Assembly (NCBI GenBank): GCA_017463125.1
Contig: JAFTPV010000014.1
Coordinates: 1 to 64,000, forward strand
DNA: 64,000 nucleotides
Direction of reading: 5' to 3'
Source: Clostridia bacterium
GTDB taxonomy: Bacteria > Bacillota > Clostridia > Oscillospirales > CAG-272
Part shown: one piece after another, positions 1-64,000 of the stretch
How the letters are laid out: every line of letters starts with the position of its first letter
How positions within the stretch are numbered: position 1 is the first letter of the stretch
Position numbers and translations under genes: made by a program
Notes under the pieces: generated by a model
Told to the model about the DNA's origin: nothing
What the model saw: only the letters and a program-made list of their open reading frames with translations
Databases searched by the model: none

Positions 1-303
1 CTTGACGTAGTTTTCTACGCCTGCGCCTGAAAATCCTCGCGCTTCATCAAAATTCTCTGCGCGTCGTTTGCGAATCGCTTCAGATTCTTCAGACTTGACG
101 TAGTTTTCTACGCCTGCGCCTGAAAATCCTCGCGCTTCATCAAAATTCTCTGCGCGTCGTTTGCGAATCGCTTCAGATTCTTCAGACTTGACGTAGTTTT
201 CTACGCCTGCGCCCGAAAATCCTCGCGCTTCATCAAAATTCTCTGCGCGTCGTTTGCGAATTGCTTCGGCTATTTCAGACTTGACGTAGTTTTCTACGCC
301 TGC
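1..303. repeat. 93-bp tandem repeat, three full units plus a partial fourth
   Basis: Units begin at 1, 94, 187 and 280, so the period is exactly 93 bp; the first three are almost identical and the fourth stops after about 24 bases. Each unit opens with the hairpin cgtag-tttt-ctacg. Because 93 is a multiple of three, the minus strand stays open through all units and would read 31-residue repeats containing RKRRAENFDEA and GAGVENYVK. The frame runs off the left edge. On its upstream side it meets a stop near 385 with no ATG, GTG or TTG in between, so a complete gene cannot be claimed. It may be the end of a repeat array or a coding remnant. Confidence 0.9.
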
Positions 304-427
304 GGTGGATGATGTCGAACCAATTCGGCTGATATATCGCCGCTTTTCTATCGCAGGGAGAGGCTTTATATTGAAATAATAATTTTATAATTATAAATTT
401 TCCATATTAGAAAAGGAGGAAACAGTT

Positions 428-649
428 GTGAATACTTTAAGAGATGTCAAGATCGGCTCCTCTGCCAAGGTTGTTAAGCTTCACGGCGAGGGCGCGGTAA
501 AGCGTCGCATCATGGATATGGGTATCACAAAGGGCACAGAGGTCACCGTGCGTAAGGTTGCTCCCCTCGGCGATCCTATCGAGATCACTGTTCGTGGCTA
601 CGAGCTATCTATCCGCAAGGCTGATGCCGACACTATCGAGGTTGAATAA
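428..649 (+). CDS. feoA: Ferrous iron transport protein A (FeoA)
   Basis: A 73-residue SH3-like protein that acts in the cytoplasm with the FeoB ferrous iron permease. The sequence shows the family's small beta-barrel pattern, with the MDMGITKGTEV stretch around residue 30 and GDPIEI near residue 49. The start is GTG at 428, seven bases after a strong AAAAGGAGGA site at 411-420. feoB follows after 74 bases, so the two are probably one operon. The region upstream is AT-rich; no convincing Fur or DtxR box could be picked out by eye. Confidence 0.95.
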   Translation: MNTLRDVKIGSSAKVVKLHGEGAVKRRIMDMGITKGTEVTVRKVAPLGDPIEITVRGYELSIRKADADTIEVE

Positions 650-669
650 GCCTCTTATTTTACGCCACT

Positions 670-689
670 CGGTTAGCACCCGCTAACCG
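670..689 (+). other. Perfect hairpin between feoA and feoB
   Basis: CGGTTAGC-ACCC-GCTAACCG is an 8-bp perfect palindrome with a 4-nt loop. No T-run follows, so it is not an intrinsic terminator. It could be an mRNA stability or processing hairpin, or an operator for a metal-dependent repressor with TTAGC half sites. The sequence alone does not decide. Confidence 0.6.
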
Positions 690-723
690 ATACAAAATTT
701 GAAAAAAGAAAGGAATTTCTATA

Positions 724-3165
724 ATGGAAATCAAAATTGCCCTTGCCGGCAATCCCAACTGCGGTAAAACGACTTTGTTTAACGCCCTGACAGGTTCAAA
801 CCAATTCGTAGGTAACTGGCCCGGTGTTACCGTAGAAAAAAAGGAAGGTAAGCTTAAGGGACACGACGACGTTGTTGTAACCGACCTTCCCGGTATTTAT
901 TCACTCTCACCATACACTCTCGAGGAGGTAGTCGCGAGAAATTACCTTATCGACGAGCGTCCCGACGCGATACTCAATATCGTTGACGGTACTAACCTCG
1001 AGCGTAACCTCTATTTGACGACTCAGCTCACGGAGCTTGGCATTCCCGTCGTAGTTGCTATTAATATGATGGACGTTGTGAGAAAGAACGGTGACAAGAT
1101 TGACATCGCCCTTCTCTCAAGAGCCCTTGGATGCAAGGTGGTTGAGATCTCGGCTCTTAAGAGCGACGGTATAAAGGAGGCGGCAGAGACCGCTGTTGCC
1201 GCAGCGAAGGGTACAAAGACTGTTCCAACCCACACCTTCTCCGGCGTTGTTGAGCACGCGCTTGCTCACATTGAGGAGGCGGCGCTTCACGATCTTCCGA
1301 AGGAAAATCAGCGCTGGTACGCTATAAAGATATTCGAGCGTGACGACAAGGTGCTTGAAAAGCTCAATATCGCGCCTACGACGCTTTCTCACATTGAGGA
1401 GGACATCGCGGCGGCAGAGAGTGAGCTTGACGACGACGCAGAGAGCATCATCACAAACGAAAGATACGTTTACATAGCTTCTATCCTTAAGGGTATATAT
1501 AAGAAGCATAAAGCAGGTGAGCTTACTACGTCGGATAAGATAGACAAGGTGGTAACAAACCGCTTTGCAGCTCTTCCTATCTTCGCTGCTATTATGTTCC
1601 TCGTTTACTACATCTCGGTTACCACCGTTGGTACGTGGGCTACTGATTGGGCAAACGACGGCGTGTTCGGCGATGGCTGGCATCTTCTCGGCATCGGAAA
1701 CGGTGAATACGAGGAGGCGCTTGACGAGTACGTTAGTGATAACGGCATATTTGAGGCGGCAGGTGCGTTTATCGCGGTAAACGAAGCGGTAAACTCCGAC
1801 ATCAAGGGTCTTGACTCTCTTAAGGGAGCGGTTGAGGACGAGGACTTCGGTGCTCTTGAGGAGGCTGTCGGCTCCTACGGCTCGCAGATCGTAACCGATG
1901 TTTTCAGCGGTGAAACGCTTGATGCTTGGCTTGAGTCGGCAATGGAAGAGGCTCCCGTGCCCGATGAGTTCGGCGTTTGGGTTCCCGGCGTTCCGGTTCT
2001 CGTTGAGTCCGGTCTTGTAGCGATAGGCTGCGCGGATTGGCTCCAGTCCCTTGTTCTTGACGGTATCGTTGGCGGCGTTGGCGCGGTTCTCGGCTTCGTT
2101 CCCCAGATACTTGTGCTGTTCATTCTCCTTGCCTTCCTTGAGTCCTGCGGATATATGGCTCGTATCGCCTTCGTTATGGACCGTATATTCAGAAAGTTCG
2201 GCCTCTCGGGCAAGTCCTTTATCCCCATGCTTATCGGTACGGGCTGCGGTATCCCCGGCGTTATGGCCTCCCGTACTATCGAAAACGAGCGCGACAGGCG
2301 TATGACTATCATGACCACGACCTTCATTCCCTGCGGCGCAAAGCTTCCTATCATAGCTCTCGTTGCGGGCGCACTCTTCAACGACGGCTGGTGGGTTGCT
2401 CCTATGGCTTACTTCATCGGTATCGCGGCTATCGTGGTTTCCGGCATTATGCTTAAGAAAACCAAGATGTTTGCGGGCGACCCCGCTCCCTTCGTTATGG
2501 AGCTTCCCGCATACCACATGCCCACCGTATCAAACATTCTCCGCTCCATGTGGGAGCGCGGCTGGTCCTTCATCAAGAAGGCAGGCACTATAATCCTTCT
2601 TTCAACCATTCTTATCTGGGCAGGCTCCGTGTTCGGCGTAGTTGACGGACAGTTCGGCTTCTATCTCGATATGGAGGGCGGCATGAGCGTTCTCGACTAC
2701 ATCGGCAGCGCTATCGGCTGGATATTCGCTCCTCTTGGCTTCTCCGCTCCTGAAACAGCGGTTGCCACCATTATGGGTCTTGTTGCTAAGGAAGAGGTCG
2801 TTGCGGTTCTCGGCGTGCTTGATTTCGCAGGTATGACTCAGCTTGCCGCGTTCTCCTTCCTCGTATTCAACCTTCTTTGCGCTCCCTGCTTTGCGGCAAT
2901 CGGCGCTATCAGACGTGAGATGAATAGCGCGAAATGGACCGCCTTTGCCATTGGTTATCAGTGCGTTTTCGCTTACGCGGTATCTCTCTGCATCTATCAG
3001 CTTGGTATGCTCTTCGCGGGTAACTTTGGTTGGCATATCCTCGGCGGCATCGTAGCTATTGCTATCATCGCCTTTGTGGTATATATGCTGGTGAAGCCTT
3101 ACAGTGAAGCTACAAAGCTCACCATCAAGGAAGCCGATAGCAAGAAGGAAGCGGTAAATAGTTGA
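724..3165 (+). CDS. feoB: Ferrous iron permease FeoB
   Basis: An 813-residue inner-membrane Fe2+ transporter with an N-terminal G domain: G1 GNPNCGKT at residues 9-16, G3 DLPGIYS near 56, G4 NMMD near 115. A helical linker follows, then the polytopic channel part with two Gate modules and a conserved core around GTGCGIPG and PCGAKLP. It is longer than the roughly 650-770 residues common for FeoB. The excess is an acidic stretch of about 100 residues at about 330-430, between the first and second membrane segments, and probably extracytoplasmic. It lies in the feo operon; the next gene starts one base after its stop. Confidence 0.97.
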   Translation: MEIKIALAGNPNCGKTTLFNALTGSNQFVGNWPGVTVEKKEGKLKGHDDVVVTDLPGIYSLSPYTLEEVVARNYLIDERPDAILNIVDGTNLERNLYLTTQLTELGIPVVVAINMMDVVRKNGDKIDIALLSRALGCKVVEISALKSDGIKEAAETAVAAAKGTKTVPTHTFSGVVEHALAHIEEAALHDLPKENQRWYAIKIFERDDKVLEKLNIAPTTLSHIEEDIAAAESELDDDAESIITNERYVYIASILKGIYKKHKAGELTTSDKIDKVVTNRFAALPIFAAIMFLVYYISVTTVGTWATDWANDGVFGDGWHLLGIGNGEYEEALDEYVSDNGIFEAAGAFIAVNEAVNSDIKGLDSLKGAVEDEDFGALEEAVGSYGSQIVTDVFSGETLDAWLESAMEEAPVPDEFGVWVPGVPVLVESGLVAIGCADWLQSLVLDGIVGGVGAVLGFVPQILVLFILLAFLESCGYMARIAFVMDRIFRKFGLSGKSFIPMLIGTGCGIPGVMASRTIENERDRRMTIMTTTFIPCGAKLPIIALVAGALFNDGWWVAPMAYFIGIAAIVVSGIMLKKTKMFAGDPAPFVMELPAYHMPTVSNILRSMWERGWSFIKKAGTIILLSTILIWAGSVFGVVDGQFGFYLDMEGGMSVLDYIGSAIGWIFAPLGFSAPETAVATIMGLVAKEEVVAVLGVLDFAGMTQLAAFSFLVFNLLCAPCFAAIGAIRREMNSAKWTAFAIGYQCVFAYAVSLCIYQLGMLFAGNFGWHILGGIVAIAIIAFVVYMLVKPYSEATKLTIKEADSKKEAVNS

Positions 3166-3166
3166 T

Positions 3167-3355
3167 ATGCTCTTAATCGAATTTCTGAAAAATAATCTCG
3201 GTACAATTTTTGTGGCCTTCCTCGTTGTCCTCATGGTAGTCTTACTCACCTATAGCCTTGTCAAAAGCAAAAAGCAGTCGAAAAACTCAGGCGGCTGCGG
3301 CGGCGGGTGTGCGGGGTGTCCCATGAGTGGAAAGTGCCACCAAAGTGAAAAATAA
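3167..3355 (+). CDS. FeoB-associated Cys-rich membrane protein
   Basis: A 62-residue protein with one N-terminal membrane helix (about residues 10-32), a short basic stretch, and a Cys-rich tail GGCGGGCAGCPMSGKC with four cysteines. This is the usual composition of the small Cys-rich partner encoded just after FeoB in many Bacillota. A role in iron hand-over or thiol-based sensing is proposed for the family but not shown here. The ATG lies one base after the feoB stop, so translation is probably coupled. A terminator at 3379-3420 closes the operon. Confidence 0.88.
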   Translation: MLLIEFLKNNLGTIFVAFLVVLMVVLLTYSLVKSKKQSKNSGGCGGGCAGCPMSGKCHQSEK

Positions 3356-3378
3356 TTAAAACTTCCTCCATAAGTTTT

Positions 3379-3420
3379 ATGCGCGTTTTGCAATGTTAAG
3401 TTGTCAAAACGCGCATTTTT
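3379..3420 (+). terminator. Terminator of the feo operon
   Basis: A 12-bp stem, atgcgcgttttg pairing with caaaacgcgcat, with a 14-nt loop and a run of six T. The following 3421-3640 holds no gene I can support. Its open frames on both strands are uninterrupted but have no ribosome site and resemble nothing I recognise. Confidence 0.9.
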
Positions 3421-3639
3421 TGTCTTGAATCTATAAGAGAACTTTCACCTTGAGGGAAAGGCTAACTCCGCGCTCTTTACTAAAAAACGTCCGAGTATTC
3501 GCAAAGCGAAGATACCCGCACTCTGCGCCTGGTGAGCAGGCTCCCCAATCTCCGAGTGGGGTATGTGAACCGGATTTTGTTGTGCCTATGGCACACGAAA
3601 CCGAGGTCAAAGCCGAGGTCGTCATTTCCAAAGGAAAGA

Positions 3640-3670
3640 AAAAAGGGATTCCAGAAGGAATCCCTTTTTC
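3640..3670 (-). terminator. Terminator behind tRNA-Cys
   Basis: A hairpin with stem aaagggattcc / ggaatcccttt and a 4-nt loop. The minus-strand transcript ends in a U-run. It lies a few bases beyond the 3' end of the minus-strand tRNA-Cys. Confidence 0.85.
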
Positions 3671-3672
3671 TT

Positions 3673-3747
3673 TGGAGGTGACGGCCGGATTTGAACCGGC
3701 GGATAACGGTGTTGCAGACCGGGGCCTTACCACTTGGCTACGTCACC
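3673..3747 (-). tRNA. tRNA-Cys (GCA)
   Basis: The minus strand folds as a tRNA. Acceptor ggtgacg pairs with cgtcacc, the anticodon loop reads ctGCAac, the T arm contains ggttcaaatcc, the discriminator is U as expected for Cys, and CCA is encoded (3675-3673). It is a single tRNA followed by its own terminator. Confidence 0.95.
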
Positions 3748-3877
3748 ATATTTTGTTTTGCCATATTATTATATCAAAGGAAAGGTTGTTTGTCAAGGCT
3801 TTTTTGATTATTTTTGAAAATTTTAGTATAAACACATTAAAAAATATGATAATCGTCAGCTTTTTATTCGCCCCCTG

Positions 3878-3912
3878 AAAAAAGACGGCTCTTTCGGAGC
3901 CGCCTTTTTTAT
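3878..3912 (-). terminator. Terminator of the membrane protein gene at 3927
   Basis: On the minus strand, stem ggctc-cgaaa-gagcc is extended by aaggcg/cgtctt-type pairs and followed by TTTTTT. It lies about 15 bases after the stop of the minus-strand gene. Confidence 0.85.
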
Positions 3913-3926
3913 TTTGTATGTAAAAT

Positions 3927-5498
3927 TTATTCTGTTACCGTTGCCTCTTCAGCAGGAGCAGCCTCTTCGACAGGAGCAGCCTCTTCGACAGGAGCAGCCT
4001 CTTCGACATGAGCAGCTTCTTCAACAGGAGCAGCCTCTTCAGCAGGAGCAGCTTCTTCAGCGGGAGCAGTTTCTTCAGCTACGGGAGCTGCTGTCTCTGC
4101 CTCTGCGACGATCTTCTTGGCTTCCTCGAGTCTTTCCTCGCTTGTCATAGCGTGACCGAGAAGGAGAGCCTCTGCCTCGTGAGCGGCGAGATCCTTGCAG
4201 AATACGTTCTTGAGAACGATTACCGCAACCTCTGCGACTATCATAATAATGATACCGATCAGAGCCATATTAAGAGCCTCTGTACCTGCGTCTGTGAGAA
4301 CGAGGAAGCTAGCGTCACCCTCTGCTGCGGTGGACGTTACGTCGTTGTAGTAGTGCTTGAAGCCTGCTACGAGAGTGGGAGCGATGTAAGCGACGAGGGT
4401 TATGCACGCCATAACGACGTTGTTGTCGCTTGCCTTTGCGGGAACGAACATACCGACAAGACCCTTGGGCTTTTCGTTCTTAACGGTGCAGGAAAGACGT
4501 CTTGCAGCCTTGTCAAGATAGGAAACGCAGCTGAGCATTACGCAAAGGTAAACCAGCATAAGAACGCCGTCGATTATGTAAGCGTTGTTTACGGACTCTG
4601 CGCCCATCTTCTGTGCAACGAGCACCTGTGCAAAGTACATAGAGAACTTGCCGGAGGTGAAGCTTGTGAAGATACCTGTCTTAATAATATTGAAGAAGAA
4701 GATAAGGAATCCAACGATACCAACGAGAGCAGGACCTTGAAGAACGTTGAGGTATACAAACTGCTTTGTGGGATACTCGCGGAGTCTTGAGCAAACGAAG
4801 TTTACGAGAACCGAAAGAATACAAACAACGCAGATAGCGATGATGCCCCAGCCCTGACTCATATCGGGAACAACGCACTGGAAGAGCATTATCGTCAAGG
4901 GCAGTGAGAGAAGACCGGGGAGTCTTGCGCCAACTGCTGCGCTCGCGTTCTCGGGAGTCTTTACATTCTTAAGAGCGTTTACGAGAGCGATGATAAGCTG
5001 AACGAGAAAGATTATGGGCATGATTATCGTGCAGATAAGAACTGCAAGAAGACCGATAAGACCGATAACTACGTTAAGAATAAGGGAGAGCGCGTCTGTC
5101 TGACCCTCAAAGTTAAAGGTCTTTGTAAGAGTGAGAACAACGCACATAGCGGTAACGATGTCCTGCTGTCCGCTCTCGCTCTCAAGGTAGGTCTGAAGCT
5201 CTGCCGCCTTGTCGGGATCAACGCCCTCCTCGGAGGCAGCCGTGCCGATAATGTTTGCGATAAGAGCTATTGTGCTGATAAGCTTGGGGGCTGATATCTC
5301 AACCTCCTCGGGAATCTCAAAACCAGCTCCCTCGGGTGCAAACTGGTCGATCATAGAGTTGATCTCTGCAGCATTGTCCAGAGTTCTGAAGGTGATGATG
5401 GGGGTGAAGCTGAAGATGAACGCAAGTACAACGAGTAATACGCTCGCCCAAAGCTGAACGGTGGATACTGTTTTTCTGGGTAGATTAAACTGTTTCAT
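3927..5498 (-). CDS. Multi-pass membrane protein with APxEEA-repeat tail, function unknown
   Basis: A 523-residue protein I do not recognise. A hydrophobic helix lies at about 14-36, followed by an acidic extracytoplasmic-looking region, then roughly seven more hydrophobic stretches. The last ~60 residues are a low-complexity tail of about eight tandem six-residue units of the type APxEEA. The DNA of the tail is an 18-bp tandem repeat, so its length may vary between strains. The ATG is well placed behind AGGAGAAGG. It is monocistronic, with its own promoter (5540-5568) and terminator. Nothing in the sequence assigns a transported substrate; it could be an envelope or stress protein. Confidence 0.85.
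   Translation of the reverse strand: MKQFNLPRKTVSTVQLWASVLLVVLAFIFSFTPIITFRTLDNAAEINSMIDQFAPEGAGFEIPEEVEISAPKLISTIALIANIIGTAASEEGVDPDKAAELQTYLESESGQQDIVTAMCVVLTLTKTFNFEGQTDALSLILNVVIGLIGLLAVLICTIIMPIIFLVQLIIALVNALKNVKTPENASAAVGARLPGLLSLPLTIMLFQCVVPDMSQGWGIIAICVVCILSVLVNFVCSRLREYPTKQFVYLNVLQGPALVGIVGFLIFFFNIIKTGIFTSFTSGKFSMYFAQVLVAQKMGAESVNNAYIIDGVLMLVYLCVMLSCVSYLDKAARRLSCTVKNEKPKGLVGMFVPAKASDNNVVMACITLVAYIAPTLVAGFKHYYNDVTSTAAEGDASFLVLTDAGTEALNMALIGIIIMIVAEVAVIVLKNVFCKDLAAHEAEALLLGHAMTSEERLEEAKKIVAEAETAAPVAEETAPAEEAAPAEEAAPVEEAAHVEEAAPVEEAAPVEEAAPAEEATVTE
3946..4075 (-). repeat. 18-bp coding tandem repeat (APxEEA units)
   Basis: About seven to eight imperfect 18-bp units of the pattern ttcgacaggagcagcctc (plus-strand reading) inside the 3' end of the membrane protein gene. 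The units keep the reading frame. Confidence 0.85.
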
Positions 5499-5539
5499 AA
5501 TCCTTCTCCTAAATAAAATTTGTAGTGAACTACAAGAAA

Positions 5540-5568
5540 ATTATAGCACCAACTGAAATATATGTCAA
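5540..5568 (-). promoter_or_regulatory. Sigma-A promoter of the 3927 membrane protein gene
   Basis: On the minus strand, TTGACA (5568-5563), 17-bp spacer, TATAAT (5545-5540). The gene begins about 40 bases downstream. Confidence 0.85.
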
Positions 5569-5615
5569 TATTTTTTTATAAATTGTTAATAATTTATGAT
5601 CACTATTTTTATCTC

Positions 5616-5644
5616 TTGACTTTATAATATAAAAATGGTAAAAT
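5616..5644 (+). promoter_or_regulatory. Sigma-A promoter of the MgtC-like gene
   Basis: TTGACT (5616-5621), 17-bp spacer, TAAAAT (5639-5644), 34 bases before the ATG. It is divergent from the promoter at 5540-5568. Confidence 0.8.
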
Positions 5645-5677
5645 ACATATCATTAACAGAAAGGAAAAAGGTGCGTT

Positions 5678-6382
5678 ATGGAGATATATAACGAGGTAAT
5701 GGAATTTTTACGTGAGTTTAATCTTATCACCGTTGCGATACGTCTTGTCTTAGCTATGGTTATAGGCGGTACTATCGGTATCGAGAGAGGAAAGCAGGGA
5801 AGAGCTGCGGGTATGAGAACGCATATTCTCGTCTGCCTCGGTGCAACCCTTGCTACGATGATTGGCTTCTACGCATCTGACGTTCTCGGCTACGGCAACG
5901 ACCCCCTTCGTGTTTCGGCACAGGTAGTTTCGGGAATAGGTTTCCTCGGCGTTGGCACTATATTACTTAAGGGACGCTTCCAGATAACAGGTCTTACGAC
6001 GGCGGCGGGTCTTTGGTGCGCGGGCGCTGTGGGGCTTGCTCTAGGCGCAGGCTTCTACGAGGGCGCTCTGATAACCTTCTTACTCTCGGTTATGACTATC
6101 ACCATCATTCATAGGCTCGAGGGCTCTATACGCAAAAAGTACAGCCGCTTCGGCATCTATATGGAGATAAATTCCGACAAGGCGGTAAGGCGGGCGATAA
6201 ATTTCCTTGAGGAGCACTGGAAGGCGTCGGATATTCAGGTCACCGCCCCGAGAAGCAATACGGTGGGCAACGTCGGAATAGAGGCAAATATTTATAACAA
6301 TAAATTTGCATCAACCCCCGAGGAAATCTCGGCGAAGCTCGAGGAAGAGGACTTTGTAGTTTTCGCGCTGGAGTCTATCTGA
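5678..6382 (+). CDS. MgtC/SapB family membrane protein
   Basis: A 234-residue protein with the MgtC N-terminal membrane domain: GGTIGIERGKQGRAAGMRTH at about 31-50, the GIGFLGVGTIL core near 88, GLTTAAGLWCAGAVGLALG near 108, about five membrane helices in all. A cytoplasmic ACT-like C-terminal domain of about 80 residues follows. Family members are linked to Mg2+ limitation and acid survival; the activity of the bacterial core family is not settled. It has its own promoter and a strong terminator, so it is a single-gene unit. No magnesium riboswitch is visible in the short leader. Confidence 0.9.
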   Translation: MEIYNEVMEFLREFNLITVAIRLVLAMVIGGTIGIERGKQGRAAGMRTHILVCLGATLATMIGFYASDVLGYGNDPLRVSAQVVSGIGFLGVGTILLKGRFQITGLTTAAGLWCAGAVGLALGAGFYEGALITFLLSVMTITIIHRLEGSIRKKYSRFGIYMEINSDKAVRRAINFLEEHWKASDIQVTAPRSNTVGNVGIEANIYNNKFASTPEEISAKLEEEDFVVFALESI

Positions 6383-6396
6383 TTTATTACGCAAAA

Positions 6397-6440
6397 TTCC
6401 CGAAATGCAAGGCGGTTTTCGGCATTTCGGGAATTAATTT
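6397..6440 (+). terminator. Terminator of the MgtC-like gene
   Basis: A 12-bp stem, ttcccgaaatgc with gcatttcgggaa, followed by a T-rich stretch. Confidence 0.85.
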
Positions 6441-6470
6441 TATTTTTTTAATATTTTTTTCAAAAACCCC

Positions 6471-6499
6471 TTGACAAACTGATTTTGCTTTGATATAAT
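6471..6499 (+). promoter_or_regulatory. Promoter of the tRNA operon
   Basis: Consensus TTGACA (6471-6476), 17-bp spacer, TATAAT (6494-6499). The first tRNA begins 15 bases later. Confidence 0.92.
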
Positions 6500-6514
6500 A
6501 TTAAAGCACGAAAC

Positions 6515-6590
6515 GGAAGGTTAGCTCAGTTGGGAGAGCATCTGCCTTACAAGCAGAGGGTCACAGGTTCGAGCCCTGTACTTTCCACCA
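6515..6590 (+). tRNA. tRNA-Val (TAC)
   Basis: 76 nt with encoded CCA. Acceptor ggaaggt pairs with actttcc including one G-U. The anticodon loop reads ctTACaa and the T loop ttcgagc. First of four tRNAs in one transcript. Confidence 0.96.
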
Positions 6591-6614
6591 GAACCGAAAG
6601 GTTCTTATCGGAAT

Positions 6615-6691
6615 GGCTTGGTAGCTCAGTTGGTTAGAGCGCTAGCCTGTCACGCTAGAGGTCGTGGGTTCGAGCCCCATCCGAGTCGCCA
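6615..6691 (+). tRNA. tRNA-Asp (GTC)
   Basis: 77 nt with encoded CCA and discriminator G, as usual for Asp. The anticodon loop reads ctGTCac. Acceptor ggcttgg pairs with ccgagtc using two G-U pairs. Confidence 0.96.
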
Positions 6692-6699
6692 TTCCGTAT

Positions 6700-6775
6700 G
6701 CCTCTGTAGCTCAGTTGGTAGAGCAGGGGACTGAAAATCCCCGTGTCGTTGGTTCGATTCCGACCGGAGGCACCA
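6700..6775 (+). tRNA. tRNA-Phe (GAA)
   Basis: 76 nt with encoded CCA. The anticodon loop reads ctGAAaa, acceptor gcctctg pairs with cggaggc, and the discriminator is A. Confidence 0.96.
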
Positions 6776-6780
6776 TACCT

Positions 6781-6856
6781 GCGGATTTAGCTCATTTGGT
6801 AGAGCGCCACCTTGCCAAGGTGGAGGTGGCGGGGTCGAGCCCCGTAATCCGCTCCA
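6781..6856 (+). tRNA. tRNA-Gly (GCC)
   Basis: 76 nt with encoded CCA. The anticodon loop reads ttGCCaa and acceptor gcggatt pairs with aatccgc. Last tRNA of the operon. Confidence 0.96.
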
Positions 6857-6899
6857 AAAGCAAAAAGACCAGCCCTTGCGGTTGGTCTTTTTGCTTTTG
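6857..6899 (+). terminator. Terminator of the tRNA operon
   Basis: A long stem, aaaagcaaaaagacca with tggtctttttgctttt, and a short loop. The 3' arm supplies the T-run. Confidence 0.88.
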
Positions 6900-6914
6900 G
6901 AGCCCAATTTACGA

Positions 6915-7032
6915 GGCTGCTCCGCAAAGGCGGAGCAAAGCCCCAAGCGAAAAATTGCACGAAGCAATTTTTCGCGACGATGTTTGCCATAGGCAAACTC
7001 GGGCAATACCTGCGCACCAAAGCGCAGGCATT
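6915..7032. repeat. Cluster of four consecutive perfect or near-perfect hairpins
   Basis: Four separate inverted repeats follow each other: gctccgc/gcggagc (6918-6935), a 12-bp stem gcgaaaaattgc/gcaatttttcgc (about 6947-6975), gtttgcc/ggcaaac (about 6982-6998), and a stem cctgcgc/gcgcagg flanked by caat/attg (about 7003-7032). No coding frame in this stretch has a ribosome site. It looks like an intergenic palindromic repeat mosaic. Confidence 0.75.
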
Positions 7033-7085
7033 GCGTAATCACGCGAGCACACTTTCTCCGGGAATGATTTACTTTACACATAGCT

Positions 7086-7108
7086 CGGACAGGCGTCTCG
7101 ACTGTCCG
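7086..7108. repeat. GGACAG...CTGTCC palindrome at a gene end
   Basis: CGGACAG and CTGTCCG arms around nine bases, seven bases beyond the stop of the minus-strand gene at 7116. It probably serves as its transcription end. The same arms recur at 21814-21836, 22421-22444, 28345-28469 and inside the two XRE elements. Confidence 0.75.
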
Positions 7109-7115
7109 TCGTATT

Positions 7116-7481
7116 TTATATATTCTTTAGTAGATACGATAAATTAATAAGTAGTATTTGAAAGATTATTATTACGATATAGAGTACAACCGTCGTTAAG
7201 AGAAGGTGGTTTTCGCTGTGATAATTTTTCGTTGACCACTCGTATATTTTGTCCTCGGAGTGATCCTTAAGGGCAAGGAGGTATATGAGCGCCGTGCCTC
7301 CCAGCAAAGTGCCGCAAGACCAAAAATGCCCATCTCTTAAGCTTACCATACCGCCGGCGGCAAGTATAAAGTTCGTTATCAGCGTTACGGTTTTCATTAT
7401 CACTCTGAAAATTTCGACGATTATAGGTAAAATACCATATCTTTTCTTTACCTCGCAAATCATCTCAAGTCTCTTTTTCAT
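7116..7481 (-). CDS. Small membrane protein, three-copy family (copy A)
   Basis: A 121-residue protein not matching a family I know. The N-terminus is basic (MKKRLEMICEVKKRYG), followed by hydrophobic stretches at about 18-45, 52-68 and 97-117. A conserved polar motif LKDHSEDKIYEW near 70 and YHSENHLLLTTV near 87 are shared with two paralogs in this window (21839-22198 and 27687-28052). The start is ATG with AGGAGGG upstream. It is a single-gene unit whose 5' UTR is a structured leader ending in an intrinsic terminator, so expression is probably set by read-through. The conserved His/Glu/Asp motif between membrane segments suggests a specific role, but none can be named. Confidence 0.88.
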   Translation of the reverse strand: MKKRLEMICEVKKRYGILPIIVEIFRVIMKTVTLITNFILAAGGMVSLRDGHFWSCGTLLGGTALIYLLALKDHSEDKIYEWSTKNYHSENHLLLTTVVLYIVIIIFQILLINLSYLLKNI

Positions 7482-7709
7482 CAGCCTACCCTCCTAAAAA
7501 ACAAAAAGTGCGACAACGTGAGTTGCCGCACCGAAAAACGCAAACTCAAATTGTCGCGAAACAAATTGAATGGAGGTATATACTTCCGTCCGATTGAATT
7601 TGCGTTTTTGCTAAATTCATCGGACGAAAGTATGCGCAAAAAAAAGTATAATTATTCCTATAAGGAAAAGATACCTCTAACTTTAATATTCAATTTGTTT
7701 CGCAGTGCT
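7482..7709 (-). promoter_or_regulatory. Structured attenuator leader A, with promoter just upstream
   Basis: The minus-strand promoter is TTGCAA (7738-7733), 17-bp spacer, TATAAT (7715-7710). The leader then shows: outer stem of 16 perfect pairs (7688-7703 with 7556-7571, arm gcgaaacaaattgaat); inner stem of 15 pairs (7619-7633 with 7580-7594); the inner loop (7596-7609, RNA aaaaacgcaaattc) complementary over 14 nt with one G-U to 7534-7547 (RNA gagtttgcgttttt), which would make a pseudoknot; and an intrinsic terminator (7508-7531 plus U-run) directly before the ribosome site. I know no riboswitch or T-box class with this layout. Three related leaders occur in the window. Confidence 0.85.
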
Positions 7710-7767
7710 ATTATACCATATAAAAATTTCTTTTGCAAGAGCTTTTGAAAAAATAATGTGAAGGCTT

Positions 7768-8016
7768 TTACTTTCCGTATTGCTTAACCTTTTCGATACA
7801 GGAAAGGCACATGCCGAGGTCTGAATTTATCTCGGTCTGCCTTTTGCACATTATGCAGATTTTGTCGCTCGCCTTTATATGTAGCGTGTCACCGTCCATA
7901 CTTATAAGAACCTTCGCGCTTTTGTCAAGTCCGAGTTTTTTTCTGAAATCCTTAGGCAAAACGACTCTTCCGAGAGCGTCAACCTCTTTTTCTATTCCGC
8001 TCGATCTTCTTTTCAT
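7768..8016 (-). CDS. AbrB/SpoVT-type DNA-binding protein with Cys4 tail
   Basis: 82 residues from the ATG at 8016, chosen because AAGGAG lies eight bases upstream; a longer frame to 8058 would read through the leader's terminator. Residues about 6-48 match the swapped-hairpin AbrB/MazE fold (EVDALGRVVLPKDFRKKLGL). The C-terminus has CIMCKRQ...GMCLSC, two CxxC pairs that could bind zinc. Probably a dimeric or tetrameric transition-state-type regulator. It is a single-gene unit behind a leader of the same family as the one at 7482-7709, so it is probably co-regulated with the small membrane protein genes. Confidence 0.88.
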   Translation of the reverse strand: MKRRSSGIEKEVDALGRVVLPKDFRKKLGLDKSAKVLISMDGDTLHIKASDKICIMCKRQTEINSDLGMCLSCIEKVKQYGK

Positions 8017-8256
8017 GGCACGGCTCCTTAAAACAAAAAGTGCGACAACCGAAGTCATCGCACCGAAAAACGCAAACTCCGATTGTTGCTACACAAAACT
8101 TAACAAGCACGGAGATAACTCACGCCTATCTGCCAAGTAGAATTTGCGTTTTTACCAAATTCATTATTGGCAGATATGCAAAGGGATAAAAACTCCCCAT
8201 AAAAAATAGAGAGTTTTCTCGCATAGCTTGTTAATTAAATTTTGTGTAGCGAGTAT
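8017..8256 (-). promoter_or_regulatory. Structured attenuator leader D, with promoter just upstream
   Basis: The promoter TTGACA (8285-8280), 17-bp spacer, TAGAAT (8262-8257) is nearly the same as that of leader B. Outer stem: 8226-8250 with 8088-8108 (gctacacaaaa/ttttgtgtagc plus ttaacaagc/gcttgttaa). Inner stem: tatctgccaa with ttggcagata (8167-8176 / 8127-8136). The loop 8140-8153 is complementary to 8066-8080. An intrinsic terminator at 8040-8063 with a U-run follows, then AAGGAG and the ATG. It differs from leaders A and C in stem sequence but keeps every pairing. Confidence 0.83.
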
Positions 8257-8345
8257 ATTCTACCACTTTTTTTGACGTTTGTCAATACATATATTTCACG
8301 GGCACCTTACCTATCCGCAAAAATAAACAAAAAATTACCTATCTA

Positions 8346-8374
8346 TTGAAAATAGTCGCAAAATATTATATAAT
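8346..8374 (+). promoter_or_regulatory. Promoter of the HD hydrolase operon
   Basis: TTGAAA (8346-8351), 17-bp spacer, TATAAT (8369-8374); the ATG lies 54 bases downstream. Confidence 0.82.
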
Positions 8375-8427
8375 ATGTAGTGGAATATTACGCGAGGTCG
8401 CTTTCGAGCGGCAGAATGGAGATTAAA

Positions 8428-9090
8428 ATGAAGGTATCCTTTGATATGGTTAAGCACGACGGGGCGATACGCGAGTATATAAAGGCGGCGGACGAGTCGC
8501 TCGTGACCCTTGGGTACACCGAGCACAGCTTTGCCCACGTGACGAAGGTGGCCGAGTGCGCGGCGGATATTCTCACGGAGCTTGGATACGACGAGAGGAC
8601 TGTGGAGCTTGCGAGGATTGCGGGCTTTATGCACGATATAGGCAACCTTGTGAACAGGGAGGAGCATTCGCAGTCCGGCGCGGTTATGGCGTTCAGAATA
8701 CTTGACAATATGGGTATGGACCCTGCCGACATTGCCAAGGTCGTCACCGCTATCGGCAATCACGATGAAGGAACCGGCGTTCCCGTCAGTCCTCTTGCGG
8801 CGGCGCTCATTCTGGCAGACAAGTCGGACGTAAGGCGCACGAGGGTCAGAAACACCGACCTTATCACCTTTGATATTCACGATAGAGTAAACTACTCTGT
8901 TACCTCCTCGGAGCTTAAGATAGATAAGGTGCAGGGCAGAGTCACCCTCTACCTAGAAATAGACACCGAGATAAGCGCGCTTATGGATTATTTTGAAATA
9001 TTCCTCGAGCGAATGAAGCTTTGCAGACGGGCGGCAGAAATGTTACACTTAAGCTTTAAGCTCGTGATAAACGACCGCGAATTTATATAA
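8428..9090 (+). CDS. HD-domain phosphohydrolase
   Basis: 220 residues from ATG 8428 (GGAG seven bases upstream; an earlier in-frame ATG at 8380 has no site). HD superfamily metal site: His near 33-37 (HSFAHV), the doublet HD at 69-70 in FMHDIGN, a later His in the EEHSQSG segment and GNHDEG near 111. Such proteins hydrolyse phosphate bonds in nucleotides or related compounds; the substrate cannot be read from the sequence. It is first in a run of plus-strand genes with a NagD-like phosphatase and a two-component system. Confidence 0.87.
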   Translation: MKVSFDMVKHDGAIREYIKAADESLVTLGYTEHSFAHVTKVAECAADILTELGYDERTVELARIAGFMHDIGNLVNREEHSQSGAVMAFRILDNMGMDPADIAKVVTAIGNHDEGTGVPVSPLAAALILADKSDVRRTRVRNTDLITFDIHDRVNYSVTSSELKIDKVQGRVTLYLEIDTEISALMDYFEIFLERMKLCRRAAEMLHLSFKLVINDREFI

Positions 9091-9144
9091 ACTTGTAAAT
9101 AATTATTGTCAAATACAGGCATTTGAATAGAAAGGACAAGAAAA

Positions 9145-9942
9145 ATGCAGGATTTAGCAGGCCTTAGGGATAAAAAAGGCTTTATATGTGATATGGACGG
9201 AGTTATCTATCACGGTAACAAGCTCCTCCCGTACGTTAAGGAATTTATAAGCTGGCTTGAGGAGAACGGAAAGAGCTATCTCTTTTTAACCAACGGCTCG
9301 GGGCGCTCGCCGAGGGAGCTCGCGCAGAAGCTTGCCAGAATGGGACTTAGCGTCACCGAGGACCATTTCTATACCAGCGCGCAGGCAACGGCGTCCTTCC
9401 TTAAGAGTCAGTGCGAGGGCGGCTCCTGCTACGTTATCGGTGAGCCGGGGCTTACCTACGCTATGTACGAGGCGGGCTTCAGTATGAACGACGTAAATCC
9501 CGATTACGTGGTGTTCGGCTCGAGCAAGTCGCTAAATTACGAGCAGATAGAGAAGGCGTCGCGCCTTGTTATGAACGGGGCAAAGCTCATAGGCACGAAC
9601 AGCGACCTCACCGACCCCTCGGAGAGCGGAATTATCCCCGCCTGCCGTGCGCTGATATCTCCGATAGAGCTGACTACGGGCAGGAAGGCGTATTTCGTCG
9701 GCAAGCCAAATCCTCTAATGATGCGCCACGCGTTAAAGCAGCTCGGCTGCTCGAGAGTTGACGCGGCTCTGATAGGCGACAGAATGGATACGGATATTAT
9801 AGCTGGCATTGAGAGTGAGATAGACACGGTACTGGTGCTCTCCGGAGTTTCCGACCTTGAAACTATAAAGCAGTTTGCGTACAGACCTAAATACATACTT
9901 AAGGGTGTTGGCGCTATTGCGGGAGTAGAGGCTGAAATATGA
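9145..9942 (+). CDS. HAD-IIA family sugar/nucleotide phosphatase (NagD-like)
   Basis: 265 residues. The catalytic pair is DMD at 16-18 in the DxDG motif, motif II LTNGS lies near 50, a C2-type cap occupies the middle, the Lys motif GKPNP is near 192 and the acidic motif GDRMDTD near 211. Family members dephosphorylate small phosphometabolites; NagD itself acts on UMP and GMP, and gram-positive relatives on p-nitrophenyl phosphate and others. It overlaps the next gene by four bases (ATGA), so it is translationally coupled to the response regulator. Confidence 0.92.
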   Translation: MQDLAGLRDKKGFICDMDGVIYHGNKLLPYVKEFISWLEENGKSYLFLTNGSGRSPRELAQKLARMGLSVTEDHFYTSAQATASFLKSQCEGGSCYVIGEPGLTYAMYEAGFSMNDVNPDYVVFGSSKSLNYEQIEKASRLVMNGAKLIGTNSDLTDPSESGIIPACRALISPIELTTGRKAYFVGKPNPLMMRHALKQLGCSRVDAALIGDRMDTDIIAGIESEIDTVLVLSGVSDLETIKQFAYRPKYILKGVGAIAGVEAEI

Positions 9943-10613
9943 TTTATCTTGTTGAGGACGATGATTCTATCCGCGAGCTTGTGTGCTACGCGCTGGAGAA
10001 AACGGGCGAGGGAGCCGTTGGTTTTTCTCTTCCGTCGGAGTTTTATACAGCGCTTGAGAAAAGCACCCCCGACCTTGTGCTGCTTGACATAATGCTTCCC
10101 GAGGAGGACGGACTTTGTATTCTCTCGAGGCTTCGGAGTGATAATCGCTGGAGGAGCCTGCCCGTTATTATGCTGACCGCCAAGGGCTCGGAGTTTGACA
10201 AGGTGCGCGGGCTTGACCTTGGGGCTGACGATTACATAACTAAGCCGTTTGGCGTAATGGAGCTTGTCGCAAGGGTGAAGGCTGTTATAAGACGCACGCG
10301 CAGGAGCGAGATGAAAGACGGCGGGGAATACGCCAAGGGCGGTGTTTGCCTTTGCGTCCGTAGGCGCGAGGTTACTGCCGGGGGACGTGCCGTTGAGCTT
10401 ACCTACAAGGAGTTTGAGCTTCTGAAATTCCTTTTTGAAAACGCGGGAACGGTTTTATCCAGGGACAGAATACTCAACGAGGTCTGGGGCTACGGCTTCG
10501 GCGGCGAGAGCCGTACGGTTGACGTACACGTGAGAACCCTGCGGCAGAAGCTCGGCGATTTTGCAGATATAATAGAAACCGTGAGAGGTGTCGGCTACAG
10601 GATAGCCGAATGA
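9939..10613 (+). CDS. OmpR/PhoB-family response regulator
   Basis: 224 residues. The receiver has acidic residues 7-9, phospho-acceptor D50 (LVLLDIM), T80 and K102 (TKPFG). The C-terminal winged helix at about 125-223 has TYKEFELLKFLFE and VDVHVRTLRQKLG. All receiver switch residues are intact. The start overlaps the NagD-like gene by four bases, and the histidine kinase begins four bases after the stop. Domain order resembles PhoB, but no PhoB target could be checked, so no symbol is given. Confidence 0.95.
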   Translation: MIYLVEDDDSIRELVCYALEKTGEGAVGFSLPSEFYTALEKSTPDLVLLDIMLPEEDGLCILSRLRSDNRWRSLPVIMLTAKGSEFDKVRGLDLGADDYITKPFGVMELVARVKAVIRRTRRSEMKDGGEYAKGGVCLCVRRREVTAGGRAVELTYKEFELLKFLFENAGTVLSRDRILNEVWGYGFGGESRTVDVHVRTLRQKLGDFADIIETVRGVGYRIAE

Positions 10614-10617
10614 TGAT

Positions 10618-12270
10618 ATGACTGCTAAAATTTTTAAGAGCATCGTTGCTACGGCTTCGGCGGTATTTCTTCTGACGCTGATTATGGTTATGGGAATTTC
10701 CTACGGCTATTACAGCGACGAAATTCTCGAGGAGCTTAAGACGGAGGCGGGATATATCCGTCGGGGCGTTGAAAGCTTTGGCGACGAGTACCTTTATACG
10801 ACTTCATCAGAGAAGACGAGGGTTACGCGCATCGGCTCGGATGGTACGGTTATCTACGACTCGAGGCTTACCGATGAGGAAACCGCTCTGGCGGAAAACC
10901 ACCTGTCAAGAGAAGAGGTTGCCTTGGCGATAGAGAAGGGTGAGGGCTACTCCGTGCGATACTCCGATACGATAGCCGAGCAGACGGTCTACTACGCCGT
11001 AAGGCTGAATGACGGAACTGTTTTGCGTATATCGTCACGGCACCCGTCGGTATTTTCGATGCTGTTTGGGGTTCTTTGGCCGACGGCGATACTGCTCGGG
11101 CTTATGTTGCTCTTCGTTTTCGTTGTGGCAAGGCTCCTGTCGCATAGTATCGTCAGACCGATAAACGAGCTGGACCTTGCAAACCCCGACATAAACGGTG
11201 TTGACGAGGAGCTAAGGCCGATAGTCGAGCGGCTGAAGCTGCAAAACCACAGGGTCGCAAGGCAGATGCGCGAGCTTAAGAGCAAGGAGAGCGAGCTTGT
11301 TTCAATAACCTCGAATATGAGCGAGGGAATGATAGTTATGAATTCCTACGGCGCCGTTCTTACTTCTAACGAAAGCGCCAGGGAGATATTCGATATTGAG
11401 AGTATGCCGAAGAGCGCTCTCTCAATCAGCGATAATCCAGATTTCAGAGAGGCGATACTCGCGGCACTTAAGGGGCATAACGCCTATTACGAAATGCCGA
11501 GAGGCGAAAGACATTTTACTGTAATGATTACGCCTGTCGTCAGAGAGGGAGTCGTTGAGGGCGCGGTAATGCTGGCTATCGACGATACCGAGAAGGAGGG
11601 CAGGGAGGCCTTGCGCCGTGAGTTTACCTCAAATATTTCTCACGAGCTGAAAACGCCCCTGACCTCTATATCCGGCTTTGCCGAGCTGATAAGCTGCGGT
11701 ATGGCAGAGGGGGAGGATGCGCGGCGCTTTGCCGAGAGTATACACAAGGAGTCAAAGCGGCTTATAACCCTTGTCGGTGACATAATCCGCTTAAGTCAGC
11801 TTGACGGCGGAGAGATTCCGTACGACGAGGGCGGTGTTGACCTCTGCATTGCGGCAAGAGAGGTCGTTGACAGGCTGTCGAGCGTTGCCGAGGAGGCAGG
11901 GGTTACCCTCACCTTTGACGGCGAGAGCGTAAGGATTCCTTCAAACGCGCAAATACTCGGACAGATGATATACAACCTTTGTGACAACGGGATAAAGTAT
12001 AACGAGCGCGGAGGATACGTCAAGGTTAGCGTTACTCGCGACGGTGAGCGTGCCGTCCTTACGGTAAAGGATAACGGCATAGGTATCCCGAAGGACAATC
12101 AGGACAGGGTTTTCGAGCGCTTTTACAGAGTGGATAAGAGCCGCTCAAAGTCTATCGGCGGCACGGGCCTCGGTCTATCTATCGTGAAGCACGCCGCAAT
12201 TTACCACAACGCCGAAATCCTCTTACGGAGCGAAGAGGGTGTCGGGACGGAAATAAAAATAATTTTCTGA
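10618..12270 (+). CDS. PhoR-like membrane sensor histidine kinase
   Basis: 550 residues. The first membrane helix is at about 7-29, an extracytoplasmic sensor of ~130 residues follows, the second helix is at about 156-180, then a HAMP-like turn, a PAS-like domain at about 230-325, the HisKA box SNISHELKTP with H342, and HATPase motifs (N box NLCDNGIKYN, G1 VKDNGIGI, G2 GGTGLGLSIV). It is the cognate kinase of the regulator at 9939. Layout and genetic order match the PhoR/WalK type. No phosphate transport genes lie nearby, so the signal is unknown. Confidence 0.95.
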   Translation: MTAKIFKSIVATASAVFLLTLIMVMGISYGYYSDEILEELKTEAGYIRRGVESFGDEYLYTTSSEKTRVTRIGSDGTVIYDSRLTDEETALAENHLSREEVALAIEKGEGYSVRYSDTIAEQTVYYAVRLNDGTVLRISSRHPSVFSMLFGVLWPTAILLGLMLLFVFVVARLLSHSIVRPINELDLANPDINGVDEELRPIVERLKLQNHRVARQMRELKSKESELVSITSNMSEGMIVMNSYGAVLTSNESAREIFDIESMPKSALSISDNPDFREAILAALKGHNAYYEMPRGERHFTVMITPVVREGVVEGAVMLAIDDTEKEGREALRREFTSNISHELKTPLTSISGFAELISCGMAEGEDARRFAESIHKESKRLITLVGDIIRLSQLDGGEIPYDEGGVDLCIAAREVVDRLSSVAEEAGVTLTFDGESVRIPSNAQILGQMIYNLCDNGIKYNERGGYVKVSVTRDGERAVLTVKDNGIGIPKDNQDRVFERFYRVDKSRSKSIGGTGLGLSIVKHAAIYHNAEILLRSEEGVGTEIKIIF

Positions 12271-12280
12271 TTTCTAAAAA

Positions 12281-12318
12281 ACAGCCGACTTGCTCGTGGA
12301 GCAGCTCGGCTGTTTTTG
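12281..12318. terminator. Bidirectional terminator between convergent genes
   Basis: Stem acagccgac with gctcggctgt and a ~14-nt loop. A-runs and T-runs on both sides serve the kinase operon (plus) and the flavoprotein gene (minus). Confidence 0.85.
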
Positions 12319-12360
12319 TACCTTTTGTAAATATTGGTTGTCAAAAATGCGGTTTTCGAC

Positions 12361-12981
12361 TTATCTTTTGATAAAATTGGTTCTTACGGCAGGCTCTTTT
12401 TTGGGCAGGCCGTATTTTTCCTTTGCCAGCGCTATCGCCTTTATCATAAACGCCATATTCTTGGCGAGATTACGCATACACGCCATTCCCTCGAGGTCCA
12501 TTTTGGCATCCTCGCCGTTAGCTCCGTGAACTTGATTCCAATAGGTGCTTGGAGCTATCGGCATACCCGATATCGTGAAATACTTGTTCAGAACGTCAAA
12601 GGTTGCGGTAGTGCCGCCGCGTCTTGCACAGGCAACCGCCGCGCCGACCTTCATAGTCTTATCAAAGCGGGAGCTGTAAAAGAGCCTGTCTAAAAAGGAG
12701 ATGACGCTGCCGTTTGGGGACGCGTAATATACGGGAGAGCCGACGATTATGCCGTCTGCTTCCTTGAATTTCTCGGCGGCGATATTCACGCAGTCGTCCA
12801 TAACGCACCTGCCGAGCTTCGTGCAGGCAAGGCAGCCGGTGCATCCGCGCACAGCCTCGGAGCCAACCTGAATAAGCTCGGTTTCAATCCCCTCTGCCTC
12901 GAGGGTTCTCATTGCCTCCGAGAGAGCTGTGTAGGTCGTGCCCTCCTTATGAGGACTGCCGTTGATAATAAGTACTTTCAT
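12361..12981 (-). CDS. Flavodoxin-fold NAD(P)H-dependent FMN reductase family protein
   Basis: 206 residues. The N-terminal LIINGSPHKEGTTYTAL phosphate-binding loop of the flavodoxin-like FMN_red fold is followed by a Cys-rich segment GCTGCLACTKLGRC and the GSPVYYAS flavin loop near 82. The four cysteines near 48-58 are typical of the iron-sulfur-flavoprotein-like group in anaerobes, where they may hold a 4Fe-4S cluster. Probably a redox or detoxification enzyme. It is a single-gene unit, divergent from the MutS-like operon, and the two promoters share an unusual 12-bp inverted sequence. Confidence 0.9.
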   Translation of the reverse strand: MKVLIINGSPHKEGTTYTALSEAMRTLEAEGIETELIQVGSEAVRGCTGCLACTKLGRCVMDDCVNIAAEKFKEADGIIVGSPVYYASPNGSVISFLDRLFYSSRFDKTMKVGAAVACARRGGTTATFDVLNKYFTISGMPIAPSTYWNQVHGANGEDAKMDLEGMACMRNLAKNMAFMIKAIALAKEKYGLPKKEPAVRTNFIKR

Positions 12982-13018
12982 ATCGTTCTCACTTTCGTTT
13001 TATAGTGTTTTTATCTCA

Positions 13019-13199
13019 ATTGTATCACACATAAAGCCCAAATTCAACCTCTGCGGAGAAAAAAGATAAAAAATCCGCCCCAATAATGTAAACCAAAATT
13101 TGCAATACTCCGCTTTTTATCAAAAATCGCACTAAAAAACCGCCTTTTTGGAAAAAAACTCGTTTTCCTCTTGAAAGTCGGGGCTTTATGTGTTATAAT
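13019..13199. promoter_or_regulatory. Divergent promoters sharing a 12-bp inverted sequence
   Basis: Minus promoter: TTGAAT, 17-bp spacer, TACAAT ending near 13019. Plus promoter: TTGAAA (13171-13176), 17-bp spacer, TATAAT (13194-13199). Both spacers contain gggctttatgtg (13181-13192; inverse copy 13028-13039). A 12-bp identity lying between the -35 and -10 boxes of both promoters is the expected position for a repressor or a MerR-type regulator. Confidence 0.7.
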
Positions 13200-13257
13200 G
13201 TATAAGAATAATTATTTTTATTTTACGCGCGAGTTTTTATGCACACGGAGGTGCGAG

Positions 13258-14874
13258 ATGCAAGATAAATTTATAAGCCTGCTATATCCGTCAGAGGAGT
13301 CCCGCGAGCGCCATCAGAGCAGAGTCGGAGTACCGAGTATTTCCGAGGACGTCTGCATCGAGCTCGGCCTTGACGAGATTTTCGAGCTTAAGAACGGCTC
13401 TCTCGTTGATTTCTTCACGATGGACGAGGACGTTATCAGATATAGACAAAAGACGCTTGACGATATGGCAAAGCACCCCGAGATACGTGAAACCCTTTCA
13501 AAAATTCACCCGATACTCGATGATATAAACGAGCTTCGCCGCCTTGATGTTGAAACCAATTCCTCGGGCGACTCCTACCTTTACAGCATTACGGAGATAG
13601 AGCTTTACGTTTCCTGCGTTGACGCGCTGAGCAGGGGCTTTTCTCCGATACGCGAGAGCCTTGAGAGCGAGGCGTTTAAGTCCCTTGCGGATTTTGCGAT
13701 AGAGCTTTCTCACTCGGAGTATTACGCCGACCTTAATAAGAAGCTTGAGGCGCTGGCGTCAAGAGTCCACGAGGTAAAGAGCATTACCGTCGGAGTCAAT
13801 CTTGACAGGGAATTACGACCTACATCTGCGGGCGTTATCTCGATAAATTCCGAGCAGTTCAAGTCGGGTAAGGTGCTTGACAAGATTTTACGTATGTCCT
13901 TTAAGAACGACGCCTTCACCTGCATTGCGGAGCTTTCTCCCTTCGGTAAGGGGCAGAGCGAGAATAGGCAGGAGGCGCTGATAGGAGCCTTCAATTCTGC
14001 CATAGAGGACGTTTTCAAGGCTTCGGTCAAGGGCTGGCGAGCTATCGTCGGAGATTACGTTATAGAGAATACCGATTTTCTTCTGCGGCTTCTTCCCGAG
14101 ATAGAGTTTGTTTCCCGCTCGGCAGATCTTATAAAGAGGCTGGCATCGCACCCCGGCTGTACCGTTACGGTGCCCGAAATTGCGGGAAGGGACGAGGCGG
14201 CATTCCGCGCTGTAGGACTCTACAACCCGAGAGTAGCTCTCGCGATAGAGGACGAGATAGTTACAAACGATTTCGCATTTGATGAGAATGCGGGAATATA
14301 CGTTCTGACAGGTCCCAACAGGGGCGGAAAGTCGGTTATAACGGTTGCCGTAGGTGCGGCACAGGCTCTCTTCCAGCTCGGGCTTCCCGTTCCCGCAGAG
14401 AGCGCGACCCTATCCGTCGTTGACGCGATATTTACTCATTTCCCAGAGGGTGCTGACGACACGATAGATAAGGGAAGACTCGGCGAGGAGTGTGCAAGAC
14501 TGCGGGAGATATTTGACGGAGTAAACTCTGAGAGTATGATACTGCTTGACGAATCCCTCTCGTCAACAGGCGCGTACGAGGCGTCGTACATTGCCTCGGA
14601 GATTCTGACGGGCTTTGCCGTCGTGAGATGTCGCGGAATATTCTCCACCCACCTTCACGAGCTTGCCGCTGCGATACCCGAGATAAACGAAAAATCCGCG
14701 AATTTAGGCGGTGTTAAGATAGATACGCTCGTTGCGGGAATCGAGGAGGGGCGCAGGCTCTTCAAGATATACAGGGCGAAGCCTGACGGTAAGTCCTACG
14801 CAAGAGATATAGCGGATAAATACGGCCTCTCGTTTGACACTCTTATGTCGAGGGCAAAGAAGGAGTCCGTGTGA
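13258..14874 (+). CDS. MutS-like ATPase
   Basis: 538 residues from ATG 13258 behind GGAGGTG. The C-terminal half has the MutS ABC-type ATPase: Walker A LTGPNRGGKS at about 350-359, Walker B MILLDE near 427, signature-like ESLSST and the H-loop STHLHE. The N-terminal half carries a helical lever/clamp-like region, but there is no mismatch-recognition domain I or the Phe-X-Glu motif. It also has no Smr domain, so it is neither MutS1 nor MutS2. Genes of this MutS-like group have no settled function. It is co-transcribed with a pantothenate kinase that starts one base after its stop. Confidence 0.88.
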   Translation: MQDKFISLLYPSEESRERHQSRVGVPSISEDVCIELGLDEIFELKNGSLVDFFTMDEDVIRYRQKTLDDMAKHPEIRETLSKIHPILDDINELRRLDVETNSSGDSYLYSITEIELYVSCVDALSRGFSPIRESLESEAFKSLADFAIELSHSEYYADLNKKLEALASRVHEVKSITVGVNLDRELRPTSAGVISINSEQFKSGKVLDKILRMSFKNDAFTCIAELSPFGKGQSENRQEALIGAFNSAIEDVFKASVKGWRAIVGDYVIENTDFLLRLLPEIEFVSRSADLIKRLASHPGCTVTVPEIAGRDEAAFRAVGLYNPRVALAIEDEIVTNDFAFDENAGIYVLTGPNRGGKSVITVAVGAAQALFQLGLPVPAESATLSVVDAIFTHFPEGADDTIDKGRLGEECARLREIFDGVNSESMILLDESLSSTGAYEASYIASEILTGFAVVRCRGIFSTHLHELAAAIPEINEKSANLGGVKIDTLVAGIEEGRRLFKIYRAKPDGKSYARDIADKYGLSFDTLMSRAKKESV

Positions 14875-14875
14875 T

Positions 14876-15739
14876 ATGAAAACGGTAATAGGAATTGACG
14901 TTGGCGGCAGTACTACGAAGATCGTTGGCTTCCGCTACGATACGAAAACGAAAAAATACGACCTTATAGAGCCGCAGCTCGTTAAGGCAAACGATCCCGT
15001 AACGGCGACCTACGGCGCATTCGGCAAATTCACCGACGAAAACAACCTTAAGTTCTCGGATATTACTAAGGTGATGATGACGGGTGTCGGCTCTGCCTAC
15101 GTGAGAAAAAATCTCTATGGCCTTGACTGTGCGAGAGTCGAGGAGTTTAACAGTATAGGGCGCGGCGGTCTTTATCTCTCGGGGCTTTCCGAGGCGCTCG
15201 TTGTCAGTATGGGAACGGGAACCGCTATGGTTCATGCAAGGGCTGACGGCACTATGAATTACCTCGGCGGTACGGGAGTCGGCGGCGGTACGCTTATGGG
15301 ACTCTCAAAGCTGCTCCTTAAGGCCGAGAGCGTTGAGCATATTGTAGAATATGCAAGGGAGGGCGATCTTGCCAATATCGACCTTCGTATCAAGGATATG
15401 ACGGCAGAGGATTCGTTAAGCGCACTCTCGAGAGATCTTACGGCGGCAAATTTCGGAAACGTTTCTGATATTGCGGAAAAGAGCGATATTTCAAAGGGAA
15501 TAATGAACCTCGTCTTTGAAACGGTGGGAATGATATCTATTTTTGCTGCCCGCTCTGTTGGAGTACGCGACATCGTCCTGACGGGTAATATTACCCAGCT
15601 CGAGTACTGCCGGGAGAAATTCAACGAGTTTAACAATATGGGCTACGGAGTGAGCTTCCATATCCCCGAGCGCTCGAGGTACGCAACAGTTATCGGTACG
15701 GCGCTTAGAGGAATTGACGGGGAGGGCAGTGCTGAATGA
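14876..15739 (+). CDS. coaW: Type II pantothenate kinase
   Basis: 287 residues in the ASKHA fold with phosphate-1 motif GIDVGGSTTK (5-14), a Gly-rich GTGTAMVHA near 118, GGTGVGGGTLMGL near 133 and adenosine-side IVLTGNI near 233. It phosphorylates pantothenate, the first step of CoA synthesis; type II enzymes are found in staphylococci, bacilli and some clostridia and are usually feedback-resistant. The start ATG 14876 lies one base after the MutS-like gene's stop, with AAGGAG inside that gene's end. An upstream in-frame ATG inside the mutS-like gene was not used. Confidence 0.9.
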   Translation: MKTVIGIDVGGSTTKIVGFRYDTKTKKYDLIEPQLVKANDPVTATYGAFGKFTDENNLKFSDITKVMMTGVGSAYVRKNLYGLDCARVEEFNSIGRGGLYLSGLSEALVVSMGTGTAMVHARADGTMNYLGGTGVGGGTLMGLSKLLLKAESVEHIVEYAREGDLANIDLRIKDMTAEDSLSALSRDLTAANFGNVSDIAEKSDISKGIMNLVFETVGMISIFAARSVGVRDIVLTGNITQLEYCREKFNEFNNMGYGVSFHIPERSRYATVIGTALRGIDGEGSAE

Positions 15740-16152
15740 ATATTATGCGCTTCGTCGTCCCGAAAAGCCTTGTTGAATACGTAAACGAGGATCAGACCCT
15801 GAGGCAGGCTATCGAGAAGATGCGATATCACAGATACGCCGCAATTCCCGTTATCAACAAGGATGGCGTGTATGTCGGGACTCTTCGTAACGATGATATT
15901 CTGCGCCGCCTTCTTGCAAACGGCAGCTTTGATCAAAGAGAGGCAGAGAGGATACCTCTTATCTCCGTTATGGACGCGGATTACTGTGAGCCAGTTTATC
16001 ACACGGCGTCTATGTCGGAGCTTATAGAAAAGGTAAAGGAGCATAACTTCGTTCCCGTTGTTGACGACAGGGGCTGCTTTATCGGAATAATACTACGGCG
16101 CGATATACTGAATTATTTACTCAACTTTTATAATGAAAATGACAGGAGCTGA
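15736..16152 (+). CDS. CBS-domain pair protein
   Basis: 138 residues, essentially two CBS domains (about 8-65 and 76-133) with RYAAIPVINKDGVYVGTL and NFVPVVDDRGCFIGII. Such stand-alone pairs bind adenine nucleotides or related ligands and act as energy sensors. It overlaps the pantothenate kinase by four bases (ATGA), so it is coupled. The target of this one is not evident. Confidence 0.92.
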   Translation: MNIMRFVVPKSLVEYVNEDQTLRQAIEKMRYHRYAAIPVINKDGVYVGTLRNDDILRRLLANGSFDQREAERIPLISVMDADYCEPVYHTASMSELIEKVKEHNFVPVVDDRGCFIGIILRRDILNYLLNFYNENDRS

Positions 16153-16220
16153 CGGCGAGGGAGTCGCTATTTTGGCGCCAAGGGGCGCATCAGCTCACGG
16201 AAGGGAAGGTCATAAGCATA

Positions 16221-19200
16221 ATGGCAGAGAATAAAAAAATGCCCGACGCAAGCGATACGGCGGAGCAGAAAATAACCTCTGATATATCGGATAAGCTCAA
16301 GGCTGTGGAGGCTGTTCAGCGTAAGAGAGCGTCCGACGAGGAAAAGAAGCGTCTTGCGGAGGAGAAGCAGGCGCGTCTTGCCGCCGAGCAGAAGCAGGCG
16401 GAGCTCGAGTACGCGGAGAATTACAGAAGAAAGCTCTTGAAGGAGCGTAAGCGCGCAGAGGCACAGAGAAAGGCAAAAGAAAAGGAAGCGCGCGAGAGAG
16501 CCGAGGCTATGGCAAACGAGGCGAGAGCCAAGGCCGTTAATGAAATACTTGAGCGTGAGAGGGCTGAGGCGCAGGCGAGAAGCGAGCGCGCAACGGCTCT
16601 GCTTAACCGCGTTACAAAGTGCGCGGTATACGACGAGGACGGAAATCTTAAGCTCGTGGATCGCACCGAGGTTATCGGCACGCGCGAGGTAGCCGTTCCC
16701 GTAGAAAAATCAGAGGAGCCAAAGGCGGCTGCAGATACCCCAGAGCAGACCGTAAGCGAGGAGCCTAAAGAGAATATAACCGAGGAGAGTATACCCAGAG
16801 AGGATACCGCCGAGCCTGTCAGCGAGGTAAGTGAGCCTGACGTGCAGACGGAGGACGTGGCAGAGCCTGTCGAAAAGACAGAGGAGCCCGTCACTGCCGA
16901 GCCTGCGAAGAGCGCATCTGCCGCCGAGGGTGAGGCAGCCGTATCCGACGACGGCGAGAGAATGATACTCACGATAAGCGACGACCGTTTCCTTCTTAAT
17001 ATATCGCCCGACGGACTTGTTACGAGCAGTGCAGGACCCGCCGTGCCTCCTGACGTTAAGACCGTCAAGGCAGACCCGACTGCCACAGTGCGTCCCGTGA
17101 CGCCCGAGGAGGTGCTTGAGCGCGAGGGAATTGCCCTGTCCGTAAAGAGCAATATCACCGTTGCCACAGAGGACGGCGAGGAAACGGTGGACGAGAAGGT
17201 TGTAACTCGCACCGAGGTTAAATCGGGTGCGGAGCCTGTCACCGCGTCAAACGAGGTTGTCAGAAATATCAAGCTTCTCGGAAGAGCTGCAAGGACTAAA
17301 TCTGATTTTAATAAATACCTTGCCGAGAGCCACCGCGCGATAAAGAAATACACGAGGCAAATAGTCGCCTGTGACGAGGCTCTTAAGATAGAGAATATCA
17401 ATCTTTCAAACACCACCTCCCTCGTGGTTGACTCTATGAGAGCCGAGGGCGCTATAATCGAGATAAGATGTGACAATCTTAAGAGAGCCGCAAGATTCGG
17501 ACTTAAAAATAAGGTCGCGGAATTTAAGAGCGAGCTTTCCGCAGATATAGATTCCTACAACACGAGAGCCGCAGGCTACGCAACCTACACCGGCGAGCAG
17601 CTGACCAGAATCTCTCAAGCCCTTCCCGAGAGAATAGCGTCAGGCACAGGCGTTGAGGTTATACCCGTGCTCTCCTACCGCGACAGCTACGTGGAGTTTA
17701 CCGAGGATTCGGGAGAGGATAACGGCTCGACCTACGTTCTTAACCTCCCTGCCGTAGCCTCGCAGGCAATAACTCTCACCCCCTCTGACAGAGGACATAA
17801 ATCCAGAGCAAATAACGGCGTATCTAAAATTATGCCTATATACCCTGACGTAACTGCGGAGCAGCTTCTCCTTGGCGCTCACGTTTACGACGGCGATACA
17901 TACAGAGAATATACTAAAATCAAGAAGAGCGCATATAAGCACATAGACTCTATGACCGCAAGACTCTATTCGGATGTGACTCCCGGTGAGTCCGAGAGAT
18001 GTGGCGAGGCTCTCGTGGAGATACTTGCCCTCGAGCGTGAGAAGCTGCTTATCGCGTTTAACACCCTATCCGCGTCTGCCAATACCAGCTCTAACAGGCT
18101 TATCGCACAGGCAAGGTGCGAGCTGCTTGACGAGATGGCGAGATACAATAAGCTCGTTGACGAGTGCTCCGCCGCTATCGGAGTGAAGCTCTCGCCCGCC
18201 AGAGCCTCTATGGCTGACGACGTTCTTGCAGGTAAGACGAAGGTTGACCTTCCCCGTATAGCCCGCCTTACCGAGCTTGTTGAGCGCGTGGGTGACGAGG
18301 AGCGCGTTATAGGTAAGCGCAATATAGAAAACGCAGGTGCGTCCTGCACGCTCGTAATTAACGCGGGCGGCTCACAGGCGGCACCCAAGACAGATGGAAA
18401 AAAGAAGCGCCCCGGCGGAATCAGAACGGTTATCGGACATTTTTTTATTGGGGGTACGGCTCGTAGGGGGGACGGTAGCCCTGATAACGAGCTTGCCACT
18501 CTCGCCAGCGCCGCAGCTGTCGGCGCGGGAGCTGCTATGGCTATACCCACAGCAGCGGGAGTATCGCCCGAGGATGCTATTGCAACGGCGGCAGTAACGG
18601 GCGGAGTTATAGCCTCGGCGGCAATGTCCGAGGCAAAGAGAGGCGTGGCAGAGGAAGCTGATAATGCAGATACCGAAGCGGATATTTCCGCTCTCGCCGT
18701 TGCAAACGCGGCGTCTGCCGATGATGAAAATGAAGGTGAGCCTGAAAATAGTACGCCTCCCGTAATGCCCGAAGAGCTTCGTCCCACGTCTTATGAGAAG
18801 AGTAAGGCAGAGCGCGAGCCCGTCGTTGTCAGCGCCGACGATATGGCGAAGGCAGAGGCAGCAAGAGCAGAGCGCGAGGAGCGGTTGGCAAAGACAAATG
18901 CCGAGGCGGAGCCCGAGGCTATATCTACCGACGAGCTACCCGAGGCGGAGCAGAGTGTTCCCGAGAGCGCGGCGGTAAGCGAAGCACCTATTTCGGATAA
19001 TGCAGTGCCTGAGGCGCAGAGCGTAGAGGATATACCCGAAACCGAGCCCGAGGCGCCTGTAGCAAAGAAAACCGCACCAAGAAGATACATACCCGAGCCT
19101 GAGCGCGAATACAGGGATATACCCCGTGAGATAGCGCCCGAGGAGCCCGTAGCAGACGAGCCTGTTGTTCCCGAGGCACCGATAGAGGAGGCTGCCGTTA

Positions 19201-21446
19201 CCGAGCAGGTCACCGAGGAGCTTATTGACGACGGAGCAGAGGACTACGTTCCCGAGGAGGATGACATCACGGACGAGCGTCCCGACGTCAGAGTAAGCCT
19301 TAAGGGAGAGTCGGAAGATGAGCCTGTAGCAGAGCAAAGCGCGGCAGAGCCTTCAGGCGAGGCACCTCTTGCCGATGACGAGCCGAAGAAAAAGAAGATA
19401 AGACTCGTTCAGAAGGCACCGCCCAAGAGAGAAGAGGGCGAGGGTGCAGATGGAGCCGCCGCTCAGACACAGTCCTATAATCAGCAAGACGGCGCACCCA
19501 TCTACCCCGGCAACGTTATAAATAAGTCGGAGTATGTGGACGAGGACGACTACAACGCCGACGATATATCAAATCTTCCTCCCGTTATTGAGATTGACGA
19601 CACGGCAGAGGAAATAGAGAACGACGTTCTGATAAAGCCCACGAGGAGCGGCCTTAAAAAGCACTTAAGCTATGTTGATAAGAAGATTAAGAAGCTTAAG
19701 CGCGAGCGCGAGAGATTCGCCCGCAAGAAATCGAGAGCGAAGAGCATCGTTCCGAGGGTTAAAAATCTTATCTCGGTAATCGGCTGTCAGAAGCAGATAA
19801 TCGACTGGTACTGCAACGCTATGTCTGCCTGCTGTGACGTAAACGAGGAGGCTCGTGCAAAGAAGGTCGGCCGCCGCTTAAAGCGTGAGATAAGGCTATA
19901 TAACAAATTCGTCAAGGAGTACGAGAAGCTCACAGACGACCGTCTGACAAGAGCATCTCTCGATATTCCGAAGGATATTCTTGACGGTGAGGATTATCAG
20001 ATTATCCCGAAGGTAACCTTCCGTGAGGCAGAGGGTCCCGAGGACGGAACCGTTTACAGCGACGGAGTTACCGAAACTGCAGATTACGTAAACGAGTATT
20101 CTAACGACATCGTTATGAATCAGAGAGATTTGCAAAAGCATATCTCAAAGAGTGAGCGCGAGATAGCGAAGCTTAAGCGTGAGCTTGACGATAAGGTTAA
20201 AGAAAAGCACGGCGCGTGGGGCGTTGAGAAAACGCTTCTTATGGTTGACTGCCTCGGTATTCAGAAGAAGATTATCGACACTACGGCAGGAAATCTGAGA
20301 GCCTCCTGCCAGGTCAGCGCCGTTAAGAAAATGCAATCCATAAAGCGTGACCTTGCTTACGAAATAAGGCAGTATAACAAGCTGGTTGACGAGTATAAGG
20401 CAACCTCTGGCAACAAGCTCACCAAGGCGTCCGAGAGCATCCCGAAGGACATAATCCTCGGCAATCTCTATACGCCCATACCCATCGTCGGCTGCATTTA
20501 CGGCAGAGGCTCTGACGATGAGCTTAACGGCGAAATTGCCGCAATGTCAAGAAACGTTTACGGCGTTGAGGACGACGACGAGAGCACAGCCTCCCGTGCC
20601 GCCTTCAGGTCGCAGGTTGCCTCACAGGCAAATAAGGATCTCACTATGCTGACAAAGCGTGCCGACCATGAAACGAGCATGCTCGAGAGTGAGAGGGATA
20701 TGCTCTCTTACAGATTCGGCAAGGAGCCTGGCGAGGTTAAGGCACAGAAGCGCAGGATAGCAAAGCGCCTTGAGGAGATACGCAAGACTCATAAGCTTGC
20801 CCTCAAGTATGAAAACAGCGATAACAGGCGTTACTATGCCGTCGTCACCTCAAATCCCAAGACTATGAGCGTCAAGCGCGGTAAGGTTGACAGAACGAGA
20901 GTTGCGCTCCTTCGCTCAAAGGTTATAAAGCTGCTCAACGAGCGTGATATAGTGAACGGAAAGCTTATGGCTCTCTATTCCGGTATAGGCATGAACCTTG
21001 ACGGCACGAGTAAAAACCAGACCCTGCGCCGTATCAAGAACGCCGCCGCATCGAAGTCGAAGAAGAAGCAACGTGCTTTGGCTAAGTTTGTTAAGGAGCT
21101 GCCCGTCAGCACGGGAGAAAAGACGAAGTTCTACAACCTTATGAACAGTAAGGTTGACGCCGAGTCCACCCTTGCCTTGACAAAGTACCGTCTCCGCCGC
21201 GAGAAGCTGCACAGCGAGGACAAACTGTGTGCGAAGCAGGACGTACGCGACCTTAAGGCAAAAATACGCAGTCTTAACAGGGATATTAACGACCTCGTTA
21301 AGAATATGCAGGGCCGTCTTGCCGTTGCCGAGGCAGGCAGCTCGTGGTATTTTGCCTTCGTAGTGGTTCTTTTGCTTATAATTGCCGCCGTAGCAGCAGT
21401 CGTTTACCTTTTCGGTAACGAAATATCAGCCCTCATCGGCAAATAA
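16221..21446 (+). CDS. Giant repeat protein, coiled-coil and acidic, C-terminal membrane anchor
   Basis: 1741 residues; I do not recognise a family. Order: a highly charged Lys/Glu/Ala/Arg coiled coil (about 10-130), acidic Pro/Glu-rich linker (about 155-240), helical module 1 (344-485), module 2 (537-694), Ala-rich hydrophobic stretch (about 755-800), second long acidic linker (about 810-1130), module 3 (about 1136-1265), module 4 (about 1298-1430), coiled coil (about 1450-1700), one membrane helix (1708-1731) and an 8-10 residue tail. The modules share a closing pattern: YNK.V.EY....LT.AS..IP.DIL.G..Y..IP. There is no signal peptide, so most of it probably lies in the cytoplasm, tail-anchored to the membrane. 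Context (CBS protein upstream, 71-residue coiled-coil protein downstream) gives no function. Confidence 0.9.
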   Translation: MAENKKMPDASDTAEQKITSDISDKLKAVEAVQRKRASDEEKKRLAEEKQARLAAEQKQAELEYAENYRRKLLKERKRAEAQRKAKEKEARERAEAMANEARAKAVNEILERERAEAQARSERATALLNRVTKCAVYDEDGNLKLVDRTEVIGTREVAVPVEKSEEPKAAADTPEQTVSEEPKENITEESIPREDTAEPVSEVSEPDVQTEDVAEPVEKTEEPVTAEPAKSASAAEGEAAVSDDGERMILTISDDRFLLNISPDGLVTSSAGPAVPPDVKTVKADPTATVRPVTPEEVLEREGIALSVKSNITVATEDGEETVDEKVVTRTEVKSGAEPVTASNEVVRNIKLLGRAARTKSDFNKYLAESHRAIKKYTRQIVACDEALKIENINLSNTTSLVVDSMRAEGAIIEIRCDNLKRAARFGLKNKVAEFKSELSADIDSYNTRAAGYATYTGEQLTRISQALPERIASGTGVEVIPVLSYRDSYVEFTEDSGEDNGSTYVLNLPAVASQAITLTPSDRGHKSRANNGVSKIMPIYPDVTAEQLLLGAHVYDGDTYREYTKIKKSAYKHIDSMTARLYSDVTPGESERCGEALVEILALEREKLLIAFNTLSASANTSSNRLIAQARCELLDEMARYNKLVDECSAAIGVKLSPARASMADDVLAGKTKVDLPRIARLTELVERVGDEERVIGKRNIENAGASCTLVINAGGSQAAPKTDGKKKRPGGIRTVIGHFFIGGTARRGDGSPDNELATLASAAAVGAGAAMAIPTAAGVSPEDAIATAAVTGGVIASAAMSEAKRGVAEEADNADTEADISALAVANAASADDENEGEPENSTPPVMPEELRPTSYEKSKAEREPVVVSADDMAKAEAARAEREERLAKTNAEAEPEAISTDELPEAEQSVPESAAVSEAPISDNAVPEAQSVEDIPETEPEAPVAKKTAPRRYIPEPEREYRDIPREIAPEEPVADEPVVPEAPIEEAAVTEQVTEELIDDGAEDYVPEEDDITDERPDVRVSLKGESEDEPVAEQSAAEPSGEAPLADDEPKKKKIRLVQKAPPKREEGEGADGAAAQTQSYNQQDGAPIYPGNVINKSEYVDEDDYNADDISNLPPVIEIDDTAEEIENDVLIKPTRSGLKKHLSYVDKKIKKLKRERERFARKKSRAKSIVPRVKNLISVIGCQKQIIDWYCNAMSACCDVNEEARAKKVGRRLKREIRLYNKFVKEYEKLTDDRLTRASLDIPKDILDGEDYQIIPKVTFREAEGPEDGTVYSDGVTETADYVNEYSNDIVMNQRDLQKHISKSEREIAKLKRELDDKVKEKHGAWGVEKTLLMVDCLGIQKKIIDTTAGNLRASCQVSAVKKMQSIKRDLAYEIRQYNKLVDEYKATSGNKLTKASESIPKDIILGNLYTPIPIVGCIYGRGSDDELNGEIAAMSRNVYGVEDDDESTASRAAFRSQVASQANKDLTMLTKRADHETSMLESERDMLSYRFGKEPGEVKAQKRRIAKRLEEIRKTHKLALKYENSDNRRYYAVVTSNPKTMSVKRGKVDRTRVALLRSKVIKLLNERDIVNGKLMALYSGIGMNLDGTSKNQTLRRIKNAAASKSKKKQRALAKFVKELPVSTGEKTKFYNLMNSKVDAESTLALTKYRLRREKLHSEDKLCAKQDVRDLKAKIRSLNRDINDLVKNMQGRLAVAEAGSSWYFAFVVVLLLIIAAVAAVVYLFGNEISALIGK

Positions 21447-21467
21447 TGAAGGAGTGGCAACCGAAAA

Positions 21468-21683
21468 ATGAAAAAGAAAAACGTAAAAGCATCAAGAATT
21501 GCCGACACCCACCTGACAAAAGAGCGTATGAACGACGCCCACCACCTAGAGCAGCAGCGCCTTGCCATTCAGCAGGAGCTGGAGCAGGTGATGGCTGAAT
21601 ACGCCGAGCTTACGGGCTATAAGAGGTTGAAAATGCGCCAGTACAAAGTGGGAGAGGCACCCAACGATTGGCGTAAACGCTAA
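21468..21683 (+). CDS. Small coiled-coil protein, unknown function
   Basis: 71 residues, basic at both ends, with a predicted coiled coil at about 17-50 (HHLEQQRLAIQQELEQVMAE). It lies 21 bases after the giant repeat protein and is probably co-transcribed. GGAG is 13 bases upstream of the ATG, a long spacing, so the start is less certain than usual. It may be a partner of the giant protein; that is inference from position only. Confidence 0.65.
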   Translation: MKKKNVKASRIADTHLTKERMNDAHHLEQQRLAIQQELEQVMAEYAELTGYKRLKMRQYKVGEAPNDWRKR

Positions 21684-21688
21684 TTATT

Positions 21689-21791
21689 GGCTGGCAGATT
21701 TGGCTATAATCGCCGTTTTCCGACAAACTCGAGGTGGGTAACTACCTCTTCGGTCAGAAGAACGACAATTCTATCTCAAATCTGCCTAGCC
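21689..21791 (+). other. Structured element closed by a 14-bp interrupted stem
   Basis: GGCT-GGCAGATTT (21689-21701) pairs with AAATCTGCC-t-AGCC (21778-21791). Inside are a hairpin gaggt-N8-acctc (21731-21748) and a weaker flanking stem cgtttt/agaacg. The three-level fold suggests a small RNA or a miniature inverted-repeat element. It directly follows the 71-residue protein gene and precedes a terminator palindrome. Confidence 0.5.
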
Positions 21792-21810
21792 ACTAACGGC
21801 TACGATGTTA

Positions 21811-21840
21811 AAACGGACAGTCTAGACGACTGTCCGTTTT
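21811..21840. terminator. Bidirectional terminator of the GGACAG palindrome family
   Basis: AAACGGACAGTC-TAGAC-GACTGTCCGTTT with four T on each strand. It overlaps the stop codon of the minus-strand gene at 21839 and ends plus-strand transcription from 16-21 kb. Confidence 0.88.
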
Positions 21841-22198
21841 ATTTTAGTAAATACGATAAATTTACAAGCAGTATTTGCAGGATTATTATAATGAGATAAA
21901 GTACAACCGTCGTTAAGAGAAGGTGGTTTTCGCTGTGATAATTTTTCGTTGACCATTCGTATATTTTGTCCTCGGAGTGATCCTTAAGGACAAGGAGGTA
22001 TATGAGCGTCGAGCCTCCGATAAGCGTCACGGCAGACCAATAATGAGCATCTCTTAAGCATATTACGCCGCCGAATGTGAGAAAAAAGTTGGCTATCAGC
22101 GTCACAGCTTTCATCACCACTCTGTAAACCTCGACGACGATGGGAAAATATCCAAACCTCTTTATCACCTCGCGTATAATTTCCCTCTTTGATTTCAT
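21839..22198 (-). CDS. Small membrane protein, three-copy family (copy B)
   Basis: 119 residues, paralog of the proteins at 7116 and 27687, and very similar to copy A in the second half (LKDHSEDKIYEWSTKNYHSENHLLLTTVVLY). Hydrophobic stretches lie at about 18-45, 52-68 and 97-115, after a basic N-terminus MKSKREIIREVIKRFG. ATG behind AGGAGG. It has its own promoter and a leader with an intrinsic terminator. Function unknown. Confidence 0.88.
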   Translation of the reverse strand: MKSKREIIREVIKRFGYFPIVVEVYRVVMKAVTLIANFFLTFGGVICLRDAHYWSAVTLIGGSTLIYLLVLKDHSEDKIYEWSTKNYHSENHLLLTTVVLYLIIIILQILLVNLSYLLK

Positions 22199-22380
22199 CA
22201 GTCTAACCTCCTAAAAAATAAAAAGTGCGCTCCAATGAAGGAACGCACCGAAAAAGCGATTCCCTCATTGTTGTCACACAATTATCTTCCCAACACAGAG
22301 TATAAGAATAAGAGAGAAACACCTTTTACCAAGGTATAGTTTCTCCATGTCGGGAATATTAATAATTATGTGACGGGTAT
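22199..22380 (-). promoter_or_regulatory. Structured attenuator leader B, with promoter just upstream
   Basis: Promoter TTGACA (22409-22404), 17-bp spacer, TAGAAT (22386-22381). The outer stem is 22362-22374 with 22273-22285 (13 pairs, one G-U), continued by tcccgaca/tgttggga. Inside is a hairpin ggagaaac/gtttctc with a terminal acctt-aaggt loop. The terminator is at 22225-22248 with a U-run. The pseudoknot loop seen in A, C and D is missing or replaced here, making this the divergent member. The promoter and the cggtgcg...cgcac terminator frame are shared. Confidence 0.75.
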
Positions 22381-22420
22381 ATTCTACCACTTTTTTTGAT
22401 ATTTGTCAATATATATTTTA

Positions 22421-22444
22421 CGGACAGTCGAGGACGACTGTCCG
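22421..22444. repeat. GGACAG palindrome
   Basis: cggacagtcg-agga-cgactgtccg, a 10-bp perfect stem, about 12 bases upstream of the leader B -35 box. Member of a dispersed palindrome family in this window. Confidence 0.8.
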
Positions 22445-22515
22445 TCGTATTTTATAAGTACAATACCAAAACAATAAAATATTTTACAAAATATAGAAAA
22501 ATTTTGAAAAAACTA

Positions 22516-22600
22516 TTGATTTTTTCAGAATATCTGCTATAATTAATATAGTATAATAAGATTAGTATGAAGAGTGGCTTTCGGGTCACTCTTCATTTTG
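22516..22600 (+). promoter_or_regulatory. Promoter and leader hairpin of the rimP-infB operon
   Basis: TTGATT (22516-22521), 16-bp spacer, TATAAT (22538-22543). The leader then forms tgaagagtg/cactcttca (22568-22594) followed by ATTTTG, a weak terminator-like hairpin just ahead of AAAGGAGG. This could be an attenuator; NusA, encoded in this operon, is known in other bacteria to control its own operon by termination, but that is not demonstrated here. Confidence 0.7.
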
Positions 22601-22615
22601 TAAAAAGGAGGCGCT

Positions 22616-23074
22616 ATGAAAAAGGGAATTAAGGACACCGTAAGGGAGGCTATCGCACCTACGGTTGAGGAGCTTGGCTATTCTATTTGGGACATCACGT
22701 ATTCCAAAATAGGAGCAGATTATCATCTCGAGATTACTATCGACTCGGAGAACGGCATTAATATCGACGATTGCGAAAAGGTTCACAGGGCTATAGACCC
22801 CATACTTGACGAGTGCGACCCCATCGAGAGCTTTTATTATCTTGACGTTTCCTCTCCCGGAATTGAGAGAGAGCTTCGCACAGAGGAGCATATAGTGCTT
22901 TCAGTCGGTGAGAAGGTTGAGGCAAAGCTCTTTGCGGCAAGGGACGGTAAGAAGTCTATCGTCGGAATCCTTGCAGGCTACGAGGACGGCGAGGTTATTA
23001 TAGACGCAGACGGTGAGGTAAGGATACCGAGAGCTGAAATTTCAAAGCTCACAACAATTTATTTTGAGGACTAA
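22616..23074 (+). CDS. rimP: Ribosome maturation factor RimP
   Basis: 152 residues, two-domain RimP: an N-terminal alpha/beta domain with YHLEITIDSENGINIDDCEKVHRAID and LDVSSPGIERELRT near 84, and a C-terminal SH3-like domain. It assists 30S subunit maturation. First gene of the classic rimP-nusA-ylxR-ylxQ-infB order, which is preserved here without insertions. Confidence 0.97.
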   Translation: MKKGIKDTVREAIAPTVEELGYSIWDITYSKIGADYHLEITIDSENGINIDDCEKVHRAIDPILDECDPIESFYYLDVSSPGIERELRTEEHIVLSVGEKVEAKLFAARDGKKSIVGILAGYEDGEVIIDADGEVRIPRAEISKLTTIYFED

Positions 23075-23134
23075 AAATAAAATATATAATCAAAAATGAA
23101 AGGACCGTAAAAAAATACGGGGTAAAAGGAAAAA

Positions 23135-24166
23135 ATGAACGCAGATTTCTTCAACGCCCTTGACCTTCTCGAGAAGGAAAATGGCATACCAAAGGAGTAT
23201 ATGATAGCGCAGATTGAGCTTGCTCTTGCAAACTCGTGCAGAAAAGAGGTTGGACCCACGACGGTAATCCGCGTGCAGCTCGACCCTAACAAGAAGGATA
23301 TGAGAGTATTCCAGCAGCGTACCGTAGTGCCCGACGGCGAGGTTACGGACGATAACGCGCAGATTTCTCTCTCTGCCGCAAAGGCGATGAGCCGCCGCCA
23401 CAAGCTCGGCGGTGTTGTTGAAACAGAGCTTAAGACCAAGGATTTCCGCAGACTTTCCGCCCAGGCAGGAAAGCAGATGATAGTTCAGGCTATCCGTACC
23501 GCAGAGCGTGAAAGACAGACCAGAGAGTACGAGGATAAGAAGGAAGAGATCATCACGGCTATGGTTGATAAGGTTGATACCACAACGGGCAACCTTATCC
23601 TTGACACAGGCACAGGATATGCAACCCTTCTTCGCGAGGAGCAGATCCCCGGTGAGAAGTACGACGTTGGTGATAGAATAAAGGTATTCGTATCCGAGGT
23701 AAAGACCGGAGAAACCAGAGGCCCCATCGTAACTCTCTCGAGAGTTCACCCCAATTTCGTCAAGAGGCTCTTCGAGCTTGAGATTCCCGAAATTAAAGAG
23801 GGCACTATCGTTATCAAGGGCATTGCACGTGAGGCAGGCTCGAGAACCAAGATCGCCGTTGAGTCGAGGGACGAGAACGTTGAGGCTGTCGGCTCCTGTA
23901 TCGGTAAGAACGGTATGAGAATTGCCGCAATCCTCGAGGAGCTTTCCGGCGAGAAGGTTGATATAATCAAGTACAGTGACGACCTTTGCGAATACGTTTC
24001 CGAGGCTCTCTCACCTGCCAAGGTGCTTAACGTTTATCTTGAAGAGGAGCGCGTTTGCAGAGTTCAGGTCGCACCCGACCAGCTCTCCCTCGCCATAGGT
24101 AAGGAAGGACAGAACGCAAAGCTTGTTGCCCGTCTTACAGGCTGTAAGATAGACATCAAGGCGTAA
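23135..24166 (+). CDS. nusA: Transcription termination/antitermination protein NusA
   Basis: 343 residues. The N-terminal RNA-polymerase-binding domain (1-125) is followed by an S1 domain (about 135-200) and two KH domains (GSRTKIAVESRD...GACIGKNG-type motif near 250-265 and GKEGQNAKLVARLTG near the end). It lacks the C-terminal acidic repeats of E. coli NusA, as is normal in Bacillota. It modulates pausing, termination and rRNA antitermination. Second gene of the operon. Confidence 0.97.
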   Translation: MNADFFNALDLLEKENGIPKEYMIAQIELALANSCRKEVGPTTVIRVQLDPNKKDMRVFQQRTVVPDGEVTDDNAQISLSAAKAMSRRHKLGGVVETELKTKDFRRLSAQAGKQMIVQAIRTAERERQTREYEDKKEEIITAMVDKVDTTTGNLILDTGTGYATLLREEQIPGEKYDVGDRIKVFVSEVKTGETRGPIVTLSRVHPNFVKRLFELEIPEIKEGTIVIKGIAREAGSRTKIAVESRDENVEAVGSCIGKNGMRIAAILEELSGEKVDIIKYSDDLCEYVSEALSPAKVLNVYLEEERVCRVQVAPDQLSLAIGKEGQNAKLVARLTGCKIDIKA

Positions 24167-24170
24167 AATT

Positions 24171-24449
24171 TTGGAACAAAAGAAGCAGAAAAAAATTCCA
24201 ACCAGAAGATGCACCGGCTGCGGTGAGCATTTCCCGAAATCCACACTCATAAGAGTTCTCAGAACCCCGGAGGGTGAAATAGTGCTTGACCTTACAGGCA
24301 AGCGGTCAGGGCGCGGCGCATACATCTGTCACAGTCTCACCTGTCTTAAAAAGGCGAGAAAGTCCAGAAGGATAGAGCAGTCGCTTGAATGCTCGGTTCC
24401 CGAGGAGGTATATAACAGAATGGAAGAGGAACTCTCGGTTGGAAAATAA
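24171..24449 (+). CDS. ylxR: YlxR-family RNA-binding protein (RNase P modulator type)
   Basis: 92 residues with the family motif RRCTGCGEHFPKSTLIRV near 13 and GKRSGRGAYICHSL near 42. The start is TTG at 24171, four bases after the nusA stop. It is small, basic and co-transcribed with nusA and infB. Members have been reported to bind RNase P RNA and modulate its activity; the role here is inferred from family and position. Confidence 0.93.
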   Translation: MEQKKQKKIPTRRCTGCGEHFPKSTLIRVLRTPEGEIVLDLTGKRSGRGAYICHSLTCLKKARKSRRIEQSLECSVPEEVYNRMEEELSVGK

Positions 24450-24762
24450 GACAAGACTTTACGGAATGCTCGGCTTTGCTATGCGCGCAGGCAAGGTCGT
24501 GATAGGAGCAGAGCAGGTCATATCAAGGCTTAAGGATAATGCCGTAAGGCTCGTTCTACTCTCGGTCGGAGCTTCCGAGCAGACGAAAAAAAGACTTACC
24601 TACAAGTGCGAGTTTTATAAAAAGGAAATCAGAGAGATAAACATACAGACGGCAGAGCTTGGCAGGCTTTTAGGAAAGCTCTATGCTCCCGCCGTTATAG
24701 CGATCACCGACGAGGGCTTTGCTAAAGAAATCGTGAAGGCGCTAAGCCCCGAGTCCCCTTAG
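24439..24762 (+). CDS. ylxQ: L7Ae-like ribosomal protein YlxQ
   Basis: 108 residues from TTG 24439, overlapping ylxR by 11 bases; this start keeps the conserved opening KTRLYGMLGFAMRAGKVVIG complete. An in-frame ATG at 24385 would add 18 residues inside ylxR without a family match. L7Ae/L30e fold, K-turn RNA binding expected. Fourth gene of the infB operon. Confidence 0.9.
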   Translation: MENKTRLYGMLGFAMRAGKVVIGAEQVISRLKDNAVRLVLLSVGASEQTKKRLTYKCEFYKKEIREINIQTAELGRLLGKLYAPAVIAITDEGFAKEIVKALSPESP

Positions 24763-24820
24763 AGTGATCCATTAATGCAAGAGAAAGGATGTTTCCCGAG
24801 AGGGAAACAGGTGATACTTA

Positions 24821-27601
24821 ATGCCACAATTACCGGTAAAGATTACACAGCTTTCAAAGGACTTTAACCTGAAATCAAAGGACGTTCTTGACACCTTCAA
24901 GGACCTTGGTCTTGAGAAAAAGAGCGGCGGTACGGTTGATCTTGAGGAGTTTGAGCTCTTTATGAACAGACTGACCTCCACCCATCAGATAAAGGATCTT
25001 GAGTCATACCGCAGCGGAAAGATCAAGATAAGCGTCGTAGGCGAGAAGAAGGAGAAGGTAAAGGAGGCGGCGCCCGCAGCCGAGAAAAAGCCCGAGGCTC
25101 CCGCTCCCAAGGCGGAGAAAAAGCCCGAGCCGAAGGCAGAGCAGAAGCCTGAAAAGAAGGCAGAGCAGAAGGCGGAGCAGCGCCCTCAGCGCGAGCAGAC
25201 ACGCGCGCGTGATAATATTAATAATGATAGAAAGAGCTCGTACCAGAAATATAACGGTACTCCCCAAGAGAACCCCTTTGCCAAGAAGCTTGACAATATG
25301 AACCGTCAGGCGCAGGGCTTTAGGAGTCCTAACGCGCAAAGACCCGAGGCAAAGAAGCCTGCCCTCGAGGTAAAGAAGCCCGAGGCGATAAAGCCCCAGA
25401 CCCCCGAGGCATCGGCTCTTCGTCCCGCACAGCAGGCGCAGCTTGAAAAGCAGCAGCAGAAGGCGGCGCAGAAGCCCCAGCAGCAGAAGCCCCAGGCTCC
25501 CGCACAGAAGAAGGAGCAGCAGAAGGCGCAGAAGCAGCAGTTCAAGACCATCACCCCCACCATTGACAGATCGAGCGTCAAGGGCGGTGTAAATATCGGA
25601 GCGGAGTACGCAAGCGAGCCTACGCAGAAGACCCGCGTTGTTGATATGAGAACCTCCGACGTCAATCTCTCAAAGTACGACGAGAGATACAACGACCAAT
25701 ATTATGCTATTCTCAACGGAACTGATACCAAGTCCACAAAGCAGAAGCTTAAAAAGCAGGACAACAGGGGTCAGAACCAGAAGAGCGCAAAGGATAAGGA
25801 GCGCGCAGCGCAGGAAAAGATCAAGAGAATGGAGGCAGAGCGCGCAAGAAACAAGCAGCTCGAGTTTACCGTTCCCGACGAGATCACCGTCGTTGAGTTT
25901 GCCTCAAGGCTTAAAAAGAGTGCCGCTGACGTTATCAAAAAGCTCATGTTTATGGGCGAGATGAAGGGCGTAAATGATACTATCGATTACGCAACCGCAG
26001 AGATCATCGCTGACGAGTTCGGCGCAAAGATTACAAAAGAGGTCGTCGTTACTATTGAAGAAAAGCTCTTCACCGAGGCGGAGGACTCCGAGGAGGATCT
26101 TCTCGAGCGTGCGCCCGTAGTTTGCGTTATGGGTCACGTCGATCACGGTAAGACCTCAATACTCGACGCTATAAGACACACTAACGTAACCAGAGGCGAG
26201 GCAGGCGGAATTACGCAGGCTATCGGTGCTTACAGAGTAAAGGCTAACGGCAAGGACATCACCTTCCTTGACACCCCAGGTCACGAGGCGTTTACCGCTA
26301 TGCGTATGAGAGGCGCGAAATCTACGGATATTGCGATCCTCGTCGTTGCGGCAGATGACGGCGTTATGCCCCAGACCGTTGAGGCTATAAATCACGCAAA
26401 GGCTGCGGGAATTGATATTATAGTTGCGATAAACAAGATGGATAAGCCAACAGCAAACCCTGATAACGTTCTCAATCAGCTCACACAGTATGAGCTTGTT
26501 CCTGAGGCGTGGGGCGGTGACGTTATTTGCGTGCCCTGCTCGGCTCACACGGGTATGGGTATTGACGAGCTCCTTGAAAACGTGCTTCTCGTTGCCGAGG
26601 TAAAGGAGCTTCGCGCTAACCCCAAGCGCCGTGCGGCAGGTCTTGTAATCGAGTCAAAGCTTGATAAGGGACGCGGCCCCGTTGCCACAGTCCTCGTGCA
26701 AAACGGTACTCTCCACCAGGGCGACTACGTTATCGTAGGTAACGCCGTTGGTAGAGTTCGTGCAATGGTTGACGACAAGGGCAAAAACGTTAAATCTGCC
26801 GGTCCCTCCGTTCCCGTTGAGATCATCGGTCTTGATGACGTTCCCCAGGCAGGCGACGAGCTTAACGCCGTTGAGAACGAGAGAATGGCAAAGGACCTTG
26901 CGGAGCAGAGAAGAGAAAGACTCCGCCAGGAGATCCTTGCCGCGAACTCCAGAGTAAATCTCGACGAGCTGTTCGGTCAGATTGCCGCAGGTGTTCAGAC
27001 ACTTAACGTTGTTGTTAAGGCAGACGTTGCAGGCTCGGTTGAGGCTGTTAAGGCGTCGCTCATCAAGCTCTCTAACGAGGAGGTAAAGGTTTCGGTCATT
27101 CACTCCGCTGTCGGCGGTATCACTGAGAGCGACGTTATGCTCGCGGCAGCTTCTAACGCTATTATCTGCGGATTTAACGTCCGCCCCGACAAGAACGCGC
27201 TTGATAGCGCTGAGCGTAACAAGGTTGACATCAGAACCCACAGAATTATATACGAGATCATAGACGAGGTCGAGGCGGCTATGAAGGGTATGCTCGCTCC
27301 TACCTACAAGGAGGTTCTCCTTGGTCACGCCGAGGTGCGCCAGTGCATCAGAGTGCCTAACGTCGGCATCATCGCCGGCTGTTATATCCAGGACGGTAAG
27401 ATTACGAGAAACGCGCAGATCCGTATCGTGCGTGACGGCGTAGTTATCTTCGAGGATAAGATCGCATCTCTCCGTCGCTTCAAGGACGACGTTAAGGAGG
27501 TAGCGGAGGGCTACGAGTGCGGTGTCGGAATTGAGAAGTTCAATGACATTCGCGAGGGCGACTCGCTTGAGGCGTTCATAATGGAAGAGGTAAAGGCGTA
27601 A
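24821..27601 (+). CDS. infB: Translation initiation factor IF-2
   Basis: 926 residues. Residues about 75-330 form a long low-complexity Lys/Glu/Gln/Ala-rich N-terminal region. The second IF2_N domain follows, then the G domain with G1 GHVDHGKT near 438, G3 DTPGHE near 484 and G4 NKMD near 538, then beta-barrel, C1 and C2 domains. It brings fMet-tRNA to the 30S subunit and promotes subunit joining. The ATG follows a short hairpin (24791-24808) and AGGTGA. A strong terminator ends the operon. Confidence 0.98.
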
Positions 27602-27630
27602 TCTCTCAAGAAAAAATCATATTATAGAAA

Positions 27631-27682
27631 AAACGGCTCACGAGGTCTTTCCCGAAAGAGAGAAAGGCAGCAAGAGCCGTTT
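27631..27682. terminator. Terminator after infB (also serves the minus-strand gene)
   Basis: Stem aaaacggctc with gagccgttt around an inner tctttcccgaaagaga hairpin. Flanking A- and T-runs make it work in both directions. Confidence 0.88.
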
Positions 27683-27686
27683 ATTT

Positions 27687-28052
27687 TTATACGTTTTCAA
27701 GCAGCTTTGACAAAACGAGCAAGAGCGTTTGCGTGGCTACTATTACGCCGTAGAGGATAACCGTTGTAAGCAGGAGATTATCCGCGCTGTGATATTTTTT
27801 CACACACCACTCGTATATTTTGTCCTCGGAATGATCCTTTAAGGCAAGAAGGTATATAATAGCCGAGCCTGCAAGCAGGACAACCGCTGACCACATAACT
27901 CCCGCCCGCCAGAGTATCACACCGCCGAAGGTGAGAAAAAAGTTATACGTCAGTGCTATAACCTTCATTATAACTCTGTAAATTTCGATGATTATGGCAA
28001 AAATACCGTATCTTTTCTTTGCCTCGCGTAGCATCTCAAGCCTTTTTCTCAT
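27687..28052 (-). CDS. Small membrane protein, three-copy family (copy C)
   Basis: 121 residues, paralog of 7116 and 21839. It keeps LKDHSEDKIYEW and the YHSADNLLLTTV segment, and differs most in the middle hydrophobic stretches. Basic N-terminus MRKRLEMLREAKKRYG; ATG behind AGGAGG. It lies between infB and a dehydrogenase gene as a single minus-strand unit with its own leader and promoter. Three scattered single-gene copies with matching leaders suggest a regulon rather than an operon. Confidence 0.88.
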   Translation of the reverse strand: MRKRLEMLREAKKRYGIFAIIIEIYRVIMKVIALTYNFFLTFGGVILWRAGVMWSAVVLLAGSAIIYLLALKDHSEDKIYEWCVKKYHSADNLLLTTVILYGVIVATQTLLLVLSKLLENV

Positions 28053-28287
28053 TATCCATACCTCCTAAAAAACAAAAAGTGCGACAACGTGAGTTGCCGC
28101 ACCGAAAAATGCAAACTCCGTTTTGTCGCTGAACAAAATTAAATGAAGGTATTTTTACATACTCTTGCCAATGGAATTTGCATTTTTGCCAAAATCCTTA
28201 TTGGCAAGAGTATTGCAAAAAAAGGGTATAATTATCCCCGTAGAGAAAAAACACCTTAAAAAATATTTAATTTTGTTCAGCGAATTA
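28053..28287 (-). promoter_or_regulatory. Structured attenuator leader C, with promoter just upstream
   Basis: Promoter TTGCAA (28316-28311), 17-bp spacer, TATAAT (28293-28288). Outer stem: 17 perfect pairs, 28265-28281 with 28128-28144 (arm gctgaacaaaattaaat). Inner stem: 14 perfect pairs, 28200-28213 with 28159-28172. Loop 28173-28187 is complementary to 28105-28119 over 15 nt with one G-U. The terminator 28079-28102 is identical in sequence to that of leader A. Compared with A, both stems are changed on both sides and the loop pair has swapped cgc/gcg for tgc/gca, so pairing is conserved rather than sequence. Confidence 0.87.
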
Positions 28288-28344
28288 ATTATATCATACA
28301 CACCGCCATTTTGCAAGAGCTTTTGAAAAAAATATGGGGTCTTA

Positions 28345-28469
28345 CGGACAGTCGGGACGCCTGTCCCTACAGTTGCACGTTCAAATTGCGATAAGGATTT
28401 GTATCTGCTAACATATAGATTTCGTAAAATGTGTACGCTATTTGTAGGGACAGGCGTCCCGACTGTCCG
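28345..28469. repeat. 125-bp element with 27-bp perfect terminal inverted repeats
   Basis: The left arm 28345-28371 starts cggacagtcgggacgcctgt; the right arm 28443-28469 is its exact reverse complement. 71 bases lie between and contain no gene. It is a MITE-like or long-hairpin element and the largest member of the GGACAG/CTGTCC palindrome family. Confidence 0.88.
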
Positions 28470-28650
28470 TTTTATTTTTACATAAAAGCCTCGGATGAGT
28501 ATGTTCGAGAGTCGGCGTCATCTTTGTCCGCAGAGCCGTCGGCGAGGTAGGAGAAATTGTCGGGTGAAATATTTTTATGTACAATTTTATACTTGATTTG
28601 TTACAATTTTATACAAAATAAAAATTTTAGTACATTTTTTTGATTTTTCC

Positions 28651-28678
28651 TTGACAATTTTTTTATATTTGTTATACT
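28651..28678 (+). promoter_or_regulatory. Promoter of the Gfo/Idh/MocA gene
   Basis: TTGACA (28651-28656), 16-bp spacer, TATACT (28673-28678), 60 bases before the ATG. Confidence 0.8.
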
Positions 28679-28737
28679 TAAGATGTAAATGCGGTATTCC
28701 ACCGCAAAAAAACTTTAAGTTTAAGGAGAAATTAATT

Positions 28738-29775
28738 ATGGCACAGAAGAAGGTAAAATTTGCCGTTGTTGGTGTCGGCGGTCTTGGCAGAGCTCACATG
28801 ACGGGTATTGTCAATAATTCCGACATCGCAGAGATTGAAGCAATCTGCGACGTTGATGAAGGGTTCCTTCAGAAGAGAGGCGACGAGTTTGGAGTTGAGC
28901 GTCGTTACACCGATTATTACAAGATGCTTGAGGACGGCGGCTTTGACTGCGTATGCCTTGTAACACCCGACTATATCCACAGAGAGCACGCTGTTGCGGC
29001 TTGTGAGAAGGGTTATCACGTTCTTTGCGAAAAGCCCCTTGCACAGACTGTCGAGGATTGCAACGCTATGATCGAGGCTTCGGAGAAGGCAGGCGTTAAG
29101 TTTATGACCGGACAGGTTTGCCGTAAGGCACCCGGCTTTATGAAGGCAAAGGAGCTTGTTGAGGCAGGTAAGATCGGTGATCTCTTCTACGTTGAGTCTG
29201 AGTACGCTCACGACTACCAGTTCCTTGGCAAAGCGTGGAGATGGGACCCCGTAAATCTCCGTTACTCCATCATCGGCGGCGGCTGCCACGCGATAGACCT
29301 GCTTCGCTGGATTGCAGGCGATCCCGAGAAGGTTATGGCTCTCGCTAACAGAAAGGTACTTACCGATTGGCCCGTTGACGACTGTACAATAGCTATTATG
29401 CAGTTCCCGAACGGAGTTGTAGGTAAGATCTTCTGCGGTATCGGCGTTAAGCGTGATTACACAATGCGTACCTGCCTCTACGGCACGAAGGGTACCATCA
29501 TCTGCGATAACCGTTCTCCCGAGATCACTCTCTATCAGCACTGCACGACCGATAACGGTGAGCATAAGTACCCCGCAGAGAAGATTCCCGTTGACATCGC
29601 TCACCACAACATAACAGCGGAAATCAAGGATATGGCGGTGTCGATCCTTAACGACACTCCCCTTGAATGTACCGTATACGAGGGCGCAAACACTGTTGCC
29701 GTTGGTATTGCGGCAGTTGAGTCGGCGGCGAAGGGTGGAGAGCCTGTGGCACCCCGCTATTATAAGAAAGCATAA
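28738..29775 (+). CDS. Gfo/Idh/MocA family NAD(P)-dependent oxidoreductase
   Basis: 345 residues from ATG 28738 (AAGGAG eight bases upstream; a longer frame from 28651 starts inside the promoter). N-terminal Rossmann fold with VGVGGLGRAH near 10, catalytic-site motif CEKPLAQT with E98 K99 P100, then the C-terminal alpha/beta GFO_IDH_MocA domain with DLLRWIAGDPEKV. Members oxidise or reduce sugar, inositol and related hydroxyl groups. It stands alone; no partner enzyme is adjacent, so the substrate is open. Confidence 0.93.
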   Translation: MAQKKVKFAVVGVGGLGRAHMTGIVNNSDIAEIEAICDVDEGFLQKRGDEFGVERRYTDYYKMLEDGGFDCVCLVTPDYIHREHAVAACEKGYHVLCEKPLAQTVEDCNAMIEASEKAGVKFMTGQVCRKAPGFMKAKELVEAGKIGDLFYVESEYAHDYQFLGKAWRWDPVNLRYSIIGGGCHAIDLLRWIAGDPEKVMALANRKVLTDWPVDDCTIAIMQFPNGVVGKIFCGIGVKRDYTMRTCLYGTKGTIICDNRSPEITLYQHCTTDNGEHKYPAEKIPVDIAHHNITAEIKDMAVSILNDTPLECTVYEGANTVAVGIAAVESAAKGGEPVAPRYYKKA

Positions 29776-30116
29776 TTTTTTGTAATCTTTGCCGACTTAC
29801 CGCTTGCAGTAGTTTTCTACAGCGTCGCGACAGAGTCGACAAACCTTCCTAAAAAATTAATGCTTTCGGTAAAACTTGAGCAAAAATATAAAAAGAGTCA
29901 AGCGTCACCTCTCGTCGTAGGTTTCTACGCCGTCGGGCTCCGCTTGGCTCTTCTTCATCAAAATCTCATTTATTGGAAAGCCTAAACTTCTGTAATTTTC
30001 GCCCCATTTGACAAAGCGCGCAAGGATAAATTTTTTATTTGTGCAAAATGTCCCTTGAATTTTTTCTTCAAAATATGGTAAAATATATACAAGTAGCTTT
30101 GCCATAGGAGATCGTT
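29776..30116. other. Intergenic region with degenerate hairpin repeats and the carD promoter
   Basis: No gene I can support. It holds hairpins gtag-tttt-ctac (about 29810-29821) and cgtag-gttt-ctacg (about 29918-29931), related to the hairpin that opens each 93-bp unit at 1-303. A minus-strand frame to 29905 ends in DGVETYDER, resembling GVENYVK of that repeat. The plus-strand promoter of carD is TTGAAT (30055-30060), 18-bp spacer, TAAAAT (30079-30084). Confidence 0.6.
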
Positions 30117-30629
30117 ATGTATAGTGTGGGTGAAAATATTTTGTATGGCTCGGGCGGCGTTATGCGCGTCGTGGACGTCAGGGAAGAGAATATAACGGGT
30201 GAGAAGAAAAATTACTATGTGCTGCGTGCTGTCGGTGCACACGAGGATTCACTTACCTACGTTCCTGTGGATAACGAAAAGCTGACCTCTATGATGTATC
30301 CCCTTATGACGAAGGGGGAGATAGATGCGCTTCTTAAGAGGGTTGCCTGCGAGGACGAGGAGGAGTGGCTTGCCGACTCGCGTCAGAGAGGCGAGAGCTT
30401 TAAGAGGATTATGGACTCGGGTGACCGAGTGAAGCTTATGCGTATGATACGGTCGATACATTCTGCCGCAAAGAAGCGGAGCCTCGAGGGGAAGAAGAAT
30501 TATCTCTCTGACGAGAACGCTATGCGTAAGGCAAAAAAACTCTTATACTCCGAGTTCTCCGTCGTGCTTGGTATCCCGGAGGACGACGTTGAGGATTTTA
30601 TAACTCGTGAAATAGAAAAGAATAAATAA
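30117..30629 (+). CDS. carD: CarD family transcriptional regulator
   Basis: 170 residues. The N-terminal RNA-polymerase-interaction Tudor-like domain has FxxGENILYGSGGVMRV near 4-18 and YYVLRAVGAHEDSLTYVPV; an all-helical C-terminal DNA-binding domain follows. In other bacteria CarD/CdnL stabilises open complexes at housekeeping promoters including rRNA. Single gene with its own promoter and a terminator shared with the convergent addB operon. Confidence 0.93.
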   Translation: MYSVGENILYGSGGVMRVVDVREENITGEKKNYYVLRAVGAHEDSLTYVPVDNEKLTSMMYPLMTKGEIDALLKRVACEDEEEWLADSRQRGESFKRIMDSGDRVKLMRMIRSIHSAAKKRSLEGKKNYLSDENAMRKAKKLLYSEFSVVLGIPEDDVEDFITREIEKNK

Positions 30630-30678
30630 TAAAAACGCACTAATTGTAAATTTCGGTTTACTTTTAAGTGCGTTTTTT
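30629..30678. terminator. Bidirectional terminator between carD and addB
   Basis: Stem aaaacgcact with agtgcgtttt, inner hairpin gtaaa/tttac, with A- and T-runs on both sides. Confidence 0.88.
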
Positions 30679-30683
30679 GTTTT

Positions 30684-33600
30684 TTATTTTTCGGTTATGA
30701 CTTTGCTGCGGCAGAGTGGCTTGAATTCACAGACGTCGCAGTGAGTTTCACCGTGACGCTCGACTCTCGGGCGAGCCTTAATGTCGCCGCTATATATTCT
30801 GTCGGCAACGTCGGACACCACCTTAAGAGTGCCGTCCATCATATCGGCAAAGCTCTCCTCGCTGAAGAGGTATTTTTTCTTCGAGTCGGGGATTTTGTCA
30901 GGAGTTCTTTTTGAGTAGAGGGGGGTGTAGCGCATATCCATAGCCGAGATTATATGCTCGTCGTCAAGCACCATTCCCTCGCGCCCTTGAGCGCTCTTTA
31001 CCGCATCGCTTGCAAGAGAGTCGTCGGGTGAGTCAACGCGCTGGTCACCGATGGCGGTCTTGACGTAAATGACACCTGCGGGAATGAGCCTTCCGCCCTC
31101 TGAAAGTCCTATGCGCTGCTTGAATTTCTCGTTTTCTGAATCCAGTATGGACTTTAAGTAGAGGAACATTTGCAGATTTTTGCCATCGGCAAGGTCGTCG
31201 GGAGAAAATTCCTTATGCCCCGTTTTGTAGTCAACGACCCTTACGTAAACGTTGCCGTCACGCTCGTAGGTATCGACTCTATCGATATAGCCGTAAATAT
31301 ACACGTCCCTGCCGCCCTTAGTCTTTGTTATCACGGGCTCGGGACAGTCGGGGTCGGAGGCTGTTATAGCAAGCTCGAAGAACCTCGGCTTAAACCTTGA
31401 CGCTGCAAATTCCTCGCACAGCCCTTCAACGACGGGAAGTGACGCGCGCACGAGTCGCTCAAGCTTGATTTTCGTTAGCGAGGAGCTTCCGAGAGCGCCC
31501 TCGCCAAGCTCGCTTACGTATTTTTTCGCTGCGTCACGGGTCAGCTCCTCTCGTTCATCAGCAGTAAGTGTGCTAGAGTCACGCTCAGAGCGAGTGAGGG
31601 TAAGAAATACGTTCTCAAGTATCGAGTGGATAAACGTACCGATATTTGCCGCATTAAATTCAGCGCGCTCCGCCTCGGAAAGAGATAGGGTGTATTTACA
31701 GAAATAGCTTAACGGGCAGGTCGTGTAGCTGTCTATACGCGATTGAGTAAGGGATATGGGGCTATCCTTACCTCGAGAGGATATTGCGGGGTCAAGCTCG
31801 AGGCTCGAGTTAGTTATATCGCCGTCCGACACGGTGAGCATATCACCGACCCCCGCCGCGTGTAGCGCTGATCTGACAGCGCGTTCTGTATCGGCGTCTG
31901 TATCCGCGAGCGAGAGAAGGGCGCCCTCCTTGGTATAGACGGTAAGGCTTTTCGGCAAGTCTGAAATTCTTATAGGCGCAATTCTGCAGAGCCTCGATAT
32001 TTTTGCTATCACATCTGAGCGCTCTCTTGCCTTGAACTTCGTGTCACAGGTGGAGTAGGTAAGGGTGACGCTCTCCTTTGCGTAAGTGAGGGCACGCGTA
32101 AAGACGTATAGCTCTCTTGCTCCCTTGACCTCAAGCTCCGGGTGTATTGCAAGTCCCAGCTCGGAGAGTATGGACTTATCCTTTTCACTAAAATACGAGC
32201 TGTCGTTTACAAGACCCGGGAACTCTCCGGAATTAACGCCCATAAGATATACGTGCTTCTTTCCGTAAAGGCGGAGCATATCTGCCGAGCCGACGGTAAC
32301 CTCGTCGTAGTACGCGGGGATTCTTGCAATATCGGCACCGCCGAAGCTAATTTTAAGAAGAGAGAGGAAGGTGTCGCCGTCAGCCTCCGTATCACCGAGG
32401 GTGCTGACAAGAGTATCAAGACTTCGGCATATTGTGTCAAAGAGCCTTGCGACCTCGGCAGCTCTCTCTCCCTCACCGATTTTTTCAAGAGCCGCAGCGC
32501 GCTCACGCAGCGCCCTCTCCATATCCAGTGCGGTAAGGTGAGAATAGAGAGCCTCTGCTTGCTCCTTAACGGTTTTTGCCGCCTTGACGTCTGCTTCAAG
32601 GGCGAGAAGCGGAGTGATGAGCGCCTCGCGCGCCGAATTTATCCGTAAGAGCTTGTCCTTATGCTCGGGTCTGTGCCTCGTGCTGTATCCGTCGGGATTC
32701 ATATTCCAGGTAACGCTGTCGGTAAAGCGTGAGCCGTTTATCTGCCAGACCTCCGCGTATATTTCGAGCTCGTCGCACTCCTCCTTCGTTATGGGAGAAA
32801 GAGGGCATTTTGCGTAGGTGATAAGACTCTCGCGGGAAAAATGCGACCTTATTACCGAGTAGGCGGAGTAGATAAGCTTTATCGCGTCGTAGCCGGAAAC
32901 GTCCCGACGCCTTGAGATAAAGGCGGGAATCTCAGCGCTCTTCAGCGAGGCGTCGAGTATTCCCTCGTATTTTGACACGTCGCGCGCTACTATGGCAAAG
33001 TCTGAAAGAGAAGCGCCTCCCATCAGCCTTCTCTTTATATCCGAGGCAATGAAGTCACATTCCTCAAAAGGCTCTCTCGCCTCAAAAATACGTATTTCCT
33101 CCTTGTTTTGTAAACTTATATTGTCCAATATAGCCCTGTTTCGCCATAGAACGTCGCTGATATCCCTTATAGAATCGGGAACATTTGCGGGCGAATTTTC
33201 ATACATAAGTTTGATATTCACGTTTTCACGGCGCCCATCGGACTTAAGACGCGCCTCTGTGCCGCGTATCTCGGAGTATTCAAAAGAGTCCTCTGCCGCC
33301 TTTGATACGTTTAAGAGTACGGTAAGGTTCAGCCTGCCCGAAAGCTCCGCAATTATTTTATACTGCGGCTCAGTGAAGGAGGTGAAGCCTTCGACGAATA
33401 CCGAGTATCCCTTAAGGTAATCGGGGTTTTCCTTAAGGCTCTTTAGCATCAGGGTACAGTCGTCGCCCGTGTCGGCGTATTTTTCGGCTAAAAGATTTTT
33501 GTATAAGGAAAAAATCATATAGAGGTCATGTAGCTTTCCCTTCAGGCGTCCGTCACCCAAAAGACGCTCCGAGGCTGCGCTCTCGGCAAGCTGCTGCGGG

Positions 33601-33998
33601 CTGATACCCAGGCTCTGCATCTCACCGACTGCGGCAAGAGCTCGGTTTACAAGTCCCTCGTTCACACCTCTTGATACGCCCATCGCGACAAGAGATGATG
33701 AAAGCTCGGTAAGAGTACGCCACATTATAAGTGCGCGTCTTGTGTTGTCACAGTACTCGCCCGATATTCCTCCGAGAGCTCTTGCGGTGCTGTTGGCGAG
33801 TCTTGTAAAATTCGTTACCTCAAAGCAGAGCGCGGCAGAGTGCGGAAGGACGTCTGCCATCTCCGACTCGGCAACGACCGTCTGCTGCTCGGGAACAATA
33901 AGAAGCGTGCGCTTGCCCGACTCGACAAGGCTCTGTATCTCTTCCTTTATCCTCTCGTGACCAAGGGAGCAAAAGCCGCTCTTGATTATCTTAAGCAT
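30684..33998 (-). CDS. addB: ATP-dependent helicase/nuclease subunit B (AddB)
   Basis: 1104 residues from ATG 33998 with GGAGGCGG just upstream; a 12-residue longer frame lacks a site. The N-terminal helicase-like half lacks a functional-looking Walker A but has VPEQQT. The C-terminal RecB-like nuclease has the cysteine CPLSYFCKY near 760, a GYIDRVD...VVDYKTGH active site near 945-975, and the cluster CDVCEFKPLC at the end. These four cysteines are the 4Fe-4S site of AddB. It processes double-strand breaks with AddA, which is not in this window. It overlaps the regulator gene upstream by eight bases. Confidence 0.93.
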   Translation of the reverse strand: MLKIIKSGFCSLGHERIKEEIQSLVESGKRTLLIVPEQQTVVAESEMADVLPHSAALCFEVTNFTRLANSTARALGGISGEYCDNTRRALIMWRTLTELSSSLVAMGVSRGVNEGLVNRALAAVGEMQSLGISPQQLAESAASERLLGDGRLKGKLHDLYMIFSLYKNLLAEKYADTGDDCTLMLKSLKENPDYLKGYSVFVEGFTSFTEPQYKIIAELSGRLNLTVLLNVSKAAEDSFEYSEIRGTEARLKSDGRRENVNIKLMYENSPANVPDSIRDISDVLWRNRAILDNISLQNKEEIRIFEAREPFEECDFIASDIKRRLMGGASLSDFAIVARDVSKYEGILDASLKSAEIPAFISRRRDVSGYDAIKLIYSAYSVIRSHFSRESLITYAKCPLSPITKEECDELEIYAEVWQINGSRFTDSVTWNMNPDGYSTRHRPEHKDKLLRINSAREALITPLLALEADVKAAKTVKEQAEALYSHLTALDMERALRERAAALEKIGEGERAAEVARLFDTICRSLDTLVSTLGDTEADGDTFLSLLKISFGGADIARIPAYYDEVTVGSADMLRLYGKKHVYLMGVNSGEFPGLVNDSSYFSEKDKSILSELGLAIHPELEVKGARELYVFTRALTYAKESVTLTYSTCDTKFKARERSDVIAKISRLCRIAPIRISDLPKSLTVYTKEGALLSLADTDADTERAVRSALHAAGVGDMLTVSDGDITNSSLELDPAISSRGKDSPISLTQSRIDSYTTCPLSYFCKYTLSLSEAERAEFNAANIGTFIHSILENVFLTLTRSERDSSTLTADEREELTRDAAKKYVSELGEGALGSSSLTKIKLERLVRASLPVVEGLCEEFAASRFKPRFFELAITASDPDCPEPVITKTKGGRDVYIYGYIDRVDTYERDGNVYVRVVDYKTGHKEFSPDDLADGKNLQMFLYLKSILDSENEKFKQRIGLSEGGRLIPAGVIYVKTAIGDQRVDSPDDSLASDAVKSAQGREGMVLDDEHIISAMDMRYTPLYSKRTPDKIPDSKKKYLFSEESFADMMDGTLKVVSDVADRIYSGDIKARPRVERHGETHCDVCEFKPLCRSKVITEK

Positions 33999-34542
33999 TT
34001 TCCGCCTCCTCCCTGTAAAGATACCGTCCGTCAATCTTGTAGCCCGACCTTCTTGACGAGAGGATTATTTTCTCCCCTCGCTCGAGCTTCTCGCGCAGAT
34101 AATGTATGTAAACGTTGATTATTCCCTCGTCAGCGCCGTCATCCCACACGTCGTGAAGAATCTCGGCGCGGCTGACAAACTCTCCTTTTGCCGAAATAAG
34201 TCTTGCAAGCAGCGCTGCCTCAAGCTCGGTGAGCCTTATACTCTCGCCTCTGATATGGCATATCCTGCCGTTTAAGCTGATGGGCGCGGGAGATACACCC
34301 TCCGATACGCACCTTATAATATCCTCAAAGGCGGCAGGTATCCTAAGCGTGCAGGGAAAAGTACGGCTCATAGCTATCAGCCCCTCTTTTTTCGGTGCTT
34401 CTCCCATACTGTCAAGATCCCAAAAGCACGCGTCGTACTCTTCACCCGCTCTCACGAGCGTAACGTCAAGAACGCCGTTAAGCGTCAGGGCGATTTTTCG
34501 CCGTAAATATTCATTTTTGGTAGCGATATACACCCTTTTCAC
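33991..34542 (-). CDS. Degenerate OmpR-type regulator, coupled to addB
   Basis: 183 residues. The C-terminal half (about 90-175) is a good OmpR/PhoB winged helix (RLTELEAALLARLISAKGEFVSRAEILHDVWDD and INVYIHYLREKLE). The N-terminal ~80 residues look like a shortened receiver: an aspartate in YDACFWDLDS, but no clear acidic pocket and no conserved Lys. Phosphorylation is therefore doubtful. No kinase is adjacent. Its stop codon overlaps the addB start, so the two are translated together, an unusual pairing suggesting a regulator of DNA repair. Confidence 0.85.
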   Translation of the reverse strand: MKRVYIATKNEYLRRKIALTLNGVLDVTLVRAGEEYDACFWDLDSMGEAPKKEGLIAMSRTFPCTLRIPAAFEDIIRCVSEGVSPAPISLNGRICHIRGESIRLTELEAALLARLISAKGEFVSRAEILHDVWDDGADEGIINVYIHYLREKLERGEKIILSSRRSGYKIDGRYLYREEAENA

Positions 34543-34579
34543 AGTGTGCTCTCCTTGTAATTTCTAATTTATTAAAAAT

Positions 34580-34608
34580 ATTATAATATAATATCGCGCC
34601 TTTGTCAA
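34580..34608 (-). promoter_or_regulatory. Promoter of the regulator-addB operon
   Basis: Minus strand TTGACA (34608-34603), 17-bp spacer, TATAAT (34585-34580). Confidence 0.85.
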
Positions 34609-34635
34609 GTTCTATATTCAAAAATGGGCAAAAGA

Positions 34636-34672
34636 ACACCTCACCAACCGTCTTACCGATTGATGAGGTGCT
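34636..34672 (-). terminator. Terminator of the ATP synthase operon
   Basis: Stem cacctca-t-caa with ttg-g-tgaggtg, followed on the minus strand by TTCTTTT. It lies 11 bases after the atpC stop. Confidence 0.8.
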
Positions 34673-34682
34673 TGTGTTATTA

Positions 34683-35084
34683 TTAAATTTTGCCCGCTAC
34701 GTTTATACGGTTGAGGGCTCTTGCGAGCTTCGCCTTTATCACTCGCTCGTCGATCTCGCTTTTCGGATTTGCTAGGGCGGCTTCGGCGTTATCCTTTGCT
34801 AAAACGGCGCGGTCAAGGTCAATATCCTCGGCAAACTCAAAGGTTGTCGCAACCAGCCTTACCTCGCCACCCTTGACAGAGAGAAATCCGCCCGAAACCG
34901 AGGCGTAGCGCTCGCTGCCGTCTAGGAGCAGTCTAGCTCTGCCTGTACCGAGGGTCGCGATAAAATCGGCGTGGGACGCGAGTATCTCGACGTCACCCTC
35001 GTCACATCTGACAAGCAGGCTTTCAGCCTGACCGTCAAACTCAAGACCGTCAGGGGTCACTATTTCAAGATGAAAGCTTCTCAT
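34683..35084 (-). CDS. atpC: ATP synthase F1 epsilon subunit
   Basis: 133 residues. The N-terminal beta sandwich has FHLEIVTPDGLEFDGQAESL and LLASHADF-type EILASHADFIATL; the C-terminal two-helix hairpin ends the protein. It regulates the rotor and links gamma to the c ring. Last gene of the atp operon, nine bases after atpD. Confidence 0.95.
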   Translation of the reverse strand: MRSFHLEIVTPDGLEFDGQAESLLVRCDEGDVEILASHADFIATLGTGRARLLLDGSERYASVSGGFLSVKGGEVRLVATTFEFAEDIDLDRAVLAKDNAEAALANPKSEIDERVIKAKLARALNRINVAGKI

Positions 35085-35095
35085 TACCGTTCACC

Positions 35096-36720
<1,625 letters not shown>

Positions 36721-36727
36721 TCGGCAC

Positions 36728-37570
36728 CTACAGCGCCTCGGCGCCGGAAACTATTTCCGTAATCTCCTGCGTGATGACAGCCTGGCGCGCTCTGTTATAG
36801 CGGAGCATCAGGGTGCCTATCATTTCCTCGGCGTTTTTGTTTGCCGAGTTCATGGCAGTTCTTCTTGCGCCCGACTCGGAGGCAAGCGCCTCTGCCAGCG
36901 CCGCCGTTATAATTCCGCCAACATATTGGGGTATTATTTTGTCAATGATTTCCTCGGGGTCGCCGTCGTAGATCGGGTCGCCCTCCGATTTTGAGGAAGG
37001 CTCACGCTCAAGCGGGAGAAGCTGCTCGTATACGGGAAGCTGTGAAATCATTGATACGAATTTCGTGTAAACCAAAACGACTCTGTCAAATTCGCCTGCC
37101 TTGTAGCCTCTGCAAATCGTGTCGGCAAGGGAAAATGCGCGCCCTACGGAGAGCTGTTGCGCGTACTCGCAGCTTTGGGAGTAGAGGCTCTTGGCTCTGT
37201 GCCTGTAATGCTCCAGCGCCTTTTTACCGATAGGCAAAAAGAGGTCGTCCTCTCCTGCAAGCGATGCGGCAAGGCGGAATACGTTAGAGTTATATCCGCC
37301 GGCAAGACCTCTGTCACCCGCTATCACGATATAAAGGGTTCTTTTTACCTCACGCCCTGCCGTCCAGTCGCAAGAGGTAAGCTCGGAGGCAGAGCTGATA
37401 GAGTCAATAGCCTCGCCGAGAATCTCGTAGTAAGGCCTTGCACGCTCTGAACGCTCCTTCGCTCGCCTTAACTTCGAGGTAGCGACAAGCTCCATAGCCT
37501 TGGTTATCTGCATCGTGCTTTGTACACTTTTTATACGTGACTTTATGTCATTCATTGACGAGCCCGCCAT
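36728..37570 (-). CDS. atpG: ATP synthase F1 gamma subunit
   Basis: 280 residues. The N-terminal helix has DIKSRIKSVQSTMQITKAMELVATSKLRRA, the middle VIAGDRGLAGGYNSNV and the C-terminal helix ASESGARRTAMNSANKNAEE...YNRARQAVITQEITEIV, all conserved rotor features. Central stalk of F1. It lies between atpA (39 bases upstream) and the repeat that precedes atpD. Confidence 0.97.
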   Translation of the reverse strand: MAGSSMNDIKSRIKSVQSTMQITKAMELVATSKLRRAKERSERARPYYEILGEAIDSISSASELTSCDWTAGREVKRTLYIVIAGDRGLAGGYNSNVFRLAASLAGEDDLFLPIGKKALEHYRHRAKSLYSQSCEYAQQLSVGRAFSLADTICRGYKAGEFDRVVLVYTKFVSMISQLPVYEQLLPLEREPSSKSEGDPIYDGDPEEIIDKIIPQYVGGIITAALAEALASESGARRTAMNSANKNAEEMIGTLMLRYNRARQAVITQEITEIVSGAEAL

Positions 37571-37609
37571 AACTAAATCCCCCTTTCTTGCAAACTAAAC
37601 TTTCCATTT

Positions 37610-39121
37610 TTAGCCGTTTTTGAACTTTTCTTTAGTGTGAATGATGGCTTCCTTAAGCTCACCTTCAATATCATCCGTAAGCGCGCCCTGACCTCTTATC
37701 TTATCAAGAAGCGCATCCTTTGCGGTAGTGAGGTACTCGAAGAGCGCTGACTCAAAGTCCTTTATCTCGGAAACCTCTATATCCTTCAACAGATTGTTTA
37801 CTACGGCATAGATTATAGCTATCTGAAGCTCTACCGGTATAGGTGAATTTCTGTCCTGCTTCAGCACCTCAACGATTCTCGCGCCCTGCTCAAGCCTTGC
37901 CTTCGTATCGGCGTCAAGATCGGAGCCAAACTGTGCAAAGCCCGCAAGCTCTCTGTACTGCGAGTAGAGGAGCTTCAAGGTTCCCGCAACCTTCTTCATC
38001 GCCTTTATCTGCGCGTTGCCACCTACACGGGATACCGAAATGCCGGGGTTTACCGCAGGGCGTACGCCCGAGTGGAACAGCTCTGTTTCCAGGAATATCT
38101 GACCGTCGGTTATGGAGATAACGTTTGTGGGAATGTATGCGGAAACGTCACCTGCCTGCGTTTCAATTATCGGAAGGGCGGTAAGTGAACCGCCGCCACA
38201 CTCATCCGAGAGTCTTGCCGCACGCTCAAGAAGGCGGGAGTGCAGGTAAAAGACGTCGCCTGGATATGCCTCGCGGCCCGGAGGACGACGGATAAGGAGC
38301 GACAGAGCGCGGTAAGCAACCGCGTGCTTTGACAGGTCGTCGTAAACGATAAGCACGTCGCGTCCCTTGTCCATAAAGTACTCGCCCATAGTACAGCCCG
38401 AGTAGGGCGCAATGTACTGAAGGGGAGCGGGGTCGGATGCCGTTGCCGCAACGACGATGGTGTAGTCCATAGCGCCCGCCTTAGTCAGCGTTTCGACAAC
38501 GCCGGTAACGGTTGACTGCTTCTGACCTATCGCAACGTAGATACAGATAACGTCCTTACCCTTCTGGTTTATGATAGTGTCGGTGGCGATAACGGTCTTA
38601 CCCGTCTGCCTGTCACCTATGATAAGCTCTCTTTGACCTCTGCCGATGGGAATCATCGAGTCGATAGCCTTAATACCCGTCTGAAGAGGGACGGATACCG
38701 ATTTTCTTTCAATAATGCCGTAGGCGCGGCGCTCAATAGGGTCGTAACGCTCGGACTCTATGGGTCCCTTTGAGTCGATAGGCTCGCCGAGCGCGTTCAC
38801 AACTCTGCCAATGAGGCTCTCGCCGACGGGGACGGATACGACTCTGCCCGTACGCTTTACGAGCGAGCCCTCCTTGATGCCTACGTCACCTCCGAGAAGC
38901 ACCGCGCTGACAAAGCTTTCCTCAAGGTTGAGCGCCATACCGTGAGTCCCGTTTTCAAACTCGAGAAGCTCGTTTGCCTTACACTTGTCAAGGCCGTGAA
39001 CCTTCGAGATGCCGTCGCCCACAGAGATAACGTAGCCAACCTCGTCCTGCTCGGTCGTCTTTGAGTAGTTTTTGATCTGCTCTTTGATTATCTTGCTGAT
39101 TTCATCTATTTTAGACTGCAT
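37610..39121 (-). CDS. atpA: ATP synthase F1 alpha subunit
   Basis: 503 residues. Walker A GDRQTGKT near 169, [12 protein letters not shown], the Arg-finger region SISVRVGG-type [16 protein letters not shown] near 365. Non-catalytic nucleotide-binding subunit. AtpA and atpD keep the spacing and lengths usual for bacteria. Confidence 0.98.
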
Positions 39122-39157
39122 CTTGATCTTCTTTCTCTTTGCTGTCGCAAAGCGTTT

Positions 39158-39691
39158 TTATATAACGGCTCCGACGAGCGCTTCCTCAAATTTATCAAGC
39201 CTCGTCTTTACCGAGCCGTCAAGCTGTATTCCCGAATATCTGAGCTTAACTCCTCCGAGAATATCTTTGTCCACCTCGTTTGCTAGCACGACGGTCTTGC
39301 CGGTCCTTTCGGCAAGCTTTTCCGTCAGGCGCGCGGCTTGCTCATCCGTCAGCGCAACCGCCGTTACGGCAGTAGCTCTGATGATTCCGCGCGAGGCGTC
39401 GTAGAGGTCAAAATATGCCTTCGCCACGCTATGAACGCGGTGGACGGAGCGAGCCTCTACCATAATTTTCAGTAAATTTTTAAGATTTTCGTTAAGGGCG
39501 TAGAAGGCCTCGTCGATAAGTCCGACTCTCTCCTCTTTGCCGAGCGCAGGGGTGTCAAGAAGCTTTATATACTCGGGATTTGCGTCAAAAGCCGCTATAA
39601 CTGTACGCAGCTCCTCTGCCACAGCCTCGGTGCAGGACTCCTCCTCGGTTAAGAGAAAGAGCGCCCTTCCGTACTCCTTTGCATCAGTCAT
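39158..39691 (-). CDS. atpH: ATP synthase delta subunit
   Basis: 177 residues of the OSCP/delta fold: N-terminal six-helix bundle (YGRALFLLTEEE...), C-terminal EVDKDILGGVKLRYSGIQLDGSVKTRL. It joins the peripheral stalk to F1. Its start overlaps the end of atpF by eight bases. Confidence 0.95.
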   Translation of the reverse strand: MTDAKEYGRALFLLTEEESCTEAVAEELRTVIAAFDANPEYIKLLDTPALGKEERVGLIDEAFYALNENLKNLLKIMVEARSVHRVHSVAKAYFDLYDASRGIIRATAVTAVALTDEQAARLTEKLAERTGKTVVLANEVDKDILGGVKLRYSGIQLDGSVKTRLDKFEEALVGAVI

Positions 39692-40211
39692 TTTCGTTAC
39701 CCATATTGTTTATAAAATCGTTGATGAGGTCACGGTGCTCCTCGGCATTAACGTCACGCTCAATAACCGCAGACGCTATACCTATCGCCATCTCGGAAAC
39801 CTCGTTTTTAACCTGATTTATCGCGTTCTTTTTCTCAAGCTCGATCTGCTCCTCGGCGCGCTCGATGGTACGCGCGGCCTCGGCGTTTGCCTCACGGAGA
39901 ATTTCCTCCTCCTTGAGCTGCGCGCGTCTGTGCGCGTCCTTGAGAATCTGCTCACTCTCCTCGCATGCGTGAGAGATAAGCTGCTCGTATTCTCCCTTCA
40001 TACGCTCCGCCTCGCTCCTTGAGCTTTCGGCATCGGAATACATACCGTCAATTTCCTTCTGCCTTGAGTCAATCATATTTTTAAGAGGCTTAAAGAGTAG
40101 CTTTTTTAAGAAAAGGTAGAGAATAAGAAGATTTATCCACGCGAAAATCATGGTCCAGAAATTAACGCCGACAAAGTTTTCAAACTTGTCGATAACGTTC
40201 AAAAGTCCCAT
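39684..40211 (-). CDS. atpF: ATP synthase F0 b subunit
   Basis: 175 residues from ATG 40211 (AAGGAG upstream); an extended frame to 40319 runs into the atpE gap and was rejected. One N-terminal membrane helix (WTMIFAWINLLILYLFLKKLL), then a long charged coiled coil with REANAEAARTIERAEEQIE. Peripheral stalk dimer. Confidence 0.95.
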   Translation of the reverse strand: MGLLNVIDKFENFVGVNFWTMIFAWINLLILYLFLKKLLFKPLKNMIDSRQKEIDGMYSDAESSRSEAERMKGEYEQLISHACEESEQILKDAHRRAQLKEEEILREANAEAARTIERAEEQIELEKKNAINQVKNEVSEMAIGIASAVIERDVNAEEHRDLINDFINNMGNEND

Positions 40212-40249
40212 TTGGATTCTCCTTTTTACGGAATAAAATCTTAAGCTTA

Positions 40250-40507
<258 letters not shown>

Positions 40508-40551
40508 TTATTTTTATTTTTTATTTTCGACAACCGATTAAAACGATTAAA

Positions 40552-41361
40552 TTATTTTGCCTTTTTATCAAGCTTTTTACGTCTGCTTTCGGGCAATTCC
40601 TCAACAGGCGGGCAAGCTCCTCCAACGTACACCATCGTTAAAAGCGAGAATACCAGCGCCTGAACGAAGCCTGAAAAAAGGTCGAAGTAAACAGAGAGAA
40701 ACGCGGGTATACCTGCCGCGAGGAAGGGTATCTCGGAGAGAACCCCGGGAAGCCATGAGAACAGCGCGGATGAAGCTGCGGTAAGCGCGCCGTAGATAAG
40801 CGCGGTTAAAACAGAGCCTCCCGCAACGTTACCGAAATGACGGAATGCCATAGATACGGGGTTTGCGATCTCGGAAACGATATTCATAGGCGTCATAACC
40901 ACGATAGGCTCTGTAAAGCCCTTGAGCCACGCGCTAAAGCCGAAGTTCTTGATGTTGTTGTACCAGACCATGCCCGTCGTGACAAGCGCCCACGCCGCAG
41001 TTACGGAAAGGTCTGCCGTTGCGGAGCGGAGTATATTCGTCATGCCGAGAAGAGTGCAAACTATCGAGGAGAGGAAGAGCGTTCCAATGTAGGGCGCAAA
41101 CTTAAGGTTATGCTTGCCCATAGTGTCCTCTACAAGATTATAGAGCATAGTCACAAGCTTTTCCGCAACCACCTGAAGCCCTCCCGGGCGCTTTGATAGC
41201 TTCCTCGTGACTATAAGGCTGATAATTATCAAAAGCAGGGTAGAAGCGAGAAGAGTCACAGTCGTCTGAGTGATAAGGTTCTTCATTGTAAAGATTGCCG
41301 TATCGGGAAGGTCAAAGGGTAACTCAAAATACACCTTTGGGCCGTTTACCTCAAGCTCCAC
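40552..41361 (-). CDS. atpB: ATP synthase F0 a subunit
   Basis: 269 residues with five to six membrane helices. The conserved Arg-bearing helix appears as ISMAFRHFGNVAGG-type PVSMAFRHFGNVAGGSV near 170, and a C-terminal VFSLLTMVYVGGA. Forms the ion half channels against the c ring. Overlaps the atpI-like gene by one base. Confidence 0.96.
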   Translation of the reverse strand: MELEVNGPKVYFELPFDLPDTAIFTMKNLITQTTVTLLASTLLLIIISLIVTRKLSKRPGGLQVVAEKLVTMLYNLVEDTMGKHNLKFAPYIGTLFLSSIVCTLLGMTNILRSATADLSVTAAWALVTTGMVWYNNIKNFGFSAWLKGFTEPIVVMTPMNIVSEIANPVSMAFRHFGNVAGGSVLTALIYGALTAASSALFSWLPGVLSEIPFLAAGIPAFLSVYFDLFSGFVQALVFSLLTMVYVGGACPPVEELPESRRKKLDKKAK

Positions 41362-41885
41362 TATTCATCACTCTCCTTTTCTTCCGTATTTTCTTCATAT
41401 TTTATAAAATTCTCGGGGGCCGGAGCCGGCTCGCCGCGCCTTCTTATCATCTCGCCGATAGAGAGTATCGGGTTGAAGGCAAGGAGCGGTATCGCCGTGC
41501 ATAGTGGGTTGAACCACTCGAGAAGGAAGGCGGTGACAAGAGCCGCCAGCATCGTTACCGTTCTTATAATAAATGAAGTCTTTATTTTATTCTGAATTGC
41601 CATAGAGTTCTCGGCGGTGAATTTTTCCGCCTCCTCATCGGTCATCTCGCGGCTGCCGCGCGCTTCAAGATAGCTGTCAACAGCCCTGTTCACCGAGAGG
41701 GAAAGGAATAGAAAGTTCAGCACGACTACCGCCGAGCCGAGCAGTACGCCTGTGAATACCGTGTAATCAAGGGTGAAATCCGTAAATAGAGAGATTACGA
41801 AGGCTCCAAGCACTGTCAGCGCCGAAACTATCACCTCACCGATAACGAGCGTTGTAAGCTCACGGTTGTTTTGCTCTTTATCCAT
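41361..41885 (-). CDS. atpI: ATP synthase subunit I-like membrane protein
   Basis: 174 residues from ATG 41885. Four membrane helices, the last around FIIRTVTMLAALVTAFLLEWFNPL, followed by a Pro/Glu-rich cytoplasmic tail. Position just before atpB matches UncI/AtpI, which helps c-ring assembly in Na+-type synthases. Sequence similarity within this family is low, so the call rests on position and topology. Confidence 0.78.
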   Translation of the reverse strand: MDKEQNNRELTTLVIGEVIVSALTVLGAFVISLFTDFTLDYTVFTGVLLGSAVVVLNFLFLSLSVNRAVDSYLEARGSREMTDEEAEKFTAENSMAIQNKIKTSFIIRTVTMLAALVTAFLLEWFNPLCTAIPLLAFNPILSIGEMIRRRGEPAPAPENFIKYEENTEEKESDE

Positions 41886-42162
41886 TATTATTACCCGTTT
41901 TGTTTGTTTTTTTCGATTCTGTCTGTTCTTTTTCAAGCCTCTCGTACGCCGCCATAGCCGAAAGCACGAACCTCACCATAGAGTAAAGTCCCGACAGCAC
42001 GCCGAGCATTATGAGTATGACGTAAATGAAGCTCGGGGCGGAAAGATAGGTCACAAGAAGCCACGAGATACCCAGCCCCACAAGTATGGGCAAGAGCAGG
42101 GTAAAGATGGCCTGCGATACTATATTCATAATATATAACGCACCGACAAGCTTCTTATACAC
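41878..42162 (-). CDS. AtpZ-like small membrane protein
   Basis: 94 residues from GTG 42162, chosen because GGGGAGG lies five bases upstream; the in-frame ATG at 42186 has no site. Two membrane helices (about 13-34 and 40-62) and a basic C-terminal tail. Small proteins of this kind (AtpZ/AtpI type) head many Bacillota atp operons and are linked with Mg2+/Ca2+ supply or assembly. Overlaps the next gene by eight bases. Confidence 0.72.
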   Translation of the reverse strand: MYKKLVGALYIMNIVSQAIFTLLLPILVGLGISWLLVTYLSAPSFIYVILIMLGVLSGLYSMVRFVLSAMAAYERLEKEQTESKKTNKTGNNNG

Positions 42163-42201
42163 AGCACCCTCCCCAAAAAAGAACAACTTTCCACATCTAG
42201 T

Positions 42202-42230
42202 ATATTACCATAATTTAGGCATAAAATCAA
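42202..42230 (-). promoter_or_regulatory. Promoter of the ATP synthase operon
   Basis: Minus strand TTGATT (42230-42225), 17-bp spacer, TAATAT (42207-42202), about 40 bases before the GTG start. Confidence 0.72.
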
Positions 42231-42310
42231 GTGGAAAACCGAAAGTTAATACTTTAACAAATAATTCGTGAATATCTTGAAATCTCTGACAATTTTTAGA
42301 CAAATTTCGA

Positions 42311-42348
42311 TAAAAAAGCCTTCCCCGACACGCTTCGCCGGAGAAGGC
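42311..42348 (-). terminator. Terminator of the first XRE gene
   Basis: Minus strand stem gccttctccggcg with cggggaaggc, followed by TTTTTTA. A few bases after the XRE stop at 42354. Confidence 0.85.
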
Positions 42349-42353
42349 CTTCG

Positions 42354-42572
42354 TTAATTCAATTTTTGCGGTGTGTCGATAAGTCCCGCGAGGTAATCGA
42401 GGGATACGTTATAGTATTCAGCAAGCTTTATCGCTCGTGAAAACGGCATTTCTCGTTTTCCTGCCTCGTAAGTACTGTAATATTGATAAGTTGTGCCAAG
42501 TACTTTTGCAATATCAGATTGCGTCAAATCGCGGTCTTCTCGCAAGTCTTTCAGTCTATGTGCGTATTTCAT
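42354..42572 (-). CDS. XRE-family HTH regulator (XRE1)
   Basis: 72 residues from ATG 42572. Almost entirely a Cro/C1-type helix-turn-helix (LREDRDLTQSDIAKVLGTTYQYYSTYEAGKREMPFSRAIKLAEYYNVSLDYLAG) with a short LIDTPQKLN tail. A start five codons earlier is possible, but AAAGG would overlap it. The tail is almost the same as in XRE2 (43096) and in a remnant at 54649. It lies at the downstream end of a tandem XRE/element array. Confidence 0.9.
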   Translation of the reverse strand: MKYAHRLKDLREDRDLTQSDIAKVLGTTYQYYSTYEAGKREMPFSRAIKLAEYYNVSLDYLAGLIDTPQKLN

Positions 42573-42780
42573 ATTTATGACCATGCCTTTCTTAGTGAGG
42601 TCGTTTGTCTCCGATTTTCGCAGGAAATTCGTTCCATACCTTACGGAACGAAAGGCACAAACGACGGTTTGAAAATTTATTTTCAAACTTTTCTCGAAGC
42701 AAAATTTTATAAAAATTATACCATAAATGATTAAAAAGTGTTGACTTTTAATCATATCTGATGTATAATATGTTTACAAC
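42573..42780. promoter_or_regulatory. XRE1 leader and divergent promoter with inverted repeats
   Basis: A consensus plus-strand promoter, TTGACT (42741-42746), 17-bp spacer, TATAAT (42764-42769), points away from XRE1 into element G. Its -35 lies in gattaaaa-N9-ttttaatc (42729-42753), a candidate operator. On the XRE1 side are gtttgaaaa/ttttcaaac and a nested stem gtcgtttgt ... acaaacgac enclosing ttcgttcc/ggaacgaa, giving XRE1 a folded 5' UTR. Its own -10 (TATAAT on the minus strand near 42715-42720) has a weak -35. Confidence 0.7.
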
Positions 42781-42860
42781 CCGTCATTTGTGGTTAATTG
42801 TAAAGTATGAGTATTAAAAAATGAAAAACAAAATGCGCTCTCCGCCTTGAAACGTTTTAT

Positions 42861-43122
42861 AAACGCAAGCTCCATTTGTCGCGGAACAAAAGGAAAAAGC
42901 CTTCTCTTATGTTGGCACACAAAAACAAAAGCGGCGCCCGTTTTTTTGGGCGCTGTGATATTATTAGATACGGACAGGCGGTCTCGCTTCGGCTCGGTCA
43001 CAGAACGGCTCTGGCGTTATTAACGCCGTTCATTACCGTTTTGTCGCTTCGCTACCTCGACTGTCCGAGCCTTGTATAATAAAATTTTACCTAAATCAAT
43101 TCAATTTTCTAGGAGTTTCGAT
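42861..43122 (+). ncRNA. Element G: duplicated 262-bp XRE-associated element, candidate small RNA
   Basis: Nearly identical over 262 bp to element F (43519-43780). It contains aaacgcaagctccatttgtc, gcggaacaaaagg, a hairpin with seven-T loop (ggcgccc/gggcgc) and GGACAG...CTGTCC arms enclosing gcgttattaacgc. A consensus promoter upstream at 42741-42769 would transcribe it on the plus strand. Reading frames differ between copies, so an RNA product is more likely than a peptide. Its end overlaps the last ~27 bases of XRE2. On the opposite strand the hairpin is a T-run terminator for XRE2. Confidence 0.65.
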
Positions 43123-43314
43123 GAGTCCCGCGAGGTAATCAAGGGATACGTTGTAGTATCTTGCAAGGGTTATCAGGTGATGAAGCGGAATTTCTCGTTC
43201 TCCGGTTTCGTAGCGGGCATATTGCTGATATTTCATACCGAGTATTTCGGCTATTTGTCTTTGGTTTTTGTCATTGTCCTCTCTCAAATCTCTTATTCTT
43301 GGATATAAGTGCAT
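43096..43314 (-). CDS. XRE-family HTH regulator (XRE2)
   Basis: 72 residues from ATG 43314; the longer open frame to 43659 reads through the promoter region and element F and is not credible. Cro/C1-type HTH (LREDNDKNQRQIAEILGMKYQQYARYETGEREI), tail LIETPRKLN. Closest relative in the window is XRE1. A 42-bp inverted repeat upstream is a candidate binding site. It probably represses its own and the divergent transcript. Confidence 0.9.
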   Translation of the reverse strand: MHLYPRIRDLREDNDKNQRQIAEILGMKYQQYARYETGEREIPLHHLITLARYYNVSLDYLAGLIETPRKLN

Positions 43315-43477
43315 GGTAAAATCTCCTACTCCCGCCGTGAAAATCGGCATATTTTTGTGCATTACATAGATTTTATCATACAACCATACGGTTTTGCTTG
43401 AAATCCAACCAAATAGTTGGTATAATATATGTATATACAACTGTTTGGTTTGGTTAATATACCATAAGGAGAAAAAT
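43315..43477. promoter_or_regulatory. XRE2 divergent promoter region with inverted-repeat operator
   Basis: Two inverted copies of aaccaaaYagttg (43407-43419 and 43438-43450) flank TATAAT (43421-43426) of a plus-strand promoter. A separate gtatgataaaatc box lies on the minus strand toward XRE2. AAGGAG at 43467-43472 stands before an ATG at 43478 that opens into element F. The layout is that of a Cro/C1-style switch. Confidence 0.7.
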
Positions 43478-43518
43478 ATGAAATCACAAAAAAAGAGCAC
43501 CGCCTGCATATCTTTATT

Positions 43519-43780
43519 AAACGCAAGCTCCATTTGTCGCGGAACAAAAGGAAAAAGCCTTCTCTTATGTTGGCACACAAAAACAAAAGCGGCGCCCGTT
43601 TTTTTGGGCGCTGTGATATTATTAGATACGGACAGTAGGTCTCGCTTCGGCTCGGTCACAGAACGGCTCTGGCGTTATTAACGCCATTCACTACCGTTTT
43701 GTCGCTTCGCTACCTCGACTGTCCAAGCCTTGTATAATAAAATTTTACCTAAATCAATTCAATTTTCTAGGGGTTTCGAT
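43519..43780 (+). ncRNA. Element F: duplicated 262-bp XRE-associated element, candidate small RNA
   Basis: Same length and about 97% the same by eye as element G; differences cluster around the GGACAG arm and gccgttcattacc/gccattcactacc. Its far end encodes, on the minus strand, IETPRKLN and a stop, the C-terminal remnant of a third XRE gene. The array therefore reads XRE remnant - F - XRE2 - G - XRE1. Its first ~30 nt are complementary to the conserved segment of leaders A, C and D. Confidence 0.65.
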
Positions 43781-43783
43781 AGC

Positions 43784-44113
43784 TTAATTTAGCCCCGCCG
43801 TTAATTTGATAAGCAGGTCGATGTCGTCGGGTTGCACCTTTGCTTCGTGAGCGGCTTTGTTGCGTACGGTGGTGCCGCACCTTTCGCAGCGGTGGATAAT
43901 AATATATCCCTTTTTGGCGTCGGGGAGAGTCTGTATCGGGCGAAGAATTCCGCCGCAGTCGTTGGCTCTGTCACCGGGGTTTATATCAACGTGGAGTGAG
44001 CAGAGACAGAAGGGGCAGTGGTTGCGCGAGGTGTAGCCGAGGGGCATAACCTCTTTTCCGCAGTTTGCACAGACAAACCCCGAGTCGTTTTTCTTAAAGC
44101 GTTTTTCTTCCAT
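43784..44113 (-). CDS. RNHCP-domain zinc-ribbon protein
   Basis: 109 residues. Four CxxC-type pairs: CANCGKE near 15, CPFC near 33, a lone Cys in NDCGG, and CERCG near 75. The signature RNHCPFCL followed by HVDINPGDR defines the RNHCP family. Function unknown; zinc binding is expected, and a nucleic-acid role is plausible. ATG behind AAAGGA. It directly follows element F but is on the opposite strand. Confidence 0.9.
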   Translation of the reverse strand: MEEKRFKKNDSGFVCANCGKEVMPLGYTSRNHCPFCLCSLHVDINPGDRANDCGGILRPIQTLPDAKKGYIIIHRCERCGTTVRNKAAHEAKVQPDDIDLLIKLTAGLN

Positions 44114-44150
44114 TTTTAATTCCTTTAATTTCAGATTCCGAATTATTCCG

Positions 44151-45545
44151 TCATTTTCCCACGCAGAATTTTGAGAATATATCGGCGACTATCTCCTCAC
44201 TTACGGCTCTGCCGTCAAGCTCTGCCACAGCGCCAAGGGCGCGCTCGATGTCGGATGAAGCAGCGTCCTGTGAGAAGCCTGCGGCGAGGCTGGCAAGCGC
44301 CTCTGTGACGAAATTCAGCGCGCGCCGCAGAATTGCCGCCTGTCTTGCCGACGAGACTACCGCGTCCTCGCCGACGGTTATTTTTTCGTCAAGGAACAGC
44401 TCCTTAACACAGTCGGCTATCTCGGCGCGGAGCTTATCTGCGCCTGCCCTTGCAGACGCGCGTATCACTTTCGTGAAGGCGGCGCCGAGGCTTGAAGTGT
44501 CAAATTTTTCGTCAAGGTCGCATTTATTAAGAACGGCAATTTTTACAGCCGAAGAGCCTTTTATTTCCTCTAGAATTTTTGCGTCGTCCTCACCAAACGG
44601 AGCGGAAACGTCAAATATTGCAAACAAAAGTTCACTTTCTGCGAGCATTTTTCTGGATTTTTCAATTCCTATTGCTTCAACTCTGTCAATTTCGTTACAC
44701 TCGCGTATTCCTGCCGTGTCGGCAAGGCGGAGCATAACGCCGCCGAGGAAAATATTAGTCCGAAGGACGTCCCTGGTCGTTCCCGGAATGTCGGTTACTA
44801 TTGCGTCGTCCTCGCCAACTAGGATATTATATAACGAGCTTTTGCCAACGTTGGTCTTGCCGACAAGGGCACACCTTACGCCTTCTGATATAGCCTTGCC
44901 CGTGCCGTACGTTGCGAGAAAGGCTGTTAATTCTTCCTTTATATTATATAAGCGTGTGATTATCTCGCCGTCGTCAAAGTCACCGAGGTCCTCGTCGGGA
45001 TAGTCTATCCTTGCGTAGATAGAGCTCATAAGGTCGGTGAGAGCTGCGCGGATTTTTGCCACCCGCTCGGCAAAGCGGCTTCTGGAGCTTACGGACGCAA
45101 GCTTCACCTGCTCGAGAGTTTCTGCCTCAAGCAGCGACGCGATGGCCTCCGCCTCGGAAAGAGAGAGTCTTCCGTTGATAAAGGCGCGCTTGGTAAATTC
45201 GCCGGGCCCTGCGGGTACAGCACCCTCCGATAGCACTGCCTCAAGGACGGCTCTCGTGACAAGCGTGCCTCCGTGACAGCTTATCTCAACGGTGTCCTCG
45301 CCCGTATAGGAGTGCGGGGACGGGAACTTTGTCAATAGCACGTCGTCGATAGCCGCACCGCCATAGATAACGTGGCCGTATATCTGTACTCTTGCGGGAT
45401 AAGATGTGAGCGCTCTGCCCGAGCGAGCCGAAAACAGACGCTCCGCAATATCAAAAGCTCCGTCGCCCGAAACTCTGATAATCGCAACCCCACCCTTGCC
45501 GGGTGGGGTTGAAACTGCCGCAATAACATTAGTTATAGCGTTCAT
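44151..45545 (-). CDS. mnmE: tRNA modification GTPase MnmE
   Basis: 464 residues from ATG 45545, one base after the jag stop; an 18-residue extension inside jag was rejected. N-terminal tetrahydrofolate-binding domain (ITNVIAAVSTPPGKGGVAIIRVSG), helical domain with inserted G domain (GKTNVGKSSLYN, GTTRD, DTAGIRE, NKCD) and the C-terminal CVGK motif. With MnmG it makes 5-carboxymethylaminomethyl-uridine at tRNA wobble positions. MnmG, usually next, is replaced here by the RNHCP gene and the XRE array. Confidence 0.96.
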   Translation of the reverse strand: MNAITNVIAAVSTPPGKGGVAIIRVSGDGAFDIAERLFSARSGRALTSYPARVQIYGHVIYGGAAIDDVLLTKFPSPHSYTGEDTVEISCHGGTLVTRAVLEAVLSEGAVPAGPGEFTKRAFINGRLSLSEAEAIASLLEAETLEQVKLASVSSRSRFAERVAKIRAALTDLMSSIYARIDYPDEDLGDFDDGEIITRLYNIKEELTAFLATYGTGKAISEGVRCALVGKTNVGKSSLYNILVGEDDAIVTDIPGTTRDVLRTNIFLGGVMLRLADTAGIRECNEIDRVEAIGIEKSRKMLAESELLFAIFDVSAPFGEDDAKILEEIKGSSAVKIAVLNKCDLDEKFDTSSLGAAFTKVIRASARAGADKLRAEIADCVKELFLDEKITVGEDAVVSSARQAAILRRALNFVTEALASLAAGFSQDAASSDIERALGAVAELDGRAVSEEIVADIFSKFCVGK

Positions 45546-45546
45546 A

Positions 45547-46509
45547 TTATTCTTCAGCGGGAGCTTCTTCGTTGGTAGCTTCCTCTGCGGCAGCTTCAAC
45601 TGCGACAGGCTCGGTTACTACCTCCGTCTCGTTCTCCGTCTCTTCCTCGAAGATTTCCTTGGGCTTCTTGTCGGTGAGGAAGATAACTATCTTTCTGTTA
45701 TTATCGGAGCCTATCGAGTTTGTGGAAACGCCCTCGATGCTCTGAATCTCGGAGTGAATGATACGGCGCTCGTATGCGTTCATAGGCTCGAGCATAACGC
45801 TTCTCTTATTACGAAGAGCTTTAGCAGCCATTCTTCTTGCAAGCGCTCTGAGAGTTTCCTCTCTCTTTGCTCTGTAACCCTCGATGTCGATGGTAACACG
45901 GCTCTTATCGCGCTCGCCTGCCGCATTCTTTCTTGCAGACGCGAGGTTCGCAAGATACTGAACTGCGTCGAGAGTGTCGCCGTGATGGCCGATAAGAGTA
46001 GAAGCGTCCTCGCCAACGATGGTGATTCTTCTGGTGCCGTCCTCGCAGGCGTAAAGCTCTGCGTCAGCGTTAAGTCCGATGTCAGAAAGAAGAGTCTTTA
46101 TGAAATCGTAGGACATATCCTCGCCCTCCGCTACCTCGCGGCGCTCCATTTTGAGCTGCGCCTCGGGGATAACCTCGCTTCTGGGCTTGGATTCTGCCTC
46201 TGTGCCAGATGCCTCGGGCATCTTGCGCTCGGGCTTGTTCTTTCTCTTATTATTTACATTAGCACCGTTATTTTCGTTTCTCTGCTTCTTCTCGCCTCTG
46301 TCCTTCTTCTGACGGCGCTCTACGGGGTCGGGAAGCTCTATGAATGCCTTAACCTTTGCGGGTCTTGCGAAAAGACCGAGAATGCCCTTCGTACCGCCGT
46401 CTAGTATCTCGAACTGTACGTCGTCAAGCTCTCCTGCGCCGAGGCCGGCTCTTGCGTTCTCTTTAGCTTCGAGTAGGTCCTTGCCTACTGCTGTTATTTC
46501 TTTTATCAT
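45547..46509 (-). CDS. jag: Jag/KhpB RNA-binding protein
   Basis: 320 residues. N-terminal Jag_N domain (about 1-50), a basic low-complexity linker with KKDRGEKKQRNENN, KH domain (about 150-215, TLIGHHGDTLDAVQYL near 172), R3H domain (about 220-285, MNAYERRIIHSEIQ) and an acidic Ala/Glu tail. Partner of YidC in the cluster; in other Bacillota it forms an RNA-binding complex with KhpA. Twenty bases after yidC. Confidence 0.93.
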   Translation of the reverse strand: MIKEITAVGKDLLEAKENARAGLGAGELDDVQFEILDGGTKGILGLFARPAKVKAFIELPDPVERRQKKDRGEKKQRNENNGANVNNKRKNKPERKMPEASGTEAESKPRSEVIPEAQLKMERREVAEGEDMSYDFIKTLLSDIGLNADAELYACEDGTRRITIVGEDASTLIGHHGDTLDAVQYLANLASARKNAAGERDKSRVTIDIEGYRAKREETLRALARRMAAKALRNKRSVMLEPMNAYERRIIHSEIQSIEGVSTNSIGSDNNRKIVIFLTDKKPKEIFEEETENETEVVTEPVAVEAAAEEATNEEAPAEE

Positions 46510-46528
46510 TTCTAAATTCCTTATTTCG

Positions 46529-47593
46529 TCAATCTTTGATGTCGGGAATGTCTATTCCGCTGTTTGATTTTTTCGCGGGCTTGTCGGTGTTCTTTTTTAC
46601 CTCTGGAAGCTCGTCGTAGTCGTCCTCGTCAATATAGTGGAGAGAACGGTACTTGGGAATCTCCTTGAGAGCCGCCTTCTGCGTTTTTTCCGCTTCCTTC
46701 TGCGCCTTCTTCATAGCCTTTATCTCCTCCTCGGTATATTTAGGAAGAGGCATAGCCTTTGAGAGAATGAAGGTTTGAAGAATGCCGAGAGCCGACTGGT
46801 ATATCCAGTAAAGACCGAGCATACCGGAGAAGCCGAAGGCGATAAACAGAGTCATAGCGGGCATAACGAGGTCCATCATCTTCATCGACGCGTTTGCCTG
46901 CGCGTCCTGTCCCGCAGTCTGCATAGCGTTGCCATTCCACTTGCGAGAGAGCCACATGGAAAGCCATGTAAGAGCCGCTGCAAGAATGGGAATAAGCACG
47001 AGAAGCGTGGGGGCTGTGATGTTTGGGGTATCGGCAAGATTTAAGCCGAAGAAGGTAAAGTCGGGAATAGTAGCGGTGTCAACGAGATGGGATAGATCTC
47101 CCGAGAAGCTGTTGATCTTTGATACAAGGTTTATCTGGTCGATAGAACCAAACGCGACCTCGGTCTCGGCTGCAACGTCATTGACCAGCCTGTATATCTC
47201 GACAATCGTTCCCTCACCGAGATTGCAGATAAACGAAAGGGGCTTTCTGATTATCTCGTAGAGGAACATAATGATAGGAAGCTGCAGTAGCATTGGTAAG
47301 CAGCCTGCAAAGGGACTGTAGCCCTCCTTCTGCTGAAACTCCAAGATCTCCTGCTGCATTTTTTGCATTGTGGGTTGATCGGTCCTGCCGGCGTATTTTG
47401 CCTTAATCAGCTCGATTTTCGGCTGGAGCTTTGCCATCTTTATCTGATTTTTCTGTTGCTTGATGGTAAAGGGGAGAAAGACTATCTTAAAGAGCAAAGC
47501 GTAAAGAAGCAGCGCGAGGGCGTAGCTTCCGCCAAAAAGATTACTGAACCATGCAAGCATGGCACCGATCGCTTGATATAGCCAATCTAACAT
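46529..47593 (-). CDS. yidC: Membrane protein insertase YidC
   Basis: 354 residues. Gram-positive-type YidC with five membrane helices and the hydrophilic-groove Arg region in FTIKQQKNQIKM...; conserved PFAGCLPMLLQLPIIMFLYE. The periplasmic-side loop between helices 2 and 3 is longer than in B. subtilis SpoIIIJ. There is no obvious lipobox at the start. Basic C-terminal tail. Two bases after yidD. Confidence 0.95.
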   Translation of the reverse strand: MLDWLYQAIGAMLAWFSNLFGGSYALALLLYALLFKIVFLPFTIKQQKNQIKMAKLQPKIELIKAKYAGRTDQPTMQKMQQEILEFQQKEGYSPFAGCLPMLLQLPIIMFLYEIIRKPLSFICNLGEGTIVEIYRLVNDVAAETEVAFGSIDQINLVSKINSFSGDLSHLVDTATIPDFTFFGLNLADTPNITAPTLLVLIPILAAALTWLSMWLSRKWNGNAMQTAGQDAQANASMKMMDLVMPAMTLFIAFGFSGMLGLYWIYQSALGILQTFILSKAMPLPKYTEEEIKAMKKAQKEAEKTQKAALKEIPKYRSLHYIDEDDYDELPEVKKNTDKPAKKSNSGIDIPDIKD

Positions 47594-47595
47594 TT

Positions 47596-47889
47596 TTACT
47601 TTTTCCTTTTTTCATCTTGTGTGTCGGTAATGTATTTGTCGCCGTTTTGTCTGCTGGTGCGGGATACTCTTACCTTGCGCTCGGGAACGGGGTCGTAACC
47701 ACCCTTCGAGAAGGGGTTACAACGTAAAATTCTCCAAACGGTAAGAAATAAGCCCACGAAAAAGCCACGTTTCTTAAATGCTTCAATAGCATAGGCAGAG
47801 CAGGTTGGTGTAAACCTGCAGCAGGGCGGTTTTAGCGGCGAAATGAATTTTCTGTAAAGGCCTATAAGCCATATCATTACGTGCTTCAT
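47596..47889 (-). CDS. yidD: Membrane protein insertion efficiency factor YidD
   Basis: 97 residues with the YidD signature [31 protein letters not shown] and [17 protein letters not shown]. An amphipathic N-terminal helix attaches it to the membrane. It shares one base with rnpA. Confidence 0.95.
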
Positions 47890-48263
47890 TACTTAAACAT
47901 ACCGAGCTTTTCAAATGCGATATAAAGCTCGCGCTTAATATCGGTGCTCTTACGGCCAACCGACGCGCTCCTCGCGGCAATAACTATAAGGAAGCCTACC
48001 TTAAGCTCCCTTTCCTTCATAACGGACGAGAGCGCCGCGCGCAGTATGCGTCGGGTGCGGCTTCTGACAACCGCGCCTCCGAGCTTTGTGGACGTGGTAA
48101 GACCAATTCGGTTTACCACCTTTTTTTCAGGGTGTGCCTTCGCAAGCCTTTTAGCCTGATAGTCGGGTAAAACGTAAACTGCCAGAGCCGATGTCACTGC
48201 TCTCTTACCCTTTGAATACGCTTTGGAATACAGGTGGTTTTCGGTTATAGCCGTGAACTTCAT
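47889..48263 (-). CDS. rnpA: Ribonuclease P protein component
   Basis: 124 residues. RnpA fold with the RNR-type basic motif ([27 protein letters not shown]), which binds RNase P RNA for tRNA 5' maturation. Between rpmH and yidD, the usual order. Confidence 0.95.
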
Positions 48264-48296
48264 TTCCGTACTCCTTTTTTGTCCTTTTCTTTAGTA

Positions 48297-48347
48297 AAAA
48301 ACCCCGATAAATGCACATAAAAAAGCTGCGATTTATCGGAGGTTTTT
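48297..48347 (-). terminator. Terminator between rpmH and rnpA
   Basis: Minus strand stem cctccgataaat with atttatcgggg and a run of six T. It probably lowers rnpA expression relative to rpmH, as expected from the very different protein amounts needed. Confidence 0.82.
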
Positions 48348-48369
48348 AAGTCGCCCGCGTCAGCGACGA

Positions 48370-48504
48370 TTAATAGGTGAGCTTAGCTCTACCCTTGGCG
48401 CGTCTTCTCTTAAGAACTTTTCTGCCGTTAGCGGTTGCCATTCTCTTTCTGAAGCCATGCTCTTTCTTTCTCTGTCTTTTCTTAGGCTGATATGTTCTCT
48501 TCAT
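48370..48504 (-). CDS. rpmH: 50S ribosomal protein L34
   Basis: 44 residues ([18 protein letters not shown] ... [21 protein letters not shown]), full length for L34. ATG behind AAGGAGG. Head of the rpmH-rnpA-yidD-yidC-jag-mnmE cluster, which in many bacteria lies next to dnaA; dnaA is not adjacent here. Confidence 0.98.
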
Positions 48505-48586
48505 AGTTAGCACCTCCTTGTCAAATATTAACATCGCGAGTCAAAATATGACCCAATTTTCGCGTATTCATACGAAAGCAGAGTAT

Positions 48587-48615
48587 ATTATAACCGAAAA
48601 AGCAGATTTTGTCAA
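48587..48615 (-). promoter_or_regulatory. Promoter of the rpmH cluster
   Basis: Minus strand TTGACA (48615-48610), 17-bp spacer, TATAAT (48592-48587), exact consensus. Confidence 0.9.
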
Positions 48616-48677
48616 TAGAATTTTCCAAAAAATTTTTATATTATTCAAAAAGTAATAATAAACTGTAAAACTATACC

Positions 48678-48706
48678 TTGACTTTTATATAATTTTCTGC
48701 TAAAAT
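48678..48706 (+). promoter_or_regulatory. Promoter of hpt-mtaB
   Basis: TTGACT (48678-48683), 17-bp spacer, TAAAAT (48701-48706). No DnaA box was seen between this promoter and rpmH. Confidence 0.82.
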
Positions 48707-48738
48707 TAGATATATTTATTTTCAGAGGGGATTTTCCA

Positions 48739-49287
48739 ATGTTGAATCAGGACGTAGAGCGGATTCTGGTATCCGAGGAGGAGCTTGACAGAACGGTTAC
48801 CCGTATTGCCGCTGAAATTGACAGAGATTATAAGGATGCGGAGCATCTCGTGCTTCTTTGCATACTGAAGGGGTCCATAGTATTTATGGGCGATCTTATG
48901 AAGAGGATAACCGTACCGGTTGAGATTGACTGTATGAAGGTTTCGTCATACGGTGCGGGAACGGTTACCAGCGGAAGAGTAAATATTATGCTCGATCTTG
49001 TCAGGGCGGATCTTGGCGAGTGCGATATTCTTATAATTGAGGATATAATTGACAGCGGCAGGACGCTTTCATACCTGGTTGATTATCTTAAGCTCAAGGG
49101 CGCAAGGAGCGTTAAGACCTGCACGCTTCTCGACAAGCCCTCAAGGCGCGTCGTTGAGTTTACACCCGATTACGTTGGTATAGAGATACCCGACGAGTTC
49201 GTGGTTGGTTACGGTCTTGACTTTGCGGAGAGATACCGCGCGCTGCCCTACGTCGGAGTTCTGAAGCCTTGCGTTTACGAGAAATAA
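48739..49287 (+). CDS. hpt: Hypoxanthine phosphoribosyltransferase
   Basis: 182 residues. PRPP-binding motif LIIEDIIDSGRTLSYL near 97-112, LKGSIVFMGDL near 41, VVGYGLDFAERYR near 155. Salvages hypoxanthine and guanine to IMP and GMP. TTG-started mtaB begins two bases after the stop, so the two are co-transcribed. Confidence 0.96.
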   Translation: MLNQDVERILVSEEELDRTVTRIAAEIDRDYKDAEHLVLLCILKGSIVFMGDLMKRITVPVEIDCMKVSSYGAGTVTSGRVNIMLDLVRADLGECDILIIEDIIDSGRTLSYLVDYLKLKGARSVKTCTLLDKPSRRVVEFTPDYVGIEIPDEFVVGYGLDFAERYRALPYVGVLKPCVYEK

Positions 49288-49288
49288 A

Positions 49289-50593
49289 TTGTATAAGGTA
49301 GGTCTTTATACCCTCGGGTGCAAGGTTTCGCTCTACGAAACCGAGGCTATTGCCGAGGCCTTTGAAAAAGAGGGGTTTGAGATTTCGGATTTCGACTCGG
49401 TTTGCGACGCTTACGTGATAAATACCTGTACCGTAACCGCCGAGAGTGACGCTAAATCCCGTAAGTACATAAGGCGCGCCGCGCGTAAAAATCCCGAGGC
49501 TGTCGTTGCCGTTGTCGGCTGTTACAGTCAAAGAGAGCCGGAGGCTGTCGCGGGGATTTCGGGAGTTTCGGTCGTTTTAGGAACGGCGGACAAGCTCTCT
49601 GTTGTGAAGAGGGTAAAGGAGCTGCTTGATAGCGGCGAGCGAAGGGTGTCGCTTGACGTTTTCGACCTTTCGGGCGCAGCCTTTGAGCCTATGAAAATTG
49701 AGCGTGCGCCGAGGACGCGCGCTTACGTTAAGATTGAGGACGGCTGCGAGTGCAGATGCACCTATTGCGCTATCTCCGCCGCCAGAGGCCCCGTTAGGTC
49801 AAAGCCGCGCTGCGACGTTATAAGTGAGGTCGAGGCTCTTTCGCTTTCGGGCGTTAAGGAGGTCGTGCTTACCGGTATTGAAACCGGCTCTTGGGGCGCT
49901 GACTTTAAGGAAAAATACGGCCTTGCCGAGCTTCTGACGGAGCTTGACGCAAGGGGGAGCTGCAAGAGAGTGCGCCTCGGCTCTATGGCGCCCGAGCTTG
50001 TAAATGAAGATTTTATCAAAAAAATCGCACCTCTTAAAATAATGACACCGCATATTCACCTCTCGGTACAGAGCGCCTCGTCCTACGTGCTTAAGAGAAT
50101 GAAGCGTAGATATAATGCGGATATGCTATACCGAAACGTTGAATTATTAAGGCAATATGTTCCAAACATTCAACTTACTGCCGATCTTATGGTCGGCTTC
50201 CCTGGTGAGAGCGAGGACGACTTCCTTAAAACGCTCGAGTTCGTCGGGCGCGCGGAGCTTCTTGACGCTCACGTTTTCGCATATTCCGCGCGTGAGGGAA
50301 CTCCCGCCGCAGAGTACGATGGGCAGATACCCGAGTCTGTCAAGCAGCAGAGAAGCAGACGGCTGATCGAGGAGAAAAACCGTGTGAGAGAGGCTGTGCT
50401 TGACGCTGCGGTTAAGTCGGGAGCGCAGCTTAACGTGATATTTGAAACGGAGAACGGCGGATATTATACCGGTCACTCCGATTCGTATATAGAGGTCATG
50501 TGCCATTCCGAGCGTGACGTGCGTGGCGAGCTTCTTTCGGTAATGCCGACAGGACACGAAAACGGCGTTTTGTACGGGAAAATAATAAATTGA
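49289..50593 (+). CDS. mtaB: tRNA t6A37 methylthiotransferase MtaB
   Basis: 434 residues starting at TTG 49289. N-terminal methylthiotransferase domain with three Cys (LGCKVS, NTCTVT, VGCYSQ), radical-SAM cluster CRCTYC (CxxxCxxC as CECRCTYC), and a C-terminal TRAM-like domain. Converts t6A37 to ms2t6A37 in tRNAs decoding ANN. Downstream of hpt. Confidence 0.95.
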
Positions 50594-50636
50594 CTATAAT
50601 TGTTTACAAATTCTTATATCAAGAAAGGCAAATATA

Positions 50637-52028
50637 ATGGAAAACAGCAAAAAAACAATGGAAAAAATCGTCGCTCTTTGTAAAAATCGCGGCTTTATCT
50701 TCCCCGGCTCCGAGATATACGGCGGTCTTGCAAACTCTTGGGACTACGGACCTCTCGGCGTTGAGTTTAAGAACAACGTAAAGCGTGCTTGGTGGAAGAA
50801 GTTCGTGCAGGAGTCCCGTTACAACGTGGGTCTTGACTCAGCGATAATTATGAACCCTGAGGCTTGGGTAGCGTCCGGTCACGTTGGCGGATTCTCCGAT
50901 CCTCTTATGGACTGCAAGGGCTGTAAGGCGCGTCACAGAGCGGATAAGCTCATAGAGGAGTACGCATTCCAGAACGGAACTGACGACAATCCTGCGTCCT
51001 GGACCTTCGAGCAGATGGCGGCATTTATTAAGGAAAAGGGCATCGTTTGTCCCGACTGCGGCGGCAATGACTTTACCGATATTAAGAAATTCAACCTTAT
51101 GTTCAAGACCTTCATCGGCGTTACCGAGGATTCAACCAACACGGTTTACCTCCGTCCCGAGACGGCACAGGGCATTTTCGTAAACTTCAACTCGGTACAG
51201 CGCTCTACGAGAAAGAAGCTCCCCTTCGGCGTTTGCCAGATAGGTAAGTCATTCCGTAACGAGATCACTCCCGGTAACTTCGTTTTCAGAACGAGAGAGT
51301 TTGAGCAGATGGAGCTTGAGTTCTTCTGTAAGCCCGGCACCGACCTCGAGTGGTTCAATTATTGGAAGAATTTCTGCCATCAGTGGCTTCTTAACCTTGG
51401 TATAAAGGACGAGAATCTCCGCCTTCGCGACCACGACCCCGAGGAGCTTTGCTTCTACTCCAAGGCTACTACCGACTTTGAGTTCCTCTTCCCGTTTGGT
51501 TGGGGCGAGCTTTGGGGCGTTGCTGACAGAACAGACTACGACCTCGGTCAGCACCAGAACCACTCGGGCAAGGACTGCACATACTTCGACCAGGAGACAG
51601 GCGAGCACTATATTCCTTACGTTGTTGAGCCCTCGCTCGGCGCTGACAGAGTTGCGCTTGCGTTCCTTGTTGACGCTTATGACGAGGAGGAGCTTTCCGA
51701 GGGTGACGTAAGAGTCGTGCTCAGACTCCACCCTGCGCTCGCGCCCGTTAAGTGCGCCGTTCTTCCTCTTTCAAAGAAGCTTTCCGAGAAGGCTCTCGAG
51801 CTTTACGACCAGCTCGCGAAGGAATTTAACGTTGACTTTGACGAAACAGGTTCTATCGGTAAGAGATATCGCCGTGAGGACGAGATAGGCACTCCCTTCT
51901 GCATCACCTACGACTTTGATACCGAGACCGACGGCTGCGTTACCGTCCGTGACAGAGATACTATGGAGCAGGTGCGTATTCCTCTCACCGAGGTAAAAGC
52001 ATATATCTCCGAGAAAATCAAGTTCTAA
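50637..52028 (+). CDS. glyQS: Glycyl-tRNA synthetase, single-chain class II type
   Basis: 463 residues, the alpha2-type enzyme. Motif 1 region [20 protein letters not shown] near 23, zinc-like CKGCKARH and CPDCGG, motif 2 [21 protein letters not shown] near 206, motif 3 [10 protein letters not shown]-type [12 protein letters not shown] near 330, and the C-terminal anticodon-binding domain. Charges tRNA-Gly; a GCC tRNA-Gly lies at 6781. No T-box leader is visible in the 43-base gap upstream. Confidence 0.96.
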
Positions 52029-52065
52029 GGCTAAAAAATAATAAAACCATTCCGTATGAGGTTTT

Positions 52066-52105
52066 TGCGGGGGCGGCGGCTTTTTATAAAAAGCCGCCCG
52101 CATTC
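52066..52105 (+). terminator. Probable terminator after glyQS
   Basis: A 12-bp stem, gcggcggctttttat / ataaaaagccgccc, followed by a moderately T-rich stretch. Confidence 0.65.
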
Positions 52106-52119
52106 TCTTTATCTACATT

Positions 52120-52857
52120 ATGAAAAACAATTTTTATAAAAGACATCTTGCAGCCGCCAGAGCCGCTTTTCCGCTGACCGTACCCGTCCTTGCGGGCTAT
52201 ACGTTCCTCGGGCTTTCTTACGGCGTGCTTATGGCGTCACGCGGATTTTCTCCGCTTATCACAATGCTTGCAAGCATCTCTATCTACGGCGGCTCTATTC
52301 AGTACGCGCTTGTCGGACTTCTCACGGGCGCGTTTTCTCCAATTGAAACCTTCATTCTCGCATTCGTCATCGACGCAAGGCATATCTTCTACGGCATCTC
52401 GATGCTTGATAAATATAAGGGCATGGGGCTAAAAAAGCTCTATCTTATTTTCGCAATGACGGACGAAACCTTCTCGGTGAATTATATTGCCGAGCCGCCA
52501 AAGGAGATTGACCGAGGGCTGTTTTATACCTATATTTCATTCTTTGACCACTCGTATTGGGTGACCTTTTCAACCCTCGGCTGTCTTTTCGGCTCGCTTA
52601 TACCGACGGACATCAAAGGCTTTGACTTCGCTATGACTGCGCTCTTTGTCGTTATACTCCTCGAGCAGCTTCTCGAGGGAGTTAAAAATCTGCCCTCTGT
52701 GCTTATCGGTGTTGGCGGCTCGGCTTTAGCGCTTCTCGTCTTTGGCGGGGGCGACTTTTTGATACCTGCAATGGTGCTTATGCTGCTTCTTCTCGCGGTA
52801 TTTAAGAAGCCTATCGACTCACTCCACGACAGAGCAGAAGAGGAGGGCAGAAAATGA
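52120..52857 (+). CDS. azlC: AzlC family branched-chain amino acid exporter subunit
   Basis: 245 residues, six to seven membrane helices, AzlC motifs ALVGLLTGAFSPIETFILAFVIDARHIFYG near 64-93 and FAMTDETFSVN near 110. Exports branched-chain amino acids or analogues together with AzlD. Overlaps azlD by four bases. Confidence 0.92.
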   Translation: MKNNFYKRHLAAARAAFPLTVPVLAGYTFLGLSYGVLMASRGFSPLITMLASISIYGGSIQYALVGLLTGAFSPIETFILAFVIDARHIFYGISMLDKYKGMGLKKLYLIFAMTDETFSVNYIAEPPKEIDRGLFYTYISFFDHSYWVTFSTLGCLFGSLIPTDIKGFDFAMTALFVVILLEQLLEGVKNLPSVLIGVGGSALALLVFGGGDFLIPAMVLMLLLLAVFKKPIDSLHDRAEEEGRK

Positions 52858-53183
52858 GCGGATTTGAAATTATTGTAACCATTGCCCTCGCGGCAATCGG
52901 CACGGCGGCGACAAGATATCTGCCGTTTATTGTATTCAATTCAAATAAGCCTACTCCGAAATACCTCGTCTATCTCGGCAAGGCCCTGCCTCCTGCCGTT
53001 TTCGGAATGCTCGTCGTATATTGCCTTAAGGCGTTGAGCTTTACCGACGTGTCGGGATACTTACCCGAGCTTTTGGCTATTGCCTTGACCGTCGGAGTGC
53101 ATCTCGCGTTTAGAAGAATGCTCGTATCGGTGGCTGCCGGAATGGCAGCGTATATCCTGCTTGTAAACTTTATTTTCATCTAA
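52854..53183 (+). CDS. azlD: AzlD family small exporter subunit
   Basis: 109 residues, four hydrophobic helices, with RYLPFIVF near 21 and GKALPPAVFGMLVVYCL near 41, both typical of AzlD. It works with AzlC. luxS follows 25 bases later. Confidence 0.92.
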   Translation: MSGFEIIVTIALAAIGTAATRYLPFIVFNSNKPTPKYLVYLGKALPPAVFGMLVVYCLKALSFTDVSGYLPELLAIALTVGVHLAFRRMLVSVAAGMAAYILLVNFIFI

Positions 53184-53208
53184 AATGTAAACAAAGGATA
53201 ACGTATTT

Positions 53209-53682
53209 ATGGAAAAAGTGCAAAAAATCGCATCTTTTACAGTTGACCACGACCTCTTGACAGAGGGAATTTACGTATCGCGTATCGACGGTGATATAAC
53301 CACATACGACCTTCGCACAAGAGTGCCTAATGCTGACGATTATATGGATAATCTCACTATGCACTCTGTTGAGCACATGATTGCAACGTATATCAGATCG
53401 TCAAAGATTGGAGATCGGGTAATATACTTTGGACCTATGGGGTGCCAGACGGGCTTTTATCTTCTGGTGCGTGGCGCTGATAACTCCGAGGTGCTAACCA
53501 CCCTTATCGACGTGCTGAAAAAAACTGTCAGCCACGAGGGTGAGATGTTCGGCGCTGTTCGCCGCGAATGCGGAAATTACAAAAATCTTGATCTCAGCGC
53601 TGCAAAGCGTGAGTGCGAGAGATACCTCAAAATTCTTGAAGGTAAGGAAAACGACTTTTTGTATAAGGGAGAAAAAATATGA
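53209..53682 (+). CDS. luxS: S-ribosylhomocysteine lyase LuxS
   Basis: 157 residues. Metal site HxxEH (H52, E55, H56 in MHSVEHMIAT) and C121 (RRECGNY), substrate loop GPMGCQTGFY near 75. Splits S-ribosylhomocysteine into homocysteine and the AI-2 precursor DPD. It overlaps mtnN by four bases, and the two act in sequence on S-adenosylhomocysteine, so this is a complete detoxification pair. Confidence 0.96.
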   Translation: MEKVQKIASFTVDHDLLTEGIYVSRIDGDITTYDLRTRVPNADDYMDNLTMHSVEHMIATYIRSSKIGDRVIYFGPMGCQTGFYLLVRGADNSEVLTTLIDVLKKTVSHEGEMFGAVRRECGNYKNLDLSAAKRECERYLKILEGKENDFLYKGEKI

Positions 53683-54374
53683 GAGCGGATATTGGAATTA
53701 TAGGGGCGATGGTACCCGAGGTCGAGGGGCTTGTCGCAAGGCTCACGGACGCCTCTAGTGAAACTGTCAGCGGTATAACCTTCCATACGGGGCTTTTGCT
53801 CGGCAAGAGAGTCGTTATAGCGCAGTGCGGTATCGGCAAGGTGTTTGCCGCTATTTGCTGCGAAATAATGATACTTAAATATTCACCTTCACTCATTGTC
53901 AACACGGGCGTTGGCGGCGCTCTCTCACCGGAGCTTAAAACCGGCGACATCGTTATCGCCGATAAGCTATGTCAGCGGGATATGGATACCTCACCGATAG
54001 GCGACCCGAAGGGACTTATCTCCGGTATTAATAAAATCTACTTTGACACCGACGAGCGCGCAAGAGGTATACTCACCTCGGCGGCAGAGAGGCTCGGCCT
54101 TCACGCTATGGTCGGCACTATCGCAACGGGTGACCAGTTTATCGCCTCGGCGGAGGATAAAAACAGGATACTTGCGGACTTTCCGTCGGTTGCGTGCGAG
54201 ATGGAGGGAGGAGCGGTTGCTCACGCGGCGTATATTAATGACACCCCATTTATCGTAATACGCGCGATCTCCGACTCGGCAGACGGCGAGGCAACTATGG
54301 ACTATCCCACATTCCTGCCACTTGCGGCAGAGAACTCGCAAAACCTTACCCTCGCTCTTGTAAAAGAATGGTGA
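53679..54374 (+). CDS. mtnN: 5'-methylthioadenosine/S-adenosylhomocysteine nucleosidase
   Basis: 231 residues. IGIIGAMVPEVEGLV near 4-18 (Glu of the active site), GVGGAL near 77, GDQFIAS and CEMEGGAVAH near 171-180, ISDSADGE near 200. Removes adenine from SAH or MTA, giving the substrate of LuxS. ATGA overlap with luxS. Element E's hairpin at 54460-54482 lies behind it as a terminator. Confidence 0.96.
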   Translation: MRADIGIIGAMVPEVEGLVARLTDASSETVSGITFHTGLLLGKRVVIAQCGIGKVFAAICCEIMILKYSPSLIVNTGVGGALSPELKTGDIVIADKLCQRDMDTSPIGDPKGLISGINKIYFDTDERARGILTSAAERLGLHAMVGTIATGDQFIASAEDKNRILADFPSVACEMEGGAVAHAAYINDTPFIVIRAISDSADGEATMDYPTFLPLAAENSQNLTLALVKEW

Positions 54375-54453
54375 CTGCGCGCCGCCTCCGCGCAAATTAG
54401 AAATTAGAAATGACACGCACAAATCTGTCAAGTCGATTTATGATCCGGAAAAA

Positions 54454-54556
54454 ATCACGGTGTCCGAAAAAAACGGACACCGCTTTTGTTTTTTTGTGTG
54501 ACAACAATGGAAGAAAGCTTTTTTGTTCCGCGACAAATGGAGTTTGCGTTGTTTAT
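54454..54556 (-). ncRNA. Element E: third XRE-associated element, diverged
   Basis: On the minus strand it carries acgcaaactccatttgtcgc, ggaacaaaaaagc and a hairpin with the same seven-T loop as F and G. The hairpin stem is ggtgtccg/cggacacc instead of ggcgccc/gggcgc, i.e. changed on both sides. Upstream on the minus strand are a TATAAT (54583-54578) and GAGGAGGTG, but no ATG follows in frame. On the plus strand the hairpin plus T-run ends the azlC-mtnN transcript. It lies beside an XRE remnant in the same relative order as F/XRE2 and G/XRE1. Confidence 0.6.
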
Positions 54557-54648
54557 GTTTTCACCTCCTCGAAGAGTATTATACAACAAAATTTTACGTT
54601 TTGGTGATTTTACTATTAATAAGTTGTTGAAAAAAATGCAGTAAATTT

Positions 54649-54729
54649 CACATAACTCTCGCGAGATATTATAACGTATCCCTCGATTACCTCGCGGGAC
54701 TTATCGAAACTCCTAGAAAATTGAATTGA
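54649..54729 (+). pseudogene. C-terminal remnant of an XRE regulator
   Basis: The frame reads HITLARYYNVSLDYLAGLIE and TPRKLN then stop, nearly the same as the end of XRE2. A stop at 54628-54630 and the lack of any HTH upstream show the gene has lost its N-terminal two thirds. Confidence 0.85.
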
Positions 54730-54827
54730 TTTTGATACGTGGGACGGCGACTCGAAGTCCCGAGAAAGCCTTCCCCAAGGGGAAGCCTATGTATCTGTAC
54801 CTCTGCACCCTTAACTCATAACTAAAA

Positions 54828-54876
54828 AACCGACTCGCACCTGAAAATCGGGCATACGAGTCGGTTTTTCTTTGTT
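54828..54876. terminator. Bidirectional terminator downstream of pgsA
   Basis: Stem aaaaaccgactcg with cgagtcggttttt and a loop of about 19 nt. Faces pgsA (minus strand). Confidence 0.88.
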
Positions 54877-54888
54877 TTTTACTATTAA

Positions 54889-55482
54889 TTACTGTTTTTT
54901 AGGGAGATTGTTAATAAGCAGCTTCGCACCGTCTATGGTATAGAGGACAAAGGATGTGAGCATTATCGCAACGGAGGCGGCGATGCAGCCTGCCGATACT
55001 GCCTCGGGAATGTATATCCACAGGACGTGGAGAAGGATTACGCTGTGGAGCACGACGGTGTTAAGCTTGCCGTGCCAGACAGCGCCTACCACGATGTCCG
55101 TCTTTTTGAAAAGCACAAGACGGAGTATAAAGCTCGTCAGCTCCTTGATTATCATTATAATAAGCGGGATAAGCATAAGAGGGAAGCGGGTCACGAGGCA
55201 GAAGAGCACCGCAATCTGCGTCAGCTTGTCCGCTATCGGATCAATTGCCTTACCAAAATCGCTTACCATATTGAAGCGTCTGGCGATGAAGCCGTCAACA
55301 ATGTCGGTTATGGACGATAGCACTATGACGACAGCCGCCAACACAAGCTCGCCTGTGAGATATAGCCAGAGTATCACGGGTATCAGCGCAAGGCGTAAAA
55401 ATGACAGCATATTAGGTATAGTAAGTATTTGTTCTTTAGTAAAAATCGAGGACTTTCTTGCCTCTTTTAATTCTTCACTCAT
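54889..55482 (-). CDS. pgsA: CDP-diacylglycerol-glycerol-3-phosphate 3-phosphatidyltransferase
   Basis: 197 residues from ATG 55482; a GTG three codons earlier overlaps the GAGGTG site. CDP-alcohol phosphotransferase motif complete: DGFIARRFNMVSDFGKAIDP, i.e. DG-x2-AR-x8-G-x3-D-x3-D. Five to six membrane helices. Makes phosphatidylglycerol-phosphate. Confidence 0.93.
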   Translation of the reverse strand: MSEELKEARKSSIFTKEQILTIPNMLSFLRLALIPVILWLYLTGELVLAAVVIVLSSITDIVDGFIARRFNMVSDFGKAIDPIADKLTQIAVLFCLVTRFPLMLIPLIIMIIKELTSFILRLVLFKKTDIVVGAVWHGKLNTVVLHSVILLHVLWIYIPEAVSAGCIAASVAIMLTSFVLYTIDGAKLLINNLPKKQ

Positions 55483-55629
55483 TTCTTCCACACCTCAAAA
55501 GCATATATAATAATAATTGTAACCTTAAATCAGCCTTAAATCAAGAATAATTTGTAAACTTTTCATTTTTTGGGAGAAAAATGAAGAAAAAGGGCGTGGG
55601 TTCGCTTTTTTCTTCGGCAAGAAAAAACA

Positions 55630-55661
55630 AGATACGGAATAGCCCGGCTATTCCGTATCTA
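55630..55661 (-). terminator. Terminator of mscL
   Basis: Stem gatacggaatag with ctattccgtatc, then TTGTTTTTTC on the minus strand, four bases after the mscL stop. Confidence 0.85.
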
Positions 55662-55664
55662 TGA

Positions 55665-56267
55665 TCAGTCCTTTTTGAGAAGATCGCGTATTTCCTTGAG
55701 AAGATCCTCGGTAGTGGGATTGGCAAGACGGTCAACCCTTGCCTTCTCCTCGGCGGCAGCCTTTTCTTCCTCTGCCTTCTTTGCCTTCTCCGCATAGTAG
55801 GCGGAAACAGCAGCCTTGTCGGAGAACTTGATGCCGAGCTTCTTCATCTCGCGGCGCTCCTCCTTCGTGGGCTTGCCCTCGGAGATGCTGTGCGCGAGTG
55901 CTTCCTGGCTCTCTCTTACCTTATTTATCACCTTAACGATAGTGAAGAGGGTGATAGCGATAAGAAGGAAGTTGATGATGGCGTTGATAAACGCGCCCCA
56001 ATCTATGTAGATGGAGTTTGCAAGGTCGAGAACCTGAAGTCCTGCCTCGTCAGTCGTGTACGCGGGCTGAAGAACTGTGAAAAGCTCTGCGAGAGTGTCC
56101 TTTGAGAGCACCATTGCGAGCAGCCAGTTCGTTATAGGCTTCAGTACGTAGTTGCAGAGTCCGTTTACCACAGCGGTGAACGAGCTACCGACGATAACAC
56201 CGACGGCCATATCAATAACGTTGCCTCGGGTTATGAATTTTTTGAATTCGCCAAAGAATTTTTTCAT
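55665..56267 (-). CDS. mscL: Large-conductance mechanosensitive channel
   Basis: 200 residues, longer than the usual ~130-150. N-terminal amphipathic helix and TM1 with FKKFITRGNVIDMAVGVIVGSSFTAVV, periplasmic loop, TM2 around FINAIINFLLIAITLFTIVKVIN, then an extended Lys/Glu/Ala coiled-coil C-terminus (about 120-195). The pore Gly/Ala pattern is intact. Releases osmolytes on hypo-osmotic shock. AAGGAG before ATG 56267. Confidence 0.95.
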   Translation of the reverse strand: MKKFFGEFKKFITRGNVIDMAVGVIVGSSFTAVVNGLCNYVLKPITNWLLAMVLSKDTLAELFTVLQPAYTTDEAGLQVLDLANSIYIDWGAFINAIINFLLIAITLFTIVKVINKVRESQEALAHSISEGKPTKEERREMKKLGIKFSDKAAVSAYYAEKAKKAEEEKAAAEEKARVDRLANPTTEDLLKEIRDLLKKD

Positions 56268-56346
56268 AATGACTCCTTTGTGGAAAAATGTAAATTAATG
56301 ACGAATTAATTATACACTTATGAAAGGATTTTGTCAATAGGAAAAT

Positions 56347-57312
56347 TTATGTATCTATTTTTGACGACTCGCGCTCCTTAAGCTCGCATTTTATCAAAAT
56401 ACTGCTTTCAAATGCCTCGCCCTTTATCTTCGCCATAAGCGAGGTCGCAAGAGCCTTGCAGGTATTTTCTATCTCGTGGCTGATGGAGGAGAGTGACGGG
56501 GTGCTGTAAGCGGAGGTGTGAGCGTCGTCTATTCCGATTATGGCAACGTCCTCAGGAACCCTGACACCGTGCTCGGCAAAGGCGCGCATAGCGCCCATAG
56601 CGACTCTGTCGTAGGCACAGATTATGGCTCTGGGGAGGCTTTTTTTGTTTATCAGGTCAAGCGCGCCAAGATACCCGCCGCGCTCAAATCTTTCGGAAGC
56701 TGTGACGAAATATTCCTCGTTTACCTTTCCCAAAACCTTTTTTATAGCTGATCTTACCATCTGGCGCCTGCCGTTTGTGTGCGGCTCACCGATAAAGCCG
56801 ACACTCTGCACGCCCGCGCGCTTCCATGCCAGAACGGCGTCGGTTATAGGCGATTGAAGATCCTTTTTTACGTTAATGGTGCCAACGCTTTTGCTAAAGC
56901 AGTTGACTGTGGCTATCGGTATTTCGTTTTTTGGCGTAATTTCGGCATGGCCGTTTATTAAAATAATTCCGTCGACGGGCTGGAATCTTTCGTAATACTC
57001 GATGAGCCTCGCCTCACATTCGGCAGAAAAGCCCGTTTCGGCAACAGCTACCTCGGAATTGTATTTAGAAAGATACCTTTGCATTTTGGAGATGAAGGCG
57101 GAGTAGTACGTGCTGTCAAATTCGGGGCATATAACCGCAAAAACAAGCCCCGGGTATTCAGCTCGGTAAAACTTTTTAAAGCAGCCATTCGCCTTGGCTA
57201 CCTCGAATATCATATCTCTTGTCTGCTCATTAACCTCAGGACTCAGCGCAAACGCCTTTGACGCTGTGGAGGTTGAAACGTGGGCTAGCCTTGCAAGCTC
57301 GGTCAGAGTCAT
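56347..57312 (-). CDS. LacI-family transcriptional repressor
   Basis: 321 residues from ATG 57312 (AAGGAGCGG upstream). N-terminal HTH TLTELARLAHVSTSTASKAF with hinge helix, then a periplasmic-binding-protein-like effector domain with IIGIDDAHTSAYSTPSLSSI near 250. It is divergent from the isomerase operon, and a 16-bp palindrome in the shared region is a candidate operator. Ligand unknown but probably the sugar handled by the operon. Confidence 0.93.
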   Translation of the reverse strand: MTLTELARLAHVSTSTASKAFALSPEVNEQTRDMIFEVAKANGCFKKFYRAEYPGLVFAVICPEFDSTYYSAFISKMQRYLSKYNSEVAVAETGFSAECEARLIEYYERFQPVDGIILINGHAEITPKNEIPIATVNCFSKSVGTINVKKDLQSPITDAVLAWKRAGVQSVGFIGEPHTNGRRQMVRSAIKKVLGKVNEEYFVTASERFERGGYLGALDLINKKSLPRAIICAYDRVAMGAMRAFAEHGVRVPEDVAIIGIDDAHTSAYSTPSLSSISHEIENTCKALATSLMAKIKGEAFESSILIKCELKERESSKIDT

Positions 57313-57389
57313 TTTATCCGCTCCTTCGTTTAGTAAGGATATTATACAACAAAATAAGGAAAATGGCAATAGAAAAGGGGCAATTAATT

Positions 57390-57405
57390 TCGAAAAACTT
57401 TTCGA
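57390..57405. promoter_or_regulatory. Candidate LacI-family operator
   Basis: TCGAAAA-AC-TTTTCGA, a perfect 7+2+7 palindrome 11 bases upstream of the -35 box. Spacing and symmetry fit a LacI-family site, although the centre is AC rather than CG. No second copy was seen in the window. Confidence 0.6.
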
Positions 57406-57416
57406 TGTGTAAATTA

Positions 57417-57445
57417 TTGATTTTCGTTTTTTTAGGGGCTATAAT
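57417..57445 (+). promoter_or_regulatory. Promoter of the sugar operon
   Basis: TTGATT (57417-57422), 17-bp spacer, TATAAT (57440-57445), 44 bases before the ATG. Confidence 0.85.
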
Positions 57446-57489
57446 TGAAATGTAAAAATAAAAATACTACCGGAAAGGATTTTTTCAAT

Positions 57490-58839
57490 ATGGTAAAAGC
57501 TGCTTTCGTAGGCTTCGGTGAGGTCAACACACCGAGAGAAATAATAGTTGACAAATGTGCTGTGGCCGAGGCTGGTCTTGTTAAAGAGGGAATGGAGCTT
57601 GTTACCAGCATCTATCCCATAACCGACGACTATGAGGAAAAGGATATAAAGAGGGCTGTCGCGGCTCTCTCGGGCAAGGATTTTGACACCCTCGTTCTCT
57701 GTATCGCAGGCTGGATTCCAACACACGCAGTAGTGAAGGTTGCCGAGCATTTCCGCCATAAGCCTATGGTTCTTTGGGGACTTTGCGGTTGGATAGAGGG
57801 GGACAGACTTGTTACCACCGCTGACCAGGCAGGCACGAGCGCTCTTCGCAAGACCTTTTATGACCTTGGATATAATTTCAAGTACGTATACGATATTATC
57901 GGACTTCCTTCAAGAACTAAAAAGGTATACAACTTTGCGCTCGCGGCATCGGCAAGAGAAAAGCTCCGCCACGCGAGAGTCGGTATGGCAGGCTACCGCG
58001 ATATGAACCTCTACGGCACGCTCTACGACGGCGCGTCATTAAAGCGCGAGGTAGGACCCGAGATTGAAACGTTTGAGATGCTTGAGATAGAGCAGAGAGC
58101 CAAGGAGGTTTCCGACGAGGAAATTCAGGCAGTTATAGATAACTGTATGTCAAAGTGGACATTTCTTAAGCCCGCGAATCCCGAGTCAATGAAGAAGGCG
58201 GCAAAATACTACCTTGCGACAAAGGCAATCTGTGACGAGCGAGGCTACGGCGCTGTATCTCTTAAGGACGTTGACGGAATGAAGAAGCTGCTCGGCTTCC
58301 CGCCCGCACCTATATTTATGCTTCTCTCCGACGAGGCAGGACTCTGCACGGTTCCGGAGAACGATTCTCTCGGCAACGTAACGCAGCTTATGGTCAAGTA
58401 TCTGACAGGACAGTGCGCTTTCTATCTTGAGTTTTACGAGTTCTTTGAGGACAGAGTGCTTGCGGGTGTTCCCGACTACGTTCCCGCAGAGGTTGTTGAC
58501 GGCAGGGTTACCGTTATGCCCGCCGCATTCGGCGAGCTTTCAGAGGGTATACTCAACGTAAGTAAGGTCAAGCCCGGCAAGGTTACTATGTGCCGTCTTA
58601 CCTCTATCGACGGTGAGTATTATATGCACATGGTTGTCGGTGATGCACTTTCCCCTAGAAAATGGGAGGAGGCAGGCTGGACTCAGCCCGCACCCCAGCT
58701 CCCCGGTCTTGAGATACTTCTCGATGACGTAGAGGACTTTACCGACAAGGTTATGTGCCAGCACTATATAATCTCTTACGGTGACAACACAGAGGCTATA
58801 ACCAACCTTTGCGATATGCTTGGTATTGAAATTATTTAA
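57490..58839 (+). CDS. Fucose/arabinose isomerase-fold sugar isomerase family protein
   Basis: 449 residues from ATG 57490 (AAAGGA nine bases upstream). The N-terminal Rossmann-like domain and the central region resemble the L-fucose/L-arabinose isomerase superfamily (TLVLCIAGWIPTHAVVKVAEHF, PMVLWGLCGW), and the C-terminal part has a beta-rich fucose-isomerase-like domain with GVPDYVPAEVVDGRVTVMP. Exact sugar not readable. First gene of a three-gene LacI-controlled operon with a ceramidase-like hydrolase and an MFS transporter. Confidence 0.8.
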   Translation: MVKAAFVGFGEVNTPREIIVDKCAVAEAGLVKEGMELVTSIYPITDDYEEKDIKRAVAALSGKDFDTLVLCIAGWIPTHAVVKVAEHFRHKPMVLWGLCGWIEGDRLVTTADQAGTSALRKTFYDLGYNFKYVYDIIGLPSRTKKVYNFALAASAREKLRHARVGMAGYRDMNLYGTLYDGASLKREVGPEIETFEMLEIEQRAKEVSDEEIQAVIDNCMSKWTFLKPANPESMKKAAKYYLATKAICDERGYGAVSLKDVDGMKKLLGFPPAPIFMLLSDEAGLCTVPENDSLGNVTQLMVKYLTGQCAFYLEFYEFFEDRVLAGVPDYVPAEVVDGRVTVMPAAFGELSEGILNVSKVKPGKVTMCRLTSIDGEYYMHMVVGDALSPRKWEEAGWTQPAPQLPGLEILLDDVEDFTDKVMCQHYIISYGDNTEAITNLCDMLGIEII

Positions 58840-58852
58840 GGAGAAAAACAAA

Positions 58853-60394
58853 ATGTCTAAATTACTTATAGGCTGGGGAGAGGAGAGCCTCGTTCCTACG
58901 AAGAAGGTCCGCCTTGCAGGACAGTTTTACGAGAGAATTTCACAGTTCGTTGAGTCGGAGATAACCGCAACCGCTATGGCAGTAGAAGCAGACGGTGAGC
59001 AGATGATAATGATTTCTGCCGATATGACGAGTATTCCCGACTACGTTCTTGAAATGGTAAGAGAGAAGGTGGGTAAGGAGTGTCAGGGCTTTGACCCTAT
59101 GAAGCTTATAATAGCCGCAACCCACACTCACACCTCCCACACACTTGCAGCTCCCGATGGATATAAGGCGAAAGGCAATCTTCCCATAGCTACCACAAGG
59201 GATATCCTTGCTGAGTTTATGCCTCCCGAGAAGGAATACAAGGCCCTCGTTACTGCTGACGACTCTGTAATAGACCCGAAGGAAGCATCTCTCTTTGTAA
59301 GCGAGCAGATTTCAAAGGCGGCTATCAAGGCTTGGAAATGCCGTAAAGCTGCAATGTTCTCAAACGAGTTCGGCAGAGCTGCCGTCGGTATGTGCAGAAG
59401 AGTTCATTACGACGACGGAACGTCGGAAATGTGGGGCGATACAAACTCTGCGAATTTCGTAGCGCTTGAGGGCGGAAACGACTCGGGCATCGAGCTTCTT
59501 TACATATTCGATACAGATAAAAAGCTGACGGGTGTTGTTGCAAATATTGCTTGTCCCTCGCAGATTTTAGAGCAGCGCAGCTTCATCTCCGCTGACTATT
59601 GGGGAAGAGCAAAGGCTATAATCCGTGAAAAGCTGGGTAAGGACATTTATCTTCTCGGACTTGGCGGTGCAGGCGGCGACCAGTGTCCAAGAGACCTTGT
59701 AAGATGGGTTCAGCCCGAAACTCCTATCGACGACCCCCATGTTATAAGACCTCTTCCCTTAAAGCATAAGGCAGACCCCTCTATGTTCGATATCTCCGGA
59801 TGTAACAAGGCAGGCAAGAGAGTTGCAAACGAGATTATCTCGGTTTACGAGGATATTGACAAGGACTCACTTATGGATGAAATGAGGTTCTGCCATAAGG
59901 TAAAGAGCCTTGATTTGCCTCTCAGAAAGGCAACAAAGGAAGAATATAATAAGGCGGTGCGTGAAATAGAGTATTACGTACAGAAGAATGCGGATAACGA
60001 CGTATTTACATACGCGGATAATGCAAAGATGTATGTACATTCGGGTACAATTCTCCGATACCGTATGCAGCAGACACAGGAAATTTACACTATTGAGTAC
60101 CACGCCGTGCGCTTCGGTCCCGTTGCATTCGTTACTAACCCCTTCGAGCTATTTCTCGATTACGGTAACAGAATCAAGGCGAGAAGCTATGCAGAGCAGA
60201 CCTTTATCGTTCAGCTCTGCTGCGGTCAGGGCGGATATCTCCCCACCGAGAAGGCGGAAAAAGCGGGCCACTACTCCGCATACATCACCTCTGGCAAGGT
60301 TGGACACGAGGGCGGCGACCTGCTTGTAAGAGAGCAGCTTAAGGATATTGCCGATATGTTCTGCGGCGAGGAAATCTACGCAAAAACATGGTAA
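58853..60394 (+). CDS. Neutral/alkaline ceramidase-like hydrolase family protein
   Basis: 513 residues from ATG 58853 behind AAGGAG. The N-terminal part matches the neutral/alkaline non-lysosomal ceramidase-like family: an opening domain then the metal-type motif ATHTHTSHT near 92, GGAGGDQCPRDL near 275. It lacks a signal peptide, so it probably acts inside the cell, unlike secreted ceramidases. Genes of this family next to sugar isomerases and transporters are common in gut anaerobes, but the substrate is not established. Confidence 0.78.
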   Translation: MSKLLIGWGEESLVPTKKVRLAGQFYERISQFVESEITATAMAVEADGEQMIMISADMTSIPDYVLEMVREKVGKECQGFDPMKLIIAATHTHTSHTLAAPDGYKAKGNLPIATTRDILAEFMPPEKEYKALVTADDSVIDPKEASLFVSEQISKAAIKAWKCRKAAMFSNEFGRAAVGMCRRVHYDDGTSEMWGDTNSANFVALEGGNDSGIELLYIFDTDKKLTGVVANIACPSQILEQRSFISADYWGRAKAIIREKLGKDIYLLGLGGAGGDQCPRDLVRWVQPETPIDDPHVIRPLPLKHKADPSMFDISGCNKAGKRVANEIISVYEDIDKDSLMDEMRFCHKVKSLDLPLRKATKEEYNKAVREIEYYVQKNADNDVFTYADNAKMYVHSGTILRYRMQQTQEIYTIEYHAVRFGPVAFVTNPFELFLDYGNRIKARSYAEQTFIVQLCCGQGGYLPTEKAEKAGHYSAYITSGKVGHEGGDLLVREQLKDIADMFCGEEIYAKTW

Positions 60395-61686
60395 ACTCTA
60401 AATTTAACGTCGAGCGCAATACGCATCTTCATTTTGAAAACAAGCATGTATCGAGGCACTTCTTTGTATTTCTTTTTGCTCTTTATGCGATAGTCTATAT
60501 GACAAAAAACTGCTTTAACGCAGCCCTTGCGGATATAGTAAACGAGGGAATACTGACAAAATCGCAAACAGGCTCAATAACTGCCGCATTTTATATAGTT
60601 TATGCTCCGCTTCAGATAGTCGGAGGCATGGCGGCAGACAGATTTAGTCCCCACCTTCTGATAAAGATAGGACTTATCGGCGGCGCTGTTGCAAACTCGG
60701 TAATATTCTTGAACCAGAACTATTATGTAATGCTTGTAACGTGGGTGCTTAATGCTATAATTCAGTTTGCCCTCTGGCCCTCCGTATTTAAGATTATGAC
60801 AAGCGAGCTTTGCCGCTCGGACAGAAAGCAGATGATATTTTATATGTCGCTTTCTTCAACGGTGGGACTTCTCGGAAACTATCTGCTTGCCGCGTTTCTG
60901 CCAAGCTGGGAGTATAATTTCTTCGTTTCGGCAATATTACTCTTGGGGCTTGCTATCGGTATTCACTTCTATGACAGGCATATTAATAAATATATGATAC
61001 CCGACAGGATAGAAGCGGAAAGCAAGACCGCCTCGCCCGCTACGGTTTACAGCGGCAGCTCTCTTAAGCTCTTCTGGTTCAGCGGAATGTTCCTGCTTCT
61101 TATCCCCGTGTTTGTAAGAAGCGTTATAGGTCAGGGAATAAAGAGTCTGTCTCCCACAATGATAATGGAAACATACGGTATATCTCCGCAAATTTCCAAC
61201 CTGCTTAACATCTTTATTATCATAGCGGGTATTGCGGGAACAATGCTGGTAAGATTTTTGCTTAAAGACAAAATGAGCGATATGGCAGGAATAGCAGTAT
61301 TCCTTATTCTCACGTTCGGTCTGTCGGTAGCTCTTCTTTTCTCGGACAACATTATCACAACAATGATAATCCTATGCCTAATGTCCACTACCTCAACAGC
61401 TCCGACACTTTTTATGTCCTATTTCAACTCGGGATTTTCAAAGTACGGTAAAAATGCCACCGCCACAGGTATATACAACACCGCAGGCAGCCTTGGTGTT
61501 TGCGCCTCGGGATATGTTATCGCCGTTATTGCCGACAATTTCGGCTGGGGTGTAACACAGGGTGTGTGGTGCGCTTCGCTTTTTGTCTCGGTTCTGGTCG
61601 CCTTGATACTTATTCCTATGAATAATAGATTCAGAAAAAAAGAAGCGGAGAGGGAAGCCCTCACCGCAAAGACGGAAAATCTCTAG
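60388..61686 (+). CDS. Major facilitator superfamily transporter
   Basis: 432 residues, about 12 membrane helices, overlapping the previous gene by seven bases. N-terminal pattern YMTKNCFNAALADIVNEGILTKSQ and GGMAADRFSPHLLIKIG are of the GlpT/UhpT-like organophosphate or sugar-acid group. Probably imports the substrate of the isomerase and hydrolase. Confidence 0.88.
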   Translation: MVNSKFNVERNTHLHFENKHVSRHFFVFLFALYAIVYMTKNCFNAALADIVNEGILTKSQTGSITAAFYIVYAPLQIVGGMAADRFSPHLLIKIGLIGGAVANSVIFLNQNYYVMLVTWVLNAIIQFALWPSVFKIMTSELCRSDRKQMIFYMSLSSTVGLLGNYLLAAFLPSWEYNFFVSAILLLGLAIGIHFYDRHINKYMIPDRIEAESKTASPATVYSGSSLKLFWFSGMFLLLIPVFVRSVIGQGIKSLSPTMIMETYGISPQISNLLNIFIIIAGIAGTMLVRFLLKDKMSDMAGIAVFLILTFGLSVALLFSDNIITTMIILCLMSTTSTAPTLFMSYFNSGFSKYGKNATATGIYNTAGSLGVCASGYVIAVIADNFGWGVTQGVWCASLFVSVLVALILIPMNNRFRKKEAEREALTAKTENL

Positions 61687-61689
61687 TTC

Positions 61690-61951
61690 TAAAGAAAACT
61701 CCCCGAAGCCCTAGCGTGATGTCCAGAACGGACAAATCACGCTAAACTACGATTGCCCTTGCGGGCAAGTTATCAGTTTAGATATGCTTCGCATAATTAT
61801 GATTAGCTTCGCCAAGTTTTAGGCTACAATGGCAATCATATCATAACGCTTGCTATGCAAGCTCATAACGGCGAGCCTCATAACTCTAAACTAAAACCAA
61901 CAGAAAAGAGAGGACATTTCGGCTATTAAACCGATTTGTTCTCTCTTTCTG
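61690..61951. repeat. Hairpin-rich interspersed repeat
   Basis: Includes agcgtgat/atcacgct with inner gtcc/ggac, ttgccc/gggcaa, atgc-ttc-gcat, gcttgc-tat-gcaagc, tandem cataac words, and a final 22-bp imperfect stem cagaaaagagaggac/ttctctctttctg. The part at about 61840-61905 is an inverted relative of the repeat inside the atp operon (36536-36720). The remaining bases to 62077 contain a palindrome atttgac-tagtcaaat and no gene. Confidence 0.75.
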
Positions 61952-62077
61952 TCGTTATATGGGTTTGGGCTTAGGCCATAGTGTATTTGACTAGTCAAAT
62001 GCGATGCTTGCACTTAGCAGTGTTTTTTAATTCTCCGCTAAGAACATTGCCCATTGGCGACGGGGAGTGCTTTTTTG

Positions 62078-63382
62078 TTACTTCAAGTGCTTTGCCTGCT
62101 TGTGCTCGGGCATGGTTTTGATATGCTCATCTCTTGCACTGGTTCTTTCCTCGGGCTTGATGTCACCCGCCTTGGTGAGCGCGATTTTCGTAAGCATAGG
62201 TCCTATCAGCTCGTATATAAGCACGGCGAAGAGAGTGATGTTTGCAACTATCATACCGTCAGCGCCAAGCTCGCCAGCCTTCATAGCCATACCGAGCGCA
62301 ACGCCCGCCTGGGGAAGAAGGGTTATACCGAGATATTTTACGATATTATCGTCACACTTTGTGAGCTTTGCGCTAACGAAGGCGCCGCTGTATTTTCCGA
62401 CAGAACGGCTTAAAATGTAAACTATACCTACCAAAATGATGGCAAAATTAGTGAAAACGGACAATTCAAGCTCGGCACCCGACAGCACGAAGAACAGCAC
62501 AAACAGAGGCGCCGTCCATCTATCAACCCTCTCCATAAGCTCCTCGGAAAAGTCGCATATATTGCAGAACACGGTTCCAAGCATCATACAAACGAGAAGC
62601 GAGGAGAAGCCAATATGTACGCCGCCTATCTCAAACTTCATCATAGAGAAGGCAATGGTGATAAATACGAAGGTTATGGACATAGAAAGACGCTTTGAGC
62701 GCGAATGGAAGAAGCGCTCGCAGAAATTGAAGATGAAGCCCATAGCAGCGCCGAGCGCGAGAGAAAGCACGATTTCAAGTATCGGCTCAACTACTACCGA
62801 GATAACGTCAACGGCGCCCTTTTGCATAGCTCTTGCAACGCCGAAGGAAATCGCAAAGAGCATAAGTCCCACCGCATCGTCAAGCGCAACTACGGGAAGG
62901 AGAATATCTGTAACGGGGCCCTTCGCCTTATACTGCTTAACGACCATGAGAGTCGCGGCAGGGGCGGTTGCCGCCGCTATTGCACCGAGGGTGAGCGCTG
63001 CGGGGAGCGAGAGAATGTCGGGTGCGCATAGGTGGAATACGATAAGCGCTATATCAACGAGCAGCGTTGTGATTACAGCCTGCAAAATGCCGATAACAGT
63101 CGCCTGCTTTCCAATCTTCTTAAGCTGGGAGAGGCGGAACTCGTTTCCGATAGAGAAGGCGATAAAGCCGAGAGCCACGTCGCAGAGTATCGAATAATTT
63201 TCAACGTCTGCCATAGAGGTAAATCCGAGTCCTGGAACACCGAGTGCGCCGAGAACGTACGGACCGACGAGGATTCCGGCAACTAGATACGCCGTTACTG
63301 CCGGGAGCTTCATAAGCTTCGCTACTCTTGAGAGCATAAGACCTGCGAAAAGTGAAACCGATAAACTTAAAAGTGCTTGCAT
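62078..63382 (-). CDS. CPA2-family cation:proton antiporter
   Basis: 434 residues from ATG 63382. About 12-13 membrane helices, with KLPAVTAYLVAGILVGPYVLG near 25-45 and the paired-helix Asp region VVALDDAVGLMLFAISFG near 165. No C-terminal RCK/TrkA domain is present, so regulation differs from KefB/KefC. Exchanges Na+ or K+ for H+. Start chosen because AGAAG lies nine bases upstream. Confidence 0.88.
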   Translation of the reverse strand: MQALLSLSVSLFAGLMLSRVAKLMKLPAVTAYLVAGILVGPYVLGALGVPGLGFTSMADVENYSILCDVALGFIAFSIGNEFRLSQLKKIGKQATVIGILQAVITTLLVDIALIVFHLCAPDILSLPAALTLGAIAAATAPAATLMVVKQYKAKGPVTDILLPVVALDDAVGLMLFAISFGVARAMQKGAVDVISVVVEPILEIVLSLALGAAMGFIFNFCERFFHSRSKRLSMSITFVFITIAFSMMKFEIGGVHIGFSSLLVCMMLGTVFCNICDFSEELMERVDRWTAPLFVLFFVLSGAELELSVFTNFAIILVGIVYILSRSVGKYSGAFVSAKLTKCDDNIVKYLGITLLPQAGVALGMAMKAGELGADGMIVANITLFAVLIYELIGPMLTKIALTKAGDIKPEERTSARDEHIKTMPEHKQAKHLK

Positions 63383-63505
63383 TTTAATGTTCTTCTTTCT
63401 TTTTGCCAAAAGGCGTTATTATTTCAACAGTCCTGTATTATACCACCGACTCTGCCGAAAGTCAAGCCTAAAATCAATATTTATCACAAAAATTTTTATA
63501 CCGTA

Positions 63506-63534
63506 TTGACAAAATGAAATATTTCGTGTATTAT
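63506..63534 (+). promoter_or_regulatory. Promoter of the FAD oxidoreductase gene
   Basis: TTGACA (63506-63511), 17-bp spacer, TATTAT (63529-63534). Confidence 0.85.
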
Positions 63535-63564
63535 AGGATAAAAATGCTTTCGGAGGCTGTTTTT

Positions 63565-64000
63565 ATGAATACCGTTGTTGAAAGACTTGAAACCCCGGTT
63601 AATTATGAATGTGACGTTCTTGTAGCGGGCGGCGGCGTTGCGGGTGTCAGTGCGGCTCTTGCGGCGGCGAGAGCGGGGGCAGAGGTAATACTGCTTGAGC
63701 GCGGATTTATGCTCGGCGGACTTGCTACGGCGGGACTCGTTACCATATATCTCCCTCTTTGCGACGGCGAGGGGCGTCAGGCATCTTACGGTATTGCCGA
63801 GGAGCTTCTTAAGCTCTCGATAGAGCACGGCGACGAGGGACGCTATCCTACCGCTTGGCTAGACGGCGGAAGTCTTGAAGAGAGAAAAAAGAGTCGTTAC
63901 GAGGTTCAGTTTAACCCCCACCTCTTTGCTATCAGCGCGGAGAGGCTTCTCGTGTCCGAGGGAGTCCGTATTTTCTACGGTACGACGGCGGTGTCGGTGT
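63565..64000 (+). CDS. FAD-dependent oxidoreductase, truncated by the window edge
   Basis: The first 145 codons are present; the frame is still open at 64000. ATG 63565 with CGGAGG eleven bases upstream. The beginning is a GxGxxG dinucleotide-binding fold (VLVAGGGVAGVSAALAAARAGAEVILLERGF), then MLGGLATAGLVTIYLPLCDGEGRQ, typical of the FAD-dependent oxidoreductase family often tied to sugar or aminoglycan use in gut bacteria. The remaining part is outside the window. Confidence 0.9.
   Translation, partial: MNTVVERLETPVNYECDVLVAGGGVAGVSAALAAARAGAEVILLERGFMLGGLATAGLVTIYLPLCDGEGRQASYGIAEELLKLSIEHGDEGRYPTAWLDGGSLEERKKSRYEVQFNPHLFAISAERLLVSEGVRIFYGTTAVSV

Follow-up and report, generated by a model that had tools for sequence, protein, structure and literature searches.

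A family of structured leader RNAs in Clostridia with a candidate pseudoknot-controlled antiterminator

Terminating riboswitches and attenuators follow a common plan, in which a 5′ leader carries a structured core, an intrinsic terminator and a mutually exclusive antiterminator, with the gene placed directly after. T-box leaders (RF00230) are multi-stem RNAs built around the same terminator/antiterminator choice, and in Clostridia a single genome can carry several tandem or c-di-GMP riboswitches, placed ahead of genes for secreted or surface proteins. Another candidate, the SLH motif, is described by Stav et al. 2019 (PMC6429828) as a riboswitch candidate of Clostridia that lies upstream of surface-protein genes, was first found in Thermovirga lienii (Synergistota) and is known from 80 unique examples, with ∼60% of its genes encoding SLH domains. 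The leaders reported here come from a 64,000-nucleotide stretch of a Clostridia bacterium genome (assembly GCA_017463125.1, contig JAFTPV010000014.1, positions 1 to 64,000; the window), which carries four of them, A to D, on the minus strand. They share the plan of terminating riboswitches and attenuators, and the multi-stem layout and terminator/antiterminator choice of the T-box, and, like the tandem and c-di-GMP riboswitches, they recur within a genome ahead of genes for secreted or surface proteins. Unlike the terminating riboswitches and attenuators, they match no Rfam class, a 14-16 bp loop-tail pseudoknot (PK) gates their core together with a rival hairpin, and the tail of the PK doubles as the antiterminator strand. 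From the tandem and c-di-GMP riboswitches they differ in the missing Rfam match and in a genome of origin without a GGDEF match.

Rfam 15 run over the whole window at gathering thresholds returned five tRNAs and no leader match, in agreement with the initial annotation, which had recognized no known class. Ranking by E-value over positions 7400-8350 (leaders A and B) yielded only rows far below gathering, and none of the 35 related loci (17 scored at E ≤ 0.05, 18 class-level loci at gathering) gave a match at its leader. The T-box model matched no leader, and the same scan found a T-box elsewhere (L257:177-414). At one locus a Gut-1 RNA (RF01706, 72.7 bits) lies upstream of the leader and outside it (L314:2892-2963), and the opposite strand bears another copy that scores below threshold; the element looks like a GTGAAAT hairpin repeat. 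No description of the leader RNA was found in the full-text literature searched, a scope outside which subscription papers, figures and supplements fall, nor in the searched text of PMC11109978, PMC8040213, PMC8632094, PMC6429828 and PMC7266159, and within that scope this large family of gut-type Clostridia is apparently undescribed. Among published RNAs the SLH motif comes closest; it is one that, as far as the searched text describes it, shares with the leaders both Clostridia and surface-protein genes. It is set apart by gene content alone, SLH domains occurring in 2 of 94 cluster representatives behind leaders as against ∼60% of SLH-motif genes, a contrast that is only suggestive because the genome samples differ and representatives, not all genes, were counted. 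The two may be identical or akin, and this lowers the claim to novelty.

All four leaders follow the order promoter, outer stem, inner hairpin, terminator, Shine-Dalgarno sequence and gene that the initial annotation had set out. In leader A, the −35 box TTGCAA (7733-7738) and −10 box TATAAT (7710-7715), supported by the family promoter profile, precede a structured RNA of the long type (7498-7704) that scores 198.3 bits with R1, a covariance model built from nine long copies; the match holds by construction, since A is among those nine. The outer stem P1 pairs 7688-7703 with 7556-7571, the 5′ strand of P2 (7671-7677) pairs with 7573-7579, and the P3 stem-loop (7580-7633, stem 7619-7633 with 7580-7594) bears the pseudoknot loop strand GCAAAAACGCAAATTCAA (7594-7611) and the PK rival P4, a hairpin in the P3 loop (7596-7618) supported by the family test. 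The partner of the loop strand is the tail TTGAGTTTGCGTTTTTC (7533-7549), which can form either the PK with the P3 loop or an antiterminator (AT) with the terminator 5′ arm and loop. The terminator hairpin (7508-7531, 5′ arm 7522-7531), its T-run (7496-7507) and the Shine-Dalgarno AGGAGG (7490-7495) then lead to a gene (7116-7481) for a 121-aa membrane protein, present in five copies in the genome, whose product has no Pfam or NCBIfam match over the curated cut-off.

The other three leaders, likewise on the minus strand, are laid out in the same way. Leader B is of the long type (8030-8251, R1 172.5 bits, within the R1 training set), with promoter boxes at 8280-8285 (−35) and 8257-8262 (−10), P4 at 8140-8162, the PK loop at 8139-8156, the tail at 8065-8081 and the terminator at 8040-8063; its gene (7768-8016) encodes an 82-aa AbrB/MazE-type protein (PF04014, E 3.6e-07) that ends in a CxxC...CxxC tail. 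Leader C is of the short type (22215-22375), matches R1 at 53.3 bits (E 2.1e-8) from outside the R1 training set and scores 120.9 bits with the short-type model R2, in whose training set it stands. Its promoter boxes are at 22404-22409 and 22381-22386, P4 at 22314-22345, the PK loop at 22314-22330, the tail at 22250-22266 and the terminator at 22225-22248, before a gene (21839-22198) for a 119-aa paralogue of the membrane protein. Leader D, of the long type (28069-28282, R1 218.6 bits, within the training set), has its promoter boxes at 28311-28316 and 28288-28293, P1 formed by 28265-28282 with 28127-28144, P4 at 28173-28197, the PK loop at 28173-28190, the tail at 28104-28120 and the terminator at 28079-28102, followed by a gene (27687-28052) for a 121-aa paralogue. 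The complementarity of 14-15 nt between the inner loop and the segment before the terminator had been reported for A, C and D; it exists, and it extends to B. In C, the shorter subtype, this pairing requires a bulge. Leader D folds at −82.6 kcal/mol as compared to −40.0 (sd 4.1) for dinucleotide shuffles (z = −10.4, 0/200 as good), and the short copy L023, on contig C13 of the same genome, folds with z = −7.0.

A short palindromic, REP-like repeat, ACGGACAGTCG with its reverse, has 10 matches in the window (≤1 mismatch) as compared to 0.73 expected, and seven of the ten adjoin the leader-gene units A, C and D. Its positions include 7099-7109, 21813-21837, 22420-22445 and 28344-28354, with further matches at 28460-28470, 42970-42980, 43058-43068 and 43628-43638.

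Pattern searches of the genome from which the window comes (1.9 Mb, 28 contigs) found further copies ahead of other genes, the terminator pattern occurring 6 times as against 0 for the reversed pattern. R1 recovered 14 clear copies there at E ≤ 2.1e-8, 12 of them of the long type (207-232 nt) and 2 of the short type (159 and 161 nt); nine had trained the model and five, leader C among them, had not. Three extra R1 rows at E 0.01-0.09, one of them leader D on the opposite strand, are not counted as copies. R1 also matched 38 of 59 relatives, the number per genome ranging from 0 to 15 within a single genus. A second model, R2, built from 26 short copies, matched 85/247 genomes (34%) and 57/136 genera across the order, and 89/392 genomes (23%) and 53/220 genera across the class. 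A phylum-wide draw with R2 gave 2/398 genomes, both in the window's own order; the restriction to that order which this draw had suggested was overturned by the class draw. The order, phylum and class counts are lower bounds, with 11 or 7 candidates scored per genome, and the picture beyond the class comes from the single phylum draw and R2 alone, kinship not being listed for every genome. Fuller scoring of six copy-rich genomes gave 18, 30, 28, 16, 13 and 10 matches. A pattern scan gave at least 80 named records, assigned to Clostridia, Oscillospiraceae, Clostridiales, Firmicutes and one Christensenella, and the matches listed were nearly all metagenome assemblies, many from ruminants. Viral contigs held no exact pattern match, and blastn of leader D against phages and plasmids found none. 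Leaders A-D belong to a single RNA family.

For comparative work, 80 regions were taken from part of the R1 hits in relatives, and 39 usable ones from part of the class hits. The 231 distinct leaders were used in part for each test: 214 for the promoter, 213 for P4, 223 for folding and 220 for blocked-strand energies. A non-redundant set of 125 was reached from 178 leaders, of which 142 were usable, by removing near-duplicates, and a class-level set, drawn from other members of the class, had 42 usable leaders of 45. Rows with short or missing pieces were left out of the permutation tests, which covered 88/93 rows for the PK and 92/93 and 85/85 for the AT and which ignore relatedness. Selection of the A3 rows used a pattern in which part of the terminator loop is fixed; A4, chosen independently of the terminator pattern, is therefore the fairer set.

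A typical copy consists of a sigma-70-type promoter, a long outer stem, the loop-tail PK, an intrinsic terminator, a ribosome site and a gene. The covariation check suggested in the initial annotation bears this structure out: on a 93-row alignment, 92.2% of cells are paired as compared to 72.0% after shuffling and 34-51% with slid partners, and double changes occur in 43 of 49 pairs. Paired cells reach 95% in the outer stem P1, 81-85% in the pairs of P2, 91% in P3 and 99% in the terminator helix, and in P3 all 13 pairs have changed on both sides. Because this alignment was fitted to the model, the weight lies on the slid and permuted controls. An RNAalifold pairing of the 5′ strand GGUAU with the first AUACC, obtained on eleven rows, gave way to a pairing with the second AUACC, for which 93 rows show covariation. 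Outside the long stems, conserved sequence is found as GACAA after P1, GGGAUA...UAUACCC and GGYAAAA. A column covariation scan, in whose ranking some non-pairing columns also appear, points to a possible base triple formed by a pair of P1 with the base that follows P1; part of that signal may come from an AT extension (see below).

The helix that joins the P3 loop (GGYAAAAAYGC...) to the tail directly before the terminator is 14-16 bp long. With their own tails, loops pair at −18.3 kcal/mol as compared to −15.9 (sd 0.215) with permuted tails (0/2000 as good, 88 of 93 rows usable), and the structure count is 94.4% paired, 91.7% shuffled and 39-73% slid. In the short type (26 rows) the energies are −18.1 and −11.8 (0/5000 as good), and the z value is −15.1 in the 125 non-redundant and −8.4 in the 42 class-level leaders. 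Tails are alike across copies, so that only 13 loops find the best of the 88 tails in their own, a median of 16 others being better. Beyond a bulged U, the PK helix ends in a G-C pair that covaries in A4 and is nearly invariant in A3. The same loop strand can be held locally by P4, the 5′ strand of which resembles the tail. P4 covaries as well, with 0/1000 permutations as good both for 159 long leaders and for 54 short ones and z values of −9.1 (125 leaders) and −9.5 (42 class-level leaders); for the P4 test and the class-level set, the loop was picked by best match to its own tail, a choice that favours the PK.

Column covariation further revealed that the tail pairs with the 5′ arm and loop of the terminator, an antiterminator that the initial annotation did not contain. 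Its structure count is 91.4% paired, 88.8% shuffled and 25-60% slid, and on A4 rows its energy is −10.63 kcal/mol as compared to −8.28 (sd 0.229), with 0/2000 permutations as good. Loop, tail and arm sequences of the short type differ widely from those of the long type and the complementarities are kept: short-type AT pairs at −13.5 as against −9.4 when permuted (26 rows, 0/5000 as good), with 10.1 of its 11.7 tail bases on average also belonging to the PK, and the control pairing of loop with arm was equalled in 435/5000 permutations. The z values are −8.0 and −8.1 for AT and −18.9 and −15.8 for the terminator (T) in the 125 and the 42 class-level leaders, respectively. Controls gave z values of −1.2, −0.5, 0.3 and −0.2 at class level; in the 125 leaders three stood at 0.6, 1.2 and 0.0 and two drifted, to −3.8 for the reversed loop with the tail and to −1.9 for the P2a region with the tail, for which reason small z values mean little. 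In the folds, AT can be extended by pairing of the stretch after P1 with the terminator 3′ arm, an extension supported in A4 (0/5000), the short set (1/5000) and the 125 leaders (z −6.2), weak in A3 (193/5000) and unsupported in the class-level set (1019/4000).

Folding agrees with a choice between AT and T. In transcripts cut before the terminator 3′ arm, the minimum-energy fold has AT in 205 of 223, and in full-length transcripts, folded by a program without pseudoknots, T is present in 98 of 223. Blocking the tail, as the PK would, gives T a mean of −16.2 kcal/mol, and blocking the 3′ arm gives AT a mean of −12.4; T is the more stable in 197/220 modules, by a mean difference of 3.9 kcal/mol, and is chosen by 84/220 when nothing is blocked. 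On paper, these blocked-strand energies indicate that availability of the tail can flip the choice between AT and T, in calculations that ignore pseudoknot entropy and kinetics. As in a transcription attenuator, an intrinsic terminator lies between promoter and gene, and covariation together with predicted folds indicates that a mutually exclusive antiterminator is present. The description of these leaders as structured attenuators of no known class is thereby sustained by Rfam 15, by covariation and by the covarying antiterminator, and their read-through is probably regulated.

Leaders A-D very probably belong to one family of cis-acting transcription attenuators in which the PK leads to OFF, and P4 with AT leads to ON. 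Comparative evidence shows the helices and their mutual exclusion, as it does the promoter and the placement of the gene. RNA polymerase would start at the sigma-70-type promoter just ahead of P1, which would enclose P2 and P3 in the long type, or one long stem in the short type, with the loop bearing strand L (GGUAAAAAYGC...). After the P1 domain, the transcript would present in turn the tail S, the terminator 5′ arm T5 and the 3′ arm T3. L would be held in P4 or taken by S to form the PK, S would pair with L or with T5 (AT), and T5 with S or with T3 (T), so that P4, PK, AT and T would stand in a row, each incompatible with the helix next to it. Formation of the PK would thus leave T to form and terminate transcription (OFF), and persistence of P4 would allow AT and read-through into the gene (ON). 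The 5′ end of S emerges first and could dock on the last bases of L, so that strand exchange into P4 could yield the PK while T5 has yet to be transcribed. Expression would then be set by whatever favours or blocks the exchange, be it a small molecule, a protein or polymerase speed. We infer that read-through is regulated, and likewise the direction of the switch, the exchange route and the existence of an effector. Since the covarying AT excludes both PK and T, it supplies the switching part that had been absent from the initial annotation.

Of the 217 leaders for which sufficient sequence was at hand, 172 have a Shine-Dalgarno sequence and an ORF within 100 nt downstream, at a median gap of 18 nt; for the 45 without a clear pair, the simple ORF rule is perhaps partly responsible. 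The 171 downstream proteins fall into 99 clusters, of which the membrane protein and the AbrB-type protein account for two. The family is therefore not confined to these genes, as had been supposed, and the four-gene regulon that had been proposed, whose units do share one leader family, is part of something far wider. Five short or truncated cluster representatives were excluded from the scans with Pfam, PADLOC and PHROGs, which covered the other 94 of the 99. Pfam identified BspA-type leucine-rich repeats (2), Listeria-Bacteroides repeats (4), SLH domains (2), zinc ribbons (4), an AMP-binding enzyme and GDSL lipases, and PADLOC and PHROGs gave no common theme on the 94, the PADLOC families having one member each. 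Lipobox signals were detected in 51/197 downstream proteins as compared to 16/296 other ORFs (L079-L158 loci; Fisher p 1.3e-10), a ratio that is approximate because the length floor was 120 aa for control ORFs and 45 aa for downstream proteins. By these predicted signals the downstream genes are diverse and enriched in lipoproteins, and leader-controlled genes often seem to encode cell-surface proteins.

Several individual gene arrangements were also observed. At L037 (G000:C3:6765-7415), an AbrB-type gene and a diverged membrane protein gene stand in tandem behind one leader, which makes the neighbours behind A and B in the window related cargo and suggests that the AbrB-type and membrane proteins work together. 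A small Cys-rich family (DITGxELTPGxPxVCLGNGEQGFECCCDECDYxLxCFPEFD), a 12-member cluster, is encoded by the first ORF after the leader in L218, L131, L090, L061, L083 and others, with a diverged form at L318. The first ORFs after short-type leaders at L252, L267, L282 and L100 encode four related proteins, which resemble small nucleotide-binding, SLOG-like proteins. Two tandem leaders on one strand within ∼200 nt occur at L136, L100, L120, L087, L252, L262, L266 (one of the two partial) and L273, an arrangement as in tandem riboswitches.

TTGACA and TGTGnTATAAT recur in the promoters at a constant spacing from P1, and both boxes are in place in 79% of 214 leaders as compared to 5.9% after shuffling. 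Of 17 leader pairs with at least 90% identity, 12 precede unrelated genes. Among the 14 closest pairs with unrelated genes, similarity stops within 12 nt of the T-run end in 12 and runs 32 and 41 nt beyond it in the other two, and it begins no more than 57 nt before P1 in 10 of the 14. From these limits, the promoter-switch-terminator unit seems to have been exchanged between loci, or else the genes behind it were replaced; some pairs may be one locus with its gene replaced, since whole-locus comparison found further shared flanking stretches in 3 of 11 pairs. On the wider reading set out at the end, promoter, switch and terminator appear to have spread as one module to unrelated genes.

As to what would drive the attenuator, a ligand-binding riboswitch class is a credible though still tentative answer: the P1/P2/P3/PK core would be the aptamer, and a ligand would stabilise the PK (OFF) or P4 (ON). 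The core resembles an aptamer and precedes a switching expression platform, and the whole lies 5′ of genes in 172/217 leaders, which is consistent with this, as are the 10-30 copies in the six copy-rich genomes, the stretches conserved outside the long stems (GACAA, GGGAUA...UAUACCC, GGYAAAA) and 11 leader pairs lying within 450 nt of each other on the same strand (the A/B pair of the window has an intervening gene). However, the PK is a long plain helix rather than a compact pocket, the 99 protein clusters give no clue to a ligand, and no pathway connects the downstream genes, which would be unusual for a metabolite riboswitch. Searched at E ≤ 1e-10, GGDEF was absent from G000, the window's own genome (92% complete, 14 leader matches), and from G272 (7 leader matches), and c-di-GMP is unlikely as the ligand; GGDEF is present in 134/247 genomes of the order, and the absence speaks for G000 and G272 only.

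Control by an RNA-binding or antitermination protein that keeps P4 open or shut is unlikely. The patchy copy number, 0 to 15 per genome in one genus, could track a partner gene, but a LoaP-like second NusG-type protein, the one candidate tested, was not found: each of 20 genomes, 10 with and 10 without leader matches, has one NusG match, and LoaP-type processive antitermination was rejected. Doubtful to a similar degree is a ligand-free kinetic sensor, in which polymerase speed or pausing would choose between strand exchange (PK, then T) and AT. The fairly close energies of AT and T (mean difference 3.9 kcal/mol) and a strand order that suits a race, with the first-docking tail end made first, accord with it, but the sequence conservation of the core and the P2a hairpin would be left unexplained. 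That the leader is a stable small RNA merely located before genes, with an ordinary end for a terminator, is highly improbable in spite of its own promoter and terminator and the near-identical leaders before unrelated genes (12/17 pairs at ≥90% identity), given that the pairing of tail with terminator 5′ arm is kept while both sequences change, which an unregulated end would not need, and that a Shine-Dalgarno sequence and ORF follow in 172/217.

Beyond the attenuator reading of A-D, a wider claim, still tentative and just short of probable, is that the leaders represent a new, class-wide family of switching RNAs, with up to ∼30 copies per genome, by which a large and fast-changing set of cell-surface proteins would be placed under one signal through four exclusive helices. 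A strand that covaries with two partners would make the switch directly testable by paired mutations, for which the many natural copies are a ready library. If true, this would bring to light a regulon of surface and secreted proteins hitherto hidden in bacteria of the gut and rumen, and perhaps a new signal as well.
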